Shown here: positions 1 to 42,336 of the stretch, in pieces
Layout: the number at the start of each line of letters is the position of its first letter
How positions within the stretch are numbered: position 1 is the stretch's first letter
From: a virus
Length of the DNA stretch: 42,336 bases
IMG/VR virus record: IMGVR_UViG_3300035034_001727
Location: 1-42,336 of that record
Reading direction: 5' to 3' (one strand)
Translations under genes and position numbers: made by a program
Notes under the pieces: generated by a model
Seen by the model: the letters and a program-made list of their open reading frames with translations, nothing else
Told to the model about the DNA's origin: nothing
Databases searched by the model: none

Positions 1-1
1 A

Positions 2-286
2 GGATTTCATACAATAAAGTCAACTAAAAGTAATGTTGATACTATTGAATTTAAAGAAGTATTAGAAGTAACTAGAAATAAGTTCACTGGTGATTTATTA
101 AAATTTACACTAAATAGTGGTTCAGTTATAGAATGTACACCTGAACATTTATTTCCAATATCTAGAAATGGAGAATTAATAATAACTAAAGCATGTGATA
201 TAATTGACACTGATGAATTTTATATAGAGTCGGAGATAAATAATAAGAAAACACTGACCTCCGATGCTAATTCAATACTCAGATGA
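2..286 (+). CDS. N-terminal half of a split intein (Int-N), 5'-truncated by the window edge; host gene probably a nucleotide-sugar dehydrogenase
   Basis: The reading frame is open from base 2 to a TGA at 284-286 (94 residues visible). It has the look of a Hint domain: short beta-strand-like stretches and the block B motif CTPEHLF (Thr and His are the residues that assist the first N-S acyl shift), followed by a typical 'ITKACDIID' turn. The first intein cysteine and the N-extein lie before base 1, so the host protein is inferred from the other half at 1028-1348, which is in the same frame. The two halves are separated by a complete endonuclease gene in another frame, so the product must end here and act in trans. 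Confident about the Hint fold; the N-extein identity is inference. Confidence 0.82.
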   Translation, partial: GFHTIKSTKSNVDTIEFKEVLEVTRNKFTGDLLKFTLNSGSVIECTPEHLFPISRNGELIITKACDIIDTDEFYIESEINNKKTLTSDANSILR

Positions 287-1025
287 TAAATTAAATACAA
301 AAACTAGAATAGAATTCAATTGCGATAATTGCGGAAAAGATGATAGTAGAAATATGATATCTCACAATAACTTAAAACTAAATAATCCAGACTTTAATAT
401 AGATTATTGTAGATCATGTTGGAATTCAATTCGTCGAACCACTCCTACTGCAAAGAAAATAATGTCTATCGCTATTAATAAAATGATGGATGATGATCCA
501 GATTGGAAAGTTAGAAATTCTAAATCTAAAAAGGGAATAATAAATTTAGGTGATACTAATGGAATGAAACATGAATATGCTAAAAATAAAGTATCATCTA
601 CACGTAAAAAAATGATGACTCCTGAATTTAGAAATAAGATTAGTGAATATACTGCTAAGGCATGGGCCGATGGAAAATATGATGGGGTTAGAGTAGGTCA
701 ATCAAAATGGTTTGATTACGAACATTCAAATGGAACAGTATATAAAGTACAAGGAACATGGGAACTTGCCTTTATAAAATGGATGGATGATGAAAGTATT
801 ACATTTGATTGTCACAGAGGAAGAATACCTTATAATTTAAATGGAAAGAAGAAATCATACTATCCAGACTTTTTTGTTCATGAGTGGAATCAATATGTAG
901 ATATAAAAAACATATATCACTATAATCTTCAGATGGAAAAGTTTGAAGCTCTTAGTGAACAGGGAAATGAAATTAGAATTATATTAAAGGAAGAACTTGA
1001 ATCCTTAACAAAAATAAAACTATAA
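264..1025 (+). CDS. Vsr-like (EDxHD family) homing endonuclease lodged between the halves of a split intein
   Basis: 253 residues. The N-terminal part has a CxxC...CxxC pair (CDNCG near residue 20 and CRSCW near 49), probably a zinc finger. A basic middle section with repeated Lys/Arg patches resembles DNA-binding linkers of phage homing enzymes. The C-terminal domain (about residues 155-235) carries the pattern GTWELAF, then RIPY, YYPDFFV and VDIK, which matches the very-short-patch-repair fold nucleases first described with fractured genes and split inteins. The ATG lies inside the Int-N frame (23-base overlap) and the stop is two bases before the Int-C start, so the three genes form one transcription unit. 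It would cut intein-less copies of the dehydrogenase gene and drive homing. The family call rests on motif recognition by eye. Confidence 0.82.
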   Translation: MLIQYSDDKLNTKTRIEFNCDNCGKDDSRNMISHNNLKLNNPDFNIDYCRSCWNSIRRTTPTAKKIMSIAINKMMDDDPDWKVRNSKSKKGIINLGDTNGMKHEYAKNKVSSTRKKMMTPEFRNKISEYTAKAWADGKYDGVRVGQSKWFDYEHSNGTVYKVQGTWELAFIKWMDDESITFDCHRGRIPYNLNGKKKSYYPDFFVHEWNQYVDIKNIYHYNLQMEKFEALSEQGNEIRIILKEELESLTKIKL

Positions 1026-1027
1026 AT

Positions 1028-1348
1028 ATGAAAATACAAAAAATAGAAAAAGTACCATTTGATGATTATGTATATAATCTAGAATTAAAAACCAATAGCT
1101 CAGAAGATGATTTATTTTGGATAGAAAATAAAAGTGGAATAATTACACATAATTGTTTTCCAAAAGATATCAACGCAATCTTACATATAGCTCAAAAAAT
1201 GAATCTAGGTCTTCCTACTATTACTGGAACGTCAATTACTAATATGATTGTACGTCAAAATAAAGACTGGGAGAAAATGGAAGGAAGAGCAGTTTCAACT
1301 CGACCTGAACTTACAGATGATGTAGTTGAAGAAAATAATAAAGGATAA
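1028..1348 (+). CDS. C-terminal half of the split intein (Int-C) joined to the C-terminal end of a UDP-glucose/GDP-mannose dehydrogenase family protein
   Basis: 106 residues. Residues 1-42 are an Int-C: a beta-strand VYNLELKT (block F), then GIITHN ending in His-Asn (block G) at bases 1148-1153. The next codon, TGT at 1154, is the +1 cysteine and begins CFPKD, the active-site signature of UDP-glucose, GDP-mannose and UDP-ManNAc dehydrogenases, in which this Cys is the catalytic nucleophile. After trans-splicing with Int-N the catalytic Cys would be restored. Only 64 extein residues follow, covering the central helix ('MNLGLPTITGTSITNMIV') but not the usual C-terminal nucleotide-sugar-binding domain, so the phage enzyme is shorter than bacterial homologues. 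It has its own ATG. Which sugar is oxidised cannot be told from this piece. Confidence 0.8.
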   Translation: MKIQKIEKVPFDDYVYNLELKTNSSEDDLFWIENKSGIITHNCFPKDINAILHIAQKMNLGLPTITGTSITNMIVRQNKDWEKMEGRAVSTRPELTDDVVEENNKG

Positions 1349-1932
1349 TGTCTACAATATATACAATAGGCCTTCATGAAGAATTAGAAATTGACAGATA
1401 TAATACTGTTAAGCGTGTTCCTGGTGGATGGCTATATAGATCCTTTATAGGAACTGAAAAGGATAATTTTACTCCAGTTGGAGTTGAGTTTATTCCATAT
1501 AGTACAGAATTTGTACCAACTGCCAATCTTTCTCCTCATACTCTTGATTTAGGATCTTATGATTTTGATTCTGGATCTTTTACTGAAACTTCAACTGGTA
1601 TATTAACTGTTAATTATTCTGGAATATTTAATTTACCATTGGAATTACAAGTTGATTCAGTAACAAATGGATCAATATCAGAATGGCAATATAGAAGATT
1701 AGGAGATACAACATGGGATAATTCTCCTATTACATTATCTGTTATAGAATTAGAAGCAGGTGGAGGATCTATATCGATAGAATGTAGAAAACAAATATCT
1801 GATCATTTTGCAAATACAACAATAACATATAGTGCAGTATTCCAGCTTACTGGAGAAAATGGAATTATAGACAACTCAACAGTGTCATGTAATGTAAGTG
1901 GAACAATAGGAGAAGTAATTTTAATACCTTAA
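1348..1932 (+). CDS. Hypothetical protein, beta-rich, possible Ig/BACON-like virion protein
   Basis: 194 residues, starting in a TAATG overlap with the dehydrogenase gene. The first ~50 residues contain KRVPGGWLYR and FIPYS, a pattern seen in short phage proteins of unknown role. From about residue 65 to the end the sequence alternates hydrophobic and small polar residues (FDSGSFTETSTGILTVNY, then 'ELEAGGGSISIECRK'), typical of an all-beta immunoglobulin-like domain. There is no signal peptide or membrane segment. A structural or adhesion role is a guess from composition only; its position after a sugar dehydrogenase gives no clear hint. Confidence 0.6.
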   Translation: MSTIYTIGLHEELEIDRYNTVKRVPGGWLYRSFIGTEKDNFTPVGVEFIPYSTEFVPTANLSPHTLDLGSYDFDSGSFTETSTGILTVNYSGIFNLPLELQVDSVTNGSISEWQYRRLGDTTWDNSPITLSVIELEAGGGSISIECRKQISDHFANTTITYSAVFQLTGENGIIDNSTVSCNVSGTIGEVILIP

Positions 1933-1955
1933 AGTAAAAAATAAAACAATATAAA

Positions 1956-2696
1956 ATGTACACACAAGACGAACTAAAGGGAATGCTTTTCTTTGATTTA
2001 GAAACAGCATCAGAATACAAAAACTTAGAAGCTTTAGAATCAGCTAATCCTAGAATGGGAAAGCTATGGGCAAAGAGATGTGAATATCTAAGAAGTAGAT
2101 GGCCAGAAGATAATGGAGAAAAATCAGATGCTGAATTATATGATGATAAAGCAGCACTTGTTCCTGAATTTAACAGAATAGTATGTGCTTCATTTGGAAG
2201 AATAACATGGGATGGACTCACACCGTCTATGATTATAAAATCATATTATGGAAATGATGAAAGGGAAATACTCGATGGTATTGAAAACGTAGCTATTAAG
2301 TTTAATAAATTCAAAATGACTGGTCATAATGTCAAGAGATTTGATGTTCCAGTTATGTGTAAGAGATTATTAATAAATGGATATAAGCTTCCTGAATATT
2401 TACAGGTTCATAATAAGAAACCATGGGAAATGCCATTCATCGATACTTCAGACAATTGGAGCTTTGGAGCATGGCAGGAGGGTTTTGCTTCACTTGAATT
2501 AATAATGACTGCTCTTGGATTAGATTCTCCAAAGGATGATATTAGAGGAGAAGAAGTTAGTGGAGTATTCTGGAAAAACCAAGAATATGCAAGAATTGCA
2601 AAGTATTGCGAAAGAGATGTGTATGCATTAGCAGAAGCATTATTAAAAATGTCAGGACTCAATCAACTAGATGGATTTGAGAGTCAAATCGATTAA
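1956..2696 (+). CDS. DnaQ-like 3'-5' exonuclease related to the exonuclease domain of family B polymerases
   Basis: 246 residues with the three RNase H-fold exonuclease motifs in order: FFDLET near residue 11 (ExoI, Asp and Glu metal ligands), GHNVKRFDVP near 124 (ExoII) and YCERDVYA near 221 (ExoIII, Tyr and Asp). It lacks any polymerase domain. It would remove nucleotides from 3' ends of single-stranded DNA, for proofreading or recombination end processing. Its stop overlaps the start of the next gene, a RecB/Cas4-like nuclease, so the two are co-translated and may work on the same substrate. No strong promoter was seen directly upstream; it may be read with the genes before it. Confidence 0.82.
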   Translation: MYTQDELKGMLFFDLETASEYKNLEALESANPRMGKLWAKRCEYLRSRWPEDNGEKSDAELYDDKAALVPEFNRIVCASFGRITWDGLTPSMIIKSYYGNDEREILDGIENVAIKFNKFKMTGHNVKRFDVPVMCKRLLINGYKLPEYLQVHNKKPWEMPFIDTSDNWSFGAWQEGFASLELIMTALGLDSPKDDIRGEEVSGVFWKNQEYARIAKYCERDVYALAEALLKMSGLNQLDGFESQID

Positions 2697-3496
2697 TGTT
2701 AGATAAGTTAGAATATTTTAAGGATCCAAATTTTAAATTTGATCCAGAAGCGCACCAATATACTTATATAAATCCTGAAACCGGAAAGCCGGTTCAATTA
2801 TTTGAATCGGTTTCCGGTTTTATTAGTCAGTTTAAAAAACCCTTTGATTCTTATAGAATCGCTGGATATGTTGCTAAATCTAGAAAGACAACAAGAGAAG
2901 CTATTCTTGAAGAATGGGCCATTACTGCAAAGGAAGGAACGGACCTTGGTACTTTTGTCCATGAATGGATTGAAGACTATTATAATGGTAAAAACCCAGA
3001 GGAACCTACATTAGATTTAATGGAATCAGTAGGTGGACATGATCCAATGGGAACGTGGGAAGAACGTATATATGACAGAGTTCAAAAGTTCAAAAGGGTA
3101 TATGAAGAACGCTTACATTCATTAGAAGCAAAACATCAAGAACTTAGAATATTTTCAAGAAAATGGGGAATTGCTGGTACACTTGACGTTCTATTTTACA
3201 TGAACGGTAAATTCTATGTAGGAGACTGGAAAACAAATAAAAAATTTACAGATGATGATCATAAAGATGGTCGCCGTCAGAAACTATTATATCCATTTGA
3301 AGATCTATGGGATAATAATCTAAATGGATATTCAATTCAAATCAGTATGTATAGATTAATGTTAGAAGAACAGGGTTTTGAAACTGAAGGTGGATTTCTA
3401 GTATGGGTTGGTCCAGATAAACCAAAACTATACAAAACTTTAGATTTGAGAGATAGACTTCGAGAATTTCTTGAGAAAAATAATTTCGTATTATAA
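2696..3496 (+). CDS. PD-(D/E)XK nuclease, RecB/Cas4-like
   Basis: 266 residues. GTFVHEWIE near residue 83 gives the His/Glu of motif I, GTLDVLF near 160 provides the Asp, VGDWKTNKK near 178 the D-x-K core, and YSIQISMYRLML near 214 the Q-x3-Y motif of RecB-family nucleases. The start ATG overlaps the stop of the DnaQ-like gene (TAATG-type overlap). The enzyme would cut or resect DNA ends. The gene contains a very stable internal hairpin (see the entry at 2777-2821). It is followed by the groEL promoter. Confidence 0.8.
   Translation: MLDKLEYFKDPNFKFDPEAHQYTYINPETGKPVQLFESVSGFISQFKKPFDSYRIAGYVAKSRKTTREAILEEWAITAKEGTDLGTFVHEWIEDYYNGKNPEEPTLDLMESVGGHDPMGTWEERIYDRVQKFKRVYEERLHSLEAKHQELRIFSRKWGIAGTLDVLFYMNGKFYVGDWKTNKKFTDDDHKDGRRQKLLYPFEDLWDNNLNGYSIQISMYRLMLEEQGFETEGGFLVWVGPDKPKLYKTLDLRDRLREFLEKNNFVL
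2777..2821. repeat. Long inverted repeat (about 20-bp stem) inside the RecB-like nuclease gene
   Basis: Bases 2778-2787 (AAACCGGAAA) pair perfectly with 2811-2820, and 2789-2797 (CCGGTTCAA) pair with 2802-2810 with one G-U pair. One bulged G (2788) interrupts the stem and the loop is four bases (TTAT). The region is more GC-rich than its surroundings. It codes for ordinary residues of the nuclease, so it is not a terminator, and no T-run follows. Confidence 0.75.
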
Positions 3497-3523
3497 AACT
3501 TTTATCTAATGTACTTGTATAAT
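3495..3523 (+). promoter_or_regulatory. Early/middle-type promoter for groEL
   Basis: AAAACT at 3495-3500 and TATAAT at 3518-3523 with 17 bases between. The same pair occurs before seven other plus-strand genes in this window. The -10 element ends 19 bases before the groEL ATG. Confidence 0.65.
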
Positions 3524-3530
3524 AAACTAA

Positions 3531-5144
<1,614 letters not shown>

Positions 5145-5169
5145 CTTACTTCTTTACCTTTTCTCAACC

Positions 5170-5199
5170 AAAAGCTCTCTTAACGAGGGCTTTTGTGTT
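5170..5199 (+). terminator. Terminator after groEL
   Basis: AAAAGCTCTC at 5170-5179 pairs with GAGGGCTTTT at 5185-5194 (one G-U pair), loop TTAAC, followed by TTTT-rich sequence. It separates groEL from the probably late gene that follows. Confidence 0.8.
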
Positions 5200-5200
5200 T

Positions 5201-5218
5201 AAATAAATAAGAATAAAA
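5201..5218 (+). promoter_or_regulatory. Putative late-type promoter element
   Basis: AAATAAATAAGAATAAAA lies directly before the GTG start of the 1399-residue protein gene and matches the (G)ATAAATAATAAAA element found upstream of tail sheath and tail tube. Here the spacing to the start codon is about 10 bases shorter than at the other sites. Confidence 0.45.
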
Positions 5219-8200
5219 GTGGCATCATCATTAGACCAATTAATAAATGAAATCGCAACAATCACTGGATTACCAGTAGAGGAAATTAATAATAATTTTA
5301 CACAAAAACAATTAGAGCACCTGCTTGAAGTTTCAAAGTGTGAAGGTGAATCATCCGTTGCACCAATTGTAACTAACTTAGAAGATATATCATGCAGTGA
5401 CCAAGGAGCTCCTGCTGATAATATAGATCCATCTCCAATCACAATCAAAGATAATAAGAAGGAGATTTTTAATGGCGAAGATTGTCTTGAATCAGTAGAA
5501 GAAGTTAACGCGGAAGTAAAAGAAAAACTAGACAAACATTCTGAATATAATATTATAGTAAATCGTTTATATGAGCTACAAGACACACTAGCTCCATTAA
5601 AATATTATTATGAAGAACGTGCAAATAGAATGGCAATAATTATTGGTGAATTTGCTCCTATTCTAGCTGAACAGAAAAGACTTAGAGATAACATTGACTA
5701 TCATAGAAATAACCTTATTCCAAAACAACAGAGAAGAATAAGTTACCAACAGAACCTAGATAATCCTAATTCAGATATAATAGAAGCTGCTGAAAATGAA
5801 ATAATAAGACTTCAGGGAATAATAAATGCAAATGAAATTAAATTTAATAAACAGGAGAATTTAAGAAGAGGAGCTGAAACCAAATATCCAATGATGACAA
5901 ATGGTATAATTAACGGATATGCTAGTGTTGCAGATAATGCAAGTTCAACTAGGCGTCTTGAATTGGTACGTGAGATTAAAAACACATTATCAAACAGCAC
6001 AATAAATTCAATTAATACTGGTCTAGAAAGATATTCTGAGTATATATCACTAGATGTTAAATCTCCAGTTGGAGACTTTACTGATGTTATATCAAACCCA
6101 CTAGTCGGATTTGATATTAAATATCAAGAATTATTCTCGATTTCACTTGATAAGGAAAACTTTAACGTAAACACTGGAGAAAAGTCAATATATAAAGAGG
6201 ATTTTATGATTAAAGATAATCATCTTCTACTTAAAAATTCATTTTTTAACGATGGACCTGGTTATGAAATACGAAATATACCTGCAAATGAAGACTTTAA
6301 TTCACGAGGAAGTTTATATACACGATATTATAATTTATTTGAAGATCCAGTTAATAACTTTTTTACATTAGAAGAGCGAGGATTAACATCTGATATTATA
6401 CATCTTGATCCAAGATTAGAAGACCAAGATTTACAAACTAAAAAAGAAAACGGAACTGAATATTTTATTAGTAATTTAGATAGGCTTCAAGATTTTTATC
6501 AGGAATTTGATGAAAACTACAAAGCTAGACGCAAACAAATTAGAGAGCAGATAATTGAATCTGAACTATCATCAGTTAAATCTCAAATCGAACTGGTCGC
6601 AAGACAAGACGTAGAAATATTATTGTCTATTGGAAGAATTAATTTATTTAATCAATCTGGAACTGCTCAAGTTACTAATCCAGATGGCAGTACTAAAACG
6701 GTTGGAACCGGAATGTATGATGGATCACAAACCGTAATTGAAGCAGTTAATAACGCTAATATAATATTCACTCAAAGAATTGCTGATTTAGAAGATGAAA
6801 TTAGTAGAATAGAAGAAATATTAGAAGATGTTCCAACTGCAGAAAAAATAAAAACATCACTAAAGGAAAAGAATGAAAAATGTTTTGGTAATATGGAAGC
6901 TCAAATTGAGAATCCAGGAACCGCTGCAGGAATTTCAGGACCAGATGAAGAGGATCCATGTGCAGACGTAAAATCAGTCTTAGGAAGTGATCCGTTTTTT
7001 GAAAGTATAGATGGAATTGATACATCACTTCCTAATTTTAGTCAGCTATGTTATTGGAAGGAATTTGCAAAATTAGCAACAGTCCAAGGATTATTTCCAA
7101 TTCCTGAAAATTCTAGCACATTTAGATATTGGCCAGTTGGATTAATAATACCTACTCCTGCTAAATTAATTAAAATACCTTTACCTCAAGTATGGGTTCC
7201 ATTAGTTGCAATATCTACTCCACTTGGAGTGTTAGTTACATTTTTAAATGTGAACGGGATATTTATATCTCCAGTCGTATTTTTTCTGTCAGCTTCTGGA
7301 TATAAACAACATTTGATTACAGTTAGAGGATCTTCTGAGAAATTCGGATCTGATTCTGAAGATGAACTTATAAAACCAATTATTAAAATTCCGTTGTCAG
7401 TCCAGTCTAAATTAGATATCTCTAAGGTTCCAACTCTCGAACCAGATGAATTATTAACTGAAAAAGAAAAAGAAAGAATAGGAATATTAGAACAAAAATT
7501 AAATGAGGCAAGAGCATCAGGAGATTCTGTTAGAATATATAAAGCAGAAAAAGAAATAGAGAATATCAAAAAACAAGCAGTTGATAAAGCAAAACCCGAG
7601 TCTACTAAAATGGAAGAAGCTGCAGATAAGGGAGAGAAATTAGAAGAGATGATTGATAATATCAAGAAGAAAATATTCAAAACAATGGATGATCTTGGTA
7701 AACCAGTAGTTACTAGAATTAATAAACTAAAAGAGAGATCATTTAAAAGAAGAGAAGAACTTAAAGCTGCAAAATTAAAAGCCATGGAAAATGGTGAAAC
7801 TTCTAAAGTTAAAGAAATAAATGAAAAGCTTAAATCTGATGGATTAAATATTGACGATAAAGTAAATGCATATATTGAAGATTTACTTGATTACTTTGAT
7901 AAAATAACATTTCCTAAGGTTATACTTCCAAAGGAGCCTGATAAACTTAATCCTAATCAAGAGACAACAGATGCAGCACAGAATAAAGCTGATGAAATGG
8001 CAAGTAGTAACGAAAAGGAATTCGTATCAAATCAAGCAGCAACTGTTAAAAACATGTTCAGTGTTAGTATTGCAAAATATAAACAAGATATTGAATCTGC
8101 AATAGGATCTATAACTATAAATATAAATGAAGATATAGATAAAATAAGAGAGTTGATGAAGACTGCAATAGATAAAGTTGCAGATAAAACAAAAGGAAAA

Positions 8201-9418
8201 GGATCTATGCCTGTTGATTCTGGATCCGCTACTAATAAGCTCAGAGATGCAAATGATGAAGTAGAAGCATCAAAATCTAAAAGTGAAGAGGAACAAGCTA
8301 AAGCAAAAGAGAAACTTGATAAGACACAAGGATCACTATCAAAAGCAATGGAATCTGATAGAGTTAAACAAACACTATCACTTACCCCAGCTATAATATC
8401 ATCGTTAGCAGGTGTGAGTATATCAATAGATCCATTTGCTAAATGTTGTCCTAAACCTCCATTTTCAATTGGATTTCCATTTCCACCACTAGTAGATGTA
8501 GCAATATCACAGGGAGTAGGATTAGTTAAAGATATAATCGACAATATGTCAGAGGCTGAGCTAAAATCAATGTTTGGAGGAAAGACTAATATTTCATCTA
8601 GGGATATGCGACTTGGACTATTAAATATTGTCAAAATAGCAATACCAACATCTTTATCTATTCCTAAACCAGAATTAAATTTACAAGCAGGGACTGATAT
8701 GTTTAGTGGAATACTCGGATCATTATCGATGCCACAGGCTAGTTTTCCTCAAATTTTAGCAAAACAGCAACTTAATAGACAAACATCAATTAATTCATCA
8801 ATTGTGAAACCTATTATTAAATCTGCTATTCAAGAATATTTAAATGATAATTTACTGTCTAAAAATGCTCAAACCCTAGATACAGATTTTATATATGCTA
8901 ATCCAAATGATATAAAATCGTTTATGAAAAAATTCATAGACTCGATGACTGACAAATTAGAAGACGCATTGAAACCATACTATGCAATTATAAATGCTCC
9001 GCATATTAAATCTGGAAAGGGATTAGATTTAAATGTTCTAGAAAGTACAGTATTTAATTTTCCACCATATGGTAAAGTTGCAGAAGCCCTATTCATAGCA
9101 AAAGGACAATTAAAGTTCTCAATGCCTAAATCTGAATCTCAATTCGTAATAAACGAACAAGCAGTACAGACAGCGTCTAGTATATTGAAAACTGCACTTT
9201 CTCCGGTCGTTAATAATCCAATCGCTGGACTATTAGTAGCAGGAGCCGGGGTAGCTGGCGTATCAGATTCGATTAAAGGAATTCATCCAATTTTAAGTGC
9301 AGATGATATCCCACCATGGGAAAGACTAACTGCTAAAAATATACTACTTCTTGTGTTCTTAGATGAGTTTATTAAGACAGGAGCAGATCAAGTAGGCTTT
9401 TTTAGATCTTATTTGTAA
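5219..9418 (+). CDS. Very large unknown protein, probably a virion structural component
   Basis: 1399 residues beginning at GTG; no ATG is available near the start. The N-terminal ~120 residues are acidic. Long Lys/Glu-rich helices that look like coiled coil occur around residues 95-170, 430-560, 745-900 and 990-1060. Between them lie hydrophobic, Pro-rich sections: one near 645-710 (PLPQVWVPLVAISTPLG, then VFFLSASGYK) and one near 1065-1110 (KCCPKPPFSIGFPFPPLVDV). No signal peptide or catalytic motif was recognised. The late-type element upstream and the size suggest a virion protein such as a baseplate, neck or internal component; it is not clearly a tape measure. It stands between groEL and the S1-like gene. 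Confidence 0.72.
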   Translation: MASSLDQLINEIATITGLPVEEINNNFTQKQLEHLLEVSKCEGESSVAPIVTNLEDISCSDQGAPADNIDPSPITIKDNKKEIFNGEDCLESVEEVNAEVKEKLDKHSEYNIIVNRLYELQDTLAPLKYYYEERANRMAIIIGEFAPILAEQKRLRDNIDYHRNNLIPKQQRRISYQQNLDNPNSDIIEAAENEIIRLQGIINANEIKFNKQENLRRGAETKYPMMTNGIINGYASVADNASSTRRLELVREIKNTLSNSTINSINTGLERYSEYISLDVKSPVGDFTDVISNPLVGFDIKYQELFSISLDKENFNVNTGEKSIYKEDFMIKDNHLLLKNSFFNDGPGYEIRNIPANEDFNSRGSLYTRYYNLFEDPVNNFFTLEERGLTSDIIHLDPRLEDQDLQTKKENGTEYFISNLDRLQDFYQEFDENYKARRKQIREQIIESELSSVKSQIELVARQDVEILLSIGRINLFNQSGTAQVTNPDGSTKTVGTGMYDGSQTVIEAVNNANIIFTQRIADLEDEISRIEEILEDVPTAEKIKTSLKEKNEKCFGNMEAQIENPGTAAGISGPDEEDPCADVKSVLGSDPFFESIDGIDTSLPNFSQLCYWKEFAKLATVQGLFPIPENSSTFRYWPVGLIIPTPAKLIKIPLPQVWVPLVAISTPLGVLVTFLNVNGIFISPVVFFLSASGYKQHLITVRGSSEKFGSDSEDELIKPIIKIPLSVQSKLDISKVPTLEPDELLTEKEKERIGILEQKLNEARASGDSVRIYKAEKEIENIKKQAVDKAKPESTKMEEAADKGEKLEEMIDNIKKKIFKTMDDLGKPVVTRINKLKERSFKRREELKAAKLKAMENGETSKVKEINEKLKSDGLNIDDKVNAYIEDLLDYFDKITFPKVILPKEPDKLNPNQETTDAAQNKADEMASSNEKEFVSNQAATVKNMFSVSIAKYKQDIESAIGSITININEDIDKIRELMKTAIDKVADKTKGKGSMPVDSGSATNKLRDANDEVEASKSKSEEEQAKAKEKLDKTQGSLSKAMESDRVKQTLSLTPAIISSLAGVSISIDPFAKCCPKPPFSIGFPFPPLVDVAISQGVGLVKDIIDNMSEAELKSMFGGKTNISSRDMRLGLLNIVKIAIPTSLSIPKPELNLQAGTDMFSGILGSLSMPQASFPQILAKQQLNRQTSINSSIVKPIIKSAIQEYLNDNLLSKNAQTLDTDFIYANPNDIKSFMKKFIDSMTDKLEDALKPYYAIINAPHIKSGKGLDLNVLESTVFNFPPYGKVAEALFIAKGQLKFSMPKSESQFVINEQAVQTASSILKTALSPVVNNPIAGLLVAGAGVAGVSDSIKGIHPILSADDIPPWERLTAKNILLLVFLDEFIKTGADQVGFFRSYL

Positions 9419-9424
9419 AATTAG

Positions 9425-9453
9425 AAAACTAAAGAATTTAGCCGTAGTATAAT
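9425..9453 (+). promoter_or_regulatory. Early/middle-type promoter for the S1-like gene
   Basis: AAAACT at 9425-9430 and TATAAT at 9448-9453, 17 bases apart, ending 20 bases before the ATG. Confidence 0.65.
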
Positions 9454-9473
9454 CTTATATAAAAAATAATAAT

Positions 9474-10664
9474 ATGGATACGAAAAAAAATAACCCTGCT
9501 GAGGTAGAAGACCTTTTCGATAATCACGGTAGTAAGTACAATACTAGTGTTGAAGTAACAGAAGAGGATGCTAAAGCAGGCATCAAAATATATTGCAAAG
9601 AACCCTATGCTCAGGAGTTATATGATAATATGAAGGAGTATGAGCATGATAGTGGTAACAACTTACATGCATGTAAGGATTTGACCCTTGGTCAAATATA
9701 CGATGTTACTGCAAATCAAATATCATTTGATGACAAATACATTAAAGCAACAGAGCGTGATTCTGGTGTAGAAATCATAATTCCATTTAATGAATATGCA
9801 TTTTCTGTTGAAGATCTTTCAAAAGGAGGAAACGAGGTTGATTTTAATGTAATGATTATTAGAACCGATAGAAGTGGAAGTTTTATAGGATCACAGAAGA
9901 AATGCGTATCTATAAATTATGCTAATGAACTCCATGAACATGCTGAAAATAAAACATGGTTTGAGGTTAAAATCAAGAAATTGATAAAGGGTGGATATGT
10001 TGCTATGTATAAAGATACAGTAGAATGCTTTATTCCAGGATCTCATGCAGGTGCTAACGTAATTAGAGATTTTTCTAAATTACTAGGAGCAACTTTAAAT
10101 GTAATGGTAGATAATTACGATAGGTCAAATGATTTATTCATATTATCTTATAAAAAGTATATTCAAAAATCTATGCCATTAATGGTTAGTGAATTGCAAT
10201 TTGGCAAAAAATATACTGGAACGTTAACTAATCGTCCATATGACTTTGGAGTATTTGTAGAATTTGAAGGATATTACACTGGATTAATTCACTCTTCTGA
10301 GTTTGAAAATTACAATGAAGTTAAATCAACACTTAAAGCTGGTGATGAAATTGATTTCTATATCAAAAACGTTACTAAAAAGGGACCTCAATACCGTATT
10401 GTATTAACACTTGATCCTGATACGATTGATTCTGAAAAGAAAAGATGGGACCAACTTAGATCTAGAACCGAAGGAGAAATCTTCGAATACGAAGTAGATT
10501 CCTCAAATAATTCAATTAGTATATACATAGATGGTGAATCATTTAATGTTACTATGCGAAGACGAGATCTAGAAAGAAACCTGAATCATTACCCAATGGT
10601 AAAGGTATCTAAGGTAGATCCAATAAATAAAAATTTAAAATTCGAATTTGTAGAATCTGATTAA
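9474..10664 (+). CDS. Ribosomal protein S1-like RNA-binding protein (several OB/S1 domains)
   Basis: 396 residues. The clearest S1 domain is near 242-310: KKYTGTLTNRPYDFGVFVEF followed by GYYTGLIHSSEF. Weaker repeats can be seen near 75-115 (GQIYDVTANQISFDDKYIKA), 160-230 (FEVKIKKLIKGGYVAMYK and FIPGSHAG) and 325-396. Bacterial S1 brings mRNA to the 30S ribosome and matters most where Shine-Dalgarno sites are absent, as in Bacteroidota and in this window. The protein may steer ribosomes to phage mRNA, or protect or process RNA. It has its own promoter and is followed by a structured intergenic region. S1 fold likely; exact role inferred. Confidence 0.82.
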   Translation: MDTKKNNPAEVEDLFDNHGSKYNTSVEVTEEDAKAGIKIYCKEPYAQELYDNMKEYEHDSGNNLHACKDLTLGQIYDVTANQISFDDKYIKATERDSGVEIIIPFNEYAFSVEDLSKGGNEVDFNVMIIRTDRSGSFIGSQKKCVSINYANELHEHAENKTWFEVKIKKLIKGGYVAMYKDTVECFIPGSHAGANVIRDFSKLLGATLNVMVDNYDRSNDLFILSYKKYIQKSMPLMVSELQFGKKYTGTLTNRPYDFGVFVEFEGYYTGLIHSSEFENYNEVKSTLKAGDEIDFYIKNVTKKGPQYRIVLTLDPDTIDSEKKRWDQLRSRTEGEIFEYEVDSSNNSISIYIDGESFNVTMRRRDLERNLNHYPMVKVSKVDPINKNLKFEFVESD

Positions 10665-10673
10665 TTTAGAACT

Positions 10674-10765
10674 GATAAATAAATTCGAACATGGAAATTT
10701 ACTCAACTTTTAACAACATAAAATAGAGCACTAGCTGCCACCTAACTAGGTGGCAGCGTAGTCTC
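10674..10765 (+). other. Structured intergenic element: late-type motif, 11-codon ORF and strong hairpin upstream of dUTPase
   Basis: GATAAATAAATTC at 10674-10686 resembles the late-type element. An ATG at 10691 opens an 11-codon reading frame (MEIYSTFNNIK) ending at 10726. Directly after, GCTGCCACCT (10734-10743) pairs perfectly with AGGTGGCAGC (10748-10757) around the loop AACT, and flanking CTA/TAG and GAG/CTC pairs can lengthen the stem. No T-run follows, so it is not a standard terminator. It may be a processing site, a leader-peptide control element or the 3' end of a small RNA. Confidence 0.5.
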
Positions 10766-10790
10766 GTAAAAACTGTAAATACAAATAAAT

Positions 10791-11234
10791 ATGAAAATTT
10801 TAAGAATTAAAGATGTAAAGATGCCAGTAAGAGGTACTGGTGGTTCAGCTGGAATAGATTTATTCGTTCCTAATGATCAAGATGTTATAGTACTTGAATC
10901 AGGACAATCTGCTTTTATTCCAGCTGGAATAAAAGCTAGAGTTCCACATGGTTACGCACTAGTCGCAATGAACAAGTCTGGAATAGCAGCAAATAAAAAT
11001 TTAATGGTTGGTGCATGTGTGATTGATGAAGATTATACAGGTGAAATCCATATAGACCTTAAAAACGTAGGAAAAGACCCACAGCAAATAAATCCAGGAG
11101 ATAAAATAGTTCAGCTATTATGTTTACCTGTAAACTATGTTACAGTTGAAGAAGGAGTTAGTGAAGAGGATATGTTTGGTGATTTAGTAACAGATCGAGG
11201 AGATGGAGGATTTGGATCAACTGGAACAAAATAA
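10791..11234 (+). CDS. dut: dUTP diphosphatase (dUTPase, trimeric type)
   Basis: 147 residues with all five motifs of trimeric dUTPases: GSAGIDL near 18-24, NKSGIA near 61-66, VIDEDYTGEI near 77-86, PGDKIVQLL near 103-111 and the P-loop-like RGDGGFGSTG at the C-terminus. It converts dUTP to dUMP plus pyrophosphate, keeping uracil out of DNA and feeding thymidylate synthesis. Three bases separate it from the ribonucleotide reductase gene, so both are in one operon. The leader AAATAAATATG has no Shine-Dalgarno. Confidence 0.95.
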   Translation: MKILRIKDVKMPVRGTGGSAGIDLFVPNDQDVIVLESGQSAFIPAGIKARVPHGYALVAMNKSGIAANKNLMVGACVIDEDYTGEIHIDLKNVGKDPQQINPGDKIVQLLCLPVNYVTVEEGVSEEDMFGDLVTDRGDGGFGSTGTK

Positions 11235-11237
11235 AAA

Positions 11238-14200
11238 ATGATTAAAACGATGGAAGATACACTTAAAGCTAAAAAAGAAAATTTAACTACATATACACTA
11301 GAAGAGGCAATTGATGCATCTGAGAAATATTTCAATGGAGATACTTTAGCAGCTAGTGTATGGGTTAATAAATATGCATTAAAAGATTCGGATGGAAATA
11401 TCTATGAATCTACACCTGATGAAATGCACGTAAGAATTGCATCTGAGATATCAAGAATAGAGCAAAAATATGATAACCCTATGTCATACGAGCTCATCCT
11501 GTCACTAATTAAAGATTTCAAGTATATTATACCTCAAGGATCTCCAATGAGTGGTATTGGGAACGATTTCCAAACTGTATCTTTGTCTAATTGTTTTGTA
11601 ATAGGACATAATGGTCCATCAGATTCATATGGAGCAATTATGAATACTGATCAAGAACAAGTTCAACTAATGAAACGTAGAGGTGGAGTTGGACATACAC
11701 TTGAAGCAATTCGACCAGGTGGAAGTAGAGTTAATAACTCTGCACTTACTTCAACTGGAGTTGTTCCATTTATGGAGAGATATTCTAATTCAACAAGGGA
11801 AGTTGCACAGGATGGAAGAAGAGGAGCATTAATGCTTTCAATGTCTATCAAGCATCCAGATTCTGAAGCATTTATCGATGCTAAATTAGATGGAACAAAG
11901 GTTACTGGAGCAAACGTATCTATTAAAGCACATGATGAATTCATGAAAGCTGTTACTGGAAACGGTAAATATACACAACAATGGCCAGTTGATTCTGATA
12001 ATCCATCAGTTACTAAAGAAGTAGATGCACATACAATTTGGAATAAAATTGTAGCTAACAACTGGAAGTCAGCTGAGCCTGGTGTTTTATTTTGGGATCA
12101 GATAATTAGAGAATCTCTACCTGATCGATACGCTGATCTAGGATATAAAACTGTTTCTACTAATCCATGTATAATAGGATCTACTCTAATTGCGACGGCA
12201 GATGGTAGAAATGCAGTATCAATTGAACAACTTACTAAAGAAGGTAAAGATGTTCAAGTATATTCAACTGATTCTAATACTGGCCAAATTCAAATAAAAA
12301 CAGGAAGAAATCCTAGAAAAACTGGAGCTAATAAAGAAGTATGGAAGCTAATACTAGATGATGGTAGTCAATTAATAGCTACGCCCGATCATAAGATATT
12401 AACTAAAACATTAGAATATATTAATCTTAAAGATCTTACTCCAGGTCAATCTATATCTCCATTTTACTCATTTGATTCTAATAACTACAGACAAATATCT
12501 AACATAGGAGCAAGATTATCAGGTGGAAGATTTGCAAATAGAAGACAATATAGAGAAATTTATAGATTTAATAACGGAGATATAGATTCTAAGAAATATG
12601 CAATACATCATATTGATTTTAATAATAAAAATGATTCAAATGATAATTTAGAAAAAATGTTACATGAGGATCATAGAAGATTACATGCAGATTTAATGAT
12701 GGGATCTAATAATCCATACCATAATATGACAGATAAGCAAAAGTTTAACTTTGCATCTCATCCTGGTGAATCTAATCCTAAATATTCTGGTTTTACTAAT
12801 TCTGAAATACTAGACCATGGTAAAATACTATTTGATAGAGAAGGAAAGATAACTAAAAGATTATGGATGGCTTATGCTAAAGAACGTAAACTTCCTCAAG
12901 ATTTAGCTAATGATTTTAGGTTTGGTGACTTTTCAAATTTTAAAAATCAAGTGGCATCTAATCATAAAGTAGTATCCGTAGAATTTCATGGATATGAGGA
13001 TGTTTATAATATTACAGTAGATGATAATAATAATTATAACATCATAACTTCTAATGAAGATGATAATTTTGTTACATCATCTGGCATAACAGTTAAAAAT
13101 TGTGGAGAAATTCCACTATGTCCAGATGATTCATGTAGATTATTAGCGGTGAACTTATTATCATATGTTGAAAATCCGTTTACTAAAAATGCGACATTCA
13201 ATTTTGAATTATTTAAAGAGCATGCAAAATATGCATTGAGAATGATGGACGATATCGTTGATCTAGAAGTTGAAAAGATCGATGGAATTCTAAACAAATT
13301 GAAAAGTGATCCAGAATCTCAAACCACAAAGAGAACTGAGATAGAACTATGGACTAGAATCCAAAAGAAATGTAAGGAAGGTAGAAGAACTGGAGTGGGT
13401 ATTACTGCAGAGGGAGATATGTTAGCTGCATTAGGATTAACATATGGAACTAAGAAAGCTACAAAATTTGCTGAGAGCGTTCATAAAACATATGCATTAG
13501 AGGTATTTAGATCATCTAATACTCTTGCTAAAGAGCGTGGACATTTCAAAATATGGGATCCAGCTAGAGAACAAAATCATCCATTTTTAAATAGAATTAA
13601 AGAGGAGGATCCAAAGTTATATAAGGACTTAATGAAATACGGTAGACGCAATATCGCTCTACTCACAATTGCCCCAACTGGAACAGTTTCATTAATGGCA
13701 CAAACTTCTTCTGGAATCGAACCAGCATTTATGGTAGCTTATAGAAGACGTAAGAAAGTAAACCCAAATGATGTAAATTCCAACGCCGTATTCGTTGATG
13801 ACGTAGGAGACCACTGGGAAGAATACAACGTATTTCACCATGCATTTAAACAATGGATCGAAATTACTGGACATAAATATATTCCACAAGAACATAAAGA
13901 AACTCCATTGGAAACTCTTCCAGATGATGTAGTTGATTATCTAACTGAAAAGTCACCGTATCACAAAGGAATGGCTAACGATGTTGATTGGGTAGAAAAG
14001 GTAAGAATGCAAGGAGCAATTCAGAAATGGGTAGATCATTCAATATCAGTAACTGTGAATCTCCCAGAGGAAGTAGATGAAGCCTTAGTAAATGATGTGT
14101 ATATAACAGCATGGAAACATGGATGTAAAGGATGTACTATATATAGAGACGGATCAAGATCTGGAGTTCTAATTTCAAAAGAAGAAAAAGAACAAGATGC

Positions 14201-14756
14201 ACTATTCACAGAACATCATGCACCTAAGAGACCTAAGTCACTAAATACATCAGTGTTGACGTTTATGAATAAAGGAAAAAAATGGGTAGGATTTATTGGA
14301 GAATTAGATGGAAAGCCATATGAGGTATTTACTGGAAACCATGATAATTTTCCTATACCATCATATGTCGAGAATGGAATTATTAAAAGAACAAAGGGAA
14401 AAGATGGAAAATCTAATTATGACTTCATCTATTCTGATAAAAACGGAAATGATATCAGAATTCCTAGTTTAAATCATGCATTTGATGACAGATATTATGA
14501 TATGGCTAAGACTATATCTGCTATATTGAGACACGGAATGCCTTTACCATATGTGATTGATTTATTAGACGGATTAAACTTAGATGGAGAATTTATAAGT
14601 ACTTGGAAAGCAGGAGTTAAACGAATGATCAAAAAGTATATCAAAGATGGTACACTTCAATCCGGAAAAGAATGTAATGAATGTGGATCTGAGTCTCTTG
14701 AATATAAGGAAGGCTGTTTAACCTGTATGTCTTGTGGAAATAGTCGCTGTGGATAA
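11238..14756 (+). CDS. nrdJ: Class II (adenosylcobalamin-dependent) ribonucleotide reductase with an in-frame intein
   Basis: 1172 residues as translated; 861 after removal of a 311-residue intein (residues 311-621). Extein motifs: QGSPMSGIGN and LSNCFV near 95-118, RRGGVGHTLEAIRPGG near 147, NP|CGEIPL at the intein junction (the Cys is the thiyl-radical residue), IAPTGTVSLMAQTSSGIEP near 812 and a C-terminal Cys-rich tail (CNECG...CMSCG...CG) for re-reduction. It reduces ribonucleotides to deoxyribonucleotides without oxygen and without a separate radical subunit, but needs vitamin B12 from the host. An alternative upstream ATG choice changes only a few residues. It is paired with dUTPase. 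Confidence 0.93.
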   Translation: MIKTMEDTLKAKKENLTTYTLEEAIDASEKYFNGDTLAASVWVNKYALKDSDGNIYESTPDEMHVRIASEISRIEQKYDNPMSYELILSLIKDFKYIIPQGSPMSGIGNDFQTVSLSNCFVIGHNGPSDSYGAIMNTDQEQVQLMKRRGGVGHTLEAIRPGGSRVNNSALTSTGVVPFMERYSNSTREVAQDGRRGALMLSMSIKHPDSEAFIDAKLDGTKVTGANVSIKAHDEFMKAVTGNGKYTQQWPVDSDNPSVTKEVDAHTIWNKIVANNWKSAEPGVLFWDQIIRESLPDRYADLGYKTVSTNPCIIGSTLIATADGRNAVSIEQLTKEGKDVQVYSTDSNTGQIQIKTGRNPRKTGANKEVWKLILDDGSQLIATPDHKILTKTLEYINLKDLTPGQSISPFYSFDSNNYRQISNIGARLSGGRFANRRQYREIYRFNNGDIDSKKYAIHHIDFNNKNDSNDNLEKMLHEDHRRLHADLMMGSNNPYHNMTDKQKFNFASHPGESNPKYSGFTNSEILDHGKILFDREGKITKRLWMAYAKERKLPQDLANDFRFGDFSNFKNQVASNHKVVSVEFHGYEDVYNITVDDNNNYNIITSNEDDNFVTSSGITVKNCGEIPLCPDDSCRLLAVNLLSYVENPFTKNATFNFELFKEHAKYALRMMDDIVDLEVEKIDGILNKLKSDPESQTTKRTEIELWTRIQKKCKEGRRTGVGITAEGDMLAALGLTYGTKKATKFAESVHKTYALEVFRSSNTLAKERGHFKIWDPAREQNHPFLNRIKEEDPKLYKDLMKYGRRNIALLTIAPTGTVSLMAQTSSGIEPAFMVAYRRRKKVNPNDVNSNAVFVDDVGDHWEEYNVFHHAFKQWIEITGHKYIPQEHKETPLETLPDDVVDYLTEKSPYHKGMANDVDWVEKVRMQGAIQKWVDHSISVTVNLPEEVDEALVNDVYITAWKHGCKGCTIYRDGSRSGVLISKEEKEQDALFTEHHAPKRPKSLNTSVLTFMNKGKKWVGFIGELDGKPYEVFTGNHDNFPIPSYVENGIIKRTKGKDGKSNYDFIYSDKNGNDIRIPSLNHAFDDRYYDMAKTISAILRHGMPLPYVIDLLDGLNLDGEFISTWKAGVKRMIKKYIKDGTLQSGKECNECGSESLEYKEGCLTCMSCGNSRCG
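12168..13100 (+). mobile_element. Intein in NrdJ with HNH homing endonuclease domain
   Basis: The intein starts with Cys (TGT at 12168, after STNP) and ends with Asn (AAT at 13098) directly before the catalytic Cys of NPCGE. Block B is LIATPDHKIL with the Thr-x-x-His pair. The insert holds an HNH domain: YAIHHIDFNNKNDSNDNL with HH at 457-458, then EDHRRLH at 478-483. The C-terminal block is VYNITVDD followed by SSGITVKN. The residue before the final Asn is Lys instead of the usual His. The intein is in frame and looks intact, so it should splice in cis and may still home. Confidence 0.9.
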
Positions 14757-14804
14757 ATCCATTAAGTGTTGCCACGCATAATACACTTTAAACCGCCATA
14801 TTTT

Positions 14805-14820
14805 AGATAAATAAAATAAG
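14805..14820 (+). promoter_or_regulatory. Putative late-type promoter element before small ORFs
   Basis: AGATAAATAAAATAAG resembles the late-type element seen before the sheath gene; the ATG of a 20-codon ORF follows at 14827. Confidence 0.4.
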
Positions 14821-14826
14821 TAATAT

Positions 14827-14889
14827 ATGAAGAAATTAACAATAAAAGGAGAAAATATAGAGATCACAGTTGATACTGAATTAATATAA
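14827..14889 (+). CDS. Possible very small protein (20 residues)
   Basis: Reads MKKLTIKGENIEITVDTELI, with an amphipathic beta-hairpin-like pattern. It is preceded by the late-type element at a spacing similar to that of confirmed genes. Nothing like it is recognised, and its shortness makes it uncertain. Confidence 0.35.
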   Translation: MKKLTIKGENIEITVDTELI

Positions 14890-14890
14890 T

Positions 14891-14986
14891 ATGAGAAATG
14901 ACGATTGGATAACATTACTCTACTATAAAGAGTTTATTTGGAACTGTAAACATAAGAAAGCCCTCGATTTGAGGGCTTTCTTATGA
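14891..14986 (+). CDS. Possible very small protein (31 residues) overlapping a terminator
   Basis: Begins ATG AGA AAT GAC and reads MRNDDWITLLYYKEFIWNCK before running through the terminator hairpin. The aromatic-rich first 20 residues look protein-like, and the start overlaps the preceding small ORF region (ATAATATG). The reading through a stem-loop may be accidental. Confidence 0.3.
   Translation: MRNDDWITLLYYKEFIWNCKHKKALDLRAFL
14952..14984. terminator. Strong terminator after the nrdJ/small-ORF unit
   Basis: ATAAGAAAGCCCTC (14952-14965) pairs perfectly with GAGGGCTTTCTTAT (14971-14984), loop GATTT. A 14-bp stem with A/T-rich ends on both sides could work in both directions. Confidence 0.85.
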
Positions 14987-15000
14987 TAAATAATAAAAAA
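14984..15000 (+). promoter_or_regulatory. Late-type promoter element for the 15010 gene
   Basis: TGATAAATAATAAAAAA directly follows the terminator and sits 25 bases (from ATAAATAA) before the ATG at 15010, nearly the same spacing as at tail sheath and tail tube. Confidence 0.55.
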
Positions 15001-15009
15001 GAATTTAAG

Positions 15010-15495
15010 ATGACTAAAAATTTAAAACACTTAAAATACTTTTCTAATTATATTGCTGAACAAGACATGGGAGGAGCTATGCCAGTAGACGGAGCTGCCG
15101 CTGCGCCTGCTGAACCAATATATACTGTTCTATTTATAGACGGCGATGAAGATATAGATTATAGATATCCAGATGGAAGCACATCTAAAAGATATTCAAC
15201 ATATAATATTAAAAAAGAAGATCTAGAAAAATGGATTGATACGTATGTTGATGAGGAAACAACAGGACTTGCAAAAAGTGCAATTAACGTAAAGAGAGAA
15301 GCGATGTTTGATTATATTGCAGGTACCAAGGACGCAGTTACACCAGAGGATAAGAAACACGTTGAGAAATTTAAACATGCAATTCAATCAGGTATGGAAG
15401 GAAAACAAACTCAAGATACAGAAGTTATTTTCTCTCCTGGTGATAAGGTACCTAGTACTGATTCAGTAGATGTAACATTCATAATAACTAAATAA
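15010..15495 (+). CDS. Hypothetical protein with capsid-targeting-like N-terminus
   Basis: 161 residues from the ATG at 15010. An in-frame ATG at 14983 lies inside the terminator and promoter element, so the later start is preferred. The N-terminus (MTKNLKHLKYFSNYIAEQDM) resembles the T4 capsid-targeting peptide MKTYQEFIAE in its aromatic-x-x-aromatic-Ile-x-Glu pattern, and is followed by an Ala/Pro linker (GAAAAPAEP) and a compact acidic domain. It shares a stop/start overlap (TAATGA) with the metalloprotease gene. Function unknown; possibly an internal head protein or a partner or inhibitor of the protease. Confidence 0.7.
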   Translation: MTKNLKHLKYFSNYIAEQDMGGAMPVDGAAAAPAEPIYTVLFIDGDEDIDYRYPDGSTSKRYSTYNIKKEDLEKWIDTYVDEETTGLAKSAINVKREAMFDYIAGTKDAVTPEDKKHVEKFKHAIQSGMEGKQTQDTEVIFSPGDKVPSTDSVDVTFIITK

Positions 15496-16250
15496 TGAGA
15501 ATAAAAGGATTTAACGAATTTATTAACGAAAGTGAATCAATTGATGTTCCTAGTTTAGGATATTCAAGGGATGTAATTAAAATACTTAAGAAAATAGATG
15601 CAAATGACAATTCATATACTGAAATTAGAGAACTAGAATACAGTGGCGATAATTCATTTGATTTAGTAATACAAGTTAAGAAAACATCGTCTCCTGATTT
15701 TGAAACTGATAAACATTTTAAAGAATTACAATGGGAGGAAATAAACTTTAAAAAATATGGATTTGCACTTGATGCAAATGCTCATATTAATAAAACAGAT
15801 TTAATTATTCCAGAAATAATCATAACATTAATTATAAATCCGGAACGTGAGCCTGACTTATACACTGAATTGGAGTATAAATTAACGGATATAATTGCTC
15901 ACGAAGTAAATCACACCGATCAAGTTGGATGGAATAGAGACCCATTTAATGTTAGACCTAGTTCTGGAGAAGATAGATCAAAAGCAAACTCAAGCTTTAA
16001 ATACTTTATGTTACCAGACGAGATTGAATCTATGGTAATAGGAATGTATGAGAGAAGTAAGGTAGAAGGATCTAATCTGGATGAACTATTCGATAAATAT
16101 CTACTACCCTTTGTAGAGGACGATAAGTTAACAGAACGCGAATATGAAGAGGTCTTTAAAGTATGGATGATACATGCCCTAGAGAATTATCCAGATGCAT
16201 TAATTGACACTAATAACCCGAGAGTGAATAAAATAGTTGATTCTATCTAA
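15495..16250 (+). CDS. Putative zinc metalloprotease (HExxH) with capsid-targeting-like N-terminus
   Basis: 251 residues. IIAHEVNHTDQ gives a zincin HExxH (His136, Glu137, His140) and LPDEIES at 173-179 provides Glu176/Glu178, a plausible third ligand as in other phage and bacterial HExxH peptidases with a downstream P-x-E-I-E motif. The N-terminus MRIKGFNEFINESES closely follows the T4 pattern MKTYQEFIAEA that directs proteins into the prohead. No signal peptide or membrane segment is present. It may be packaged and delivered to the host, or act in head maturation, although T4 uses a serine protease (gp21) for that. The catalytic call rests on the motif only. Confidence 0.65.
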   Translation: MRIKGFNEFINESESIDVPSLGYSRDVIKILKKIDANDNSYTEIRELEYSGDNSFDLVIQVKKTSSPDFETDKHFKELQWEEINFKKYGFALDANAHINKTDLIIPEIIITLIINPEREPDLYTELEYKLTDIIAHEVNHTDQVGWNRDPFNVRPSSGEDRSKANSSFKYFMLPDEIESMVIGMYERSKVEGSNLDELFDKYLLPFVEDDKLTEREYEEVFKVWMIHALENYPDALIDTNNPRVNKIVDSI

Positions 16251-16276
16251 AACCAATAACTATTCCCTAGTATAAT
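16249..16276 (+). promoter_or_regulatory. Early/middle-type promoter for the Hc1-like gene
   Basis: AAAACC at 16249-16254 and TATAAT at 16271-16276, 16 bases apart, 13 bases before the ATG. Confidence 0.6.
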
Positions 16277-16289
16277 ATACTAAATTTTA

Positions 16290-16559
16290 ATGAATATGAA
16301 TAGTTTTGAACAATTTAAAGCAACAGTAGAAGAAGCAAAAGCTTCAGTATTTGGAGACATCGATAATCACATCGCTGAGATTGAAGCAAGTGGTGACGTA
16401 GAAAAGTTCTTCGACAAAGGCGTAAAGAGCGCTGGTGGACGTATTAGAAAGTCTCTCCAAGAGATCAGAAAAACGATCCATAATCCAACTAATTCTAAAA
16501 CAATGGCAACTATCAAAGATGGAGCTAAGAGTCTTAGAGAAGAAATTGCTGGAAAGTAA
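16290..16559 (+). CDS. Histone H1-like (Hc1 family) DNA-binding protein
   Basis: 89 residues. FFDKGVKSAGGRIRKSLQEI at about 39-58 matches the core of the Hc1-type proteins common in Bacteroidota (F-[FY]-x-K-G-x-x-[AS]-A-G-x-R-x-R-K-x-[LM]-Q). The protein is helical and basic in its second half, suited to bind DNA non-specifically and compact it. The first residues (MNMNSFEQFKATVEE) also resemble a capsid-targeting peptide, so it might travel with the packaged DNA. ATG at 16290 or 16296 are both possible. It has its own promoter and terminator, thus a one-gene unit. Confidence 0.75.
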   Translation: MNMNSFEQFKATVEEAKASVFGDIDNHIAEIEASGDVEKFFDKGVKSAGGRIRKSLQEIRKTIHNPTNSKTMATIKDGAKSLREEIAGK

Positions 16560-16576
16560 TACAGGATTGACAATAT

Positions 16577-16613
16577 AAAAAAAGGATGACCATAAAAGTT
16601 ATCCTTTTTTTTT
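16577..16613 (+). terminator. Terminator after the Hc1-like gene
   Basis: AAAAAAAGGATGAC pairs with GTTATCCTTTTTTTT (one G-U pair) around the loop CATAAAA, followed by the T-run. Confidence 0.85.
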
Positions 16614-16623
16614 CAAAAATGGT

Positions 16624-16651
16624 GAAACTTATACCAACAAATAAGTATAAT
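16624..16651 (+). promoter_or_regulatory. Early/middle-type promoter for gp32
   Basis: GAAACT at 16624-16629 and TATAAT at 16646-16651, 16 bases apart. The leader to the ATG at 16689 is about 30 bases, longer than at the other sites, which leaves room for control at the RNA level as in T4 gene 32. Confidence 0.6.
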
Positions 16652-16688
16652 ATAAATATTAAAAACAACTAAAAAATAATAATTAACT

Positions 16689-17717
16689 ATGAGTGACTTT
16701 TTTGATTTACCAGATGAAGGTTTTAAGCCTAAAACATCGTACGAACGAAAGACGGATGAGAATATTTACAATCCTGATCCAAACGCATTTGGTGGAAAAT
16801 ATCAATCTGTTTTCAGATTTTTACCTTACATCCACGACAAGAAATTAAGCAAATATACTAAGTATTCTGCTAAATTTTACAACCCACTAACAAAAGAAGC
16901 AACCTATGTAGATTGCCCATCTAATGTTGGACAACCTTCTATCCTTTGGGATATAGAAACCGTAATTAAAGGACTTGAGAAAGAGGAACCAGAATTACAT
17001 AAAAAACTAAAAGACTCGTTTTCAAGATGGCATACTAATATGTCTCCAGTATATATCAAGAAAGATCCACAAAAGCCAGAATTAGAAGGAACCATCAAGT
17101 TCTTTAAATTCTCATCTCAGATCAATCAAATTATTGATGGTCAAATTAACCCTGAAGAAAGTGAATTAATCGAAACTGCTGAATCTGTAAATCCATATCA
17201 CCTTTTAAAAGGAAAAGATTTCTTATGTGTAGTTGGTAAAAAGACTAAGATTTTTAGAGATTGGACTAAATGTAAATTCATGGATGATGTTACACCTTTC
17301 GTATTTAAGATAGGAGACACTTCTGTAGTTACAGAGAACAATGAAAAATCTGTTAGATTAGTACAAGAATTCTTGAAAAAGAATACACCTTCACTTGAAG
17401 ACTATATGCACAGAGAATGGACTGATGAACAATTTGATAAAGTTGCAGAAAATATTGTATCTTTAATTCAACCACGTCCAGTATTGGATAGAGTTCTTGA
17501 TAGAACTAAGGATGATAAAATGAAAGAAACTATTCTTGCTAAATTATCAGGAAAACATGTAGCATCTGCACCATCTAGCGATATCATTGATGAGCCTGTT
17601 AAGTTTGAATCTGAGAAATCAGATACTAAATCAGATTATACTCCAATAGAGCCAGAAGCTAAATCAGATAAAGCATCTGAAAAAGATGAGTATGACTCAT
17701 TATTTGAAGAAATGTAA
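16689..17717 (+). CDS. 32: Single-strand DNA-binding protein, gp32-like
   Basis: 342 residues. Conserved blocks of T4-type gp32 are visible: YQSVFRFLPYI near 38-48, YVDCPSN near 77, then SPVYIKKDPQKPELEG and FFKFSSQINQII near 120-150 in the OB-fold core. The last ~70 residues are acidic and low in complexity, ending DEYDSLFEEM. In T4 this acidic tail contacts replication and recombination partners. It coats single-stranded DNA during replication, recombination and repair. The same C-terminal decapeptide pattern occurs in the gp41-like helicase. It is followed by a small protein and RNase H, echoing the T4 order 32-59-33-dsbA-rnh. Confidence 0.88.
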   Translation: MSDFFDLPDEGFKPKTSYERKTDENIYNPDPNAFGGKYQSVFRFLPYIHDKKLSKYTKYSAKFYNPLTKEATYVDCPSNVGQPSILWDIETVIKGLEKEEPELHKKLKDSFSRWHTNMSPVYIKKDPQKPELEGTIKFFKFSSQINQIIDGQINPEESELIETAESVNPYHLLKGKDFLCVVGKKTKIFRDWTKCKFMDDVTPFVFKIGDTSVVTENNEKSVRLVQEFLKKNTPSLEDYMHREWTDEQFDKVAENIVSLIQPRPVLDRVLDRTKDDKMKETILAKLSGKHVASAPSSDIIDEPVKFESEKSDTKSDYTPIEPEAKSDKASEKDEYDSLFEEM

Positions 17718-17743
17718 TACATATAAAAATAAATCATATTAAT

Positions 17744-18061
17744 ATGGCACCAAAGAAAAAAGAAGCAGCTAACGAAACTGCACAAAAGACAACCGAACAA
17801 GAACAAGAGCAGAAGAATATCCTATTAGGAACTATTTCCTATACAAACGATGAGGATTATGAAAACTTCTTGTCTAAGTTAGATGTGAATCAAGCAATGT
17901 TCGTTCTTATTGCAAGCGCAAACTATGCACAAGCTAAAGGATTATATAATCTAGATGAGTCTGAGCTAGTTGCTAAAGCAATTAAGAAAATTAAAAGAAG
18001 TTCAGCTCAAGCTGCTCCTGCCGATGCAGAGCCAGTTGCATCAGAAGATACTAAATCATAA
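17744..18061 (+). CDS. Small hypothetical protein between gp32 and RNase H
   Basis: 105 residues: a Lys/Glu/Gln-rich start (MAPKKKEAANETAQ), a compact helical centre (residues ~28-90) and an Ala/Asp/Glu tail. Its place between gene 32 and rnh is where T4 carries 59, 33 and dsbA, so a transcription coactivator or helicase-loader role is possible by position only. No recognisable motif. Leader ATATTAATATG. Confidence 0.65.
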   Translation: MAPKKKEAANETAQKTTEQEQEQKNILLGTISYTNDEDYENFLSKLDVNQAMFVLIASANYAQAKGLYNLDESELVAKAIKKIKRSSAQAAPADAEPVASEDTKS

Positions 18062-18071
18062 ATGACGCAAT

Positions 18072-19214
18072 ATGGACTTTGTAATAGATGGAAATGCTTA
18101 TTTAAATGTAGCGATTAGTGTATCGAGGAATATTGCTTTTAGAGATAAAACAATAGGAACTCAATATTACGTTGAAGACATTTTAAATGAGGGTGAATTT
18201 ATTTTAAAGGACCAAATTAAAGTACAGTTTAGAAATTTCTGTTTAAATTATTTCTACTCACTAATTGCACCCGCTGGTAAACGAATCGGTCGGGTGCATT
18301 TAGCATTTGATTCTAGAAGTTGGAGAAAGGACTTTATTCAAAAGTATTTCGATAGCGGATCTTCTGGAGATTCATCAGCATCTCCTGATAAGTTTGTATA
18401 TAAAGGCAATAGAAAAAAGGATAATAAAATCTATCTATTTTTTGATTATTTTCAAAATGAAATTGCCCCAATCATTGTAAGAGAGACAGGAGTAAATTAC
18501 TACAGAATACCTGGAACTGAAGGAGATGACATAATCGCATATTTATGTGAAATGTTAAATACTGATGTAATGGTTTACACAGTAGATGGAGATATTGCTC
18601 AGCTTACATATTCTTCTAGAAAAAATGTAATCGTAATTTATCCAAAACAACAACGTAAGCATAAGAAGATCTGTGTTCCTATGGAATTTAATCCAGATTT
18701 TGCAGATGATGAAGAAGATAACTTCTTTTCATTGAACGAATCACATGTCGCGGAATCCACAATTACTCAAACAATAGACGCTTTTAAAAGCAAAGATTAT
18801 GTAGAGTATGTAATAGATCCAGTAGCAGATGTCTTCACTAAAATATTTAGAGGAGATAAAAAGGATAATATTCCTAAAATGGACAAAATGACACCTACTA
18901 AGACTAAGAAATTGATCGAGATCATATCAAGTGAATTCGGTACAAAATCAATTGATTTATTAGATGCATTAGATGAAACCTTTATTAATTTTGTAGTTAA
19001 ACATATTAGCATCCTTAATAAGGTATCTGAGATTGATCAATTAAAGGACATCAGGAAACACTTTCTGTTTAATACTAGAATCATTAGACTATCAAGTAAA
19101 CTGTTCCCGAGTGTGATCCAAGATAGTCTCAAGGCTAACATAAAACGATCTGAGTTTACAAAATTCAGCTTTAAAAAATTTACTAATTTAAAAAATAATC
19201 CTTCAATAATATGA
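18072..19214 (+). CDS. rnh: RNase H, T4 Rnh/FEN-1-like 5'-3' nuclease
   Basis: 380 residues. Metal-binding acidic motifs of the 5'-nuclease family occur in order: FVIDGNAYL at the N-terminus, LAFDSRSWRKDF near 77-88, YKGNRKK near 113, IPGTEGDDIIAYL near 148-160, TVDGDIAQL near 173 and FRGDKKDNIPKM near 259-270 (helix-hairpin-helix entry). It removes RNA primers and 5' flaps from lagging-strand fragments. Its last codons overlap the GroES ATG. It is about 75 residues longer than the T4 enzyme (305), mainly in the 190-250 region, which is acidic. Confidence 0.87.
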   Translation: MDFVIDGNAYLNVAISVSRNIAFRDKTIGTQYYVEDILNEGEFILKDQIKVQFRNFCLNYFYSLIAPAGKRIGRVHLAFDSRSWRKDFIQKYFDSGSSGDSSASPDKFVYKGNRKKDNKIYLFFDYFQNEIAPIIVRETGVNYYRIPGTEGDDIIAYLCEMLNTDVMVYTVDGDIAQLTYSSRKNVIVIYPKQQRKHKKICVPMEFNPDFADDEEDNFFSLNESHVAESTITQTIDAFKSKDYVEYVIDPVADVFTKIFRGDKKDNIPKMDKMTPTKTKKLIEIISSEFGTKSIDLLDALDETFINFVVKHISILNKVSEIDQLKDIRKHFLFNTRIIRLSSKLFPSVIQDSLKANIKRSEFTKFSFKKFTNLKNNPSII

Positions 19215-19510
19215 AACCGTTATACGAAAGAGTTTTAATAAAACCAAACGAAAAAGAAACAAAAACCCAAAGTGGAATTATGCTTCCTGAAAAGGCAGTT
19301 AAAAGACCGAATATTGGTACTGTTGTTGCCTGCGGAGATGGAACACATCATAATGAAATGGCAGTAAAACCTGGAGACTTGGTTCTATGCAATAGATTTG
19401 CTGGAGCAGAGCTTAGATACAAGGGTGAAAAACACTACATGATTATGTCAAATGAAATCATGGCAGTTCTTGATGATATCAACGATATCGAACTTGACGA
19501 ATATGAATAG
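19211..19510 (+). CDS. groES: GroES-type co-chaperonin (10 kDa)
   Basis: 99 residues, the usual Cpn10 length. LYERVLIKPNEKETKTQSGI at residues 4-23 and LPEKA at 25-29 make up the N-terminal strand and mobile loop, VKPGDLVLCNRFAGAELRYK gives the central barrel, and YMIMSNEIMAVL is the conserved C-terminal end. It caps the GroEL ring; T4 gp31 has the same job for capsid protein folding. Here the partner GroEL is encoded about 14 kb upstream instead of next door. ATG overlaps the rnh stop. The candidate ncRNA follows. Confidence 0.93.
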   Translation: MKPLYERVLIKPNEKETKTQSGIMLPEKAVKRPNIGTVVACGDGTHHNEMAVKPGDLVLCNRFAGAELRYKGEKHYMIMSNEIMAVLDDINDIELDEYE

Positions 19511-19520
19511 ATATTATAAT
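19494..19520 (+). promoter_or_regulatory. Possible promoter for the candidate ncRNA
   Basis: TATAAT at 19515-19520 with TTGACG at 19494-19499 (15-base spacing), inside and just after the end of groES. It does not match the AAAACT class. Confidence 0.4.
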
Positions 19521-19643
19521 GCGTAAAAGGTTGAGGAGTAATGTCCACGTGAATAAAATAGAATAGTGTAGAAATACACTCGAAGGTAGTTAGTATGGTA
19601 ATGGCTATCCGCGGGAACCACCATAAGCCTCTTATAATAACTA
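19521..19643 (+). ncRNA. Candidate structured non-coding RNA (about 120 nt), family not recognised
   Basis: No sensible reading frame covers this stretch. Several helices can be drawn: GAGG (19533-19536) with CCTC (19628-19631), AGTGTA-GAAA-TACACT (19565-19580, a GAAA-capped hairpin), TATGGT (19594-19599) with ACCATA (19618-19623), and TAGTTA (near 19587) with TAACTA (near 19638). Composition is more GC-rich than nearby spacers. A TATAAT lies directly upstream and a strong terminator directly downstream, as expected for a small RNA gene. No match to tRNA, tmRNA, RNase P, group I intron or common riboswitches could be made by eye. The strand is inferred from the promoter. Confidence 0.5.
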
Positions 19644-19673
19644 AAAAAGCCTAATCTTTCGATTAGGCTTTTT
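19644..19673. terminator. Bidirectional terminator between the ncRNA and tail sheath
   Basis: AAAAAGCCTAATC (19644-19656) pairs perfectly with GATTAGGCTTTTT (19661-19673), loop TTTC. T-runs occur on both strands, so it can end both the groES/ncRNA unit and the convergent tail sheath gene. Confidence 0.92.
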
Positions 19674-19696
19674 CTGTATATATTTTAATCTTTAAA

Positions 19697-22651
19697 TTAG
19701 AAACTTGGTGTAAATCCTGTAGATTCTGAACTTAATCCTCCACCAACTCTAGTAATTGTAATTCTATTAATGAATTTATGAATTCCTCTTGGGAAATCAA
19801 CCAATACATCGATAATCGCTGCGTTGTTTTCAATTACCTCATCTCCATTATTACTCTTATCGAATATAACGTCATAAGAACTTAATCCTCTTGCACTAAC
19901 TACTGCGTCTAGATAGTTTTCAACTATTGTCTTAACTCTAAGTCTTGTAATTTCATCATTGAAATCAAACAAGAAGTTGAATAATATTCTAGCTAAGTCT
20001 CTTTCAATTGTAGAAAGGTTATCTCTAACGTGAGCATTGTTAAGTGCCGAGTTAATTCTTTGATAAGCCGTGTTATTCGAGAACAATAAAGTTCCAAATC
20101 CTCTTCTTTTAACTATTAAGTTATGTCCAATTGGCTCTAAGAATGCTCTATCCTCATCAGTAAGTTCGTATTCAACTCCAACTAATTCTGGATCTGTAAT
20201 AACTCCTCTTTTTCCACCGGCTACAATCAAGAATGGTTGACCATTTCTGAATTTTCTAACGTATAGGTTAGATATGTATGCTGCTGGTGGTACTGATATA
20301 TTTCTATTTCCGTTTCTTATAATTAAGTTAGGGAAGTTAAACATTGAATAAGATGATAATGGAACTCCATTTACATCCTCTTCAGCAAAATCAAACTTGA
20401 AGCTAGGATTAAGACTTAAATCTCCTCCGGTTGAAATATGTCTAGCTGATACCAACTTATTAGTAGTATCAATAAAACTAGGATCAACTGATTGCTCAAA
20501 TTGTTTAATTGAAGGTGCATTTAAAAGTGCCATAGATTGACCGTGCATTGCACAAATCTTAGATAGGTAATACTTACTAGAAGAAGATATTTCTCCCTCG
20601 TATGTATCTACAACGTATCTAAAATCAATTACCTCTTTTCCAGCTAATGCTTGTGGAATTGATGTAAAGTCAAATAAGTAACTTAGTATCTCAGATTGTC
20701 TAGCTGCAGTTGAGTTTGGCAATAATGCCTCTCTAACTTTAAATCCTTTTAAATACTGACCTCTAAGTTCTCTAACAAAGTTTGAAATTCCTTTATAAAC
20801 ATGTATGTTATTTCCAGTAGCATCTATTCCGCTAATTTCATTAACTGATGGTGCCATTGTAGTTACAACATATTCTAATCTAGCAGGAGATAATTGTTGT
20901 GACGATGTCACAGATATAATCTTCAATAGTCTATCTCTAGTATCTCCAATAACTTTACCTTTAATATAATGGTTTACTTTAAGGAATTCATCAATAATTG
21001 CTTTATTAGCAGGGTTTGATGTATTAATTCCAAGTGTAATAACATTTGGTTGTGTAACTGAATAATCTGAGAAGAAGCTAGTATCTGTTAAATCAAATAC
21101 CCTTTTAAATTCATCAGAATCTTCAGGCTCAACTTGTATGTACTCATCTGTTCCATTTGTGTAGAAGTTAATATCTACTCTATTAATTAATGAGATATCA
21201 GCATAAGCAAAGACTCTAATATAATTCAATTCTACTGAACCGACTGTTACTGTTAATTCATCTTCAACTTTTAAATAATATTGATTGACACCATCATTGA
21301 TAATATCACCATTTCTGATAAATCCTTTAGCATATGCGTCATATAGCTTAGAATCAGCCATTCCGATCATATATACATTAGTACCTCCTGTAATTACTCT
21401 AGTATCTCCTAATGCAAGTCCAGTTCCAGCTAAGAATACTGACTCTGCAATAGTCTCAGCTGTTTCAGCTGAGAATATTAATGTTCCATCTGCCGGTTTA
21501 CAGTATGACAATGTGTCAATTAATGGAGTTGCAGAAGCAGCTGCTCCAGTGTAATCAAATCCACCATCATCCGCAGTATATACTAATTCATCGTAACCGT
21601 GTCCAACTGTATCAATTCTATGAGTATCTATTTCAATATCATTAAATGATGTATTTTCAAGGTCGATTAAATCTAGCTTATCTGCATCAATAGCACACAT
21701 AATTCCAGTAGTTGGGAATAATCTATTAACTAATCTATCTATTGAGATAGAGTTTCCAGTTTGATCTATAAAATCAGGAATTAAACATCCAATTGTTCTA
21801 CTGATAACTATAACTTCTCTTAATGCAAAGAAATCTGCTGATCTTGAATCAATTAATCCTGATGCATCAAAAAATTGTTTGTAAATAGGATCTTTAGATA
21901 ACTTTAAATAGTTAGTCCAATCTCCATTAACCATCATTACCTCAACCATGTAATCTGATATAAAATCATCATTACTTACATATGCTGGGAATTGAATTTC
22001 TTCTCCACCACCGATAGTATTATACCATTCTTTGGCCGTGATATCAAATCCAGTAGTTGCTGCTTTTCTAACCCACACTGTTGTGTTTTTCTTTCCTGTA
22101 TTTACAAATGATAATAATTTATTAGAAGCAACTGATGAATTTCCAAATCCACCTGGATTAGTTATAAAATCATCTCCAGTTGCTAAGTTTTTAGTTTTGT
22201 TTAGTTCTTCTGCATCTGCAAACCATAATCTTCTTTTGTTAAAGAAATTAACTATTGGATTCGTTAAAGGATTTTCATCCTCATTATTTGCTGATGCTTC
22301 TGTATTAAAAGTAGTAAACGTTGCTTGATCTAGGTTTAAATCAATATCTGTTTCAGTGTCCAATGGAAGCACGTTTAATGCAAATACTGGACCTTCTCTA
22401 AGCGCTACTTCGATTGATCTGTGGAAATATCCACCTGCTTTTTCTAGTTTTGGGTCTATTTCTCCAAATACTGCTCTTAATGTTTTTAAGTCGTTAATTA
22501 AAACGATTGTGTTGAATGGTCCAACTCTACTTGAACCTACTACAAGTCTCCCTGATGTTAATGGAAGTGCTAGGTTTGCGCTTTCATCTACTTCTATGGT
22601 ATATACACCACTTGCCTTGTAATTATTTAAATTGATCCTTCTTTCGGCCAT
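19697..22651 (-). CDS. 18: Contractile tail sheath protein, gp18-like
   Basis: 984 residues, much longer than T4 gp18 (659). The N-terminus (NNYKASGVYTIEVDES, then GRLVVGSSRVGPFNTIVLI) has the sheath protein pattern. The C-terminal ~280 residues hold the conserved sheath core: YLSKICAMHGQSMALLNAPS, FNFPNLIIRNGN, PFLIVAGGKRGVI, GFGTLLFSNNTAY, then FNFLFDFNDEITR and FPRGIHKFINRITITRVGGG. The middle (about residues 130-560) is a long variable insertion that probably forms extra surface domains. It polymerises around the tail tube and contracts on infection. Single-gene unit on the minus strand, with a late-type element 12-29 bases upstream and the shared terminator downstream. Confidence 0.93.
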   Translation of the reverse strand: MAERRINLNNYKASGVYTIEVDESANLALPLTSGRLVVGSSRVGPFNTIVLINDLKTLRAVFGEIDPKLEKAGGYFHRSIEVALREGPVFALNVLPLDTETDIDLNLDQATFTTFNTEASANNEDENPLTNPIVNFFNKRRLWFADAEELNKTKNLATGDDFITNPGGFGNSSVASNKLLSFVNTGKKNTTVWVRKAATTGFDITAKEWYNTIGGGEEIQFPAYVSNDDFISDYMVEVMMVNGDWTNYLKLSKDPIYKQFFDASGLIDSRSADFFALREVIVISRTIGCLIPDFIDQTGNSISIDRLVNRLFPTTGIMCAIDADKLDLIDLENTSFNDIEIDTHRIDTVGHGYDELVYTADDGGFDYTGAAASATPLIDTLSYCKPADGTLIFSAETAETIAESVFLAGTGLALGDTRVITGGTNVYMIGMADSKLYDAYAKGFIRNGDIINDGVNQYYLKVEDELTVTVGSVELNYIRVFAYADISLINRVDINFYTNGTDEYIQVEPEDSDEFKRVFDLTDTSFFSDYSVTQPNVITLGINTSNPANKAIIDEFLKVNHYIKGKVIGDTRDRLLKIISVTSSQQLSPARLEYVVTTMAPSVNEISGIDATGNNIHVYKGISNFVRELRGQYLKGFKVREALLPNSTAARQSEILSYLFDFTSIPQALAGKEVIDFRYVVDTYEGEISSSSKYYLSKICAMHGQSMALLNAPSIKQFEQSVDPSFIDTTNKLVSARHISTGGDLSLNPSFKFDFAEEDVNGVPLSSYSMFNFPNLIIRNGNRNISVPPAAYISNLYVRKFRNGQPFLIVAGGKRGVITDPELVGVEYELTDEDRAFLEPIGHNLIVKRRGFGTLLFSNNTAYQRINSALNNAHVRDNLSTIERDLARILFNFLFDFNDEITRLRVKTIVENYLDAVVSARGLSSYDVIFDKSNNGDEVIENNAAIIDVLVDFPRGIHKFINRITITRVGGGLSSESTGFTPSF

Positions 22652-22662
22652 TTTTCAAAGAT

Positions 22663-22680
22663 ATTTTTTATTATTTATTC
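22663..22680 (-). promoter_or_regulatory. Late-type promoter element for tail sheath
   Basis: On the minus strand GAATAAATAATAAAAAAT, about 27 bases (from ATAAATAA) upstream of the ATG. It resembles T4 late TATAAATA. Confidence 0.6.
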
Positions 22681-22689
22681 AATACAATC

Positions 22690-22800
22690 TATAATAAACC
22701 TAAAAAATATCTAAATTTGAAGATCCGAGCAGTCATATCACAGTATAATAAACTAATTGATGAACAAATAAGTTCACAGTAACTAAAAAAATTAATTAAT
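22690..22800 (+). promoter_or_regulatory. Leader region of the zinc-ribbon/polymerase operon, two TATAAT boxes
   Basis: TATAAT occurs at 22690-22695 and 22744-22749. Neither has the AAAACT box, so another activator or weaker use is possible. A small hairpin TGAAC-AAATAA-GTTCA follows in the leader near 22760-22775. The start codon context is ATTAATTAATATG. Confidence 0.35.
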
Positions 22801-23049
22801 ATGCACATAGAAGGAGATAATCCAAACGGAGGAGAAGGAGCACAATCACCGGGACCTAACGATCATTTAAAAGACGCAGAAGATGTGAAATGTGAAAAAT
22901 GCGAAGGTAATGTATTCATAGAAGCAATGATGATGAAAAAAGTATCTAAGTTTTTAACGGGAGCAGATCGCGATACAATCACACCAATTCCAGTAGTTGC
23001 GTGTGCATCATGTGGTCATGTAAATGAAATGTTCATTCCTAAATTTTAA
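22801..23049 (+). CDS. Small zinc-ribbon protein
   Basis: 82 residues. CEKCEGNVF near 31-39 and CASCGHVNEMF near 65-75 give two CxxC knuckles of a zinc ribbon separated by about 30 residues with KKVSKFLTG and IPVVAC. Proteins of this layout occur next to replication genes in T4-related marine phages, function unknown; nucleic-acid or protein binding is likely. Three bases separate it from the polymerase gene. Confidence 0.75.
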   Translation: MHIEGDNPNGGEGAQSPGPNDHLKDAEDVKCEKCEGNVFIEAMMMKKVSKFLTGADRDTITPIPVVACASCGHVNEMFIPKF

Positions 23050-23052
23050 TAT

Positions 23053-24489
23053 ATGATAATTGGCGTAGAAGTACAAGAACGTGATTTAATGATCTCATAC
23101 TATGATGCTGATGGAAAAATAGCATATATTAGAAAGAGACTAGCAGAGCACGAGATATTTAATTGGGTAGAACACAACCGTCCATCTCAGTATAAAAACT
23201 GGGACGGTACCTTTATTAAACAAGAATCATCTAATCCAAAGTGGCTAGCTAGAACTAGACTAGAGGAACTTATTATTGATAAGCTAACTCCATATGAAAA
23301 AGCACTAATCTATAATTTTGAAAATTTTCCAAAGAAGGACTATATCGATATTGAGATTAAATTAACAAGTGATGAGTTTCCAAAACCAGAAGAGGTTAAA
23401 ATGCCAGTTGGTATGATTTCTTTTTGTAATGAAGAGGGAGTCAATTATGTACTATCAATTATGGATTCAGAAGAACATCCAAATGGATTAAGTGACGATG
23501 ATATTCAAAGAATGGAAGTTGAGGTGAATGATTATTTCAAAAATACAATTCCACATGATCCTAAAGATAGAAAAATACTCGATCAAGATTTCACAATCAA
23601 ACATAAGTTTTTTAATAGTGAAAAGGAACTTCTAGAATTTTATTTTCACCAAATTGCTCCTAGACAACCATTTTTAACAGGATGGAATGTTGTAGACTTT
23701 GACTGGCAATACTTAATGAATAGAACTTCTAAAATTGGAGTTGATTCACTTAAGAATATGACTTCTAGAAAAACTTTCTCAAAAAGGCATAAATTACCAA
23801 CTCACATGGGAATTGTGGATTATATGCAACTATTTATTGATCCAGGATATAAGCCATATAAAGTAGTTGAGAATTATACTCTTGATTATATTGCATCAAA
23901 AGCATTAAATACTTCTAAGTTAAAACATCCATACAAAAGCTTTAGAGAATTTCAACAAGATGTTTATATGTTTACACTATATAACATCATTGATAATATT
24001 CTAGTAAAATTATTAGAAGATAAGTTTGGATTACTTGAGGTTGCGTTCTCTACTGCAAACGTGGCAGAGGTTGAAGTGAATAAGGTATTTAGCCCAGTTC
24101 ATATCACTGAGGTATTAATGTGTCGTCAGTTTTTGAATTCAAATCTTAAAATGCTTAAGAAAGGATATCAAAGTAAATCCGATGAAGAGGATGCAACATA
24201 TGCCGGAGCATACGTAATGCCCCCAGTTCCTGGATATTATAAATTTGTATCATGTTATGACTTCAAATCAATGTACCCTAATATCCAAATGCAATTTAAT
24301 TGTTGTCCATCTGCTTATCTTGGAAAAATAGGAATGATCAAAACAAACGGCACTGAAATTACAACTAAGAATAATACCTTATTTGATAGTCAAAAAGATT
24401 CAGTGGCAAGAGTTATATTAGAAAGATTATATAATGCTAGGATAGAGGCCCAAGAAGAAATCAAAGATTTAAAATTCAATAGAAAATGA
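23053..24489 (+). CDS. 43: DNA polymerase gp43, N-terminal part only (exonuclease domain to palm motif A)
   Basis: 478 residues against about 900 for T4 gp43. The proofreading exonuclease is complete: D99-I-E101 (ExoI), GWNVVDFDW with Asn212 and Asp217 (ExoII), and Tyr310-x3-Asp314 in YNIIDN (ExoIII). Polymerase motif A is present at DFKSMYPNI (Asp403). The frame ends at FNRK with TGA, just where motif B (K-x3-N-S-x-Y-G) should follow, and the motif C Asp-Thr-Asp is absent. No continuation was found in any frame downstream, nor elsewhere in the window. The rest must be encoded elsewhere as a second subunit, or the gene is broken. Exonuclease and motif residues look intact, arguing for a working split enzyme. 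Confidence 0.85.
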   Translation: MIIGVEVQERDLMISYYDADGKIAYIRKRLAEHEIFNWVEHNRPSQYKNWDGTFIKQESSNPKWLARTRLEELIIDKLTPYEKALIYNFENFPKKDYIDIEIKLTSDEFPKPEEVKMPVGMISFCNEEGVNYVLSIMDSEEHPNGLSDDDIQRMEVEVNDYFKNTIPHDPKDRKILDQDFTIKHKFFNSEKELLEFYFHQIAPRQPFLTGWNVVDFDWQYLMNRTSKIGVDSLKNMTSRKTFSKRHKLPTHMGIVDYMQLFIDPGYKPYKVVENYTLDYIASKALNTSKLKHPYKSFREFQQDVYMFTLYNIIDNILVKLLEDKFGLLEVAFSTANVAEVEVNKVFSPVHITEVLMCRQFLNSNLKMLKKGYQSKSDEEDATYAGAYVMPPVPGYYKFVSCYDFKSMYPNIQMQFNCCPSAYLGKIGMIKTNGTEITTKNNTLFDSQKDSVARVILERLYNARIEAQEEIKDLKFNRK

Positions 24490-24599
24490 TGTACAGTGTG
24501 ATCATAGAAAATATTAAATGGGTATCTTCTACTACATTCAAAAATACCTATAAGTATGAAATTAAGAAAATGGGCTCAATCGCTACTACAAAAAAATAA
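24489..24599 (+). CDS. Possible small ORF after the polymerase fragment
   Basis: 36 codons beginning MYSVIIENIKWVSSTTFKNT, with ATG in a TGATG overlap with the polymerase stop and its end overlapping the next gene. It matches no polymerase or intein segment. It may be the residue of a past insertion or a chance frame. Confidence 0.25.
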   Translation: MYSVIIENIKWVSSTTFKNTYKYEIKKMGSIATTKK

Positions 24600-25296
24600 A
24601 AAAGATATGCTAACAGAAGAAGAACTAATTAGTTACCAGCAAAATTTTGCAGGTCAAACATTTCAATGGATTAAAACCGATCGACCTGAACTAAAGGGAA
24701 AACTAGTTAAGGTTAGAGATATAAGACCTGATGGAACAGCTGTATTTGATGATGGATCAAAGGTTCATGTAAAAGAACTTAACAATAAACTTATGATGAT
24801 CCACGGAGATATGCCTCCGCTTACTATAGATGAAGTGAATGCAATTCATGCTCCTAAAAAAGCAGATGTGATACCTGAAACAAAGTTACCAAATGGAGAA
24901 GTTATTCCAGAGAAAAAAGTGGCAGATGCTAATAGTGCAAATGTTCCACCTGCTAACTTTGATAGTAAAACGGGCCAACCTTTGAATAATACCGAGCCAG
25001 CTAAACCAGCTGCTCCTGTTCAAAACCCGTTCGAAATGTTTAATTCAGATGAAACTGAAATCTCAATAAAAGTCAAAATCAAATTGCCAGATAAAAAGCT
25101 TTTGAAGATGATGTATAACAATGCAGAGGACAAAGATGAATTCATAGATCAATTATCTAATTACGTAACATCAATGATAAATAATAGTGTAGTAAGTGGA
25201 TCAATAACTAAAATGCTTGATCCTAAAAAAGCTGCACCTAAAAAGGAAGAAACACCTGAGGTAAATTTAACCGAAATCAAAGATGAAGAAAAATAA
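24556..25296 (+). CDS. Hypothetical protein, possible SH3-like barrel plus linker and helical end
   Basis: 246 residues. Residues ~35-78 (GQTFQWIKTDRPELKGKLVK, then VFDDGSKVHVKEL) look like a small SH3-type barrel. Residues ~90-165 are a Pro/Ala/Lys linker. Residues ~170-235 form an alternating strand and helices (ISIKVKIKLPDKKLLKMMY). It sits between the polymerase fragment and the genes before uvsX and overlaps the next gene by 14 bases, so it is translated with them. A replication accessory role is possible from position. Not recognised. Confidence 0.6.
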   Translation: MKLRKWAQSLLQKNKKDMLTEEELISYQQNFAGQTFQWIKTDRPELKGKLVKVRDIRPDGTAVFDDGSKVHVKELNNKLMMIHGDMPPLTIDEVNAIHAPKKADVIPETKLPNGEVIPEKKVADANSANVPPANFDSKTGQPLNNTEPAKPAAPVQNPFEMFNSDETEISIKVKIKLPDKKLLKMMYNNAEDKDEFIDQLSNYVTSMINNSVVSGSITKMLDPKKAAPKKEETPEVNLTEIKDEEK

Positions 25297-25834
25297 TTTT
25301 GAATCTAAAGAAGAATACCAAGATGGTAAATATCGAATTGTTAGCATTTCAAATGGATCTACTAATTTAAGAAGAGTTATATGTGATGTAGATGGAATAT
25401 GTTTAGTTCCATTTGATACATTAAACGGAAAAATAAAAAACGTATATCTAGCACGGTACGTTGATTATTTAAGTAATGACCAAGGACACACGTGCATTAT
25501 TTCAGATTTCAAAGAAAATACAGATACCATATTTGAAGAACTACATGAATTAGTAAACGTAGAATTAGGAGTAGATGCTGATGTTAATGATCTTTACTTT
25601 TTAGGAAACATAAAACATAATTTACCTTTCTCTAAGACCTATAAATGTTATGGGTTAAATCTAGATAATCATTCAAAGGATCTTAATGGATTCTCACTTG
25701 ATTTAACAGATGATGAAAAGGATAAAAAGCTATATAGCCTCGACAAAATAAAATTGACGAGAGTTCTAAAAGGTGACATTGAGGATTCATTAACAATGTC
25801 TGCTGCACTTTTGCTAATTTCATATGTAGAATAA
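25283..25834 (+). CDS. Hypothetical protein, possibly a degenerate Nudix-fold protein
   Basis: 183 residues. The stretch around 85-110 (IFEELHELVNVELG) resembles the helix of a Nudix box (R-E-U-x-E-E-x-G-U) but lacks the second Glu and the Gly, so hydrolase activity is doubtful. The preceding VICDVDGICLVPFDTLNGKI and the later YFLGNIKHNL fit the Nudix beta-sandwich order. Last gene of its operon before the uvsX promoter. Treat as unknown with a weak fold hint. Confidence 0.5.
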   Translation: MKKNNFESKEEYQDGKYRIVSISNGSTNLRRVICDVDGICLVPFDTLNGKIKNVYLARYVDYLSNDQGHTCIISDFKENTDTIFEELHELVNVELGVDADVNDLYFLGNIKHNLPFSKTYKCYGLNLDNHSKDLNGFSLDLTDDEKDKKLYSLDKIKLTRVLKGDIEDSLTMSAALLLISYVE

Positions 25835-25835
25835 C

Positions 25836-25863
25836 AAAACTTTAGGGTATTCCGTAGTAAAAT
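25836..25863 (+). promoter_or_regulatory. Early/middle-type promoter for uvsX
   Basis: AAAACT at 25836-25841 and TAAAAT at 25858-25863, 16 bases apart, 22 bases before the ATG. Confidence 0.6.
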
Positions 25864-25885
25864 ATTACTAAAAAAGAAGAATACT

Positions 25886-27127
25886 ATGTCAAATACTAAA
25901 GATTTAATCTCGGCCTTCAGTAACTTTAATAATAAGTTGGAAAAGACCACCAAGAAACGAGTAAAACTTATGGGATTCTCAGATGTTACGGAATTTATTC
26001 CGACTGGGAACTATTTGTTAAATGCTCAAATGTCAGGCTCACTTAGAGGAGGATATCCAAATGCAAGAAGCTTAGGGATAGGAGGAGACTCAGGAACGGG
26101 TAAAACTTTCCTTTGTTTAAATGCTATAAAAAATGCTCAAGATATGGATTATGCTGTATTCTATATTGATACCGAGGGAGCATTGGATAAGAAAGATTTC
26201 TCAAACTTTGGAATCAATATGGATCTTTTGAATTACAAAAGAATCGGTGTTATATCAGAAGTTAAATTCTTCATTCATGATATTATCAAGATGAAAGAGG
26301 AAAATCCAGAGATTAAGATCATGTTAATTGTAGATTCACTTACTCATCTTGAAACTAACAAGGAAGTTGAAGATAGAGCTAAAGGAAGTAATGCACAAGA
26401 CATGGGACTTAGAGCAAAAGAACTTAGACAATTATTTAAGTCGTTTACCTTAGAGTTATCTAATTTAAAAATTCCATTAATATTCACATCTCATACATAT
26501 GCAAGTATGGATCAATATACTCCTAAAGCAATGAGTGGAGGATCAGGTCCTTTATATTCTGCTTCAGTTGTTATGATGCTTTCAAAAGGAACACTAAAAG
26601 CAGAGGATGATGTTTCAACAAGCGACTCTGGAAAAGAAAAAACTGGGGTTAAAGTAAGAAGTAGCACGGATAAGAATCGTTTAGCTAAACCTGAAAAAAT
26701 TGAAATTCACATTTCATTCCATAAGGGTATGAATCCATTTGTTGGATTACAAGAATACTTATCATGGGAAAACTGTGGAGTTGAACGAGGAAATAAATTA
26801 ACAGAAAAAGAATTCAAAAAATTAAAAGGTGCTGAAGCTGAAGATTGTTCTGAGTTTGAAGTAGATGGAGAAAAATTCTACTTTAGACCAAAGGCAGCAG
26901 CACGTAATTTTATTATCAAACATAATGGCGATGTGGTTCCATGGAGAGAAATATTTACAGCTCGTGTATTTACACCAGAAGTAATTGACGAATTAGATGT
27001 AAATGTGATTCAACCTAGATTTAAGTACAGTTCACTTGCTGATATAGAAGCAGTTGAGCAATTAGAACTTCAAATCGAGAATGATTTAGATGAACTTGAA
27101 AAGGAAGCTGATGACTCTAACGATTAA
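25886..27127 (+). CDS. uvsX: RecA-like recombinase, UvsX
   Basis: 413 residues. Walker A GDSGTGKTF (Lys73), AVFYIDTEGAL near 92-102 (catalytic Glu region), Walker B IMLIVDSLTHL near 147-157 and the L2/Gln area near FTSHTYASMDQ form a RecA-type ATPase. The C-terminus is acidic (ENDLDELEKEADDSND). It coats single-stranded DNA and exchanges strands, which in T4 starts recombination-dependent replication with gp32 and UvsY. It leads an operon with a 113-residue gene and the gp41 helicase; the stop overlaps the start of the next gene. Confidence 0.92.
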   Translation: MSNTKDLISAFSNFNNKLEKTTKKRVKLMGFSDVTEFIPTGNYLLNAQMSGSLRGGYPNARSLGIGGDSGTGKTFLCLNAIKNAQDMDYAVFYIDTEGALDKKDFSNFGINMDLLNYKRIGVISEVKFFIHDIIKMKEENPEIKIMLIVDSLTHLETNKEVEDRAKGSNAQDMGLRAKELRQLFKSFTLELSNLKIPLIFTSHTYASMDQYTPKAMSGGSGPLYSASVVMMLSKGTLKAEDDVSTSDSGKEKTGVKVRSSTDKNRLAKPEKIEIHISFHKGMNPFVGLQEYLSWENCGVERGNKLTEKEFKKLKGAEAEDCSEFEVDGEKFYFRPKAAARNFIIKHNGDVVPWREIFTARVFTPEVIDELDVNVIQPRFKYSSLADIEAVEQLELQIENDLDELEKEADDSND

Positions 27128-27452
27128 AGAAGACATATCGATTAAATATCACCTTAATATGCACTTGATGGAGTCCTTTATTGAAAGGGACTCCGTTGGG
27201 TTCGAGTTAATTAAATATGTGATTGATCAAATAGAATCTAGTGATAATAAGATTCTTGAGCTTAATAATATGAAGTTCACATCTAAGACTTTAAAATATA
27301 TATTTGGAGACAGTATAAAGGATGAAGACTTTAAAGCATATGTAGTGTCTAAAATCAAAGAGATGATAGCACTTGAATGGATTGAACCTAAAAATAAATC
27401 CATGTTCATCACAGAAAAAATGATTAATAATTTTTATAATATAAGTAAATGA
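27111..27452 (+). CDS. Small hypothetical protein between uvsX and gp41 (helix-rich)
   Basis: 113 residues from ATG 27111, overlapping uvsX by 17 bases. An upstream ATG at 27090 and a downstream ATG at 27159 (context CCTTAATATG, as in well-placed starts here) are alternatives. The protein is helical and basic at the end (FTSKTLKYIFG, then EWIEPKNKSMFI), possibly a winged helix. T4 has gene 40 at this place; UvsY is also conceivable, but no sequence match is seen. A hairpin GGAGTCC/GGACTCC at 27170-27194 lies within the gene. Confidence 0.6.
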   Translation: MTLTIKEDISIKYHLNMHLMESFIERDSVGFELIKYVIDQIESSDNKILELNNMKFTSKTLKYIFGDSIKDEDFKAYVVSKIKEMIALEWIEPKNKSMFITEKMINNFYNISK

Positions 27453-28960
27453 TAGACTTCGCAGAAAATATTGACTCATTGGAAACAATGGTTTGGAATT
27501 TCATACTAAATCCAGACAATGATATGAATGAGCTAAAACCTCACAATCATGCGTCTCTTACTAGAGAAGAATTAATAACAATGGTTCTTCCTAAGTATTT
27601 TGGTAGTGAAACTCGAAATGAGTCTTATAAGTTTGCTCTTAAATTCTACAAAGAACATTCTAAGATACCAAACAAGAATGAGCTAAAGAAGCACTTGGAA
27701 ATTAATAACTATTTCATAGATGATGAGGCATTCGAAGAATTATATCTTTTCAATCTTAGAGATTATAACTACGACTTCCTATATAAATACGTGAAGTCGT
27801 TTGTTCTTCTAAGGAATCTTAATTTAACTATGTTTGATATGATAGCATTCTTAAAGACTGCTGCTATTAATCCTGAGAATATAGATTCCATTACAGATAA
27901 GATTAGAAATGATATCAATGGCAAATTATCTGTTAGTTTTAGTAATGCTGGACATGGATTAAATTTCCTAGATCCTAAATCACATATACAAATTCCAAAA
28001 ATTGGAACACCGTCTGGATTCGAATTTATCGATAAGACACAAGGTGGAGGATGGAATTTAAAAACTTTAGTTGTATTCCAAGGTAGACCTAAAGTAGGTA
28101 AATCAATGGTACTTGGAAATTGTGCAGCTAGATCATTCCTCGCAGGAAACAATACAGGACTCGTTACTGTTGAGTTAGCTGATAGAAGTTATATGAAACG
28201 TATCGGTTCAAACATCCTGGATATTAAAAAGGATGATTATGAACAAATCAATGATGAAACCCAAATGGGATTAGTTGCTGATAAGATACAAGAGCTTAAA
28301 GATTCAGGTCGAGAGATAGGACATCTTGAAGTAGTTGAATTTCCCACAGGTGGAGCAACTGCTATTGATATTGAGAATTACTTTCTAAGATTAGAAACTA
28401 AATTAAACAAGAAATTTAAAGTTATTGTTGTAGATTATCTAAACCTTCTTAAGCCAATAAAAGATCAAAGTGCATTATATGAGAAAGTAAAGGCTATTTG
28501 TGAGGAATTAAGAGGAGTCGCAATGAGAAATGAATGGTGTGTTATATCTGCAACTCAGATTAGAAGAGATGATGTAGATAACTTTGACTTAGGAATGGAC
28601 TCAGTTGCAGAATCATTTGGTTTAGTACACACAGTTGACGCATTATACGGATTAATGAGAAGCCCATTAGAAGGAAGAATGAAAATTAAAGTTATTGCTA
28701 ATCGCGATAATGGATATGAAGAAAGTTATAAATTTTACGCTATGAATAAGGATCACTTCAGATTAGAAGAAGAGGCAGGTATGAATAGTGAATATTACAG
28801 TGACGACGATAACGGAGCTGGGATGGTTGATCAAGTACGAGCAGAAATGAATCATGCTACTCAGCCACAAATGAAAACATTGACTGATAACTCATCAAGC
28901 GATACTGGAACACCAAGTATGCAAGATGATGATTATGATGCACTGTTTGAACAGATATAA
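27449..28960 (+). CDS. 41: Replicative DNA helicase, gp41/DnaB-like
   Basis: 503 residues. N-terminal helical domain (1-170), then RecA-like motor: Walker A GRPKVGKS (Lys218), VTVELADRSYMKR near 238-250 (H1a Glu), Walker B KVIVVDYLNLLKP near 325-337, CVISATQIRRDDV near 367 (motif H3 Gln) and the arginine-finger area VIANRDNGYEE near 415. The hexamer unwinds the fork 5'-3' and recruits primase. The acidic tail ends DDDYDALFEQI, almost the same as the end of gp32. The ATG overlaps the preceding stop. No intein is present in this copy, although gp41 is a common intein host in marine phages. Confidence 0.9.
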   Translation: MIDFAENIDSLETMVWNFILNPDNDMNELKPHNHASLTREELITMVLPKYFGSETRNESYKFALKFYKEHSKIPNKNELKKHLEINNYFIDDEAFEELYLFNLRDYNYDFLYKYVKSFVLLRNLNLTMFDMIAFLKTAAINPENIDSITDKIRNDINGKLSVSFSNAGHGLNFLDPKSHIQIPKIGTPSGFEFIDKTQGGGWNLKTLVVFQGRPKVGKSMVLGNCAARSFLAGNNTGLVTVELADRSYMKRIGSNILDIKKDDYEQINDETQMGLVADKIQELKDSGREIGHLEVVEFPTGGATAIDIENYFLRLETKLNKKFKVIVVDYLNLLKPIKDQSALYEKVKAICEELRGVAMRNEWCVISATQIRRDDVDNFDLGMDSVAESFGLVHTVDALYGLMRSPLEGRMKIKVIANRDNGYEESYKFYAMNKDHFRLEEEAGMNSEYYSDDDNGAGMVDQVRAEMNHATQPQMKTLTDNSSSDTGTPSMQDDDYDALFEQI

Positions 28961-28974
28961 AATAATCATTAAAC

Positions 28975-29529
28975 ATGACAGATGATGAGAAGAAAAAATT
29001 AAGAAGGCAGAAAATAAAAGACGATAAAATATTCAATAATGGATATAAACAGGCCGATGGATTCAGAGACGAAGATTATGCATATACGCAATCTATTTCT
29101 GTAAATTCAAATTACGCAGATAACTATCTAAAGGATGTATATGACTATGAGGAAACGTTAGATTACAACATAGGATTAACTAAGATATTTAAGCTTATTG
29201 AAAATAATAAGGAACTGAGTAGTCTATTACACAAAATAGATGCAAATCATAAACTTAAGTTATCAAAGGAAGAAATAAACTGGTGCTTTACTAGGATATT
29301 AGAAGAGTTACATACAGATGTTGACAAAGAAGATGATACATTCTATAATCCAATATACGTATTGGAGGCTCTATCTTCTATTATAAATATTAATTCCAAT
29401 GATGCGATCAAAGACTATAAGAAAATATTTGATTGCCTAGATGTTGAGATACAAGAGGAACTTATTATAGAATTGAATAAAAAATATAAATTCCTAGAGG
29501 GAAAGATGAACAGACGAAAAATACACTAA
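28975..29529 (+). CDS. Hypothetical protein between gp41 and gp47
   Basis: 184 residues, very charged: a basic start (KKKLRRQKIKDDK), an acidic Tyr-rich section (YADNYLKDVYDYEETLDYN) and helices to the end. No motif recognised. It abuts the gp47 gene with no gap, so it is in the recombination operon. Confidence 0.6.
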   Translation: MTDDEKKKLRRQKIKDDKIFNNGYKQADGFRDEDYAYTQSISVNSNYADNYLKDVYDYEETLDYNIGLTKIFKLIENNKELSSLLHKIDANHKLKLSKEEINWCFTRILEELHTDVDKEDDTFYNPIYVLEALSSIININSNDAIKDYKKIFDCLDVEIQEELIIELNKKYKFLEGKMNRRKIH

Positions 29530-30642
29530 ATGGATTTAGACAATATTAGAAATATTTATTTACTTGGAGATCTTCATATTGGAGTTAAGAACAATTCTAA
29601 TGAGTGGTTTGAAATTCAAAGAGAATTTCTAATTGACTGGTTTTTAAAAAGAATAATTGAAGATGGATTTGATCCAGATAAAGATATTCTAATGCAAGCT
29701 GGAGATTGGAATCATGTTAGAGAATCAACAAACGTTAGAATATCAAATGCATCACATGATATATTTGAGATATTTTCTAAGAAATTTAAAAAAGGAGTTC
29801 ATATAATTCTAGGAAATCACGACGTATATTATAAAGATAGAACAGATGTTCATTCTCTAAAAGATACTGATCGTATATTCGATAATATCAAGGTTTATGA
29901 AACTCCAGAACTTTTAAATATAAATGGAAAGCATAAATTTTTAATGCTACCATGGGAGCATGATGTATCTGAACTATCTAGAAAGGTAAAACATTTCAAT
30001 GGAACAGCTGATTATATTCTATGCCATGCTGACATTAAAGAATTCCAACTTAATAAATGGACTAAACTTGAGCATGGATTAGATAAGTCAGAATTATCTG
30101 GATTTAAAAAAATATACTCAGGTCATATTCACATCAGACAGGAAAGTGATAACATGAATTACATAGGCACACCCTATCACCTTGATCGTGGAGATAGTGG
30201 TAATACTAAAGGATTCTATAAGCTAAACATGGAGGGTCCCGAGGTAATAGAGACATTCATTGAGAATACTTTCTCTCCACAATTTGTAAAACATAATGCC
30301 GAGGATATTCTAAATAAATCACTTGTTGAAATTAAAGAACTATTTAATAATAACTTTGTCGATATATTAATAGATAGTGAACTTGCTAAAGTTTTTCCAA
30401 TTACTCAATTTGTAGACTTAGTACAGGAATGTGGTCATAGAAAAATAGAATTTTATCCATATGCATCTGAAACAGAAGTAGATGGAGTCGTTATACAAGA
30501 TTCATATGAATACAATATATTTGACGTATTAAATGAATATTTAAAAATAAGAGAAGTTCCACCATATTTGTCAAATAAAGTATCTACTAAGTTTAAGGAA
30601 ATTCACGACACAATTAAGAACTCTAAAAATTACTACGAATAA
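29530..30642 (+). CDS. 47: Recombination endonuclease subunit gp47 (Mre11/SbcD-like)
   Basis: 370 residues with calcineurin-type phosphoesterase motifs: GDLHIG near 13-18, QAGDWNHVRE near 57-66, ILGNHDVY near 95-102, ILCHAD near 160-165 and YSGHIHIRQE near 197-206. Together these bind two metal ions. With gp46 it processes double-strand breaks and DNA ends for recombination-dependent replication and helps degrade host DNA. Its stop overlaps the gp46 ATG (TAATG), so the subunits are coupled. Confidence 0.9.
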   Translation: MDLDNIRNIYLLGDLHIGVKNNSNEWFEIQREFLIDWFLKRIIEDGFDPDKDILMQAGDWNHVRESTNVRISNASHDIFEIFSKKFKKGVHIILGNHDVYYKDRTDVHSLKDTDRIFDNIKVYETPELLNINGKHKFLMLPWEHDVSELSRKVKHFNGTADYILCHADIKEFQLNKWTKLEHGLDKSELSGFKKIYSGHIHIRQESDNMNYIGTPYHLDRGDSGNTKGFYKLNMEGPEVIETFIENTFSPQFVKHNAEDILNKSLVEIKELFNNNFVDILIDSELAKVFPITQFVDLVQECGHRKIEFYPYASETEVDGVVIQDSYEYNIFDVLNEYLKIREVPPYLSNKVSTKFKEIHDTIKNSKNYYE

Positions 30643-32351
30643 TGAAATTTGTAAAAATTAAATGGAAGAACTTGTTATCATATGGTAACGTAGTTCAGGA
30701 ATACACATTTGATAGTAAGCCTAAACTCGTCCATGTACAAGGAGAAAATGGAACAGGTAAAAGCTCAATCAAGGAAGCATTAACAGTTTCTGCATATGGA
30801 AAATCAGCAATTCGTAAAATAAAAGATATTCCAAATTGGAGAAATAAGAATTGCTATACATATAATGAATTTGAAACATCAAAAGGAGACACTGTTGTAA
30901 TTGAAAGAGGAATAGATCCTAATTTTAGTTCAATAAAAGTTAATGACGTTCCTTATAATTTGCCAGATAAGAGAAAGGTAGATGATTTTGTAGAAAACGA
31001 ATTACTTGGATTAAACTTTCCAATATTTTGCAATACGATCAGTCTATCATTCGATGACTTTAAATCATTCGTTAATTTAAGTGCAGCGGACAAGAGAAAA
31101 ATAGTAGATCCTATGTTTGGAATAGATCTTTTAACTGATATGAAATCTAATATCAAAGAAGACCTAAAAGAAAATAAGAAACAGCTTGAGATAATAGAGA
31201 ATAACATTAATAAAAACAATACTCTTCTTGAAAAATCAATGAATCAACTAACAGAGCTTAGAGAAAAACTAAACACTGCAGTTGAAGATAGATCTAAGGA
31301 AATAAAAGCTGAAATTGAATCTAAGAAAATAACACTCGAAGCGAGACAGGAAAAATACAGTCAAATTAAGTCAAAAATTGATGGAATTAAGCAAAAGGCA
31401 GTTGATTTCAGTCAAAAGGCAGCAGATAGTAATGCCAAGATTAATGAATTCAATAGAAAGCTTAAAATATTTGAAAATAATAAATGTCCACACTGTTTGA
31501 GTGATTTAACAGGTGATAGTGCACTTCAAATAAAAAATTCTATAATTGAAAAGAAGGAAGCAGAGAATGAACTCCTTGATAAGATTGGAAGAAATCAAGA
31601 AAAGGTAAAAGAACTGGTATCTGATCTAACAGAAGATCAAGATGTTGAAAAAACTGCATTTTATGAAATAAACGCAAGTATTAAAAGTCTACAGGCTGAG
31701 ATTCAAAAGGCCGCCAATAATAAAAAGCCTGACGGTCAAGAAGAGTCTATTAATAAAATCATAGATACTATTAAGGAAGATATAAAAGAATCAAATGAGG
31801 ATTCTAAGGAATATAAGGACAATTTGGAATTATTTGGAATGTTAGATGAGATACTTTCTGATAGAGGAATTAAGAAGGTATTAATAGATCGAGTAATTCC
31901 ACTATTGAACAATAGAATTACTGAGATTTCCACAAGATTAGAATTTAAATTTAACTTTGAATTTGATAACGAATTTAATCCAAATATTAGATATCTAGGA
32001 ATGGATATATCTCCTGAGAGCTTATCAACTGGTCAGAGGAAAAAGATGAACTTAATAGTTTTATTATCATTCATCGAATTAATAAAATTAAAGCATAATA
32101 ATATGAACGTAATGTTCCTAGATGAGATATTTAGTGGATTAGACAAAAGAAACGTTTATATGGCAATTGAAATACTTCGAGAGTATGCTGATAAGTACAA
32201 TATGACTATTTTCGTAGTATCTCACGAATCACTACCAGAGGAGTTTTTTGATGAGAGAATAGATGTTACGATGCCTAATCATTTTTCAGAGATAAAAGTA
32301 ACCTCTAATATTAAAGAAATTAAAGAACCAGCATCAATTAGTGATGTATAA
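30642..32351 (+). CDS. 46: Recombination endonuclease subunit gp46 (Rad50/SbcC-like ATPase)
   Basis: 569 residues. Walker A GENGTGKSS (Lys40), long coiled-coil arms either side of a zinc hook CPHC at 282-285, ABC signature LSTGQRKKM near 461 and Walker B VMFLDEIFSGLD near 492, with a His switch in FVVSHES. The complex with gp47 tethers and opens DNA ends. The length is similar to T4 gp46 (560). The C-terminal 30 residues extend past the ATPase core. Confidence 0.93.
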   Translation: MKFVKIKWKNLLSYGNVVQEYTFDSKPKLVHVQGENGTGKSSIKEALTVSAYGKSAIRKIKDIPNWRNKNCYTYNEFETSKGDTVVIERGIDPNFSSIKVNDVPYNLPDKRKVDDFVENELLGLNFPIFCNTISLSFDDFKSFVNLSAADKRKIVDPMFGIDLLTDMKSNIKEDLKENKKQLEIIENNINKNNTLLEKSMNQLTELREKLNTAVEDRSKEIKAEIESKKITLEARQEKYSQIKSKIDGIKQKAVDFSQKAADSNAKINEFNRKLKIFENNKCPHCLSDLTGDSALQIKNSIIEKKEAENELLDKIGRNQEKVKELVSDLTEDQDVEKTAFYEINASIKSLQAEIQKAANNKKPDGQEESINKIIDTIKEDIKESNEDSKEYKDNLELFGMLDEILSDRGIKKVLIDRVIPLLNNRITEISTRLEFKFNFEFDNEFNPNIRYLGMDISPESLSTGQRKKMNLIVLLSFIELIKLKHNNMNVMFLDEIFSGLDKRNVYMAIEILREYADKYNMTIFVVSHESLPEEFFDERIDVTMPNHFSEIKVTSNIKEIKEPASISDV

Positions 32352-32369
32352 AATAACAAACGCGCATAT

Positions 32370-33254
32370 ATGATAATTTATTCAGGACAAAGCTTCGCAG
32401 AAGTATATTCACAAAGCTTAAACGATTTATATTTAAACCCTCAGTTTGAAACAAAACCTAGAGGAATGAAGATAAAAGAAAATCTTCAAGTTTCACTAGA
32501 GATTAAAAATCCAATGCTTTCAATGTATGAAAATGATAGAAGAGGATCCCAATCTAAATATATTGCAGCTGAGTTATTATGGTATTTTCTTGGTAGAAAC
32601 GATGTTGAGTTTATCAGTGAATATGCTTCATTCTGGAAACATATTCAGAATGAAGATGGCACGGTAAATTCATCATATGGAAATCTACTATTTAAAAACA
32701 AAAATAGATTTGGAATTACTCAATATCAATGGGCAATAGATTCACTAAAACATGATGCAGATTCAAGACAAGCAATCATGCACTTTAATCTTCCTGAGCA
32801 TCAGTATGCTTCTAATAAGGATTTTGTATGTACGATGTATGGAATATTTCATATAAGAGATAACGAGTTATTTCTAACTGTTAATATGAGAAGTAATGAT
32901 GCTATTTTAGGAACCCCTACTGATATTGCATTTTTTACTGTACTTCAACAGCAGGCGTTAAAACATCTACAAATGTATTATCCTGATCTAACACTTGGGT
33001 CATATACTCATGTAGTAGATTCATATCATATATACGAAAGACATTTTGATCTTGTAAAAGATATGATAAGTAAAGATTGGCATGACGTTAAATTCCCGGA
33101 ATTAAATAAAAATCTGATTAATCAAAACGGAAAACCAACATCTGATCTAGTTTTACTAGAGTCTCATTTTAGAACTAGTGATAGTTCAATAATAAAAGAT
33201 GAAGTATATAATTGGATTCAAAATAATATTAAAAATGAAGTCGTTAATATATAA
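32370..33254 (+). CDS. Thymidylate synthase family enzyme; Asp185 suggests dCMP hydroxymethylase-type specificity
   Basis: 294 residues. The thymidylate synthase fold is clear: SSYGNLLF near 101, DSRQAIMHFNLPEHQ near 131, catalytic Cys154 in FVCTMYG, RSNDAILGTPTDIAFF at 174-189 and SYTHVVDSYHIYERH near 212-226. In E. coli ThyA the segment is RSCDVFLGLPFNIA; the Asn that binds the uracil ring is replaced here by Asp185. That exchange is found in T4 dCMP hydroxymethylase and shifts preference to cytosine. The product could therefore be hydroxymethyl-dCMP for base-modified phage DNA, though dTMP synthesis cannot be excluded. Neighbour: dCMP deaminase two genes on. Confidence 0.85.
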   Translation: MIIYSGQSFAEVYSQSLNDLYLNPQFETKPRGMKIKENLQVSLEIKNPMLSMYENDRRGSQSKYIAAELLWYFLGRNDVEFISEYASFWKHIQNEDGTVNSSYGNLLFKNKNRFGITQYQWAIDSLKHDADSRQAIMHFNLPEHQYASNKDFVCTMYGIFHIRDNELFLTVNMRSNDAILGTPTDIAFFTVLQQQALKHLQMYYPDLTLGSYTHVVDSYHIYERHFDLVKDMISKDWHDVKFPELNKNLINQNGKPTSDLVLLESHFRTSDSSIIKDEVYNWIQNNIKNEVVNI

Positions 33255-33495
33255 TGCAATATCGTGGTCAATAGGACAAGGAGCCCTAGCGTTGATCTGT
33301 ACGTTAGTATATAATTATTTACTAATAGATTTATTCTCAATTGAGATCAGTTACATACAGTGGCTTGGAATGATAATAGTAGCTGCTTGTATACTACCAA
33401 TGGGTAAAAAAGTTAAAACTACTAATAAAGAACTAGATGTGAAGTCTAAAATAGAGACATTTATATCATCAATGACTAAACGAAATGACAGTTAA
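33235..33495 (+). CDS. Small membrane protein, two predicted transmembrane segments
   Basis: 86 residues from ATG 33235, which overlaps the end of the preceding enzyme gene; an ATG at 33199 would add 12 residues but extends further into that gene. Two hydrophobic stretches (IGQGALALICTLVYNYLLI and WLGMIIVAACILPMG) are joined by a short polar loop, and the tail is basic. The stop overlaps the dCMP deaminase start. Function unknown; a holin-like role is possible but nothing specific supports it. Confidence 0.6.
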   Translation: MKSLIYNAISWSIGQGALALICTLVYNYLLIDLFSIEISYIQWLGMIIVAACILPMGKKVKTTNKELDVKSKIETFISSMTKRNDS

Positions 33496-33907
33496 AGAAC
33501 ATAAAAAGCATATATCATATTTGAAGATGGCAAGTGAATGGTCAGTAAATTCTTGTTGCAATCGTAAAAAAGTTGGAGCATTAATAGTAAAAGATCAAAT
33601 GATTGTGTCGGATGGATATAATGGAACTCCGAGTGGATTCAATAATGATTGTGAAGATATGAATGGAGATACTAATTGGTATGTTTTACATGCGGAAGCT
33701 AATGCTATAACTAAGCTTGCAAGAAATCCATCTGGTAACGCCGATGAATCTAATTTATATGTAACTCTATCTCCATGTACGGAGTGTTCTAAGTTGATTA
33801 TACAGACTGGAATAAAAAGAGTCTTCTATAAAGAAGAATATAGAGATACGAAGGGACTTATAATACTAAAAGAAGCTGGAATTCATGTTCAGCAATTAAT
33901 TTACTAA
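33485..33907 (+). CDS. cd: dCMP deaminase
   Basis: 140 residues. Zinc-binding deaminase motifs: HAEANAI with His69 and catalytic Glu71, and SPCTECSK with Cys98 and Cys101. YNGTPSGFNNDCED near 39-52 is typical of dCMP deaminases of T-even type. It turns dCMP into dUMP, the substrate for thymidylate synthesis, and is normally controlled by dCTP and dTTP levels. Together with dUTPase and NrdJ it forms the phage nucleotide pathway. Confidence 0.92.
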   Translation: MTVKEHKKHISYLKMASEWSVNSCCNRKKVGALIVKDQMIVSDGYNGTPSGFNNDCEDMNGDTNWYVLHAEANAITKLARNPSGNADESNLYVTLSPCTECSKLIIQTGIKRVFYKEEYRDTKGLIILKEAGIHVQQLIY

Positions 33908-33908
33908 T

Positions 33909-34328
33909 ATGACTGAAGAACACGAAGAAGAAATAAGAACATTAAAGATAATTTTTATCAGAGAGTTTAGAAGCTTTTCTGCAGTTCATTCTAAAAAGAG
34001 CAAAGAAGATTATATTTTAAATGTTAATAAAATAATAAAAGATAAGTTTGATTCTAAATTTATTGTTCCAAACAAGGTGCAATCATTTCTAATTAACTAT
34101 GAAATTAAAAAGCTTTTAGATAAAGCTATTCATATTAAAAACAAGAAATATAAAAACATCATATACTTAAATTCGAATTTATCTATTACATTAATTGATA
34201 ATGCTATGCAATTTATAAATGATGAGTATCATCCTATTAAATTTGAATATAACTTAATTGAACCTAAGGAGTTTGATAATGAGGGGTTAGAAAGGCTTAA
34301 AGATTTAAAAATTACTCGTTTGGAATAA
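33909..34328 (+). CDS. Hypothetical protein, helix-rich and charged
   Basis: 139 residues, Lys/Glu/Ile-rich (IIFIREFRSFSAVHSKKSKE), no recognised domain. It ends the plus-strand operon; its last bases overlap the 3' end of the convergent PAS protein gene by 17 bases. No terminator hairpin was found at this convergence. Confidence 0.6.
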   Translation: MTEEHEEEIRTLKIIFIREFRSFSAVHSKKSKEDYILNVNKIIKDKFDSKFIVPNKVQSFLINYEIKKLLDKAIHIKNKKYKNIIYLNSNLSITLIDNAMQFINDEYHPIKFEYNLIEPKEFDNEGLERLKDLKITRLE

Positions 34329-34737
34329 GTATATGAGTTCCAACCATTCTTAATGGAGATCCATTATCGTTGTAACTAACAACTTTTCCGCTTGTCTTAA
34401 CTTTAACTTCGTGCCCTTGTTTATGTCGAAGTCTTAATATTTGATTAAATTCATCAGTTTTACCTAGGAAATGTTCTTCTATTTTCCTTTCTGCTTCTTC
34501 TAAATCATCAGGATGACATATACTTTTCCAACTTTCAGGAGTTGGTTTCATTCGTTTATATCCCAATTGGGATTTAAACTTTTCACTAAAAAATGCGTAA
34601 TCAGTTTGAATATTCCAATCCCAGTACCCATCTGTAATAGAATCTAGAACAAATGATAAAATAGCCATTTCCTCTTGTAGATTTTCTTCTACTCTCGATA
34701 GCGTATCAGTTAGCTCTATTATTCTGTCTAAGCCCAT
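34312..34737 (-). CDS. Stand-alone PAS-domain protein
   Basis: 141 residues. A short N-terminal helix (residues 1-30, SRVEENLQEEMAILSFVLDS) resembling a signalling coiled coil leads into one PAS domain: DGYWDWNIQTDYAFFSEKFK, GYKRMKPTPESWKSICHPDD, then FNQILRLRHKQGHEVKV and GSPLRMVGTHI, the WxWNxxT...HPDD...GT pattern of PAS_3 folds. No histidine kinase, GGDEF or DNA-binding domain is attached. PAS domains sense small molecules, redox or light and mediate protein contacts. It is the last gene of a minus-strand unit with small virion-like genes. Role in a phage unknown. Confidence 0.82.
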   Translation of the reverse strand: MGLDRIIELTDTLSRVEENLQEEMAILSFVLDSITDGYWDWNIQTDYAFFSEKFKSQLGYKRMKPTPESWKSICHPDDLEEAERKIEEHFLGKTDEFNQILRLRHKQGHEVKVKTSGKVVSYNDNGSPLRMVGTHILIPNE

Positions 34738-34742
34738 TTGTA

Positions 34743-35096
34743 TTAAAATATTTGATCTTTAAATGCCATAAACAAAGTTAATAATATTTGAATTGCAATA
34801 ATTATCCCAGTTACTCGTTGATAATATCCTTTTTGCTTATATATTTCATCCTTTGCTTGTTTCATTTGAGTAGATGACCATACTTCAATAACACTTTTTT
34901 TCCAGATGTTTACTTCTTCGATTTCTTTCTCAAGGGCATTAAACGCTGAAATTTTATTATTAAGCTCTATGAATTTAGAATCAAGATCCTTTTTCATAGC
35001 ATCCTGGCCTTGGTTCAAGCGTTGAAGTTCTGCTAATACTAATCTGCCATATTCAGACCATCCATTTTTTGATATATTTTCATTTGAATTAGACAT
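34743..35096 (-). CDS. Small coiled-coil protein with C-terminal membrane anchor
   Basis: 117 residues from the ATG at 35096, which overlaps the stop of the preceding gene (TAATG); a start seven codons earlier is possible. Residues ~20-85 are heptad-like (VLAELQRLNQGQDAMKKDLD). The last 20 residues are hydrophobic (VTGIIIAIQILLTLFMAF) and likely cross the membrane. The layout is like XhlA-type lysis accessory proteins, a loose comparison only. Confidence 0.6.
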   Translation of the reverse strand: MSNSNENISKNGWSEYGRLVLAELQRLNQGQDAMKKDLDSKFIELNNKISAFNALEKEIEEVNIWKKSVIEVWSSTQMKQAKDEIYKQKGYYQRVTGIIIAIQILLTLFMAFKDQIF

Positions 35097-35566
35097 TAAT
35101 CGTTTTCTTTTTCGCAATCACATTCTCCTTCTTCACAATCACATGTCGAGCTACAAGATTCTTCCTCAATAGCTGCAGATTCTAATACAAAACTTGAAAA
35201 ATCTGTATTACAGAATCCTTCGTTCGTTTTACCTGGCTTTCCAGCGTCTCCAACGTTTACAACAGGAATTCCCATTTCATCATACGAATCAGGGTAATCA
35301 TAAGGGTTTTTACCTTTATTATCTTGTTTGTGAACTAGATCTCCTCCCATAGCTTTGTATGTTGGATCATATACTTGATTTCCAAAAGCATCGTGACGTT
35401 TTACTGTTCTTTGATACTCTTCTAATTTACGATCTTTATTTACGTAATTTCCTTTACCGTCTTTTAATGATTCTCCTGAGCTTGGTCCACCGAATGCTGG
35501 CTTTTTCAAATCCATATAATCATCAAAATTATAAACGTCTCTTTTATGTACATCAAAAATTTCCAT
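35096..35566 (-). CDS. Hypothetical protein with Cys/Glu-rich tail
   Basis: 156 residues. The body is polar with many Asp, Lys, Gly and Tyr and little hydrophobic core (VYDPTYKAMGGDLVHKQDNK), suggesting an extended protein. The end (CSSTCDCEEGECDCEKEND) has six Cys within about 16 residues among acids and could bind metal ions. It follows tail tube in the same unit, so a virion role is possible. Confidence 0.6.
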   Translation of the reverse strand: MEIFDVHKRDVYNFDDYMDLKKPAFGGPSSGESLKDGKGNYVNKDRKLEEYQRTVKRHDAFGNQVYDPTYKAMGGDLVHKQDNKGKNPYDYPDSYDEMGIPVVNVGDAGKPGKTNEGFCNTDFSSFVLESAAIEEESCSSTCDCEEGECDCEKEND

Positions 35567-35581
35567 TAATTTATAATTTTT

Positions 35582-36151
35582 TTATATTTCGATTTGACCA
35601 ACTCTAGTCTCTCTATATGTATCACAAACAAACTTAGCGTTTATTTTATAGATATCATTCGTGTTATAGTTTAAATCGATTGGGTTTAATGGCTCTTCTA
35701 AGAATGCAGGTGAAAATTTAAATTCTCTAAAAATATCTCCTGCTTTATTAAAGATGAATACTGCTATTTCTCCAACATAATCTTTCTTTAATCCTTGTCT
35801 ACCAGTAAGTGGATCGTATATTAAATCCGCCCATCCTCTTAGTGTGTTATAAACATACATATTATTATCTTCGTTAAGGTTAACTTCGAATTGAACATCC
35901 AAGTGAGTTAAAGTATCATTTGGTGTCGCATCTGCATAAGCACGCTTAGCGAATTTATAATTTTGTATTGTTTTTCCTGAAGTGAAGAACTCAGGTAGTC
36001 CTTTTATTGATAAAACTTGTTCTACTAACAAATCAACATTATCTGTGATTGCGGCAGGTGGCGTGATAATAACTTCAAACTGATTTTGAAAAATCGGTTC
36101 ATAATAATTTCTAGCAGCCTGCGCGTTATCCCAATGTGGTAATCCAGCCAT
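35582..36151 (-). CDS. 19: Tail tube protein, gp19-like
   Basis: 189 residues (T4 gp19: 163). The N-terminal YYEPIFQNQFEVIITPP, the central VEQVLSIKGLPEF and the C-terminal FIFNKAGDIFREFKFSPAFL follow the T4 tube pattern, including the typical 'NPIDLNYNTNDIYKINAKF' strand pair. It forms the inner tube through which DNA passes, surrounded by the sheath. It is 13 kb from the sheath gene, whereas in T4 genes 18 and 19 are neighbours. A late-type element lies 10-31 bases upstream. Confidence 0.9.
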   Translation of the reverse strand: MAGLPHWDNAQAARNYYEPIFQNQFEVIITPPAAITDNVDLLVEQVLSIKGLPEFFTSGKTIQNYKFAKRAYADATPNDTLTHLDVQFEVNLNEDNNMYVYNTLRGWADLIYDPLTGRQGLKKDYVGEIAVFIFNKAGDIFREFKFSPAFLEEPLNPIDLNYNTNDIYKINAKFVCDTYRETRVGQIEI

Positions 36152-36160
36152 TTTATATAG

Positions 36161-36182
36161 ATTATTTTAATTATTTATTTGA
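36161..36182 (-). promoter_or_regulatory. Late-type promoter element for tail tube
   Basis: Minus-strand AAATAAATAATTAAAAT, about 26 bases before the ATG, matching the tail sheath element in sequence and spacing. Confidence 0.6.
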
Positions 36183-36253
36183 TCTGACTATGAAGTTTCA
36201 ATAAATTAGATTTCTTTGTGGTTAAATACTAAACATAGATCGCCAAATACAAC

Positions 36254-36285
36254 AAAAGTGAGAAATGATTAACAAATCTCACTTT
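36254..36285 (-). terminator. Terminator after the 36303 gene
   Basis: AAAGTGAGA (36255-36263) and TCTCACTTT (36277-36285) pair perfectly with a 13-base loop. On the minus strand the stem is followed by TTTTGTTG. It insulates the unit from tail tube. Confidence 0.65.
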
Positions 36286-36302
36286 CGTAATGTTTTTAAA
36301 TA

Positions 36303-36593
36303 TTACTTTTTCTTCTTTTTCTTCTTTTTACCCTCTTTTTCTTCCTTGTTATCTCTAGTTCGTTCATAATTAGACCACATTGCATTATAAATATCACATG
36401 ACGCTCCTAGGAAATTGATAATACCAACGTATTTCTTTTTTTCAAGACCTTCCATGTTAGCAATTTTAGAACCAATTTTTTTGGCATCTTTAGTGCTTAA
36501 TTCTTCGTCTTTATCCTTACCAACTAATTTTTTTAGATCACCTTCTTTTTCAAAGAGTCTAAAGTCGTCGAAGCTTTCAAATGCTTTATCCAT
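36303..36593 (-). CDS. Small hypothetical protein with poly-lysine tail
   Basis: 96 residues. The N-terminus (MDKAFESFDDFRLFEKEGD) is another aromatic-rich peptide resembling a capsid-targeting sequence. The middle is helical (KKYVGIINFLGASCDIYNAM). The end is a run of eight lysines after GK, which would bind nucleic acid or other polyanions. Composition fits a DNA-associated head protein; function unknown. It lies directly downstream of the frameshifted gene and probably shares its late-type promoter. Confidence 0.6.
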   Translation of the reverse strand: MDKAFESFDDFRLFEKEGDLKKLVGKDKDEELSTKDAKKIGSKIANMEGLEKKKYVGIINFLGASCDIYNAMWSNYERTRDNKEEKEGKKKKKKKK

Positions 36594-36604
36594 CAGTAGT
36601 CTGA

Positions 36605-36834
36605 TTATTTTTCGTTAACAATATTCTTCTTATTGGTTTTAGATAAGTGCTCCTTAGTAAACTTGTTAAGTGAAGCTGTTCCTTTACCTTTAACCTGATC
36701 TTCCGCTAATTCTTGATCAATTTTCTTTTCACCAGCATCTTTGTTAGTGATATTAGCTTTTTTCGAGTACTTTCCTTCAGCATTTTTAAAGCTGACATAA
36801 AAGAATTGTAATTCATTACAGGATTTTTCTTCAT
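36605..36834 (-). pseudogene. Small gene with an apparent frameshift near its start
   Basis: A 79-codon open frame ending at 36605 reads CNELQFFYVSFKNAEGKYSK, then KANITNKDAGEKKIDQELAE, and looks like real protein, but it holds no start codon. The ATG at 36834 has the right distance (27 bases) from a late-type promoter yet begins MKKN in another frame, which stops after 42 codons. One extra A in the five-A run at the fourth codon would join them as MKKKSCNELQ. This may be an indel in the sequence, a real mutation or a programmed slip. No other gene occupies the 36594-36909 stretch. Confidence 0.55.
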
Positions 36835-36843
36835 GATATCCAG

Positions 36844-36864
36844 ATTATTTTTTATTATTTATCT
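36844..36864 (-). promoter_or_regulatory. Late-type promoter element for the 36834 gene
   Basis: Minus-strand AGATAAATAATAAAAAATAA, the best match to the consensus. It abuts, back to back, the plus-strand promoter at 36865. Confidence 0.6.
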
Positions 36865-36892
36865 ATAACTATGGTTACTTTTTTAGTAAAAT
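36865..36892 (+). promoter_or_regulatory. Early/middle-type promoter for the 36910 gene
   Basis: ATAACT at 36865-36870 and TAAAAT at 36887-36892, 16 bases apart. It contains the ATG at 36871, so that ATG is unlikely to be the start codon. Confidence 0.5.
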
Positions 36893-36909
36893 ACCTAAAA
36901 GATCAAATT

Positions 36910-37431
36910 ATGAAATTATACGATGTACCGAGGAACTCTTATGTTAGAGTGTCAGATATTCAAAACGAGGACAAAGATAAATCTCAATCCAAGGGAGAAT
37001 CATCTGAGGTTCGCATACCATCTTCTGCTCCATCAATAAATGCTGGTCAATTAATATTATTTGACCATATAGACGGAATGTATTCATTATGTTACGAAGT
37101 AGATGAAGTTACTTTAGAACGTGGTAACTCATGTCATATAGCAGCATGGACTGAAGTTGAATTAGTAGATCCAGACGAATGTAAGCCATTTGAAGAAATT
37201 AGAGATAAAATCGGAAGATCAGGATTCGGTAAGGATGGAACTGGTGAATATCGTCAAGCTAAGCTCAGTGAAATGAATGACGATTGGGTAAAAGCATCAA
37301 TTAATTTTACCCCAGACGATCACCCACATAAAAAGTATTATATTCAAGAACTTAAATACCGTGAAGATAATAATATTACAATTGAAGATCTAGAAGATGA
37401 TAATGCTGCAATTGAAAATCCTAAATCATAA
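36910..37431 (+). CDS. Conserved hypothetical phage protein
   Basis: 173 residues from ATG 36910 (MKLYDVPRNSYVRV). An in-frame ATG at 36871 is rejected because it lies within the promoter spacer. QLILFDHIDGMYSLCYEVDE near 48-67 and HIAAWTEVELVD near 76-87 recall a short domain (KLYDVPRN...HIDGMYS...AAWTEVE) found in T4-type marine phages, function unknown. The C-terminal half is acidic and disordered-looking. Confidence 0.68.
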   Translation: MKLYDVPRNSYVRVSDIQNEDKDKSQSKGESSEVRIPSSAPSINAGQLILFDHIDGMYSLCYEVDEVTLERGNSCHIAAWTEVELVDPDECKPFEEIRDKIGRSGFGKDGTGEYRQAKLSEMNDDWVKASINFTPDDHPHKKYYIQELKYREDNNITIEDLEDDNAAIENPKS

Positions 37432-37456
37432 ACCTTTACTACCTTTGTGGTATAAT
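37430..37456 (+). promoter_or_regulatory. Early/middle-type promoter for the DinG-like gene
   Basis: AAACCT at 37430-37435 and TATAAT at 37451-37456, 15 bases apart, 19 bases before the ATG. Confidence 0.5.
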
Positions 37457-37475
37457 AAGTAAAATAATCGAGTAC

Positions 37476-39065
37476 ATGAAAGACATCAGATTAGACCATT
37501 ATCCACGGCCACAACAAAATGAGATTCTAGATTTCGCAAAGGAATCAGTTGATAAAGATAAAAAATTCATGATGATCGATGCTCCTACTGGAGTTGGTAA
37601 ATCATATGCGGCAGTAATGATCGCTGATTGGTATTCTAAAGAAGTCAACGTAGACGCTAAATTCGATATTATTACAAATACTAAGATACTACAAGATCAA
37701 TATACTAGAGATTTTGATTTTATGGCATCATTAAAAGGAAGTAATAGCTATTGGTGTAGAACTAATATGATGCAATGTGGAGAATCTAAGACTTTAAATA
37801 AAGTTAAAGGTAAGAAGTGTGGAACTTGTCCTCATACAATTGCGTCTTCTCAATTCCAAAGAGAACGAATCGGATTAACTAATTATCATTTACTCACTGC
37901 ATATGCTATGTATGCTCCTGACAAATTAGCAGATCGTGGAGCGAATGTATTGATTATTGATGAGGCTCACTCATTCGAAGAAGCATTCTGTGATTTTGTA
38001 TCTTCTATGTTTTCTGAGAGAAGTCTTGAGAAATTAGGAATATGGGAACCGTGGATGGCAGGAGACCTAGATGGAATAACTAATCCTACTCAATTATCTG
38101 CGTATATATCAAAGGTAATTATTCCACGACTAGTTAGTCACATGACTAATTTAATTGAGGATGCAAAGGAAACTAGAGCTAAGAAAAAGAGAGCTGAACT
38201 TGTTAGTAAAGCAGATCACTGTGATAAGTCAATGTGCAAATACAATAGATTTATCAATGACAAAGATAATTATACGAAAAATTGGGTATTTGAAAAAGAC
38301 TTAGACCAGAATGGAAAGACTAGAATATTAGTTGAACCTATTTGGGGAAATGCTTATATGAAAGAAATGTTCTTTAATAAATATGATCATGTTATTATGA
38401 TGTCTGGAACTATATTAGATCCTTCAATGATGGCATTTTTAATGGGACTGGATGATGATGAATATTCATATTTAGAATTACCATGTCCGTTTAAACCTGA
38501 AAATAGACCAATCATATATGTGAAATTTGGAAAAATGTCATATTATGATAAGAAAGAAACATTCAAGACTGCTATTCCAGTTATGAAGAAGATTCTAGAG
38601 AAGAATAAAGATCATAAGGGAATAATTCACACTGGTAACTATCAATTCAGTGATTGGATTAGAAGAAACATTAAAGATGATAGATTACTAATACACGATT
38701 CATCAACTAGAGAGAAATCACTAGATCATCATATTAAATCTGAATTTGAGACAGTTTTAGTTTCTCCGTCAATGATGAACGGAATAGATTTAAAGGATGA
38801 TTTATCTAGATTTCAAATTATACTAAAGGTACCATTTCCAAATCTTCAAAGTAGTAAAACTAAGAGAAGACTAGAGACTAAACCTGATTGGTATAATTGG
38901 AAGACCTTAATAGAAATCATGCAAGCATATGGAAGATCTGTTAGAAGTGAAGACGATTGGGCTGAGACTTATGTATTAGACGCATGTTTTGATCAGGTAC
39001 TTCAAAAAAGAGTTCCTCAATATTTTAGAGACGCTCTTAAAGTAAAGCATTTAAATAAAAAGTAA
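37476..39065 (+). CDS. DinG/XPD-like superfamily 2 DNA helicase with iron-sulfur cluster
   Basis: 529 residues. Walker A DAPTGVGKSYA (Lys42), four cysteines Cys94, Cys101, Cys115 and Cys118 between motifs I and II (the 4Fe-4S site of XPD/DinG helicases), LLTAYAMY and motif II VLIIDEAHSFEE near 160-171, MMSGTILDP near 311, and motif VI QAYGRSVRSEDDW near 488-500. It would unwind DNA 5'-3', for example at recombination intermediates, R-loops or stalled forks. Shorter than E. coli DinG (716). It is followed by two bases and a small conserved gene. Confidence 0.88.
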   Translation: MKDIRLDHYPRPQQNEILDFAKESVDKDKKFMMIDAPTGVGKSYAAVMIADWYSKEVNVDAKFDIITNTKILQDQYTRDFDFMASLKGSNSYWCRTNMMQCGESKTLNKVKGKKCGTCPHTIASSQFQRERIGLTNYHLLTAYAMYAPDKLADRGANVLIIDEAHSFEEAFCDFVSSMFSERSLEKLGIWEPWMAGDLDGITNPTQLSAYISKVIIPRLVSHMTNLIEDAKETRAKKKRAELVSKADHCDKSMCKYNRFINDKDNYTKNWVFEKDLDQNGKTRILVEPIWGNAYMKEMFFNKYDHVIMMSGTILDPSMMAFLMGLDDDEYSYLELPCPFKPENRPIIYVKFGKMSYYDKKETFKTAIPVMKKILEKNKDHKGIIHTGNYQFSDWIRRNIKDDRLLIHDSSTREKSLDHHIKSEFETVLVSPSMMNGIDLKDDLSRFQIILKVPFPNLQSSKTKRRLETKPDWYNWKTLIEIMQAYGRSVRSEDDWAETYVLDACFDQVLQKRVPQYFRDALKVKHLNKK

Positions 39066-39066
39066 C

Positions 39067-39474
39067 ATGGAACAAGAATTAAGAGAACGAATAGCTGCAT
39101 ATAACGCAGAAACGGAAGATTTGCGAAATGATGTAGAAGCATATTGTGCTGATATGTCAGTTGATTTAGAAACCAGATGGAAGCTATTTGTAGATTCTAA
39201 GCTGGGTAAAATTGATGACTATGTTTTAGATGTTGAAAAATTTGGATTTGACTACGAAGATGTATTCTTTGAAGTTAGAAAATACCAACACATAGACCTA
39301 GTCGATATGGTAAGTCAAATGGAAAATTGGATTGAGAAGTACGGAACCGTGACAGAGGAGAATCTTCCAAAACATGAAAAGGGAAAATTTGGAAAGTTTT
39401 CTCATGATGGAATTGCTGAGTTCAAAGAGTTCCTTATGGATGAGTTTACTAAGGGAGGTGTAATGGACTGGTAA
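39067..39474 (+). CDS. Hypothetical protein after the DinG-like helicase
   Basis: 135 residues, helical and acidic (MEQELRERIAAYNAETEDLR, then MENWIEKYGTVTEENL), ending FTKGGVMDW. It probably shares the transcript of the helicase. No recognised domain. The gp39 promoter overlaps its last codons. Confidence 0.62.
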   Translation: MEQELRERIAAYNAETEDLRNDVEAYCADMSVDLETRWKLFVDSKLGKIDDYVLDVEKFGFDYEDVFFEVRKYQHIDLVDMVSQMENWIEKYGTVTEENLPKHEKGKFGKFSHDGIAEFKEFLMDEFTKGGVMDW

Positions 39475-39500
39475 AACTTTTATTAAAAATAGTGTATAAT
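39473..39500 (+). promoter_or_regulatory. Early/middle-type promoter for gp39
   Basis: AAAACT at 39473-39478 and TATAAT at 39495-39500, 16 bases apart. The -10 box ends only 5 bases before the ATG, which would make the mRNA nearly leaderless if this is the promoter used. Confidence 0.55.
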
Positions 39501-39505
39501 TAAAT

Positions 39506-41374
39506 ATGGCTAAATCTAAAATAGAACAAAAGTATCAGAAGCTTACAGATCGTGAGCATGTTCTTCATCGTCCGTATATGTATGTTGGATCTACTGAACC
39601 ACATACTGGATATCATCATCTCTTTGACGGAGACGAAATTGAGTATGAATCAATAACATACAATCCAGCATTTCTTAAAATATTCGACGAGATATTATCT
39701 AACTCAGTCGATGAGCATAGGAAAACAAAAAGCTTAAACGAGATCAGAGTCACGTTTAATCTTGATTCTGGAGAAATCACAGTATGGGATAATGGTGGAA
39801 TACCCGTTAAGAAACATGCAGTTCATAAAGAATGGATTCCTGAAATGATATTTTCAAATCTAAAAGCAGGAAGTAGTTTTGATGATAGTAAAAATAGAGA
39901 TACTGCAGGAACAAATGGAGTTGGTGCAACTTTAACTAATATATTTAGTAATAGATTTTTGCTTAAAACATGTGATGGTACTAATAAGTACGAGCAAACG
40001 TTTACTAATAATATGAGTAAACGATCTAAGCCGAAAGTTAGTAAAGCTTCTCGTGGATTTACTGAAATATCATATATTACAGATCTTGATAGATTCCAAA
40101 TGAAAGTAATTGATTGGAATAGCTATAAGCTTCTATACAAGAGATGTTTAGATGCAGCCGCATGTAATCCTAGACTTAAAATTAAGATTACAACAATCAA
40201 AGATAAGAAAACTACAAAGAGTGATATAAAATTCAGAAAATTTGAAGACTATATTAAATTATACGTTGGAGAAAATGAATATTTCTATGAAGATTCAAAA
40301 GATTGGAGAATTGGATTCGCAAGATCATCTGATGGTTTTACAAATGTCAGTTTTGTAAACTCAGTTCACACTAAAGAGGGCGGAACTCACGTAGATTACA
40401 TTACAAATCAGTTAATTTCACATTTACGTGAAATGATCAAAAAGAAACATAAAGTTGACGTAAAACCGAATGATATTCGTAACCATCTTTATATATTCAT
40501 TGACTGTATGGTTGTAAATCCAGCATTTAGTTCCCAAACTAAAGAAAAACTAATTACAGAACAAAGAAAATTCAAAACTGAGCACGAAGTTACTGAGAAA
40601 ATTGCAAAACAGATATTCAAATCTGAAATAATTCAATCTGTACTTGATTGGGTTGAGAAGAAACAACTCGCAGAAGAAAGAGCTGAGCTTAGAAAGCTAA
40701 ACAAGTCACTTGCAAAAGGTAGAGTTGAGAAATTAATAGATGCTCAGAAAAAGGGTGATAGGTCTAAGTGTATTCTTGGAATATATGAGGGAATGTCAGC
40801 ATTATCTGCTGTTCGTAAATTTAGAAACACTCAAGAGATGGGAGCTTTCCCATTGAAAGGTAAATTCATGAATGTTCATGAACTTCCTAACGCGAAGGTT
40901 ATTAAAAACGAAGAGGTAAAAGGATTAATGGGATCCATTGGACTTAAATTAGGAGAAGACCCTAAAGATTTAAGATATGGTAAAGTATATATCTACACAG
41001 ATGCAGATCCAGATGGAAACTCTATTGCTGCTCAACTCATGAATTTCTTTGCAAAATATTGGCCAGAATTATTTGATATGGGTATCATCCATAAAGTAAT
41101 GACTCCTTTAGTTGTAGCAAAGAAAGGAAAGCAAATGCAAACGTTCTATACAAACGAGGAATTCGAACATTGGATGAATAACGGAACTATTAATGTTTCA
41201 ACTTGGAATATTGAGTACAAAAAGGGACTTGCTGCATTGGAAGATGATGAATATGAAGAAATTATCAAGAATCCAAAAACAGTTCAGATTAAATTCGACA
41301 AGAATTCAAAGGATTCATTAGAAGCATGGTTTGGAAAAGATTCACAACCTAGAAAAAACAGACTATTATTATGA
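39506..41374 (+). CDS. 39: DNA topoisomerase II large subunit (gp39/GyrB-like)
   Basis: 622 residues. GHKL ATPase motifs: FDEILSNSVDEH near 52-63, VWDNGGIPV near 92-100 and TAGTNGVGATLTN near 133-145. TOPRIM motifs: EGMSA with Glu428 (usual EGDSA, so Met replaces Asp) and DADPDG at 499-504. ATP hydrolysis drives strand passage with the gp52 subunit; this relaxes DNA at the fork. T4 encodes the TOPRIM part separately as gp60; here both are one protein. Four bases overlap the next gene. Confidence 0.92.
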   Translation: MAKSKIEQKYQKLTDREHVLHRPYMYVGSTEPHTGYHHLFDGDEIEYESITYNPAFLKIFDEILSNSVDEHRKTKSLNEIRVTFNLDSGEITVWDNGGIPVKKHAVHKEWIPEMIFSNLKAGSSFDDSKNRDTAGTNGVGATLTNIFSNRFLLKTCDGTNKYEQTFTNNMSKRSKPKVSKASRGFTEISYITDLDRFQMKVIDWNSYKLLYKRCLDAAACNPRLKIKITTIKDKKTTKSDIKFRKFEDYIKLYVGENEYFYEDSKDWRIGFARSSDGFTNVSFVNSVHTKEGGTHVDYITNQLISHLREMIKKKHKVDVKPNDIRNHLYIFIDCMVVNPAFSSQTKEKLITEQRKFKTEHEVTEKIAKQIFKSEIIQSVLDWVEKKQLAEERAELRKLNKSLAKGRVEKLIDAQKKGDRSKCILGIYEGMSALSAVRKFRNTQEMGAFPLKGKFMNVHELPNAKVIKNEEVKGLMGSIGLKLGEDPKDLRYGKVYIYTDADPDGNSIAAQLMNFFAKYWPELFDMGIIHKVMTPLVVAKKGKQMQTFYTNEEFEHWMNNGTINVSTWNIEYKKGLAALEDDEYEEIIKNPKTVQIKFDKNSKDSLEAWFGKDSQPRKNRLLL

Positions 41375-41670
41375 TATATCAAAATGCATTAATTAACGGA
41401 ATGTATGTATCGCTTACATACATTGGAGAATATAAAGGAATTCAATTATATGAATCTGATTATTATAAAGATCCTAATCGTAGTAGTGGAATTAGGAGAG
41501 GAAAAATTAGTAATCCAATATCTGAATTAATCTCACGTACGCAAAATATAGGTGACGTATCTGAATCTACCATGTATTTAGTGTCTTCTATCGGCACTGA
41601 TATTTCTACATTTGAACGTCGTGTAGAATATGGCTTAGAAAAACTTGAAAAAATCAAAAGCATTAAATGA
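41371..41670 (+). CDS. Small hypothetical protein
   Basis: 99 residues (MIYQNALINGMYVSLTYIGE), beta-strands followed by a helical C-terminus (YGLEKLEKIKSIK). Overlaps both neighbours by four bases (ATGA type), so it is translationally coupled to gp39. No recognised domain. Confidence 0.6.
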   Translation: MIYQNALINGMYVSLTYIGEYKGIQLYESDYYKDPNRSSGIRRGKISNPISELISRTQNIGDVSESTMYLVSSIGTDISTFERRVEYGLEKLEKIKSIK

Positions 41671-41918
41671 AAGTAAAAATAGGAAATAAAATACATGATG
41701 CAGAAAACGAGCCTATCGTCATCATATTAAACCAATCAGATAAGGATAATATTTCAAATATGCATCCTGATAAATTTAAGTACATTTGTTTTCCAAATGG
41801 AATGGATGCAGATGAAATCCGAAAATTTATAGACGAACCCATATCTACTAAAAGTAGCGGAGATTTTAGAGATGATAGTAATATGGAAAGTCAACAAGAC
41901 TATTTTTGTAAAAAATGA
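41667..41918 (+). CDS. Small hypothetical protein
   Basis: 83 residues. MKVKIGNKIHDAENEPIVII, then KYICFPNGMDADEIRKFIDE, then a polar tail. The pattern IVIILN...HPDKFKYICFPNG resembles small phage proteins of unknown role. Start and stop overlap neighbouring genes. Confidence 0.6.
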   Translation: MKVKIGNKIHDAENEPIVIILNQSDKDNISNMHPDKFKYICFPNGMDADEIRKFIDEPISTKSSGDFRDDSNMESQQDYFCKK

Positions 41919-42310
41919 AGATAATAATCGCAGGAGGAAGAGAGTTTAATGATCTCACATTAATGACGAAGAAGATGGATTTCTTTTTATCAAAGGCAAT
42001 GGATATGAATATTGAAATTGTAAGTGGTAAAGCAAGAGGTGCTGATTCATTAGGAGAAGAATATGCGAAACTTAGAAAATATCAAATTGCTGAATTTCCA
42101 GCAGACTGGGACAAGTATAAAAAGGGAGCAGGCTATAAACGTAATACTGAAATGGCCGATTATGCTGACGCATTAATTGCGTTCTGGGATGGAAAATCAA
42201 GAGGAACAATGCACATGATAAATATTGCAAAAAAGAAAGGTTTACAAGTGAAGGTGGTAGAATATACTCCAGTAGCTTCGGAAAGCCGAGACCATATAAA
42301 GGGAGCATGA
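41915..42310 (+). CDS. SLOG-family nucleotide-binding protein (DUF2493/YspA-like)
   Basis: 131 residues. MKIIIAGGREFND at the start, VSGKARGADSLGEEYA near 38-53, FPADWDKYKKGAGYKRN near 62-78 and ALIAFWDGKSRGTMHMI near 87-103 are the conserved parts of this Rossmann-like family. Family members bind nucleotide-derived ligands; related domains occur in anti-phage and stress systems. In phages they are common, role not settled. Its stop overlaps the next ATG. Confidence 0.85.
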   Translation: MKIIIAGGREFNDLTLMTKKMDFFLSKAMDMNIEIVSGKARGADSLGEEYAKLRKYQIAEFPADWDKYKKGAGYKRNTEMADYADALIAFWDGKSRGTMHMINIAKKKGLQVKVVEYTPVASESRDHIKGA

Positions 42311-42336
42311 ATCACGACGCAAAAACAAAGGGACTA
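42307..42336 (+). CDS. Start of a further gene, cut by the window edge
   Basis: ATG at 42307 overlaps the preceding stop (ATGA) as elsewhere in this operon and reads MNHDAKTKGL up to the end of the window. It could be the topoisomerase medium subunit gp52 by position, but ten residues do not identify it. Confidence 0.5.
   Translation, partial: MNHDAKTKGL

What the first reader, a model, noticed from the sequence alone, without database searches (positions are those of the whole stretch)
2..1348. Split intein with free-standing Vsr-like homing endonuclease in a nucleotide-sugar dehydrogenase
Int-N (2-286) and Int-C (1028-1348) are in the same frame but separated by a complete endonuclease gene in another frame, and each has its own stop or start. 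This is the 'fractured gene' layout known from a few marine phage genes (helicase, NrdA/NrdJ, IMPDH). I do not recall it for a UDP-glucose/GDP-mannose dehydrogenase. Splicing would rebuild the catalytic CFPKD motif.
Basis: partly seen in the sequence, partly recalled or inferred. Interest (0 to 1): 0.88.

Follow-up and report, generated by a model that had tools for sequence, protein, structure and literature searches.

The report
Split intein interrupts phage sugar-dehydrogenase gene
A phage gene for a sugar-oxidising enzyme is cut in two, right at its catalytic cysteine, by a split self-splicing protein element with a DNA-cutting gene between its halves, and relatives show the same family of cutter also living beside unbroken copies of that gene.

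Summary
Bases 2-286 are the 3' part of an intein N-half (its Cys1 lies beyond the contig edge), 264-1025 an endonuclease gene in another frame, 1028-1153 an intein C-half ending His-Asn, 1154-1348 the end of a nucleotide-sugar dehydrogenase starting at its catalytic Cys (CFPKD). Relatives supply the left side: dehydrogenase ...GGH | Cys-intein. I found 25 distinct fractured loci at this site in viral contigs: 22 with an intact endonuclease, two with remnants, one with none. Close relatives are intein-free. The insert is more alike than its surroundings between two phages (four-fold sites 15/99 vs 148/412 differ, p 4e-5), and the fractured dehydrogenases nearest the window are not one clade (p 3e-4): a mobile element. 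'Vsr-like' needs correcting: the active site is canonical PD-(D/E)XK, nearest T7 endonuclease I by sequence and TnsA by fold. Unsplit inteins at this site occur in many cellular genomes; the fractured layout is known from other genes. New, as far as I could search: this gene, this endonuclease family, and its second lifestyle, free-standing just downstream of intact dehydrogenases with altered target codons. That resembles collaborative homing. Splicing and cleavage are inferred, not shown.

The parts
2..286 (+). Int-N fragment (residues after about the 27th; Cys1 and block A lie left of the contig edge), own stop codon TGA
   Evidence: ORF; PF14890 E 1.2e-4; 86% identical to the L003 Int-N, which starts with Cys after ...GFGGH; Int-N profile hits solved inteins of MJ0781, PolC, NrdJ-1, gp41-1
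137..148 (+). Intein block B T-P-E-H (TxxH motif; label from general knowledge)
   Evidence: T and H invariant in 8 of 8 Int-N rows
264..1025 (+). Endonuclease gene, 253 aa, frame different from the intein halves; overlaps Int-N by 23 bases, ends 2 bases before the Int-C start
   Evidence: ORF; overlaps and gaps; dN 0.04, dS 0.26 against L003
321..419 (+). N-terminal CxxC...CxxC region of the endonuclease, zinc-finger-like (label inferred)
   Evidence: all four Cys in 22 of 22 endonucleases of fractured loci
708..1010 (+). PD-(D/E)XK catalytic domain; E167 at 762-764, P201-D202 at 864-869, D213-x-K215 at 900-908
   Evidence: residues kept in 42 of 42; T7 endonuclease I profile match; AlphaFold2 pLDDT about 85-92 per block here; TnsA Z 8.6
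1028..1153 (+). Int-C (42 aa) with its own ATG, ending His-Asn
   Evidence: ORF; alignment A2, H and N invariant in 8 of 8 rows
1154..1348 (+). C-extein of a nucleotide-sugar dehydrogenase, starting at the catalytic Cys (CFPKD), with stop
   Evidence: 89% identical over 54 residues to the intact gene in L006; that gene has PF03721 E 1.1e-23 and PF00984 E 7.9e-26

Best explanation
This is a mobile, naturally split intein in a phage nucleotide-sugar dehydrogenase gene, with a homing endonuclease gene between its halves. Three abutting or overlapping genes make (1) dehydrogenase N-part + Int-N, (2) the endonuclease, (3) Int-C + dehydrogenase C-part. The intein halves join the two pieces and leave at the protein level, with the enzyme's own catalytic Cys as the +1 nucleophile, so only the spliced product can be an active enzyme. 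The endonuclease most likely cuts intein-free copies of the gene at or near the codons around that Cys; repair from the interrupted copy spreads the whole insert, and the insert shields its own genome by splitting the target. Shown here: anatomy, conserved splicing and nuclease residues, empty and occupied relatives, recent shared history of the insert, and the tie of this endonuclease family to this gene. Inferred: trans-splicing, cleavage, target and homing.
For: HN|Cys on the C side in 25 of 25 fractured loci and a Cys after the dehydrogenase on the N side in 24 of 24 relatives. Intein-free relatives with (by eye) the same neighbouring genes, e.g. L006, 89% identical to the L003 N-extein. 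Insert 91-93% identical between window and L003, C-extein 79%, the four following genes 63, 83, 80 and 84%; four-fold sites 15/99 against 148/412 differ, p 3.9e-5. The fractured dehydrogenases L003, L004, L005, L015 are not one clade (p-AU 2.8e-4), nor with L033, whose endonuclease groups with theirs (p-AU 1.7e-6). Endonuclease dN well under dS in all six pairs compared, 0.04/0.26 to 0.24/1.46. Of the 80 loci (near-copies included) fetched by endonuclease patterns alone, 45 of 45 scoring 80 bits or more lie in or beside this gene, 0 of 35 weaker ones within the DNA held (L047 judged from its C-extein).
Against: No biochemical test. In the window itself Cys1 and the N-extein are missing. Against the C-extein alone the insert's lower divergence is not significant (five of 16 four-fold differences, p 0.15), so the contrast rests on the following genes, which may evolve differently. 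AU groups were named after seeing the trees. No cleavage site is known. Foldseek gave no match at E 0.001 or better; Z 8.6 for TnsA is middling by the tool's own scale, and a mitoribosomal protein (7.8) and Bax1 (6.8) come next, before I-Bth0305I.
Confidence: 0.87

Rival explanations
1. The dehydrogenase is a decaying pseudogene: the intein was broken by an endonuclease gene and nothing is spliced.
For: No splicing shown; two relatives have decayed endonucleases (L007, L008).
Against: Cys1 kept in 7 of 7, TxxH and HN-Cys in 8 of 8 aligned rows; N-extein dN 0.09 against dS 1.16 between fractured L003 and L004; the halves stay open where the endonuclease has decayed (L007, L008) or gone (L023).
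Confidence: 0.05
2. The three pieces are joined before or during translation (frameshifting, RNA splicing), so the intein works in cis.
For: Genes overlap or abut; in cellular genomes inteins fetched at this site are nearly all in one frame (78 of 80).
Against: Int-N ends at its own stop and Int-C has a start codon near its beginning in 25 of 25 loci, with differing frames (starts assigned by position). No frameshift site or intron was looked for.
Confidence: 0.03
3. The endonuclease is a resident phage enzyme (for example a T7-endonuclease-I-like resolvase) that happens to sit here and does not drive homing.
For: Best sequence match among solved structures is T7 endonuclease I, a Holliday junction resolvase (recalled).
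Against: Added N-terminal CxxC and helical region, as in other phage homing enzymes (recalled); 45 of 45 strong members in or beside one host gene; its genes do not follow the dehydrogenase tree.
Confidence: 0.08
4. The endonuclease is a member of the Vsr/EDxHD homing family, making this a standard fractured gene.
For: I-Bth0305I Z 6.2 and Vsr Z 5.5 in the second-look fold comparison; an invariant His184 (42 of 42) whose role is unknown.
Against: D/E-x-K as in PD-(D/E)XK in 42 of 42; TnsA scores higher (Z 8.6); the sequence profile hits T7 endonuclease I and not Vsr at E up to 1.
Confidence: 0.1

Closest known systems
Fractured genes with split inteins and free-standing endonucleases (Dassa et al. 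2009, NAR 37:2560; recalled, paper not held; seen only as a reference in PMC6892783, PMC10448857, PMC3653736 and PMC7090010)
   Same: Conserved enzyme gene cut by a split intein with an endonuclease gene between the halves
   Different: Host genes recalled there are helicase, ribonucleotide reductase, IMPDH and the like, endonuclease EDxHD (recalled); here a nucleotide-sugar dehydrogenase and a PD-(D/E)XK enzyme near T7 endonuclease I and TnsA
Split PolB intein with HNH endonuclease in jumbo phage MIJ3 (PMC6892783, passages)
   Same: Same three-part layout in a phage
   Different: DNA polymerase, HNH nuclease
'udp' inteins of UDP-glucose 6-dehydrogenase in Halobacteria, Methanocaldococcus and others (PMC4071816, passages)
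   Same: Same host gene family; unsplit inteins that I fetched from cellular genomes by HN-CFPKD sit at the same catalytic-Cys site (78 of 80 loci in one frame)
   Different: One open reading frame, 169-495 aa; no match to this endonuclease on the forward strand of those 80 loci. That the published ones share the exact site was not read in the paper.
Collaborative homing of F-CphI and the psbA intron in cyanophages (PMC6083498, passages)
   Same: Free-standing phage homing endonuclease related to a resolvase, beside the gene whose insertion site it targets
   Different: Group I intron rather than split intein; nuclease related to T4 endonuclease VII; cleavage proven there, not here

Membership tests
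Split intein | Cys/Ser at intein position 1 after the N-extein | tested here: met
   Cys in 24 of 24 fractured relatives; not visible in the window itself, which starts inside Int-N
Split intein | Block B TxxH, C-terminal HN, nucleophile at +1 | tested here: met
   T and H 8 of 8; HNC 8 of 8
Split intein | Halves encoded by separate open reading frames | tested here: met
   25 of 25 loci
Split intein | Trans-splicing activity | not testable with these tools
   needs expression of both halves
Fractured-gene arrangement | Complete endonuclease gene between the intein halves of a conserved enzyme gene | tested here: met
   22 of 25 distinct loci, active-site residues kept in 22 of 22
EDxHD (Vsr-like) homing endonucleases | EDxHD active site instead of PD-(D/E)XK | tested here: inconclusive
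   Conserved residues are E, PD, D/E-x-K, which speaks against; the reference sequences could not be compared directly and the fold match to I-Bth0305I is Z 6.2
PD-(D/E)XK nucleases | E / PD / (D/E)xK residues on the core fold | tested here: met
Homing endonucleases | Site-specific cleavage of the insert-free allele | not testable with these tools
   indirect signs only
UDP-glucose/GDP-mannose dehydrogenases | NAD-binding and central domains | tested here: met
   intact relative L006: PF03721 E 1.1e-23, PF00984 E 7.9e-26; profile of 11 relatives to 4a7p E 6e-43
UDP-glucose/GDP-mannose dehydrogenases | C-terminal UDP-binding domain PF03720 | tested here: not met
   not listed at E 0.01 in the intact phage genes L006 (304 aa, 303 scanned) and L056 (300 aa); listed just under its cut-off (E 1.5e-6) in the other subtype, L038. 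So the window's enzyme is a short form of the family.

The most novel reading that the evidence does not exclude
One endonuclease lineage is specialised on the catalytic-Cys codons of phage nucleotide-sugar dehydrogenases and has two lifestyles that can turn into each other: between the halves of a split intein, where the insert interrupts the target, or free-standing just downstream of an unbroken gene, where the target is protected by altered codons (GG[HS]-C-[FL]-P-K-D changed in 15 of 15 such alleles, against 3 of 75 sites in plain genes). The series, including endonuclease remnants that keep the start region of Int-C and one split intein with no endonuclease left, would then show how collaborative homing leads to fractured genes and how a naturally split intein becomes fixed.
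Probability: 0.5. Interest if true: 0.8.

Novelty: new variant of a known kind. Interest (0 to 1): 0.64.

Why it matters
A 2023 survey of phage homing genes (PMC10448857, passages) says it is not clear how collaborative homing arrangements arise, and offers endonuclease turnover as one answer. Here the same endonuclease family is found free-standing beside the host gene, inside a split intein in that gene, decayed, and lost, so that each step can be put to the bench. It also gives 25 natural split inteins at one site, possible tools for protein ligation, and an enzyme whose catalytic Cys would be the splicing nucleophile. Neighbouring genes in L007, L008 and L010 look by eye like further sugar-nucleotide genes (not searched), so the host gene probably serves surface-sugar synthesis (inference).

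Tried and rejected
Vsr/EDxHD label: not upheld (see membership test). Foldseek against PDB gave no match at E 0.001 or better; only the VIA second look was informative, and families missing there are not read as excluded. Reading the left side of the window's own gene: no exact match. tblastn of the Int-C + C-extein in annotated phages: no match at E 0.01; the endonuclease gave 13 distant records, all under 60% identity. Plasmid and E. coli collections were not searched.

Recoded-target idea, controls: the third residue from Cys (Cys counted as one) is Pro in 24 of 25 intein-bearing alleles (23 split plus the unsplit L027 and L028), 4 of 15 endonuclease-adjacent and 71 of 73 plain ones. But independent pairs on the tree are only 4: endonuclease-adjacent against plain, 2.5 for, 0.6 against, median p 0.625; against plain and intein-bearing together, 2.7 for, 0.1 against, median p 0.25. 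So tree-corrected support is lacking, and the idea came after seeing the data. Two plain alleles (L117, L118) carry CFVKD without this endonuclease nearby, against the idea; L056 and L057 among the 15 are near-copies. Rows dropped: 8 plain loci in which the site pattern was not found (L124, L125, L137, L168, L170, L172, L177, L178); L106, L108, L109, L111-L114, L116, L119 as copies or fractured loci already held; L059, L062, L065, L068, L070 as near-copies of endonuclease-adjacent rows; L047 (left end cut); the window and L002 (no N-extein); and other loci of the same contigs or near-copies (L011, L013, L014, L024-L026, L029-L032, L035, L037, L039, L043-L045, L051, L052, L054, L066). The 75 sites were not cleared of copies.

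Scar search after the downstream endonuclease: 1 of 14 loci (L033); the pattern missed even the gene's own end in 2 of the 14, L041 and L060. Charge of the halves: Int-N acidic, Int-C near neutral, not informative. The first intein-length count in cellular genomes had an indexing error of mine and is replaced, where one of the 78 (left junction GAD, probably L220) is doubtful and two (L231, L262) are unresolved.

Literature: searches listed no report that I recognised of a split intein or fractured layout in a nucleotide-sugar dehydrogenase; I saw listings and, for some, passages (PMC3322345, PMC7090010, PMC6083498, PMC3943268, PMC4071816, PMC10448857, PMC3653736, PMC6892783, PMC2988022, PMC11923092). 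PMC3322345 names a phage with a UDP-glucose dehydrogenase gene and with inteins, but in other genes in the passages seen. Dassa 2009, Taylor 2011 (I-Bth0305I) and Carvajal-Vallejos 2012 are not held, so a mention there cannot be excluded.

Full report
What is there. The window is a whole 42,336-bp virus record and the finding sits at its left edge. Three forward ORFs follow each other: 2-286, open to the left; 264-1025 in another frame; 1028-1348 in the frame of the first. Int-N meets Pfam Intein_splicing at E 1.2e-4 and the endonuclease meets DUF7487 at 8.3e-5, both under the curated cut-offs; the short C-extein meets the dehydrogenase central domain only at E 0.077. These alone would not settle the case; relatives do.

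Relatives with the left side. A search of viral contigs with the Int-C + C-extein and translation of the neighbourhoods showed the whole arrangement: dehydrogenase ending mostly GGH, then Cys and Int-N, stop, endonuclease, Int-C ending HN, then CFPKD (junctions). The intact gene of L006 carries the NAD-binding and central domains (E 1.1e-23 and 7.9e-26) but no UDP-binding domain at E 0.01, 304 aa in all; a profile of 11 intact relatives matches solved UDP-glucose dehydrogenases such as 4a7p, E 6e-43, with GGSCFPKD aligned. That this Cys is the catalytic one is established knowledge of the family (recalled). The Int-N profile matches the inteins of MJ0781, PolC, NrdJ-1 (E 8.9e-7) and gp41-1 (E 1.4e-3).

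How many. Profile scans of 105 loci, with later inspection, give 25 distinct fractured loci: 22 with an intact endonuclease (including the window), L007 and L008 with remnants, and L023 (with near-copies L024-L026) with 30 bases between the halves. Six of the 25 (L023, L038, L042, L046, L047, L049) are in another dehydrogenase subtype, C|HPRD. L027 and L028 hold unsplit inteins at the same site; L027 has LAGLIDADG_3, E 6.9e-12. Of these 80, 45 score 80 bits or more and all 45 lie in or beside this gene; none of the other 35 does within the DNA held (L047 from its C-extein). Near-copies are included in these counts.

Gene layout. In 16 of the 24 loci with an endonuclease or remnant, the endonuclease stop overlaps the Int-C start by 4 bases; in the window the gap is 2 bases. 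Nine of the 24 have GGAG within the 20 bases before the start (starts assigned by position). L007 and L008 have lost different parts of the endonuclease but both keep its 3' end and that overlap. I infer that the 3' end is kept because it starts translation of Int-C.

Mobility. Between window and L003 the insert is 91-93% identical, the C-extein 79%, the following genes 63-84%; four-fold sites differ in 15 of 99 inside and 148 of 412 outside (p 3.9e-5), though against the C-extein alone the difference is not significant (p 0.15). Endonuclease dN/dS is 0.04/0.26. In a dehydrogenase tree without the site columns, fractured genes L003, L004, L005, L015 mix with empty ones (L006, L107); one clade is rejected (p-AU 2.8e-4), as is one with L033 (1.7e-6), whose endonuclease groups with theirs (99/95). 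A third test, L010, L016, L050, gave p-AU 0.034, with L016 only 36% filled. The groups were chosen after seeing the trees.

Second lifestyle. Twenty loci (15 after removing most near-copies) carry the endonuclease just downstream of an unbroken dehydrogenase; the profile match starts 71-284 bases after the dehydrogenase stop in the 15. In L033 the endonuclease frame runs on into a second copy of a dehydrogenase 3' end, as if the pair had recombined into a resident gene; 1 of 14 such loci checked shows this. In the 15 the target codons depart from GG[HS]-C-[FL]-P-K-D (11 at Pro, the other 4 just before Cys), against 3 of 75 sites in plain genes. Sister pairs such as L041/L186 and L067/L160 differ this way, but tree-corrected tests have only four pairs and are not significant. 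On the endonuclease tree the two lifestyles need at least 3 changes, 2 forced by well-supported branches.

Endonuclease family. E167, P201-D202, D/E213 and K215 are kept in 42 of 42 members, 22 from fractured loci and 20 downstream; four N-terminal Cys in 22 of 22 fractured ones. Profile search of solved structures: T7 endonuclease I, E 5.7e-4. Pfam on six members: DUF7487 in 6, Phage_endo_I in 2, TnsA-like in 2, NUMOD3 in 1. AlphaFold2: mean pLDDT 75.8, catalytic part about 85-92, pTM 0.42. VIA second look: TnsA Z 8.6, I-Bth0305I 6.2, Vsr 5.5, with a mitoribosomal protein (7.8) and Bax1 (6.8) between TnsA and I-Bth0305I. So it is a PD-(D/E)XK enzyme; Vsr is a distant cousin.

What is known. 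Inteins in this gene are published ('udp', PMC4071816, passages). A scan of cellular genomes for HN-CFPKD gave 147 stretches, 116 relatives, 80 kept, of which 78 are in one frame (169-495 aa, one of them doubtful) and 2 unresolved; the forward strands of those 80 loci hold no match to this endonuclease. Split inteins with an endonuclease between the halves are known in a phage polymerase (PMC6892783, passages) and, as recalled, in the genes of Dassa 2009. Collaborative homing is known for introns (PMC6083498, passages; PMC2988022, passages). Hence 'new variant of a known kind'.

Verdict. Splicing, cleavage and protection by altered codons are proposals for the bench.

Noticed in passing
window 11238-14756: Ribonucleotide reductase gene holding an unsplit intein with a weak HNH_3 match (Intein_splicing E 1.6e-11, HNH_3 E 0.0034, the latter below cut-off): a second intein in the same phage.
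   Followed up: partly
window 23053-24489: DNA polymerase B gene that stops after profile position 139 of 453; the family search found no other DNA_pol_B match in the record. A split or broken polymerase whose other part may lie off the contig.
   Followed up: partly
L006 3500-4258: Another nuclease gene (NUMOD3 E 2.6e-14, TnsA-like E 1.1e-4, the latter below cut-off) directly upstream of the intein-free dehydrogenase closest to the window's.
   Followed up: partly
L033 656-1477: Endonuclease frame continuing into a duplicated dehydrogenase 3' end, downstream of an intact dehydrogenase: a possible homing scar.
   Followed up: partly
L023-L026: Split intein in a C|HPRD-type dehydrogenase with no endonuclease; halves 30 bases apart in the same frame with a stop between (L023).
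   Followed up: partly
L027 3348-5246, L028 3303-5225: Phage-borne unsplit inteins at the same catalytic-Cys site; LAGLIDADG_3 confirmed in L027, L028 not scanned.
   Followed up: partly
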